22,223 bases of DNA from a virus. The notes beneath the pieces are model-generated. The model worked only from the letters and a program-made list of their open reading frames with translations. It was not told where the DNA came from and did not search any database. The stretch is taken from positions 1-22,223 of the IMG/VR virus record IMGVR_UViG_3300042449_000295. One strand, given 5' to 3'. Shown piece after piece: positions 1 through 22,223 of this stretch; the first letter of the stretch is position 1; the number at the start of each line of letters is the position of its first letter. A program made the position numbers and the translations under genes.

Positions 1-1
1 A

Positions 2-388
2 AAATTAAAGGTTACTGGTTCTGCTATGGAATATGAGTTTGAGGCACCAAACACTACTTTAGGTAATGATCTTTTAGAGATGGTTAAACGTGGTGATGTT
101 TATCAATCATCATTTGCTTTTAGTGTTGAGGCTGAGGACTGGGAGGAAAGAGCAGGTATGAAACCAAAAAGAATAATTAAAGGCATTAAGAAAGTATATG
201 ATGTTTCACCGGTAACATATCCAGCAAATCCAGACACAATGGTTGCCAAGCGCAGCTATGAGCAGATAGCAGGAAAGTTAGATGAAGAATTACAAAGCGT
301 TATTGACATATCAGTAAAATCTGAAATTAATATACAGAACGAATTACGCAGGAATGCCCTGCACTTATTAAATTTAAAAACAAAATAA
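2..388 (+). CDS. HK97-family prohead protease, C-terminal part
   Basis: This is the C-terminal 128 residues of a capsid maturation protease, open from the first complete codon of the window, so the true start lies upstream. In this family the enzyme cleaves the N-terminal scaffold segment from the major capsid protein inside the prohead. The visible part has the segment RGDVYQSSFAFSV followed by a Trp, which matches the family's nucleophile region (usually GxxSxxF), and the conserved DVSPVTYPANPDT block near the end of the fold. The catalytic His expected upstream lies outside the window. An in-frame ATG at 26 is internal to the domain and is unlikely to be the start. The stop codon overlaps the capsid gene start (TAATG), the usual protease-capsid order. 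The family assignment is confident; the activity is inferred. Confidence 0.9.
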   Translation, partial: KLKVTGSAMEYEFEAPNTTLGNDLLEMVKRGDVYQSSFAFSVEAEDWEERAGMKPKRIIKGIKKVYDVSPVTYPANPDTMVAKRSYEQIAGKLDEELQSVIDISVKSEINIQNELRRNALHLLNLKTK

Positions 389-1614
389 TGACTGCAAAGG
401 AATTAAGAGAAAAGCGGGCTTCCGATTACGCAATAATGGAAGACCTACAAAAAAGAGCCGCAGCCGAAGGTAGATTAATGTCTGCTGACGAATCCGCACA
501 ATGGGATAAAGCGGATGGTTCTTTTAAAAGTTATACAGACCAAATTTCACGTTTAGAAAGATGGAATGAAATCAACTCCGAGTCAAGAGGAGTTAGTGTT
601 ATTGAAGACACACTTGCTGCATTGCCAACTGACAAAAGAGAGATTGTAAAGTCTCCAGAGTACCACTCTGCATTCATGAAGGCTATTGCAAAGAGAGAGT
701 TGAACAACACAGAGCGCGGATTACTTCGTGAAATGCGTGGTACTGCAACGATTACTACTGCGGAGAGTGGCTTGGCAGGTGGTTATGTTATTCCTTACCA
801 ATTCTCAAACGAGTTGGAAAGAACAATGGCTTACTACGGACCAATGTTACAAGTTAGCCGTATTATAACTACTCCGCAAGCAGGCACTTTGTATTGGCCA
901 AAGGTAAACGATACAGGAACAAGTGCTAACTGGCATACAGAGGCAGCGTCAGTAACTGTTCAAGACATGACCTTTACAAGAGAAACATTTGCAGCTCACG
1001 TTTGTAACACATTGGTAAAAGTATCTGTTGAATGGGCAAATGACGAGTTTGGTCTATTGAATAGTGAATTGCCAATCATGTTAGGTGAGCGTTTAGGTAG
1101 AGCATTGAACACTGCATTTACAACTGGTGATGGTTCTGGTAAACCAACAGGATTCAGAGATGTTGCACCTTCCGGTGTAGAATCTGCAACTACTGGCGCG
1201 TTTACTGCTGGCAATTTAATTGACCTTGTTCACTCTGTGGACATTGCGTATAGAAATAGCCCATCGGCTGCGTTCATGATGCATGACCAGATTTTAAGTG
1301 CGGTTAGAAAGTTAAACTATGATACTGCAAATAATCCATTATTCCAACCATCATTGAGAGAAGGTACACCTGATAGATTATTGGGCTACAATTTCTTTGT
1401 GAACAATGATTTACCATCTGCACAGGCTGCTGATGCGAAGATTATTTTCTTTGGAGATTGGAGTAAGTATATAATCCGTGCTGTTGCAAACAATGTGCTT
1501 GTACCATTGCGTGAGCGTTTCATGGATGAGATGGAAATAGGTTTCTTAATGTATGCAAGGTATGATGGCAAATTGCTTAATACGGCTGCAATTAAGCACC
1601 TAAAGAATCTGTAA
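388..1614 (+). CDS. HK97-fold major capsid protein
   Basis: This 408-residue protein forms the icosahedral shell. Residues 1 to about 90 are charged and helical, like the delta (scaffold) domain that the upstream protease removes. The HK97 fold follows: AESGLAGGYVIP near residue 125, an E-loop-like stretch around residues 160-190, and the very typical RALNTAFTTGDGSGKPTGF block near residue 240. Length fits the family. The ATG overlaps the protease stop, so the two are probably translationally coupled. A terminator-like hairpin 20 nt after the stop may produce extra capsid transcript relative to downstream genes. The cleavage position cannot be read from sequence alone. The order protease, capsid, connector supports the call. 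Confidence 0.95.
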   Translation: MTAKELREKRASDYAIMEDLQKRAAAEGRLMSADESAQWDKADGSFKSYTDQISRLERWNEINSESRGVSVIEDTLAALPTDKREIVKSPEYHSAFMKAIAKRELNNTERGLLREMRGTATITTAESGLAGGYVIPYQFSNELERTMAYYGPMLQVSRIITTPQAGTLYWPKVNDTGTSANWHTEAASVTVQDMTFTRETFAAHVCNTLVKVSVEWANDEFGLLNSELPIMLGERLGRALNTAFTTGDGSGKPTGFRDVAPSGVESATTGAFTAGNLIDLVHSVDIAYRNSPSAAFMMHDQILSAVRKLNYDTANNPLFQPSLREGTPDRLLGYNFFVNNDLPSAQAADAKIIFFGDWSKYIIRAVANNVLVPLRERFMDEMEIGFLMYARYDGKLLNTAAIKHLKNL

Positions 1615-1634
1615 TTTCATTAGGGATCTAATCT

Positions 1635-1664
1635 GGAGGACTTGAAATATAGTCCTCCATTTTA
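1635..1664 (+). terminator. Hairpin after the capsid gene, terminator-like
   Basis: A perfect 8-bp inverted repeat (GGAGGACT at 1635-1642, AGTCCTCC at 1651-1658) encloses an 8-nt loop and is followed by a short AT tail with four T's at 1661-1663 and just before. The T-run is modest, so partial termination or transcript 3'-end protection is more likely than a full stop. It lies in the 62-nt gap between the capsid and connector genes. Confidence 0.6.
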
Positions 1665-1676
1665 AAATATAATCAA

Positions 1677-2237
1677 ATGGCTTGGAAAGTAACTACTGCA
1701 CCTGTTAATGAACCTTGGACTCTTGCCGAGGTTAAAAGCTATTTAAAGATTGATGATTCTAACGAGGATTCAATGTTAAATACTTTAATAAAAGGTGCAA
1801 GGATGGTGGCAGAAAGTTATCTTAACCAAGCATTAATTACACAAACAATAACGGAGAAGTTTGATAGGTTATCTAATCCAACTATTTACCTTAGTGTATC
1901 TCCAGTTATTGCCGTTACTAATTTCCAGTATGCAGACAGCCAAAATACTACGCAAACCTTTGCAGCGACAGAATATGTCGTTGACACATTTAGTAAACCA
2001 GCACGGCTCTCTCTTGCTTACGGGAAAACATGGCCTACACTTTACGGAAATATAAATGATGTAACGATTACTTACACGGCTGGATACGACACAGAAAGTA
2101 GTGGTGTGCCATTTCAAATAAGACAAGCTATTCTTTTAATGGTAGCTGATACCTACGAGAATAGACAAGATTACGTTAGGAAATTACCTACTGCATCTCA
2201 ATATTTACTTGACCAATATCGCGTTCAATATTTCTAA
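1677..2237 (+). CDS. Head-tail connector, gp6-like
   Basis: This 186-residue protein resembles the HK97 gp6 / phiE125 gp8 head-tail connector family, which forms a ring below the portal. The N-terminus WTLAEVKSYLKIDDSNEDS, followed by a helix with ARMVAESYLNQALITQ, is the family hallmark. A central beta-rich section carries YLSVSPVIAVTNFQY, and a C-terminal helix carries PFQIRQAILLMVADTYENRQD. It lies directly after the capsid gene, as usual. The ATG follows an A/T-rich leader without a Shine-Dalgarno sequence. Its stop (TAATG) overlaps the head-closure start. Family assignment is firm from motif and position; ring formation is inferred from homologues. Confidence 0.88.
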   Translation: MAWKVTTAPVNEPWTLAEVKSYLKIDDSNEDSMLNTLIKGARMVAESYLNQALITQTITEKFDRLSNPTIYLSVSPVIAVTNFQYADSQNTTQTFAATEYVVDTFSKPARLSLAYGKTWPTLYGNINDVTITYTAGYDTESSGVPFQIRQAILLMVADTYENRQDYVRKLPTASQYLLDQYRVQYF

Positions 2238-4381
2238 TGAAGTATAACAAAAATGAAATTATTGGTCGAATGCGTGACAGGATAACTATCCAAAATGTCA
2301 CACGTTCAAAATCAGACACAGGCTATGCTTCCGAGTCATGGGCAGATTTAACTACCGTTTGGGCGAATGCCGAAAGCAAGTTACCTCCATCCAATGAAAC
2401 GGTAATAGATGGTAAGAATACTGCTAAAAATATTAGCGACTTTACTATAAGATATACGACAGGCATTGATGAAGAAAGTCGTATTATTTGGAATGAGAAG
2501 TTATATCAAGTAAGGAATATAAAGGTAAGTCACGATAGAAGATTTATAAGTTTTCAAGGTGAGTTCTACGACTCATACATACTTACCGGTGTTTCCGTTG
2601 CTGCCATTCTTACAGCCAATGCCAGTGTATCATCTAATATTAAAGTGATACACAATGTCCTTGCTGCAATGAATGCCATAGCAACGACAAACGCTGAATT
2701 AACAGTTACTCAACAAGGTCAAGTCTTGGTGGAGGCTTCTCTCTCCGCATCTGGCAATCTTTCTGCTGATGCTACAAAAGTGATACCAATTAATAGCGAT
2801 GTTACGGCAAATGGCACTTTAGCTGCTGCAGTAACTAAAGCTATAAATATAGATAGTACAATAAATGCAAATGCTACTTTAGTAAGCGATGCTTTAGTGA
2901 GTAAAACTTTATTAAGTACATTAAATGCAAATGCTACGACATCGGCTGATGTTGATGTAGTAACGCAAGGCTCTGTTAGTGTAGATGCATCTTTAACAGG
3001 ATTAGGCACTGTTGCTGCTGAAATTAAGCGCACAGTTACATTAGAAAGTAGTTCAAGCACAAGCGCAACGACAGAATTAAACGCTACACTTACCAAAGTA
3101 ATTGAGGCAAGTGCAACGGCTACGGCTAACACACAAAGTACAGCACAGTTAACCATACCAGTAAACGCAGCTGCAAATGCTACGGCTAACACATCGGCAG
3201 ATGCTACATTATCCTATACAGTCAATGCCGAGTTAAATGCAACGGCACAAACAACGCTTGACGCACAGATAACAAGGATTATCTCTGCAGAAATGACTGC
3301 AACTGCACAGACAACGGTTGAGGCAGGCATCGGTGTTACGTTTGTTTCTTCATTAATGGCTTATGGTTCTGTTACTAATGCAAGTATTTTAAGAACGGCA
3401 ACTCTTGAAAGTTCTTTAACTGCCAATGGCACAACTGCTGCAACAATAACTACGGTTGACAATGTATCGGCAAGTATAACGGGAACGGCAACGGTGACGA
3501 GTGCGACGTTAGATGTAGCTGCGCCTACTGTATCGGTCGAATACCTTGTTATTGCTGGTGGTGGTTCGGGTGGTGGTGGTGGTACTGTTGCTCATGCTGG
3601 TGGTGGTGGTGGTGCTGGTGGTTATAGATGTTCAGTTGTAGGAGAAAATAGTGGTGGGAATACATCTGCTGAATCTAAATTAACATTAACAAAAGGTACA
3701 ACTTATACTATTACAGTAGGTGGTGGTGGTTCTGTTCCAGCACAAAATGTAGAAGGTAATAGTGGTACTGCAAGTTCTATAAGTACATTAGTGACCACAG
3801 TTGGCGGTGGTGGTGGTGGTAAAGGTAATTCTGGAGTAGCTAAAACAGGAGGTTCTGGTGGTGGTGGTGGATTTGGCACTAATGGTGCAAATGGAACAAC
3901 AAATGAAGGTAAAAAAGGAGGTAATTCTATTGATACTCTTCCTGATACTAATTATAGAAATGGAGCTGGTGGTGGTGGTGCTGGTGCTGATGCTCAAAAT
4001 GTTGTTAATACTGCAAGTGTTGCAACTGCTGGAGGAGCGGGCATAAGTTCTTCAATTACTGGTTCAAGCGTACCAAGAGCTGGAGGCGGTGGCGGTGGTG
4101 CTGGAAGGATTGGTAGTAGTTCATTATCTGGCGGTGCAGGTGGAAATGGAGGCGGTGGTGCTGGTGGAGATTCATCAGGGTCGCCAACAAATGGTGGAGA
4201 TGGTACTGATAATAGAGGTGCTGGTGGTGGTGGTGCTGCCAAAACAATGTCTGGTGGTAAAGGAGGTTCTGGAGTTGTAATAATATCTGCTGGTATTGCC
4301 GCAGTATCAACAACTGGTTCACCGAGTAACCCAAGTTTAGGTGTTTATATATTTAATGGCGATGGTTCAATTACATTTTAA
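2237..4381 (+). CDS. Head-closure protein fused to repeat fibre and glycine-rich adhesin domain
   Basis: This 714-residue protein has three parts. Residues 1-113 match the phage head-tail joining / head-closure family (SPP1 gp16-like), with GRMRDRITIQ, a WADLTTVWANAES segment and IIWNEKLYQVRNIK. Family members normally stop at about 110 residues. Residues 117-430 are about 15 degenerate 20-22-residue Ala/Thr/Ser/Asn-rich repeats. Residues 434-714 form a glycine-rich domain that opens with VEYLVIAGGGSGG, carries several poly-Gly runs and closes with GGSGVVIIS and GVYIFNGDGSITF. That is the layout of glycine-rich phage tail and adhesin proteins. The frame is open throughout with no internal stop, and it starts coupled to the connector. 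I infer a neck-anchored fibre or whisker that may bind host surfaces. Internal initiation, for example at Met145, could also yield a separate fibre protein. Confidence 0.8.
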   Translation: MKYNKNEIIGRMRDRITIQNVTRSKSDTGYASESWADLTTVWANAESKLPPSNETVIDGKNTAKNISDFTIRYTTGIDEESRIIWNEKLYQVRNIKVSHDRRFISFQGEFYDSYILTGVSVAAILTANASVSSNIKVIHNVLAAMNAIATTNAELTVTQQGQVLVEASLSASGNLSADATKVIPINSDVTANGTLAAAVTKAINIDSTINANATLVSDALVSKTLLSTLNANATTSADVDVVTQGSVSVDASLTGLGTVAAEIKRTVTLESSSSTSATTELNATLTKVIEASATATANTQSTAQLTIPVNAAANATANTSADATLSYTVNAELNATAQTTLDAQITRIISAEMTATAQTTVEAGIGVTFVSSLMAYGSVTNASILRTATLESSLTANGTTAATITTVDNVSASITGTATVTSATLDVAAPTVSVEYLVIAGGGSGGGGGTVAHAGGGGGAGGYRCSVVGENSGGNTSAESKLTLTKGTTYTITVGGGGSVPAQNVEGNSGTASSISTLVTTVGGGGGGKGNSGVAKTGGSGGGGGFGTNGANGTTNEGKKGGNSIDTLPDTNYRNGAGGGGAGADAQNVVNTASVATAGGAGISSSITGSSVPRAGGGGGGAGRIGSSSLSGGAGGNGGGGAGGDSSGSPTNGGDGTDNRGAGGGGAAKTMSGGKGGSGVVIISAGIAAVSTTGSPSNPSLGVYIFNGDGSITF
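2585..3526 (+). repeat. About 15 degenerate 20-22-residue coding repeats
   Basis: The encoded repeats follow the loose pattern of alternating small residues xxLNATATTxADxxxxxxI, for example AELNATAQTTLDAQITRIIS followed by AEMTATAQTTVEAGIGVTFV. Period is about 60-66 nt. Copies have diverged, so this is a protein-level repeat rather than a DNA satellite. The alternating hydrophobic pattern suggests a beta-rich stalk. Twelve N-x-S/T tripeptides occur within residues 128-411. Confidence 0.75.
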
Positions 4382-4392
4382 AGAATAAATAT

Positions 4393-4761
4393 ATGGCACA
4401 CTTTGCAAAACTTGATGTAAATAATTATGTAATTGGTGTTCACGTTGTTGTGAATGAGGTTATTACTATAAATGGTATTGAAAGTGAACAAGTTGGAATA
4501 GATTTTTTAACCAATTTGCACGATTATAATTTATGGAAACAAACATCTTATAACGGCAACTTTCGCAAAAACTATGCTGGCATTGGCTACTATTACGATA
4601 GCATTAGGGATGCTTTTATTCCTCCTAAACCTTTTCCCTCATGGACATTGAACGAGCAAAGTTGCCTTTGGCAATCACCTATACCATATCCAAATGATGG
4701 TAAAGAGTACACATGGAATGAGGAAACAGGCAACTGGGAAGAAATAAACCTAACACAATGA
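4393..4761 (+). CDS. Phage structural-region protein of unknown function (WKQTSYNG family)
   Basis: This 122-residue protein begins MAHFAKLDVNNYVIGVHVV, then carries WKQTSYNGNFRKNYAGIGYY, YDSIRDAFIPPKPFPSW and a C-terminal PYPNDGKEYTWNEETGNW. I recognise this combination as recurring in small proteins beside tail or fibre genes of many environmental phages, usually annotated hypothetical. There is no signal peptide or membrane segment, and it is rich in Trp, Tyr and Asn. It sits between the adhesin-like head-closure fusion and a glycosyltransferase, and its stop overlaps that gene's start by 4 nt. A virion-associated or adhesin-accessory role is inferred only from position. Confidence 0.7.
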   Translation: MAHFAKLDVNNYVIGVHVVVNEVITINGIESEQVGIDFLTNLHDYNLWKQTSYNGNFRKNYAGIGYYYDSIRDAFIPPKPFPSWTLNEQSCLWQSPIPYPNDGKEYTWNEETGNWEEINLTQ

Positions 4762-5732
4762 AAATAGCCATTTTTACTAACATCAACTCTCCAGCTACCG
4801 ACTTTTACCGAACAGTTGGCTGCTATGCCTACATGGGGCATGATATAAGATACCTTGCCATTGAATCGGCAAAGTGGTTTGATTTAATGGATGTTGATGT
4901 TGTAGTGGCTAAATCTCCTAATGGCATGGCATACTTTGAAATGCTAAGAGAGTGCAAGAGAATGGGTAAGAAGATTATTATTGACCATGACGATAATCTA
5001 CACGAAACAACAAGGACTAATCCGGCACACGCTGGACTAAGCCATGAGGCAATGCGTAAAACGGTGGAGGATTGCTTCGGCTTTGCTGACCACATTATTT
5101 ATTCTACCGATGCCTTGCAAAAATACTATATGCCTTATCATGAAGGCATTGCAAGCACAGTTATAAATAATGGATGGAATCCAATTATTCAGCCATTTAT
5201 GCCAGTGCCTAAGATAGAAGATAAGATAAGATTTATTTGGCGCGGTTCTATGCACCACTTGGATGACATAGGCAGTATAGCAAGTTATATAAATGAGTTA
5301 TCGGAAGATGAGAGCTGTGATGTTGCCATGCTTGGCATACAGGATTTTATCATGGCTCACTTGTTTCCAAAGGTAAAAACAAAGGAATGGAATAGTTCTT
5401 TGTTTGGCTACTTTGAAACATTAAACAATAGCCAATGCCATTACGGTTTATTTCCGTTACTCAAAAACGATTTCAACTTTGCAAAGAGTAATATATTTGC
5501 CATTGAAATGTTAGTCGCTGGCGGTGTAACGATTGCACCAAAGGGAATACCAGAGTACAATATACCAGGTGTGATAAAGTATGAGGACTTTGGCGATGTT
5601 ATGGAGGCAGTAAAAAACAAGGATTTTGACAGAGAGGCAATAGTGAAGGAGGGAAGGGAGTATTTGAACGATGTGCTTAGAGTGGACAAGACAAACAAAA
5701 AGAGAGAACTAATTTTAAATAATTTAAACTAA
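4758..5732 (+). CDS. GT-B-fold glycosyltransferase-like protein
   Basis: This 324-residue protein looks like a single-chain GT-B glycosyltransferase of the GT4-like type. The N-terminal half has KIIIDHDDNLHE (residues 72-83) and an IYSTDAL...TVINN stretch (114-138), both typical of this group. The C-terminal nucleotide-sugar half has WRGSMHHLDD (161-170) and GLFPLLKNDFNFAKSNIF followed by a Glu and AGGVTIA (230-260), resembling the donor-binding E...AAG.P motif. No signal peptide is seen, so it acts in the cytoplasm. Its start overlaps the previous gene (ATGA). Position inside the structural block suggests a virion protein as acceptor, possibly the neighbouring repeat-rich fusion, but cell-surface modification is an alternative. 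Sugar donor and acceptor are unknown. Confidence 0.8.
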   Translation: MKIAIFTNINSPATDFYRTVGCYAYMGHDIRYLAIESAKWFDLMDVDVVVAKSPNGMAYFEMLRECKRMGKKIIIDHDDNLHETTRTNPAHAGLSHEAMRKTVEDCFGFADHIIYSTDALQKYYMPYHEGIASTVINNGWNPIIQPFMPVPKIEDKIRFIWRGSMHHLDDIGSIASYINELSEDESCDVAMLGIQDFIMAHLFPKVKTKEWNSSLFGYFETLNNSQCHYGLFPLLKNDFNFAKSNIFAIEMLVAGGVTIAPKGIPEYNIPGVIKYEDFGDVMEAVKNKDFDREAIVKEGREYLNDVLRVDKTNKKRELILNNLN

Positions 5733-5738
5733 TAAACT

Positions 5739-6149
5739 ATGGCGGCTTTTTCAGATTATTTGGAAGACCAAATAACAGCATGGATTGCAGGAACAACTTT
5801 TGCAACTGCTCCAACGGCAACTTTTGTGCAGTTGTATAATGGTAATCCGACAGACACAGGCTCTGGTGGTACTCCTATTGTAATTGCAACTGCGGCAAGA
5901 ACATCTATTGCGAGTGGCACAGGGTCATGGACAAGAGGTACAGGGGGAAATGGTACAATTACAAATGCATCTGCTTTTACTATTACAACAAGTGCAACAG
6001 CTACGGCATCTGCTACTTACGTTACAGTTTGGGACGCATCTGCATCTGGTAATTTACTTTTCTTTGGTCTATTAACATCTGCAAAAACTATTGCAGTAGG
6101 TGATGAGGTTAAGTTTAACTCATCTGCATTAACCTTAACAGTTGCCTAA
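5739..6149 (+). CDS. Small phage tail-fibre-like structural protein
   Basis: This 136-residue protein matches the layout of a widespread small phage protein family often labelled tail fibre-like or minor structural. It has an N-terminal helix DYLEDQITAWI, then TAPTATFVQLYNGNPTDTG, a beta-rich Thr/Ala stretch with TYVTVWDASASGNLLFFGLL, and a final KTIAVGDEVKFNSSALTL. Soluble, no signal peptide. It closes the accessory group inserted between head-closure and tail-completion genes and is followed by a hairpin. A virion surface role is inferred from family resemblance and position; the exact location in the particle is unknown. Confidence 0.7.
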   Translation: MAAFSDYLEDQITAWIAGTTFATAPTATFVQLYNGNPTDTGSGGTPIVIATAARTSIASGTGSWTRGTGGNGTITNASAFTITTSATATASATYVTVWDASASGNLLFFGLLTSAKTIAVGDEVKFNSSALTLTVA

Positions 6150-6151
6150 AT

Positions 6152-6190
6152 ATTAGGAGAATGCTTAGGTGTTCTCCTAATTAATATTTT
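6152..6190 (+). terminator. Hairpin between accessory and tail-completion genes
   Basis: A perfect 10-bp inverted repeat (ATTAGGAGAA at 6152-6161, TTCTCCTAAT at 6172-6181) has a 10-nt loop and is followed by TAATATTTT with four T's at 6187-6190. It occupies nearly the whole 44-nt gap between two genes. The T-run begins several bases after the stem, so termination may be partial. Confidence 0.6.
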
Positions 6191-6193
6191 ACC

Positions 6194-6778
6194 ATGACTT
6201 ACATTACGCAGAGCCAAATATCAAGGTTAAGAAGAGCAAGCGCAACAGGTGCTAAAAGAAGAGGCTTGTTTGCTAATGGTTTGGCAGAATGTGTGCTTGA
6301 ATTAGATGACATCTTATCAAAGATAACAGTTGATAAAAGAATGGATGTAATCAATGCCGCAATGCCTGCTGCGATAAATATATATAAGTCGCTTATTCCT
6401 GTGTCTAAAAAAGAACACAAAATAAGTACGTTTTCTAAAGGTGTAGGTAAGGCAGATGGCAATGGTAATTATAGGTATATAGTTAAACCTGGCAATCTAC
6501 AAAGGTCTGTAAAAGGATTAAGCCAATTACTAAAAAAATACAAGTGGAATAATGGAGCAATAGGGCCTCATTACATTCCACAGCCAGTAGGTTCTACTTT
6601 AAACAGTGAACAAAAATACGATGGCTTTTACGCTCACATGGTTTATGGCTCTGCCAAAGCATGGAGGCAAAAGATAGTCTTAAAAGCAAAAACTATGTCT
6701 GCATCTGTTGTTTATCCAAAGATGATAGCAGAGGCAAAGGAAGTAGTTATGATGTACCCTAAAAAGTTTTGGGAATGA
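6194..6778 (+). CDS. Tail-completion protein, HK97 gp10-like
   Basis: This 194-residue basic protein resembles the HK97 gp10 / neck tail-completion family. The region from about residue 50 reads INAAMPAAINIYKSLIPVSK, as in the family's conserved helix followed by a SLxxSI-like beta block (GNLQRSVKGLSQLLKKY). The C-terminal part has a YDGFYAHMVYGSAKAWRQ segment resembling the YAxxVExGT pattern, then a terminal helix. Order relative to the gp17-like and tail-tube genes is canonical. The last bases overlap the next gene by 4 nt (ATGA). It is preceded by a hairpin and AT-rich leader, so it may sit at the start of a processed transcript segment. Confidence 0.72.
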   Translation: MTYITQSQISRLRRASATGAKRRGLFANGLAECVLELDDILSKITVDKRMDVINAAMPAAINIYKSLIPVSKKEHKISTFSKGVGKADGNGNYRYIVKPGNLQRSVKGLSQLLKKYKWNNGAIGPHYIPQPVGSTLNSEQKYDGFYAHMVYGSAKAWRQKIVLKAKTMSASVVYPKMIAEAKEVVMMYPKKFWE

Positions 6779-7164
6779 TAGGAAAGGTAATTTACGGAAG
6801 GTTAAGCGCAGAGCCAACAGTCATAGCGATTGTAGGGCAAAAGATTTATCCAGACTTAACTCCGCAAGACGTGCAATATCCTTTCTGTGTTTACACCATA
6901 GTTAATTCTACTCCCGTTGATTACAAGGATGGACAAAGTAACTTGGAGGAAGTGCAATTTCAAGTTGACTGCTATACGCAAAGTTACGATAGCACACAAG
7001 AGCTTGCAAACAACATAAGAAATAGCCTTGATAGGTTTACGGGAACAGTGAACGGTATAAGTGTACAAACGATAAAATATATGTCAAGCGATTCACAGGT
7101 TTACAATCCTACGCTAAATGTATATTGGATGTCAGTTGATTTTATGGCAAGAATGAAACGATAA
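6775..7164 (+). CDS. Tail-completion protein, SPP1 gp17-like (DUF3168 type)
   Basis: I chose the ATG at 6775, which overlaps the previous stop as ATGA, over an in-frame TTG six bases upstream; this gives 129 residues. The sequence starts MIGKVIYGRLSAEPTVIAIV, then has IYPDLTPQDVQYPFCVYTIV, EVQFQVDCYTQSYDSTQELA and a C-terminal YWMSVDFMARMKR strand. These are the marks of the small tail-terminator/completion family that caps the tail tube and joins it to the neck. Length (about 120-135) matches. It lies one gene before the tail-tube cluster, as in most siphoviruses. Confidence 0.82.
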   Translation: MIGKVIYGRLSAEPTVIAIVGQKIYPDLTPQDVQYPFCVYTIVNSTPVDYKDGQSNLEEVQFQVDCYTQSYDSTQELANNIRNSLDRFTGTVNGISVQTIKYMSSDSQVYNPTLNVYWMSVDFMARMKR

Positions 7165-7166
7165 TT

Positions 7167-7436
7167 ATGAAACTAAGATTAATAAAAACTTGGAACGGAA
7201 AGCCAGTCGGAGCAACAGGAGTTTTCCTTTCCGACTTTGGAGCTCAACTTGTTGCCGATGGCATTGCGGAGCATCTTGATGATGACTTTGTTGTAGAGCA
7301 GATGCCAGAGAAACAAGTGCAAGAGGCACCTCAACCTATTTATATTCCAGTGCCAATGCCTATGGATTATTTCCAGGATGAGAATGAATTGGAAAAAATT
7401 GATGTTAATATAGATTTGTCAAAAGCTAAAAAATAA
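7167..7436 (+). CDS. Small phage protein of unknown function between tail completion and tail tube
   Basis: This 89-residue protein starts MKLRLIKTWNGKPVGATGVF and continues with GAQLVADGIAEHLDDD, the pattern of short phage proteins carrying a small beta domain (a K-x-L-K-x-w-x-G-x-x-G-x-x-V start and an L-x-x-x-G-x-A-E motif). The C-terminal half is acidic, Pro-rich and probably disordered (PIYIPVPMPMDYF). It starts 2 nt after the previous stop and ends 4 nt before the tail-tube gene. Similar small proteins occur near connector and tail genes, with no known function that I can assign. Confidence 0.6.
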   Translation: MKLRLIKTWNGKPVGATGVFLSDFGAQLVADGIAEHLDDDFVVEQMPEKQVQEAPQPIYIPVPMPMDYFQDENELEKIDVNIDLSKAKK

Positions 7437-7440
7437 TAAA

Positions 7441-7869
7441 ATGGCAACAACTGGAATAATTAACGGTACGTTGATGAGGTTATACAAAGATAGCACTGCT
7501 ATTGGTTATGCTACATCCTGCCAAATGAACATCTCCGCAGCTATGCGTGAAATCTTAACAAAGGATTCAGCAGCTGGAGGATGGAGAGAAGTAAAGAAAG
7601 GTCAGTTATCTGGCACACTTTCCACAGAGGCATTATATGCAGGACCTGGTGACTCATCTACCAATTACTTGTTTGATGATCTCTTTACCGATTTAATTAG
7701 TGGTACTGCGCTAACTATTAAGTTTACTACTGACGTACAAGGTGACAACGTGTTTACGATGTCTGCTATCTGTACATCATTAGACCTTAATGCAGCCGTA
7801 GAAGAGAATACAAGTTACTCTGCATCCTTTGAGGTGACAGGTGCAATCGTGAAGACAACAAAAGCATAA
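7441..7869 (+). CDS. Major tail tube protein
   Basis: This 142-residue protein has the features of the TP901-1-like major tail protein family. It starts IINGTLMRLYKDSTAIGYAT, then has a strand-helix CQMNISAAMREILTKDSA with GGWREVKKGQLSGTLSTEAL, and ends with SYSASFEVTGAIV. In such phages the N-terminal strand and the RE.T.KDS...W region form the tube hexamer core. It is small for the family, consistent with a bare tube without added Ig domains. Position directly before the chaperone pair and tape measure is diagnostic. A/T-rich leader, no Shine-Dalgarno sequence. Confidence 0.88.
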   Translation: MATTGIINGTLMRLYKDSTAIGYATSCQMNISAAMREILTKDSAAGGWREVKKGQLSGTLSTEALYAGPGDSSTNYLFDDLFTDLISGTALTIKFTTDVQGDNVFTMSAICTSLDLNAAVEENTSYSASFEVTGAIVKTTKA

Positions 7870-7884
7870 TAAAAATTACCTAAC

Positions 7885-8214
7885 ATGAAAACAATAAAAA
7901 TAGCTAATGCGGACATACCAGTTAAGTTTGGTATGTTCGTGTTAGGTACATTTTTACGGGAGAGGAATCTAAAACTTAGCGACCTCTCCCAACTTGGCGA
8001 AGACCTCCTATTTGCTCTTGAACTTGCTTTTGCTGGTGTGCAGGCAGGTTACAAGGCAAAGGGAGAGAAGTGCCCATATACCTTAGAAAAGTTTTGCGAC
8101 TTAGTAGATTTAGACAAGGGAGGGATAAATAGGATAACGGAGCTGATAACAAATGAGATTTCAGTGCCAGAAGATCCGGAAAGAAAAAACGAGATAGCGG
8201 AGGAGCAGAATTAA
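7885..8214 (+). CDS. Tail assembly chaperone (gpG-like), unshifted product
   Basis: This 109-residue protein lies between tail tube and tape measure, the invariant position of the tail assembly chaperone. It is mostly helical: KFGMFVLGTFLRERNLKLSD, a central LLFALELAFAGVQAGYKAKG helix and an acidic C-terminus ending PERKNEIAEEQN. The chaperone binds the tape measure and recruits tube subunits. The slippery heptamer A AAA AAC near its end, in correct phase, and an open -1 frame downstream show that a longer G-T fusion is also made. Assignment rests on position, size and the frameshift rather than on sequence motif. Confidence 0.85.
   Translation: MKTIKIANADIPVKFGMFVLGTFLRERNLKLSDLSQLGEDLLFALELAFAGVQAGYKAKGEKCPYTLEKFCDLVDLDKGGINRITELITNEISVPEDPERKNEIAEEQN
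8184..8190 (+). promoter_or_regulatory. -1 programmed ribosomal frameshift site (A AAA AAC)
   Basis: Bases 8184-8190 read AAAAAAC with zero-frame codons AGA AAA AAC, so the heptamer X XXY YYZ is exactly in phase. A -1 slip continues into a frame that is open from here to the stop at 8528. A 6-bp stem (AACGCT 8213-8218, AGCGTT 8230-8235) lies 22 nt downstream, farther than the usual 5-9 nt, so its role as stimulator is doubtful. Confidence 0.88.
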
Positions 8215-8528
8215 CGCTTGATTATATAGAGCGTTTTTGCTTTGGAGTGTTAAGATTTTCCCCTTCGCAATACTATGAAATGACATTGAGAGAGGTTATT
8301 ATAGCCATGCAAGGTTATAATAACCAATTTGAAATAGAGCAGCAATTTGAGTGGGAGAGAGCCAGGTGGCAAACAACACTTTTATTGAATGTTCATACGG
8401 CAAAAGGAAAGTCAATTAAGCCTAAAGATTTAATAGAGTTTCCTTGGGAGACAGATAACGTAAAACCAACTAAAAGAAGTTTGTCAGAAGTTGACAAGTC
8501 AATTTTTGAGAAATGGGATAAAGAGTAG
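8190..8528 (+). CDS. Tail assembly chaperone C-terminal extension (gpT-like), made by -1 frameshift
   Basis: This frame is best read as the C-terminal part of a 214-residue G-T fusion (7885..8190 joined to 8190..8528 by a -1 shift). After the slip it encodes AELTLDYIERFCFGVLRFSP then SQYYEMTLREVIIAMQGY, which resembles the gpT-type segment seen in many phages (an xxLRxSPxxFxxMTxxEFxxxxxGY pattern). A GTG at 8247 could be taken as a start, but it lies inside this conserved segment, and no ATG or ribosome site precedes it. Ends KSIFEKWDKE, 3 nt before the tape measure ATG. In lambda the longer GT protein bridges tape measure and tube subunits; the same job is inferred here. Confidence 0.85.
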   Translation, partial: RDSGGAELTLDYIERFCFGVLRFSPSQYYEMTLREVIIAMQGYNNQFEIEQQFEWERARWQTTLLLNVHTAKGKSIKPKDLIEFPWETDNVKPTKRSLSEVDKSIFEKWDKE

Positions 8529-8531
8529 ATA

Positions 8532-10565
8532 ATGGCAAATGCAGCGCAGTTAAATCTTAAACTTGGCATAGATGTTTCAAGCCTTTCCCGTGAACTTGGC
8601 AAGGTAGAAAGTAGAATGACAAAGTTTGGCTCACAGATGCAAAACATCGGCAGCACAATGACGCAGTCTATTACTTTGCCATTGCTTGGTGTCGGTGCAG
8701 CTTCATTGAAGGCATTTGCCGACATGGAGAAACTGGAGAATGGATTAATTGCCATTATGGGTAGTAGCGAAGGAGCAAAGGAAGAGTTAGATAAACTACG
8801 AAAGGTTGCTGAAAATCCTGGTCTTGCTTTGCCACAAGTTGTACAGGCTTCTGCCTCGTTGCAGAGTGTAGGAATGTCTGCCGATGCAGCAAGGGAAACA
8901 ATAACACAGTTTGGTAATGCCGTAGCGAGATCGGGAGGAGGAGCAGAGCAATTTAGCGGAGTTACATTGGCTCTTAGTCAGATAAGCGCAGTAGGTAAGG
9001 TAACACAGGAGGACCTTAATCAGATAAAAGAAAGGCTGCCAGAGTTTGCGCGAGTAATGAAAGAGGAATTTGGTACAGTGACTGCAGAAGGCATAAGGGC
9101 AATAGGTGTAAGTAGTGAAGAATTTATTACGCGCTCTGTTTCTGCCTTAGCAAAGTTAGAAAGGGCGCAAGGTGGTTTAGGGAATACGTTTGATAATTTA
9201 AAAGATAATGTAACGGCATCTCTTGCAGAATTTGGCAAGGCTATTAATGAATCATTAAATCTACAAGCCGTTGCAGAAAGTTTAAGCAAATATATACAAG
9301 GTTTAGTAGATGCATTTAAATCACTTAATCCAGAGACACAAGGCTTTATCGTTAAGGCTGCTTTAGTGGCTGCATCGATTGGACCTATTATTTTTATTGT
9401 AGGTAAATTGATAAGCACATACGGTGCTTTAGCCGGAGCATCAAAATTAATAGTACAAGCAATAGGAAATATAAGTAAAGCATTTAGCTATTTAGCTGCC
9501 AATCCAATGATTTTAGTAGTTACTGCATCTATTGCTGCTATCGGTGCTATTGCCTTGTATGTTTATGATAACTGGAAGGCATTTAGTGACAATTTTAAAA
9601 ACATTTGGATAAACATTAAAAACTCTGTAATGGAAGGAGTAGCTAATGTTTTAAAAAATATTGATTATCTACAGAAAGCATTAGGTTTAAAACTATTCAA
9701 TCTTGATGGATTAACATCGTATCAAAAGGAGCAAAGAATAGTAGCCACAGAGTTTAAAAGTATTGGAGATACTGTTGATAGTTTAAAAGGCAAACTTGCC
9801 TCATTGTTTACCACTGGTGCAAAAGCAACTGGTGGAGGTGGTGGTATTACTGCACCAACTTTGCCGACAGAACCAAGTGTTACTAATCCTACAGGTGGCG
9901 GTGGTGGTGTATCAGCTGCAGCAAGTGAAAAAGTTGGTTTAATTGGTATGTTACCAACCTTAGATTTATTGCCAGAAAAATTAGAAAGCGTTTCGGCCGC
10001 AAATGAAAGATTAAAACAAACAAACGAAGATGTAGCTAACTCTTTTACTAAAATTACGCCTGCTATAAAATCTATTGGGGATTTATTAAGTCCATTACAA
10101 AAATCACTTGTTATGGGTATTGAGGCATTTGCAAATTTAGCAGAAAGTGGATTTAAAAGCATGAAAGAATTAGCCGCAGCAGTTAGGCAAAGCATAGCGG
10201 TTATTATTGGCGATATGATTAAGGTGTTTGTTGCTAAAGCATTAGCAGGTTTACCTCCTACACCATTTTTATTAGCTATTGCGCCTGCTATTGCAGGTTT
10301 AGCTGGTTCGTTAGGAAAAAGTCTTATAATGAAAATAGGTGCTCCAAAGTTAGCCGAAGGTGGCTTGGCATACGGGCCTACTATGGCAACGGTAGGTGAT
10401 AACAGGAACGCTCGTGTAGATCCGGAAGTAATTGCACCTTTATCAAAATTAAAATCAATGATGGGAGATATGGGAGTAGGTGGTAGCCTGGAAACAAGGA
10501 TAAGCGGAAATGATTTGATTATATTGTTAAACAGATCACAAAAAGGTCTTAGTAGAATACAATAA
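8532..10565 (+). CDS. Tape measure protein
   Basis: This 677-residue protein sets tail length and sits in the tube lumen. Residues 20-270 match the tape-measure N-terminal domain: RMTKFGSQMQNIGSTMTQSI, a KLENGLIAIMGSSEGAKEEL segment and NQIKERLPEFARVMKEEFG. Hydrophobic stretches at about 273-291 and 326-344 are followed by a Gly/Pro linker (450-470), another hydrophobic region near 565-600, and the classical C-terminal GGLAYGPTMATVGDNR motif with DPEVIAPLSKL. At about 1.5 angstrom per residue it predicts a tail of roughly 100 nm, which is short for siphoviruses. The stop overlaps the next ATG (TAATG). Confidence 0.93.
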   Translation: MANAAQLNLKLGIDVSSLSRELGKVESRMTKFGSQMQNIGSTMTQSITLPLLGVGAASLKAFADMEKLENGLIAIMGSSEGAKEELDKLRKVAENPGLALPQVVQASASLQSVGMSADAARETITQFGNAVARSGGGAEQFSGVTLALSQISAVGKVTQEDLNQIKERLPEFARVMKEEFGTVTAEGIRAIGVSSEEFITRSVSALAKLERAQGGLGNTFDNLKDNVTASLAEFGKAINESLNLQAVAESLSKYIQGLVDAFKSLNPETQGFIVKAALVAASIGPIIFIVGKLISTYGALAGASKLIVQAIGNISKAFSYLAANPMILVVTASIAAIGAIALYVYDNWKAFSDNFKNIWINIKNSVMEGVANVLKNIDYLQKALGLKLFNLDGLTSYQKEQRIVATEFKSIGDTVDSLKGKLASLFTTGAKATGGGGGITAPTLPTEPSVTNPTGGGGGVSAAASEKVGLIGMLPTLDLLPEKLESVSAANERLKQTNEDVANSFTKITPAIKSIGDLLSPLQKSLVMGIEAFANLAESGFKSMKELAAAVRQSIAVIIGDMIKVFVAKALAGLPPTPFLLAIAPAIAGLAGSLGKSLIMKIGAPKLAEGGLAYGPTMATVGDNRNARVDPEVIAPLSKLKSMMGDMGVGGSLETRISGNDLIILLNRSQKGLSRIQ

Positions 10566-12787
10566 TGGGAGTTAGGTATCAAACGACAGTATATAACGAA
10601 AAACGCAGAAAGATTACTGTATCAATAAAAGATAGTAATTATTCTGGTGCTGTTGGGACATTTGATACTTTATCATTAGGCTTACAATATGATAGCGAAA
10701 GCCAGCAAGGACAAGAAAGATTTACACCTATTATAGGATCTTCATTTAATTTATCTTTACTTATAAATAATAACGATTTACAAACATTACTTCTTGATAT
10801 TGGATTAGCGGTTGAAGGAAGGTTTACAATAGATGTTACGGCTTATGAGGATGATAATACGACAGTATCCTTTAATTGGTATGGTTATATAGTTACAGAT
10901 TTGGTGCAATTTGAGGACATCCCTTTGTCTATTGGTTATGTTGCTCAAATATCTGCTATTGATGGATTAGGATGGCTAAAAACTTTAGACTATAAAAGTG
11001 CAGTAGGGCCTTACAATGGACAAGACACAGTAGTACAACATATTTTAAACTGTCTTAATCAACTTGATTTTGTACAAAGTGAACTTGTTGCAAATAACTT
11101 ACCTGTGCTGCATACGGTATTTAATTGGAATGAGAATACAACTGCTTATAGTGCTGGTAAAGATTACGCATTATTAACAGTTATACAGCATAGGGCATTT
11201 TATCATAAAGACACAAAGAATAATTATATTTATCAAAGTTGCTATGATGTCTTAAAAAAAATATGTCAAACATTTGGCGCAAGATTAATATTTTCTGGCA
11301 ATCAATATTGGTTTATACAGGTAAATGAATATGCAAGGAATCCTGCAGCTCACAGATATTTTAAATACAGCGCATTAGGAGTACAGGCATCTGGTACATT
11401 TACTTTTGATTTTACCATGTCTAATATACAGACTAATTTACCAGGAAGTGATTTAATGAGATTAAGTGGAGGTAAATGGACATACTATCCTGCACTCAAA
11501 AATGTAGTTATTAGGTACAATCACTTTGCTAAACAAAACTTATTAGCAGGAGTAGAATATAACTATGCTACTAATACAACACCAATAACAACAATTACTC
11601 CGACATTAGACGCTACAAATGCAGATGCAAGATTATCATATACAGGAATACTTGGCTTTTATGCCCAAGCTTTAAATCCTGTAAACTTTGAGCCTTTTCA
11701 GTTTGTATTTGCCGTAAAAGTAGCATCTATTATTAATAGCTTTCCATTGCAAGGTTTTGCCGATGCTAACTGGACATTGGGCAGCGGTTGGTTTATAAAC
11801 AATGGAATACTTGAAGGTACAATAATAGCAACGGTAGCATACTACACTACTTTCACAGTTACATCTGGTAGAAAGTATTATGTTAAAATAAAAGTTGATA
11901 TTGAAAATAGTGGTAGCCTTAGATTACGTTTAGGTGGTGTTACAAAAACAATTACAGAAAGTGGTGATTATGACTATGTAATTTTATCAACTAACACAGA
12001 TACATTACAATTAGATAGTTTGTCATCTCCAGGTTTTACTGGCAAAATTAAATCATTACAGGTAAAGCAGGAAAATAAGTATTTAAAAAGAAATGTAACT
12101 TACACTAATGGTTTTAATTTTATATTAGACGCTGCAAGTTGGGAAAATACATTTTACGAATATGAGTTTAATACGGAAACAATAACAGCAGATGCTGCTT
12201 TTGTTGCTTATAAAACTATTACATTTGATACCTTAGACATTCCAGAGAGTGCAGAGTATGTATGGGAGATGCGCTTAAAAAATATGAGAAATGAGGCAGG
12301 AACAAATGTGTCTGGTAATTTTAGTATATCATATTTATTAAGCAGTAATTATCTTGAATTTCTTCCTACTGGTGCAGTCTCCGGTCAAAGTGATATCCTT
12401 GAATATGGCTCTGACAATGACGATAAATCATCCACTATATTTAGCCTTGATACATACCTTGGTGATGGGCCAAGTAAAACAACAGATGGAGGATTAAAAG
12501 TATTAGAATCTGGCACCTATGAAAATAGTAGTAGTTGGGACGTTAGTAGTGGATCGGGCTTTAATAATGTCACACAATTATTAGTAAATGAAGTTATACG
12601 CGGACAACTTACACCAAAGCTACGCATGGTAGATATGCCATTTCAAAACCTTACAGTTGACAATCCTTACCTTCCTCACAAGGTCATAGAATATTCTTCT
12701 GGATATTACGTTTTTGAAAGAGGTAGTTTTGATTTAAAAACAGAGATTTGGCAAGGTGATTACTTTAAAATAGAACTTGATGCCTAA
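10565..12787 (+). CDS. Probable distal tail/baseplate protein with inserted beta-sandwich
   Basis: This 740-residue protein follows the tape measure, the place of distal-tail and tail-hub proteins. No family signature is certain. Residues 1-140 are beta-rich with YNEKRRKITVSIKDSNYSGA and TAYEDDNTTVSFNWYGYIV, which looks like a baseplate ring domain. Residues 225-255 (YDVLKKICQTFGARLIFSGN) resemble a hub-type helix-strand unit. Residues about 392-500 look like a carbohydrate-binding-type beta-sandwich: GFADANWTLGSGWFINNGIL, TFTVTSGRKYYVKIKVDIEN and a GKIKSLQV exit strand. The C-terminus LTPKLRMVDMPFQNLTVDN is conserved-looking. I infer a Dit/Tal-like hub with a sugar-binding insertion. Overlaps the tape measure stop by 1 nt. 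Confidence 0.6.
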   Translation: MGVRYQTTVYNEKRRKITVSIKDSNYSGAVGTFDTLSLGLQYDSESQQGQERFTPIIGSSFNLSLLINNNDLQTLLLDIGLAVEGRFTIDVTAYEDDNTTVSFNWYGYIVTDLVQFEDIPLSIGYVAQISAIDGLGWLKTLDYKSAVGPYNGQDTVVQHILNCLNQLDFVQSELVANNLPVLHTVFNWNENTTAYSAGKDYALLTVIQHRAFYHKDTKNNYIYQSCYDVLKKICQTFGARLIFSGNQYWFIQVNEYARNPAAHRYFKYSALGVQASGTFTFDFTMSNIQTNLPGSDLMRLSGGKWTYYPALKNVVIRYNHFAKQNLLAGVEYNYATNTTPITTITPTLDATNADARLSYTGILGFYAQALNPVNFEPFQFVFAVKVASIINSFPLQGFADANWTLGSGWFINNGILEGTIIATVAYYTTFTVTSGRKYYVKIKVDIENSGSLRLRLGGVTKTITESGDYDYVILSTNTDTLQLDSLSSPGFTGKIKSLQVKQENKYLKRNVTYTNGFNFILDAASWENTFYEYEFNTETITADAAFVAYKTITFDTLDIPESAEYVWEMRLKNMRNEAGTNVSGNFSISYLLSSNYLEFLPTGAVSGQSDILEYGSDNDDKSSTIFSLDTYLGDGPSKTTDGGLKVLESGTYENSSSWDVSSGSGFNNVTQLLVNEVIRGQLTPKLRMVDMPFQNLTVDNPYLPHKVIEYSSGYYVFERGSFDLKTEIWQGDYFKIELDA

Positions 12788-13151
12788 TTATACAGAAAGA
12801 ACAGTTTTATCGAAACCTCGCGACTTTGCAGAAGTTGCTAATAACGCAGGAAGTGGCGGAGTGGTAAACAACAATGTTACAGAAACAATAAATAATGTTA
12901 CAGTAAATGGCTCTGCCGTTTCTATCTTTAATCAAGAATTTCTTGATACAACATCTGCTATATTAACATGGACACAGAATAGCGGCAAGTTGCCGACAAC
13001 TAATTTATTAGCAGCTATTCACGTTTACCAAAATGGGCAGAAATTAGTAGATAGTCAATATTCTATTACACTACCTGCTACTATTACCATAGATTCTAAC
13101 ACGCATTATGATGGAAGTAACTACATTGTTTTTGCAATAAATATAAACTAA
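12780..13151 (+). CDS. Small probable baseplate/fibre-attachment protein
   Basis: The ATG at 12780 overlaps the end of the baseplate gene by 8 nt; an in-frame TTG three bases earlier is possible but less likely. The 123-residue product has an Asn/Thr/Val-rich N-terminal half (NNNVTETINNVTVNGSAVSI), which looks fibrous, and a compact C-terminal half with YQNGQKLVDSQYSITLPATI that resembles the short beta domain at tail-fibre junctions. The stop overlaps the fibre start (TAATG). I do not recognise a named family. Position between baseplate and fibre suggests a connector or chaperone for the fibre; this is inference. Confidence 0.55.
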   Translation: MPNYTERTVLSKPRDFAEVANNAGSGGVVNNNVTETINNVTVNGSAVSIFNQEFLDTTSAILTWTQNSGKLPTTNLLAAIHVYQNGQKLVDSQYSITLPATITIDSNTHYDGSNYIVFAININ

Positions 13152-15133
13152 TGGAAGAAATAAAAGCACCAAAGAAAGAAAGAAAGTTTTTAAAAGGACT
13201 TGGCGAGATTGCCCTTGTACTTATCCGTGAGCTTGTGCTTGGCATTGGCAAAAAGGTAATTAACAAAGTAGGCAATAAACGAGAAAAACTTGTTATTGCC
13301 ATTATCATCCTTTCCTGCGCCTTTGCCTTTGCCCAGTACCCAGCAACGGGCAATAAGCAACGATTAGGTTATCAGACTACGGGCGATGGCCTTGTGTGGC
13401 GCGGTCGTGCAAATGATACGGTTGCATTGAAAAGTTCTACTATAAATAACTCGTATGTTATTCTTGACACGGTTAATAATGTCATGTATGTTTATATCAA
13501 GACTAAAGGAGGATGGAAGTTTAATAATAGTGATACTGTAATAATAAATAATAATACAGATACAACATCTTTAAGCAGTCGTATAAATTTAAAGGTAAAT
13601 ATATCTGATACGGCAAGTATGTTGACAAATTATTTGCGCTCAAGTGTAGCGGCGTCAACTTATTTAACTCAATCCTCAGCGGCATCAACTTATTTGCCTT
13701 TAACAGGTGGAATATTAACAGGTGGTTTAACAGGAACAACGGGAACATTTAAAACATTAACAATAAATAATAATGTGTCCAGCGGTGAAGGTGTTTTGTC
13801 AATTAATAGTAATACTTTTAACGATGCTAATAGAATACAATTTGGGGATGTTTCTGGAGTGAGAAGAGAAATATTATTACCTACGGGTGTAAGTAGTTTA
13901 CAATTTAGAACATACCCACTTGGAGGCACAGAAGGAGGTTATTCTTTTTATACAAGACGAAATCCAAATGCAGAACAATTAGCATTTAATATAGACGTAG
14001 ATGGTAATTCTAATTTTTATGGCACACTTGGTGTAACAGGCGCAACAACATTGTCAAACCTTGCAGGCTCAGGCACTCGCATGGTTACGGCAAGTTCTAC
14101 GGGATTGTTAAGCACTCAAACTATTTTAACACCAACTACAAGAGGCTCAAATACATTTACTTTGCCTGACATTGGAGCTATTTCATTTCTTAGATACAAT
14201 GCAGATAACACGGTTAGCCAAAGAGCAGCGGATGGGATGAGAAGTGATTTAGGAGGTACTACTATTGGTCAATCAATGTTTACATTAACCAATCCTTCAG
14301 CTATTACATTCCCTCGATTTAACGCTGATAATACGGTGACTGCTTTAGACGCTGCAACTTTTAGAACGGCAATCGGTGCAGGAACTGGAAATGGAAATGG
14401 AACGGTAACAAGTGTAACAGGCTCACTACCTATTTCATCAAGTGGAGGAGCAACGCCTAATATTACGGTAGCTAATGCTGGTGTATCTACCACAGGTGTA
14501 GTAACTGCAACTACTCAAACATTTGGCGGTGATAAAACATTTAATGGTGTTTTAAATGCAATTAGTGATTTAAATGTAACAGGGTTAAGCACATTAACAG
14601 GGGGAGCAACTATTGGCACAATGTCAACACAATCAGCATTAACTAATATACTTGGAGTAAATTCAAGCAATACAATAGGTGAAATAGGTTTAAATAGTGT
14701 ATTTTCCTTATCAAGCGGTGTTTTAAATATTCAAGATGCAGGTGCATCTCAAAGAGGTATAGTCACTGTTACTACTCAATCATTTGGTGGTAATAAAACA
14801 TTTACTGACATTGTTGGCTTTAGCAAATCGATTCAAAGACCTATAGCAACTATAACTGGAAATACAACTATTCAAACATCTAATTGCTGGGTAATTGTAA
14901 ATAATACAGGAGGTACAACAACTTTAACGCTACCTGATGCTACTCTTGCAACAGGTACTGAATTAATGATAAAAACGGCTCAAGCACAAGCGGTAATAAG
15001 TGCCTCATCAAACGTAGTACCTTTAACTTTTGCAAATACTGCATCTACAAATATTTTACCTGCAACAGATGGAGCGTGGTGTACTTTAGTAAGTAATGGA
15101 ACTTTTTGGGTAACAATGCAAGCAAATTTTTAA
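13151..15133 (+). CDS. Tail fibre with signal-peptide-like N-terminus
   Basis: This 660-residue protein is beta-rich and repeat-containing. A basic N-terminus (1-46) precedes a hydrophobic stretch LVIAIIILSCAFAF (47-60) and AFAQYP, which looks like a Sec signal with cleavage after Ala61. The following GNKQRLGYQTTGDGLVWRG segment starts the mature part. Typical fibre repeats follow: ASTYLTQSSAASTYLPLTGG, two units around NADNTV (about residues 350 and 395), and two units TTQTFGGDKTF / TTQSFGGNKTF. It ends in a small domain without an S74 peptidase motif. It follows the baseplate genes and precedes the holin. Receptor binding is inferred. The exported-looking N-terminus is unusual for a protein assembled onto tails in the cytoplasm. 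Confidence 0.82.
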   Translation: MEEIKAPKKERKFLKGLGEIALVLIRELVLGIGKKVINKVGNKREKLVIAIIILSCAFAFAQYPATGNKQRLGYQTTGDGLVWRGRANDTVALKSSTINNSYVILDTVNNVMYVYIKTKGGWKFNNSDTVIINNNTDTTSLSSRINLKVNISDTASMLTNYLRSSVAASTYLTQSSAASTYLPLTGGILTGGLTGTTGTFKTLTINNNVSSGEGVLSINSNTFNDANRIQFGDVSGVRREILLPTGVSSLQFRTYPLGGTEGGYSFYTRRNPNAEQLAFNIDVDGNSNFYGTLGVTGATTLSNLAGSGTRMVTASSTGLLSTQTILTPTTRGSNTFTLPDIGAISFLRYNADNTVSQRAADGMRSDLGGTTIGQSMFTLTNPSAITFPRFNADNTVTALDAATFRTAIGAGTGNGNGTVTSVTGSLPISSSGGATPNITVANAGVSTTGVVTATTQTFGGDKTFNGVLNAISDLNVTGLSTLTGGATIGTMSTQSALTNILGVNSSNTIGEIGLNSVFSLSSGVLNIQDAGASQRGIVTVTTQSFGGNKTFTDIVGFSKSIQRPIATITGNTTIQTSNCWVIVNNTGGTTTLTLPDATLATGTELMIKTAQAQAVISASSNVVPLTFANTASTNILPATDGAWCTLVSNGTFWVTMQANF

Positions 15134-15134
15134 T

Positions 15135-15539
15135 ATGAAATCAATAATTTTAAAACTATTACATCAAGGCTGGGAATTTATATCCTTTAGTATTTGCTGC
15201 GGCTTTGTTGCCTCGTTCTTTATTCCTATTAAAGGCTTTTTATTATTTACTGTTGCCGTTGTTTTTGCGGACACAATAACCGGAATAAAGGCAGCAAAGA
15301 AAGAGAATCAGCGTATAAGTAGTAAAGGTTTATATCGAACAACAGAAAAAATTGTAGTTTATTTTGTAGCCATACTAATTTTTGAAGGTGCAAAAAATAC
15401 ATTTTTAATTCCTTTCCCCATTACTTATATGGTAGCAATGATGATATCTGCGACTGAGTTGTTTTCCGTAGCTGAGAACATAAAGCGGATAACTAATGTT
15501 GAATTAGGGACATTAATTACACGCTTTTTTAAAAAGTAA
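15135..15539 (+). CDS. Holin, phage_holin_4 type
   Basis: This 134-residue membrane protein matches the class of holins with the signature DTITGIKAAKKENQRISSKG, LYRTTEKIVVYF and a C-terminal ISATELFSVAENIKR. Hydrophobic segments lie near residues 16-47 (one or two spans), 73-85 and 95-110. Holins form lesions in the inner membrane at a timed moment and let the endolysin reach the wall. It starts 1 nt after the fibre stop, is followed at 17 nt by an unknown gene, and the amidase is three genes downstream. No dual-start motif is evident. Confidence 0.88.
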   Translation: MKSIILKLLHQGWEFISFSICCGFVASFFIPIKGFLLFTVAVVFADTITGIKAAKKENQRISSKGLYRTTEKIVVYFVAILIFEGAKNTFLIPFPITYMVAMMISATELFSVAENIKRITNVELGTLITRFFKK

Positions 15540-15556
15540 CCATTAAATTAATATAT

Positions 15557-15910
15557 ATGTCAAACGAAGTTTTAGGAGTAAAAGAAACAAAAGAAGTTTT
15601 AAACTTTGGTTTCGATTTATTAGAGGCAATTATCAAATCTTTGGAGGACAAAAAGTTTTCTATCGTTACTGATTCACCTCGATTTGTACCTGTTATTTTT
15701 TCAGCTGCAAAAGCATTTGCTGGCATTGAAATGGTTAAACAGGAGCTTACTGACCTATCACCAGAAGAACAAGATGAACTTGTAAACGAGCTGAAACAAA
15801 GATTTGACTTAAAGAATGATGCAGTTGAACTACTTGTTGAAGATGTTTTAGACCATGTTTTTCTTACAATTAAACTTGCTAAAAGATTTCAATCGATTAA
15901 GCAACAGTAA
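15557..15910 (+). CDS. Unknown protein of the lysis region
   Basis: I do not recognise this 117-residue protein. It looks soluble and helical: GFDLLEAIIKSLEDKKFSIV, a middle VPVIFSAAKAFAGIEMVKQE and an acidic C-terminal half ELTDLSPEEQDELVNELKQR followed by VEDVLDHVFLTIKLAKRF. No signal peptide, cysteine or lipobox is present, so it is not an obvious spanin. Position between holin and lysis enzymes suggests a lysis-accessory or virion-accessory role, without direct evidence. It is followed by an 11-bp stem terminator. Confidence 0.65.
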   Translation: MSNEVLGVKETKEVLNFGFDLLEAIIKSLEDKKFSIVTDSPRFVPVIFSAAKAFAGIEMVKQELTDLSPEEQDELVNELKQRFDLKNDAVELLVEDVLDHVFLTIKLAKRFQSIKQQ

Positions 15911-15947
15911 AATATAGGCGCAGAAGAATCGCTACCTTAGGCAGCCG

Positions 15948-15980
15948 AGGGGAGTAGATTAATTTCTATTCCCCTTTTTT
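15948..15980 (+). terminator. Strong intrinsic terminator before the lysis enzymes
   Basis: An 11-bp stem (15948-15958 with 15965-15975, one G-T pair) with loop TTAATT is followed by six T's (15975-15980) and then ten A's. This is the clearest intrinsic terminator in the forward block. It ends 12 nt before the phosphoesterase start, so that gene depends on read-through or an unseen promoter. Confidence 0.85.
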
Positions 15981-15992
15981 AAAAAAAAAACG

Positions 15993-16823
15993 ATGTTAAA
16001 GAAAATATTTCCCAATACTTATGAATTTTTAGATTTTCAAGTGTACCAAAAAGATAGGTATTTTTTACTTATATCAGATGTACATTTAGATAGTGTTCAC
16101 TGCGATAGAGTAAAGCTAAAAGAACACCTTGATTTAGCTTTAGAACGAAATGCACCAGTATTTATATTTGGTGATTTGTTAGACTTGATGCAAGGCAAAT
16201 ATGATCCTCGTTCTAATAAAGCAGATTTAAATCCAAAATACAATACTGCAAGATATATAGATGAAGTCATTAAAGATGTGGTAGAATTTTTAACACCATA
16301 CAAATCTATTTTAGCATTCTATTCGCCTGGCAACCATGAAACAAGCGTAGAAAAACGCATTGAATATGGCATAGTTGACAAAATTTGTTATCAGTTAGAA
16401 ATGAGTCAAGGTAATTACTCTGGCTACATTTATTGCAGATTTTTTGCTTATTTTGAAGAAGGTACAAAAGTACCTTTAATTATTGGATATCACCACGGTT
16501 ATGGAGGAGGTGGGCCAGTAACACGCGACACAATTCAGACTGCAAGAAAAGCCGTTTACCTTCCAGATGCAAATGTTGTTATTAGTGGTCATACTCATGA
16601 TAGATGGATAGTTCCAATAACACGAAATCGCATAAGTCGTTACGGTGAAAGCGTAGATCAACAATGGCACATTAAAACGGGAACGTATCAAAACGCACCA
16701 ATAGATTTTAATGGTTATGCTATTGAAAAAGGTTTAGCACCTAAATCTGGTGCAGGTATATGGATGAAATATACTATTGGTTCTGACCTAAAATTAAATT
16801 ACAATTTTCAATTTGCAGAATGA
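15993..16823 (+). CDS. Calcineurin-like metallophosphoesterase
   Basis: All metal-binding signatures of the calcineurin-like phosphoesterase superfamily are present: DVHLD (Asp29, His31), GDLLD (Asp61), GNHE (Asn114, His115), YHHG (His167/168) and GHTHD (His200, His202). The 276-residue length suits a single-domain enzyme. The substrate cannot be told; the superfamily includes phosphodiesterases, nucleases and phosphatases. It has no signal peptide. It overlaps the amidase start by 4 nt (ATGA), so the two are co-translated. A role in lysis is possible by context, but DNA or nucleotide processing is equally possible. Confidence 0.88.
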   Translation: MLKKIFPNTYEFLDFQVYQKDRYFLLISDVHLDSVHCDRVKLKEHLDLALERNAPVFIFGDLLDLMQGKYDPRSNKADLNPKYNTARYIDEVIKDVVEFLTPYKSILAFYSPGNHETSVEKRIEYGIVDKICYQLEMSQGNYSGYIYCRFFAYFEEGTKVPLIIGYHHGYGGGGPVTRDTIQTARKAVYLPDANVVISGHTHDRWIVPITRNRISRYGESVDQQWHIKTGTYQNAPIDFNGYAIEKGLAPKSGAGIWMKYTIGSDLKLNYNFQFAE

Positions 16824-17479
16824 AACCAAATGAATTTTTAATATGCCTTGATGCCGGGCACGGTGGCATGAGAAACGGCACGGGCCCTGAAAAATACGTT
16901 ACTTATCCTTCCAAGTGCTGCCAACATCGCACAGGCAGGTTTCATTCCTATGGATGGTTTTTTGAGGGAGTGTTTAATCGCTCCTTAGCTAACTATTTAG
17001 AGCAGTACCTTCTTGACTATGGCTTCCAAGTTAAAAAGATATACGAGCCTATCAATGACACAACATTGACCAAACGCTGCCAACTTGCCACATCCTACGG
17101 AAAAGCAGCTCAACACTCTATTCTGGTTTCTATACATGGCAATGCTGCCTCACCTACTGCCAGAGGTTGGGAGATATTTACATCACCAGGAGAAACAAAG
17201 TCGGATCTTCTTGCTACTTGCATCGGGGAGCAAGTTAAAACTGCTACTCCAGGCTGGGTGCATAGGGCTGATTATACAGACAATGACTTAGACAAAGAGG
17301 CAAGGTTTCAAATGCTTACCGGTGTAGCCATGCCTGCTGTGTTGTCGGAAAATGGATTTTTTACCAATTATTCTGATGCTGGATTAATGATAGATGTTAA
17401 TTGGCAGCAAAGTATTGCTAAAGCGCACGCAAAGGGCATCTTAGACTACGCAGTGCAGCAAGGTGTAGAATGGGAATAA
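16820..17479 (+). CDS. Endolysin: N-acetylmuramoyl-L-alanine amidase (Amidase_3)
   Basis: This 219-residue enzyme cleaves the amide bond between N-acetylmuramic acid and the peptide stem in peptidoglycan. Zn-binding and catalytic positions are visible: His14 in LDAGHGG, Glu49 in FFEGVFN, His106 in SIHGNA and Glu177 in LSENGFFTN. The domain fills the whole protein; there is no separate wall-binding module and no signal peptide, so release depends on the holin, as in canonical phage lysis. Start overlaps the phosphoesterase stop. The A-rich sequence right after its stop is followed by a hairpin that separates the opposing genes. Confidence 0.93.
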   Translation: MKPNEFLICLDAGHGGMRNGTGPEKYVTYPSKCCQHRTGRFHSYGWFFEGVFNRSLANYLEQYLLDYGFQVKKIYEPINDTTLTKRCQLATSYGKAAQHSILVSIHGNAASPTARGWEIFTSPGETKSDLLATCIGEQVKTATPGWVHRADYTDNDLDKEARFQMLTGVAMPAVLSENGFFTNYSDAGLMIDVNWQQSIAKAHAKGILDYAVQQGVEWE

Positions 17480-17508
17480 AAAAAGGCGCAAGTATCTCTC
17501 TTGCGCCT
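17478..17508. terminator. Convergent terminator between late and early blocks
   Basis: A 9-bp stem (AGGCGCAAG at 17484-17492, CTTGCGCCT at 17500-17508) with loop TATCTCT is preceded on the forward strand by a run of seven A's (17478-17484). Read on the reverse strand this is a stem plus seven T's, a good intrinsic terminator for the reverse operon. On the forward strand it is followed only by CTTAG, so it is weaker there. Confidence 0.8.
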
Positions 17509-17535
17509 CTTAGACACCTTAAACATCAACAAACA

Positions 17536-17829
17536 CTAATTAACAACTATGTCCTCCAATAACTTATTTAATAATCTAACGGCTGATTCTTTCACATCCT
17601 CTTTCTCATTGTTTATTTTAACTACCTGCCAAAGCAAAGATACCATTCTTTCTGGATTCATATACTCGTAAAATTGTTTGTTTCTTTCATCTTTGGAATT
17701 GTAAAAAGATACAAGTGTTGATGCGGAGGATACCACATTATTTGTCCTTATTCCTTTTGGATATTTTGCTATCATAGCATCACAAAGTGCTATTTGCTTT
17801 TTATCCAGTCCATACGTTTTAGCAGCCAT
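17536..17829 (-). CDS. Unknown 97-residue protein ending the reverse operon
   Basis: I do not recognise this protein. It is soluble, with an N-terminal AAKTYGLDKKQIALCDAM, a central KGIRTNNVVSSASTLVSF loop and a C-terminal Lys/Glu-rich helix (INNEKEDVKESAVRLLNKLL). Nothing indicates membrane location or metal binding. It starts inside the last 11 nt of the 58-residue gene and is the last gene before the convergent terminator. Confidence 0.7.
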   Translation of the reverse strand: MAAKTYGLDKKQIALCDAMIAKYPKGIRTNNVVSSASTLVSFYNSKDERNKQFYEYMNPERMVSLLWQVVKINNEKEDVKESAVRLLNKLLEDIVVN

Positions 17830-17995
17830 GTGTTCCTATTTTTAAAAGTGAAAGTTTAGTTTTCTCTTGTTTAATGCGATGTTCAATAATCCCCATAAAC
17901 CATTTATCTTGTTTATTTTTATCTTTTAGCGATTCAGCAATATAAATCTTTTCAAGATTGTTAAGACGTTTTCTTATAACTTTTTCCTGTATCAT
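17819..17995 (-). CDS. Short basic protein, 58 residues
   Basis: This frame is open from an ATG at 17995 (reverse) to a TAA at 17819-17821 and encodes a Lys-rich, helical 58-residue protein starting MIQEKVIRKRLNNLEKIYIA and ending LLKIGTHGC. Its ATG overlaps the stop of the RuvC-like gene as ATGA, and its end overlaps the next gene by 11 nt, so it fills the otherwise unexplained 160-nt gap and fits the coupled operon. Its function is unknown. A coiled-coil or nucleic-acid-binding role is possible from composition only. Confidence 0.65.
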   Translation of the reverse strand: MIQEKVIRKRLNNLEKIYIAESLKDKNKQDKWFMGIIEHRIKQEKTKLSLLKIGTHGC

Positions 17996-18450
17996 TTGAA
18001 ATATGCTTTTGATATTAACGCTAATTGAAATGCGTCAATTTCATCTTGTGATAATTTTTTGTTTCCAGTCACTTCGAGCTTCATTCCTTTAATTACGGAC
18101 ATGGCATAATCCAACGTCCATTTGCTTCCTTTGTCCTGTGGTGATATTCCTTTTACAGTATGTCCATACAATTCCAACCAATCAATAGTAAATCTACTGG
18201 CTCCTTGGTTCATGCCGACATTGCGGCTGATCTTTGTCCGGGCCTTTCCATCGACATATTTTCTAAAGGTAATATTTTGCAAAGATGAATCTTCAACCAT
18301 TACTTTTATATCTGTTGCCCATGTCAAAGCGTCCTTTGCCCAGTCGGCAAGTTTCTTGTATCTCCCAAAATAAACTTTGTCTTCATCGATAATACAAACG
18401 GCAAATCCGTTAAGCCTCATGGATGGGTCAATGCCGACGAATTTTGCCAT
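17992..18450 (-). CDS. RuvC-like Holliday junction resolvase
   Basis: This 152-residue protein has the RNase H-like layout of RuvC-type resolvases. FVGIDPSMRLNG contains the first catalytic Asp8, MVEDSS contains Glu53, VGMNQGASRF resembles the helix after the second acid, GISPQDKGSK matches the RuvC P-x-x-(V/K)K segment, and QDEIDAFQLA contains the terminal acidic pair (about Asp136 and Asp139). It would cleave branched recombination or replication intermediates, or debranch DNA before packaging. It is slightly shorter than bacterial RuvC, as is usual for phage versions. It starts 23 nt inside the preceding membrane-protein gene and overlaps the next start by 4 nt. Confidence 0.85.
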   Translation of the reverse strand: MAKFVGIDPSMRLNGFAVCIIDEDKVYFGRYKKLADWAKDALTWATDIKVMVEDSSLQNITFRKYVDGKARTKISRNVGMNQGASRFTIDWLELYGHTVKGISPQDKGSKWTLDYAMSVIKGMKLEVTGNKKLSQDEIDAFQLALISKAYFK

Positions 18451-19327
18451 AAGTTATTTTTTTATTTAGAAAGTTACGTTTAAAATATTTGCTTACAAAT
18501 TTGAGTAATCCAATATAGTCATAGTATTTATTTTTATACTTCCATACACCTGCCAATGGGAAATACTCAAAGTTTTGCGTGCCGTAGGTCATGAACATGG
18601 TATTATCATAGGTAGTCCTACTGTATCCATCCCACAAATTAATGCCAGATAGTAAATCATAGGTGATAGTATCAATAGTGTAGGATTCATTAGCCTCACT
18701 GTAATACCTTCTTTCTAATAAGCCCTTATCTATCTTTTCAAGGCTCATAGTATTATAGGCAAAGAAGTGATTATTCTGTGCTGGTAAGTAGGCAACTGTT
18801 AGCATAAAACAAACGGCCATTGTAAACTTGATTGGCTGCGTGCTGCTAATGTTTGTCTTAGTTACCTCCCTTACTACTCTCCTCCTTGTCCTTGGCTCTT
18901 TCACACCTATTCCGTATGCCTCTATGCCTTTCTCTATAAACTGTATCTCTAAGACATAGCCAAAGCAAATAATAGCACCAATAAAGAAAAACATAGCGTA
19001 AAACTCTGCACCAGTGCTTTGTCCTTGAATGCTAAACCACAACTCCAACAATGCTATTACTGTAGCAGCAGCAGCAACACGCGGAGGATATTTACTGCGC
19101 TTTTCTGAAGGGTTTAGGAAATCAATAAAAACAACGGCAAATCTGCCAAACTGGAGCATAAGAGAGGCAGGAATAGAAAGCAGCAGGGGAAGGGGAAGGA
19201 AGTACACGTTAAGAGCTGCTGTAATAAGGTATGTTAAAATTATACCTGTAAAAATAATCTTTGGCATTGAGGATGTAATGTCCTGGAATAACCATTCAAA
19301 GTTCTGATTGTTAAAATTCTTTTTCAT
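18428..19327 (-). CDS. Five-span membrane protein with exported-looking C-terminal domain, unknown
   Basis: I do not recognise this 299-residue protein. About five hydrophobic segments are visible: 23-44, 45-70, 84-100, 107-130 and 166-183. A short basic loop (TRRRVVREVTK, residues 147-157) lies between spans four and five. After the last span there are about 115 Tyr-rich residues (YYSEANESYTIDTITYDLLS; YFPLAGVWKYKNKYYDYIGL), which would lie on one side of the membrane. It is the first gene after a Bacteroidota-type promoter and overlaps the resolvase gene by 23 nt. A superinfection-exclusion or host-takeover role is a guess from type and early position. Confidence 0.72.
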   Translation of the reverse strand: MKKNFNNQNFEWLFQDITSSMPKIIFTGIILTYLITAALNVYFLPLPLLLSIPASLMLQFGRFAVVFIDFLNPSEKRSKYPPRVAAAATVIALLELWFSIQGQSTGAEFYAMFFFIGAIICFGYVLEIQFIEKGIEAYGIGVKEPRTRRRVVREVTKTNISSTQPIKFTMAVCFMLTVAYLPAQNNHFFAYNTMSLEKIDKGLLERRYYSEANESYTIDTITYDLLSGINLWDGYSRTTYDNTMFMTYGTQNFEYFPLAGVWKYKNKYYDYIGLLKFVSKYFKRNFLNKKITYGKIRRH

Positions 19328-19356
19328 GTTTGTGATGTTTTAATAATTAATGATAG

Positions 19357-19387
19357 CAAATATACAAATTATATTTATATCTACAAA
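19357..19387 (-). promoter_or_regulatory. Bacteroidota-type promoter (-33 TTTG, -7 TATATTTG)
   Basis: On the reverse strand TTTG (bases 19384-19387) is separated by exactly 19 nt from TATATTTG (19357-19364), matching the published Bacteroidota consensus TTTG / TAnnTTTG in sequence and spacing. Initiation about 7 nt beyond the -7 box would leave a leader of about 23 nt before the ATG at 19327. The AT-rich background raises the chance of an accidental match. Confidence 0.65.
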
Positions 19388-19393
19388 TAAAAT

Positions 19394-19426
19394 AAAAAAA
19401 AAGTGGGAAATAAAATACTTCCCACT
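19394..19426 (-). terminator. Intrinsic terminator of the nucleotide-metabolism operon
   Basis: On the reverse strand an 8-bp stem (AGTGGGAA at 19426-19419 with TTCCCACT at 19409-19402), loop of 9 nt, is followed by nine T's (19402-19394). It lies 9 nt after the stop of the 63-residue gene and immediately upstream of the promoter for the membrane-protein gene, so it separates two reverse-strand units. Confidence 0.85.
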
Positions 19427-19434
19427 AAAAACCA

Positions 19435-19626
19435 CTAATCACTCCCTTTAAAAAGTTCTTCTTTGCGCTTAAACATTTCATCTGCTGGCACGATCGTTAA
19501 CTCTTTTGCACTTGTTTCTATGCGTAATTCTTTAAATCTTTCTATTGCCTCCGCTACATCATTAGCAGCTACACTAACAAAGCCTTCTTTGTACTTTATT
19601 ATAAAGCGATTTGTTTTAACTTCCAT
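19435..19626 (-). CDS. Small unknown protein, 63 residues
   Basis: I chose the ATG at 19626, which overlaps the stop of the 42-residue gene as TAATG; an in-frame ATG nine bases upstream would add three residues. The product MEVKTNRFIIKYKEGFVSVA continues with DVAEAIERFKELRIETSAKE and ends KRKEELFKGSD. The pattern (two short strands, a helix rich in Glu and Lys, then a strand and helix) resembles many small phage early proteins. No named family recognised. It is the last gene of its operon. Confidence 0.65.
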   Translation of the reverse strand: MEVKTNRFIIKYKEGFVSVAANDVAEAIERFKELRIETSAKELTIVPADEMFKRKEELFKGSD

Positions 19627-19754
19627 TAGTACCATTTTTTTAAAGTGTCAACAATAAAATAAATGGCATAAGAAAGAGTTAAAATACCTCCAATGGCTAC
19701 AATAATTACTGCAATGTCTTTGCCTAATTTCTGTTTTTCTTGTTCTGTTAGCAT
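19626..19754 (-). CDS. 42-residue single-span membrane peptide
   Basis: This frame encodes 42 residues: a charged N-terminus MLTEQEKQKLGKD, one strongly hydrophobic span IAVIIVAIGGILTLSYAIYF (residues 14-33) and a short tail VDTLKKWY. Its ATG is 2 nt after the dCTP deaminase stop and its stop overlaps the next ATG, so it is clearly embedded in the operon. Function unknown; small early membrane peptides of phages often act on host processes or in superinfection exclusion, but nothing shows which here. Confidence 0.7.
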   Translation of the reverse strand: MLTEQEKQKLGKDIAVIIVAIGGILTLSYAIYFIVDTLKKWY

Positions 19755-19756
19755 GG

Positions 19757-20290
19757 TTATCTGTTTAAATAGTTTTTACTTGCGACTGGATCTTTGCCCT
19801 GGTCTTTATATTTGGCATCTTCTTTGCTCGCATAGTCGGTGTATGGCATTTCCGAAATATCATGGTAGCAGATTTGTGCAATCTTCATATATGGATAAAT
19901 CTTTACAGGTTGTACACAAACAAGTTCTAAAGTCCAATGCCCTTTAAAATTGACATCTCCAAAGCCTGCCGTTACATGGACAAATAATCCTAATCTTCCA
20001 AGGCTTGATTTACCTTGTATAATTGGCACATGGCGAAGAGTCTCGGTGTATTCAACTGTTGAGGCAAGATATAAAACATTTGGTCTTAAAATAATTCCTT
20101 CTTCCGGAATAATAAAAGGAGCATAAGCATTCTTCTTTCTTGTGTCAAGAATAGTATCTGTGTACATTAGCAAAGTGTTGCTTAGTGTTAAATCAACACT
20201 ATTAGTACCAATGTTTGCCTCTATCAATGGCTCGATAACAATGTTGCCAGCCGCTAATTCGTCAAAGATGGTTTTGTCGGTTAAAATCAT
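19757..20290 (-). CDS. dcd: dCTP deaminase (possibly bifunctional with dUTPase)
   Basis: This 177-residue enzyme is of the dCTP deaminase / dUTPase fold. QGKSSLGRLGLFVHVTAG (residues 92-109) carries the conserved KSS.aRlGL and TAG elements, and HWTLELV (118-124) contains Glu122, the expected deamination base. SVDLTLSN near residue 31 is the N-terminal Dcd motif. The usual DPGF is GDVNF here, a change in the substrate loop that I cannot interpret. It converts dCTP to dUTP, or directly to dUMP if bifunctional, feeding the ThyX reaction encoded upstream. No separate dUTPase is seen in the window. Overlaps the previous gene by 4 nt. Confidence 0.9.
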   Translation of the reverse strand: MILTDKTIFDELAAGNIVIEPLIEANIGTNSVDLTLSNTLLMYTDTILDTRKKNAYAPFIIPEEGIILRPNVLYLASTVEYTETLRHVPIIQGKSSLGRLGLFVHVTAGFGDVNFKGHWTLELVCVQPVKIYPYMKIAQICYHDISEMPYTDYASKEDAKYKDQGKDPVASKNYLNR

Positions 20291-20571
20291 TTTTCTTCTT
20301 TTTTGTAAATTTCGTTGTAATATTTATTTGCATACTTATCGTAATGTGAATATTCAAGACCATAAGGTAAAGCCGACATATAAGCCTCCTTTATCTGCTC
20401 CTTTTCCATTTCTTTTGCCGTAATACATTTCATTTTTAACAAAGTTGTAGCGGTCAATATAGCATCAACTCCTTTTTTTAATGATTTATCTTTTTTGTTT
20501 AAATCAATGTATATTTTTTGCATTTGATTTATTTCCTCAATTAACCATTCAACTGCCGTTTGTTTACTCAT
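20287..20571 (-). CDS. Unknown 94-residue helical early protein
   Basis: It begins SKQTAVEWLIEEINQMQKIY and has AKEMEKEQIKEAYMSALPYG and a Tyr/Lys-rich end (YDKYANKYYNEIYKKEEK). I recognise the N-terminal TAVEWL....... plus AKEMEKEQI pattern as recurrent in small phage proteins from Bacteroidota, without a known function. Mostly helical and charged, with no membrane segment. It is joined to both neighbours by 4-nt ATGA overlaps, between the diphosphohydrolase-like and dCTP deaminase genes, which hints at a link to nucleotide metabolism. Confidence 0.7.
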   Translation of the reverse strand: MSKQTAVEWLIEEINQMQKIYIDLNKKDKSLKKGVDAILTATTLLKMKCITAKEMEKEQIKEAYMSALPYGLEYSHYDKYANKYYNEIYKKEEK

Positions 20572-20873
20572 TTCTTTAAATCATTTAGTTCTGGATGTGT
20601 AAAATAAAACTCGGTCAGCATTGCGGCATTGCACATTAGGTGTGCTGAGTGCAGTAATCCACTTTCATTGTCAATCATTTCACCAAGTCGCATTGCTTCC
20701 AGGTGACGCATAGCGGAGGCAATGACAACAGAAAAAGGAAAGCCTTTCTCCCAATTACCAGCAGGATACTTCTCTAAACCTTGCGTCCACACCTTTGCAT
20801 ATTCCCTTTGCGCAATGGCTGGGCAAAGGTCGTAGCGTAATTTATTTTCATTGTGTCGAATTGCTATATTCAT
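20568..20873 (-). CDS. dATP/dGTP diphosphohydrolase-like protein (N-terminal domain family)
   Basis: The 101-residue protein reads KLRYDLCPAIAQREYAKVWT, LEKYPAGNWEKGFP and SAMRHLEAMRLGEMIDNES followed by GLLHSAHLMCNAA. This KxRxDL.P....A.V...G..KY...NW..G....A..RH..A...GE..D.ESG..H..H pattern is that of the phage dATP/dGTP diphosphohydrolase N-terminal family, an all-helical MazG-like fold. The Glu, Asp and His residues would bind metal and triphosphate. It covers the domain without a C-terminal extension. It probably trims dNTP pools. It is coupled at both ends by ATGA overlaps with ThyX and the 94-residue gene. Actual substrate unproven. Confidence 0.72.
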   Translation of the reverse strand: MNIAIRHNENKLRYDLCPAIAQREYAKVWTQGLEKYPAGNWEKGFPFSVVIASAMRHLEAMRLGEMIDNESGLLHSAHLMCNAAMLTEFYFTHPELNDLKK

Positions 20874-21511
20874 AAATGAAATGCTTCTAAAGATAATATA
20901 AATTTATTTGTAAGTTTTAACTCATGCAACATCTCCATGGCTATATATCTTGTTTCTGCCTGGGCATTTGCATCAATGCGTAGCTTAAACATATTTATGT
21001 ACGCGTAGAGCGATCCTGTCCAGATAAAGGTAGTATTTAAGTTTAACGGTAGGATAGTACGCGCTTGTTCTTTACTTACTCCAAGTTCTATTAACGTGTG
21101 ATATGCTCTTTTAGCATAGTCAATCATTTGCTCCTCTATAAACTTTGCCTTCTCTGCCACATCGGTAAACAACATACCATCGCTGCCTTGCTTACTTGAT
21201 TTGCTTTGTTTTCTCCATACATTTACCTTAGTGTATGTATCTGAGAAATCAACGTATCTACCAGAGATACTATTGGCAGATAAGCCTACTTGATGCTTGA
21301 ACAAATGCCGCTCAACGTAGATAGGGCAAGTTATCCGGTACTGTAATTGTGGATGGCGAAAGGGCGAAGTGTGACCATGTGAGGCAAGGTAATTTATAAG
21401 ACTTTTGTTTTCCATACTCGTGTAATGGGTTGCGTCCTTGCCATAACTAACGCGAGCTGCGTTAACTACCATTTCATCATTGCCAAATATTTCTAATAGT
21501 TCTACTTTCAT
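20870..21511 (-). CDS. thyX: Flavin-dependent thymidylate synthase ThyX
   Basis: ThyX methylates dUMP to dTMP using methylene-tetrahydrofolate, FAD and NADPH. This 213-residue protein has ARVSYGKD near residue 20, HGHTSPFRHPQLQYRITCPI (46-64) and the signature area ERHLFKHQVGLSANSISGRY (67-86), then INMFKLRIDANAQAETRYIA near the end with the conserved Arg and AQ.E.R. The usual RHRxxSxNExSxRY is altered: KHQ stands near the RHR place with one extra residue, and Glu is Ser81. Length fits the family. Coupled by ATGA to the downstream gene. With dCTP deaminase it makes a dTMP supply route. Confidence 0.92.
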   Translation of the reverse strand: MKVELLEIFGNDEMVVNAARVSYGKDATHYTSMENKSLINYLASHGHTSPFRHPQLQYRITCPIYVERHLFKHQVGLSANSISGRYVDFSDTYTKVNVWRKQSKSSKQGSDGMLFTDVAEKAKFIEEQMIDYAKRAYHTLIELGVSKEQARTILPLNLNTTFIWTGSLYAYINMFKLRIDANAQAETRYIAMEMLHELKLTNKFILSLEAFHL

Positions 21512-21629
21512 TTTATCATTTTGTCGGTGTCAACGATATGGTTAAAAAATGCCTGTCTATTTCCAGGCTGCCAATTCATCCTCTGACGCAATAGGATGGA
21601 AAGAAATGTTTAATCAATAAACAAAACAT
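21508..21629 (-). other. Two coupled micro-ORFs or remnant of a small gene upstream of thyX
   Basis: In the 142-nt gap before thyX a 17-codon frame (ATG at 21629, start MFCLLIKHFFPSYCVRG) ends with TGA overlapping the ATG of a 23-codon frame (21579 to 21508, MNWQPGNRQAFFNHIVDTDK), which in turn ends in ATGA overlapping thyX. The second frame extends upstream without ATG as LSILLRQRMNWQPGN, so the pair may be one small gene of about 40 codons broken by a single-base shift. A GGAG lies just upstream of the first ATG. Reality of translation is uncertain. Confidence 0.35.
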
Positions 21630-21653
21630 CCTACTCCGAGGTCTGCAAATGTC

Positions 21654-22064
21654 TTATGTAGTCATGTGACCTACTAATATTCTTTCCTGCCTAAAGCTAC
21701 TAAGCAAAGTTCGGTAGTTATCACTGGTTATTAATAAAAGCTGCTTAACCGCTCGGCATTGCTCAAAGATGGCAGTGGCCTTAGGATATTTTCCTTTGAC
21801 ATAGTAATCTGTCAAAGTAGAAGAGTGCTTTATTCTTTTATACTCATCCTCTGGCATGTCGCGGATGCACATCATAAGCAACTGTGAGTAGATGCTTTCG
21901 TTCATGCCAGAGATAACAGTGTAGCGAGAATAGTAAGCAGATAACTGGCGGAGATACTCATCACATTCCTCAAGGTGTTCAGCACTTGGTGCAACGGAAA
22001 TAAAAGTATTTACTTCATCGCAAAAGGCTTTAATCTCCATCATTTGAGTATTATACTCTTTCAC
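21654..22064 (-). CDS. Unknown 136-residue helical protein
   Basis: The longest reading starts at a GTG (22064) that overlaps the stop of the upstream gene as GTGA; an ATG seven codons in is an alternative. The protein is helical and soluble: MEIKAFCDEVNTFISVAPSA, EECDEYLRQLSAYYSRYTVI, LLMMCIRDMPEDEYKRIKHS and TAIFEQCRAVKQLLLITSDN. The first half resembles a coiled-coil-forming helical bundle. No catalytic motif is recognised. Position at the head of the visible early block suggests a replication- or recombination-associated small protein, which is only a guess. Confidence 0.65.
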   Translation of the reverse strand: MKEYNTQMMEIKAFCDEVNTFISVAPSAEHLEECDEYLRQLSAYYSRYTVISGMNESIYSQLLMMCIRDMPEDEYKRIKHSSTLTDYYVKGKYPKATAIFEQCRAVKQLLLITSDNYRTLLSSFRQERILVGHMTT

Positions 22065-22223
22065 TTTGCGTCTTTTACCGTTAGCAATGTAATTGTCTTT
22101 GTTTCCTCTGTTGCTACACCGTAAAGTATTTCCTGCTTCTTCTGTTCTGCCAGTTGCTCTTCCCTTTCTTGTAGTTCTGGACTATGAGTATATGATTTCT
22201 TTTGATAAGTAGAGTAGCTTAAT
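22061..22223 (-). CDS. Unknown protein, C-terminal part (runs off the window)
   Basis: The reverse frame is open from the right edge of the window to a TGA at 22061-22063. The 53 visible residues include SYTHSPELQEREEQLAEQKK, a charged helix, then QEILYGVATEETKTITLLTV and KDAK. The start lies beyond the window. No family recognised. Its stop overlaps the GTG start of the next gene by 2 nt plus one, so it belongs to the same coupled operon. Confidence 0.55.
   Translation of the reverse strand, partial: LSYSTYQKKSYTHSPELQEREEQLAEQKKQEILYGVATEETKTITLLTVKDAK

Follow-up and report, generated by a model that had tools for sequence, protein, structure and literature searches.

Organization of the neck locus

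The analysed window is a 22,223-base stretch of DNA from an uncultured virus, and the functions given below are all inferred from sequence or from models. It carries the end of a protease gene, an HK97-type capsid gene (388-1614), a gp6-like head–tail adaptor gene (Ad1; 1677-2237, plus strand; PHROG 442, E 9e-32) that is exchanged jointly with the head-closure gene, an extended head-closure gene (2237-4381, plus strand) encoding a 714-residue fusion with matches to Phage_HCP and Gly_rich_2, the cassette, a gp10-like gene (6194-6778), a gp17-like tail-completion gene (6769-7164) and then tail genes. The cassette is composed of three genes on the plus strand, for a WKQTSYNG-family (WKQ) protein (4393-4761, 122 residues; PHROG 7759, of unknown function, 4e-43), a glycosyltransferase-like (GT) protein (4758-5732, 324 residues) and a Gp80-family fibre subunit (5739-6149, 136 residues). 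An earlier note had placed three genes at 4393-6149 between head closure and the gp10-like and gp17-like genes; the open reading frames are found there, and a strong hairpin follows them. The order of a type 1 neck is Ad1-Hc1-x-Tc1 (PMC4362835), and homologues of Ad1, Hc1 and Tc1 lie in this order in the window (PHROG 442 and 40, Phage_HCP, Tail_completion_gp17). The gp10-like gene lies between Hc1 and Tc1, where Ne1 would be expected, and has no family match above cut-off.

The terminator-like hairpin at the cassette end (6152-6181, plus strand) has a folding energy of -16.6 kcal/mol, compared with a mean of -5.8 for shuffled sequences (z -5.1), and none of 200 shuffles is as stable. In a simple terminator scan of the region it is among five sites, with 3.8 expected by chance. 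Inspection of the relatives by eye, without folding, shows a stem of other letters after Gp80 in most of them and none in loci L140, L145 and L146. Elsewhere in the window, two small genes (7885-8528) stand ahead of the tape-measure gene and presumably resemble a tail-assembly chaperone pair, which might be joined by frameshifting; an 18-pair hairpin (7904-7945) lies at the start of the first of them. We take the proteins at 19757-20290 and 20870-21511 to look like a dCTP deaminase and a ThyX thymidylate synthase, respectively.

Two neck states among relatives

From 218 relatives found in a scan with the capsid protein, the best 80 were analysed; 11 of these 80 contigs do not include the head-closure gene, and the remaining 69 were counted. 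Among these 69 loci, from the best 80 of 218, the head-closure gene is extended in 32, some of them cut off by the contig end (plus loci), and is of the short type in the others (minus loci), with 35 complete 114-residue forms and two cut-off ones. Within the same best 80 of 218, the 114-residue head-closure gene runs straight into gp10 in all 33 minus loci whose contigs extend that far, and 1,313-2,257 bases lie between head closure and gp10 in all 14 plus loci that reach gp10, among them two near-copies of the window, L003 and L004. The fusion in these plus loci is 626-714 residues long. The order of head closure, gp10 and gp17 that the earlier note called canonical is that of the 33 cassette-less loci, and it also agrees with the neck order outlined in PMC4362835. 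No Gp80, WKQ, shaft, tip or cassette-type GT was found in the 329 kb of DNA searched at the 37 minus-type loci. The swappable, variable module that had been proposed thus shows real presence and absence, and a uniform gene order in all relatives is not what we observe.

Identity of the major capsid protein (MCP) to the window overlaps between the states (85-100% in plus and 85-98% in minus loci), and that of the gp6-like adaptor is 77-100% and 73-80%, respectively. The two head-closure alleles are merely 37-42% identical, so an alternative neck block moves and not a simple insertion. The neck state changes ten times on a quick MCP tree (70 rows, 62 of them different, with SH-aLRT as the sole support measure), and nine of the changes are forced by well-supported branches. 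In L094, the GT and Gp80 are 98 and 87% identical to those of the window, yet gp17 and the tail tube are only 30 and 46% identical; this cassette in a differing backbone points to a probable transfer between lineages.

Boundaries of the exchanged blocks

We compared the window with 13 minus loci. On the left side, all 13 lose homology to it at 2257-2305. On the right side, it restarts at 6189 in six (L006, L008, L011, L022, L023 and L033), which places the right cassette boundary at 6189-6193, just 5′ of the gp10-like gene; it restarts later in the other seven, at 6476 in L057 and at 6764-6849 in six. A right-hand variation boundary had been predicted at 6152-6190, and the first six loci agree with it. 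The left-hand prediction, near residue 114 of the fusion, does not hold. In L011, the sole cassette-less locus profiled base by base, DNA identity falls from 0.87-1.0 through the capsid gene to 0.70-0.76 from about 1690, so the large exchange starts between capsid and gp6 in this pair. Residue 114 appears in these comparisons as the end of the short protein and not as a boundary of DNA exchange.

Downstream in L011, gp10 and gp17 are 82 and 76% identical to those of the window and similarity recovers at the tail tube (97%). Since it is still lowered in gp10 and gp17, the exchanged block may extend beyond 6189 in that pair. Both gp10 alleles (one of at least 70% identity, the other of less) occur in both states, 19 and 46 times in plus and 6 and 27 times in minus loci when second copies of a contig are dropped, and this favours breakpoints located between the Gp80 and gp10 genes.

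Architecture of the head-closure fusion

The fusion is divided into three parts. First, residues 1-114 (2237-2578, plus strand) form the head-closure (Hc1) anchor, which matches Phage_HCP/gp16_SPP1 (Phage_HCP, 1.9e-15) and, above cut-off, TIGR01563, and whose profile matches the solved head–tail adaptor 2kz4 (5e-8); all complete minus head-closure proteins are 114 residues long. Second, residues ~115-390 (2579-3406, plus strand) form a shaft of repeats with a period of 20 residues (z 10.6 against 200 shuffles, residues 111-425). Lastly, residues ~391-714 (3407-4378, plus strand) form an exchangeable tip with a glycine-rich domain at 422-685 (Gly_rich_2, 3e-12). The fusion has three protein matches in the phage collection, all within residues 7-109, and its extension is unmatched there.

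The three parts differ in conservation. In 19 relatives, with L003 and L004 left out as identical to the window, mean identity per block is 0.90-0.95 over residues 1-120, 0.70-0.86 over residues 121-390 and 0.23-0.48 beyond, and a nested exchange of the tip begins near residue 391. About 150 residues are missing from the shafts of L040 and L043. At the DNA level, in a comparison with 12 plus loci, the first long similar stretch reaches to 3265-3628 in ten loci and to 2571 in L040 and L043, and several loci show short similar pieces beyond it. Similarity restarts at 4561 in six loci, partly because of an optional insert in the WKQ protein, at 4709-4713 in three and at 4757 in L040; other restarts lie at 4262 in L007 and only at 5697 in L043, and L048, one of the first six, has an extra piece at 4453-4553.

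Pfam finds a Gly_rich_2 tip in the window and in 12 of the 18 other fusions scanned. Other tips match Laminin_G_3 (L041), a stretch resembling ArabFuran-catal (L024) and DUF6923 (L040, and below cut-off L043), and the same scan found no named tip domain in L012 and L049; the alternatives to the glycine-rich tip include matches that appear lectin-like and sugar-hydrolase-like. The tree of the Hc1 domain, with 52 rows, has 14 changes of tip type, eight of them forced, and tip type clusters no more than by chance (152 of 500 shuffles are as low).

Regarding structure, residues 428-689 of the tip model match the tail tip of Bxb1 (9d93_Qb) with a Z of 14.0 and the fibre of Pam3 (7ypx_A) with a Z of 11.9, and the next matches are the glycine-rich domains of ALK (Z 5). 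The AlphaFold model of the whole fusion has a mean pLDDT of 49.6 and is poor outside the tip, head-closure domain included, so the shaft could be a β-solenoid, a rope or disordered. The AlphaFold confidence of the shaft is low, and its weak structural matches to β-helices were set aside. The shaft holds ten N-x-S/T sequons against 6.0 in shuffles, which we dropped as evidence of glycosylation because p 0.037 is too weak; a second glycosylation motif is unenriched (1 against 1.6).

The WKQTSYNG protein is paired with the tip

The WKQ gene follows 36 of 37 glycine-rich tips (glycine fraction above 0.2) and none of 27 others (Fisher 3e-17, uncorrected for kinship), in a count of complete fusions with second contig copies dropped and near-copies kept. 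The one exception is L030, with a glycine-rich tip and no intact WKQ gene. On the Hc1-domain tree, an average of 7.8 out of eight independent pairs show the gene tracking the tip (median p 0.008). The last WKQ codons persist just 5′ of the GT gene, with the rest of the gene gone, in L012 and L024, which have tips of other types, and in L030; they look like the scar of a replacement or loss. After the DUF6923-type fusions of L040 and L043 we observe an unnamed gene of 278-287 residues (8404-9240 in L040, 5645-6508 in L043) replacing WKQ, which in L043 also stands in the place of the GT; its L040 product has no Pfam match. L012 (8767-9015) and L024 (9357-9623) have an 82-88-residue protein, without a Pfam match in L012, after fusions that end in NYYAIY or TYYAIY, and it is a possible partner gene of this tip type.

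The WKQ model has a pLDDT of 88.9, and its residues 1-78 match 7ypx_a with a Z of 5.6 and an rmsd of 2.0 over just 54 residues, a score that can reflect a common arrangement. This is the only chain with Z of at least 2 among 55 aligned to the model, and the matching N-terminal half is also the variable part of the protein. Tip and WKQ model thus each match a different chain of 7ypx, which supports a fibre–chaperone pair. Beyond residue 43 the model has no helices, and the conserved helical C-terminal trimerization domain of Tfa/gp25 is missing from it; its C-terminal half is unlike gp25. The best-matching viral models are uncharacterized or unnamed proteins; a Pfam search to 0.1 gave no match, and the WKQ profile found nothing useful among PDB sequences. 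We regard the protein as a probable chaperone of the glycine-rich tip, which would work like a fibre chaperone but is not placed in the Tfa/gp25 family. The WKQTSYNG family occurs in 37 phage records, where it is mostly annotated as hypothetical. Of the four records examined, Bellamy and phiPsal1 have it near genes annotated as tail fibre, in DSL-LC04 its neighbour is a lectin-like gene, and in CRP-143 it follows tail tubular genes.

Gp80 and the proteins upstream of it

The cassette's last protein had been read as small and tail-fibre-like, and Pfam indeed assigns it to the Gp80 fibre family (PF23140, 6e-25; 88.4 bits against a cut-off of 27, model positions 1-128 of 128). Its PHROG, 240, is labelled 'head protein'. 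A phmmer search matches it to the solved chain 8jou_a (10 chains) at 2e-10, from a structure that we take to be that of GP4. By protein, the phage collection holds one match only, in Roseobacter phage CRP-4 (36%).

A scan with the Gp80 alignment contributed 80 of 103 loci, and all loci together give 91 Gp80 rows. No upstream fusion is visible in the 16 rows that start less than 2.6 kb from a contig end, and the other 75 were counted. Gp80 is preceded by a long fusion in 74 of the 75, or in 63 of 64 without 11 second or near copies, a recount that still includes other near-copies. The upstream gene is an extended Hc1 in 61 rows, a cut-off shaft or tip in four, a long protein with another N-terminus in nine and the head-closure gene of L160 in one. 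The last of these ends at 159 residues inside the shaft and is tip-less, yet Gp80 comes next (L160, 6294-7393); it is either a natural deletion or an assembly fault.

Two kinds of N-terminus other than Hc1 occur: one is shared by L123, L124, L130-L134 and L145, and the other is that of L140. No backbone gene of the window was seen in the DNA examined at these nine loci. Their tips include Gly_rich_2 in L123 and ArabFuran-catal-like matches in L130 and L145, and Pfam gives no match for the tips of L133, L134 and L140. PHROG 10356 ('virion structural protein') is common to L130, L135 and L140. In the fusions of L134 and L140, the N-terminal domain matches no PHROG family at a useful E-value, and that of L140 has no PDB match. 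The L140 fusion lies after an Ad2-type adaptor and a 178-residue gene and before the tail sheath, a gene position that suggests a neck protein. Gp80 would be a second component of the fibre, perhaps as beads located on its shaft or its base.

The glycosyltransferase

The cassette GT is 96-98% identical in 12 near loci and 67% in L055 and L076, while the tips vary. It accompanies all 44 Gp80 of at least 67% identity and none of the 31 below, a line that was set after seeing the data and with near-copies among the counted loci, and the linkage may be one of mere adjacency. PHROG 7162, a glycosyltransferase family, is matched at 1.5e-19; a match to NCBIfam is far below cut-off, Pfam gives none to 0.1, profiles of PDB chains none to 0.01, and the phage collection, searched by protein, none. 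Five minus loci and one plus locus carry, upstream of the capsid gene, a second GT of the same family that is 37-39% identical to that of the cassette (L016, 1897-2883; L026, 1639-2625; L031, 732-1718; L037, 991-1977; L052, 1007-1996; L079, 1642-2628). We propose only tentatively, and with some doubt, that the cassette GT glycosylates Gp80, the constant shaft or another constant part of the fibre, which is the weakest step of our model; modification of the host surface ranks next.

If the latter were its role, the region could be a moron-type island: the GT would alter host surface sugars for superinfection exclusion, and its neighbours would be passengers unrelated to it. PHROG 7162 is classed under 'moron, auxiliary metabolic gene and host takeover', and since its paralogue ahead of the capsid gene occurs in plus and minus loci alike, such a GT is not generally tied to a fibre. 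However, the 31 of 75 Gp80 loci that are without the GT still have the fusion and Gp80 where upstream DNA is present, except for L160; tip, WKQ protein and Gp80 all match fibre parts, and tip and WKQ are swapped as a pair. We therefore consider such an island unlikely.

Proposed model of a neck fibre

We consider it likely that the region encodes an optional, recombining and modular neck fibre built onto the head-closure ring, and this fibre most likely touches the host surface. From the homology of residues 1-114 we infer that the fusion is located in the virion neck, and the predicted parts suggest a role of the cassette in surface interaction. In this model, the head-closure protein would be both a ring subunit and the anchor of the fibre, from which the repeat shaft would lead to a C-terminal tip contacting the host surface. 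The WKQTSYNG protein would serve glycine-rich tips as their cognate chaperone or cap, given its strict linkage to the tip and its match to the same solved complex, 7ypx. Gp80, from its family, could supply beads on the shaft or the base, and the GT might glycosylate Gp80 or another constant part. Recombination would act on three scales, exchanging the gp6-Hc1-fibre block for a block with a bare short Hc1, joining the fibre cassette to different gp10 alleles and swapping the tip with its partner gene.

The fusion could alternatively be an assembly aid, with an extension that is cleaved or that serves head–tail joining and is not adhesive. Minus loci indicate that a 114-residue form can suffice, but the tips vary by whole domains, some of them lectin-like, and reassort freely, which is the pattern of receptor-facing parts, and the glycine-rich domain matches fibre domains; we hold an assembly aid to be quite unlikely. 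Assembly errors or chimeric contigs are a most improbable source of the presence and absence, for although every counted relative is a metagenome contig and L160 is odd, both states recur with open frames and consistent layouts (14 of 14 and 33 of 33) and the breakpoints recur at the same places.

The optional neck fibre may be part of something wider. Tip, chaperone and Gp80 could constitute a plug-in adhesin that becomes fused, at the gene level, to various proteins of the virion close to the neck, namely the head-closure ring in these siphophages, an unrelated protein in the myophage L140 and a third N-terminal domain in L123, L124, L130-L134 and L145. We rate this as just short of an even chance; if true, the system would be a general one for building neck fibres, transferable and equipped with matched parts of its own. 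Host contact of phages is usually sought at the tail tip, and here a neck-ring protein that is otherwise ordinary would bear a long adhesin-like fibre that comes and goes and whose tips reassort freely among close phages. Phages that are nearly identical but differ in having the fibre genes or in the kind of tip constitute a natural experiment, and the pairing with the tip suggests a role for the WKQTSYNG family.

Comparison with known systems

A limited literature search found no fusion of head closure and adhesin in titles or abstracts, the phage collection holds no near-identical DNA, and the genome contigs searched with the Hc1 domain and with a capsid alignment contain no relative. The neck passage structure (NPS) of lactococcal 936 and P335 phages is an optional neck protein, present in 73 of 113 phages, with a constant N-terminus and exchangeable carbohydrate-binding C-termini, and weak binding to host cells was shown for one NPS domain (PMC6669499). 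The cassette fusion is likewise optional, with a constant N-terminus and exchangeable C-termini. Unlike the NPS, for which a BppU-like N-terminus is predicted, its anchor is a Phage_HCP/gp16_SPP1 head-closure protein, and it has separate Gp80, chaperone-like and GT genes; the collar of TP901-1 is described as non-essential. The cassette fibre would thus work like an NPS but is not classed as one.

The Anabaena myophage A-1(L) has bead-chain neck fibres of gp82, gp81 and gp80 (PMC10966104), which are likewise anchored at the neck, are made of repeated subunits and end in a distal carbohydrate-binding module. According to PMC10966104 this module failed to bind the host, so neck fibres need not bind receptors, which counts against a receptor role here. 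The fibre genes of A-1(L) differ in being separate and far from other structural genes, and in a pentadecamer as the docking site of its gp82. The window Gp80 belongs to the same family (PF23140) as the fibre I protein gp80 of GP4, although GP4 is a podophage. Its gp80 dimers are reportedly arranged on a rope protein.

In Pam3, the fibre gp24 was solved with its chaperone gp25 (7ypx), whose variable N-terminal β-sandwich (residues 1-55) grips the glycine-rich domain of the fibre (PMC9608196). The cassette is similar in its glycine-rich tip and in the variable N-terminal domain of its candidate chaperone; however, the Pam3 fibre docks to the baseplate, and gp25 has the helical C-terminal domain that the WKQ model lacks. 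The Alteromonas phages A5 and V22 show that modules of fibre and chaperone can be shared between distant phages (PMC10579305), with the difference that theirs is a tail fibre and that of the cassette a presumed neck fibre. What differs in the cassette is its anchor, which is the head-closure protein itself, unlike the fibres of the NPS and A-1(L).
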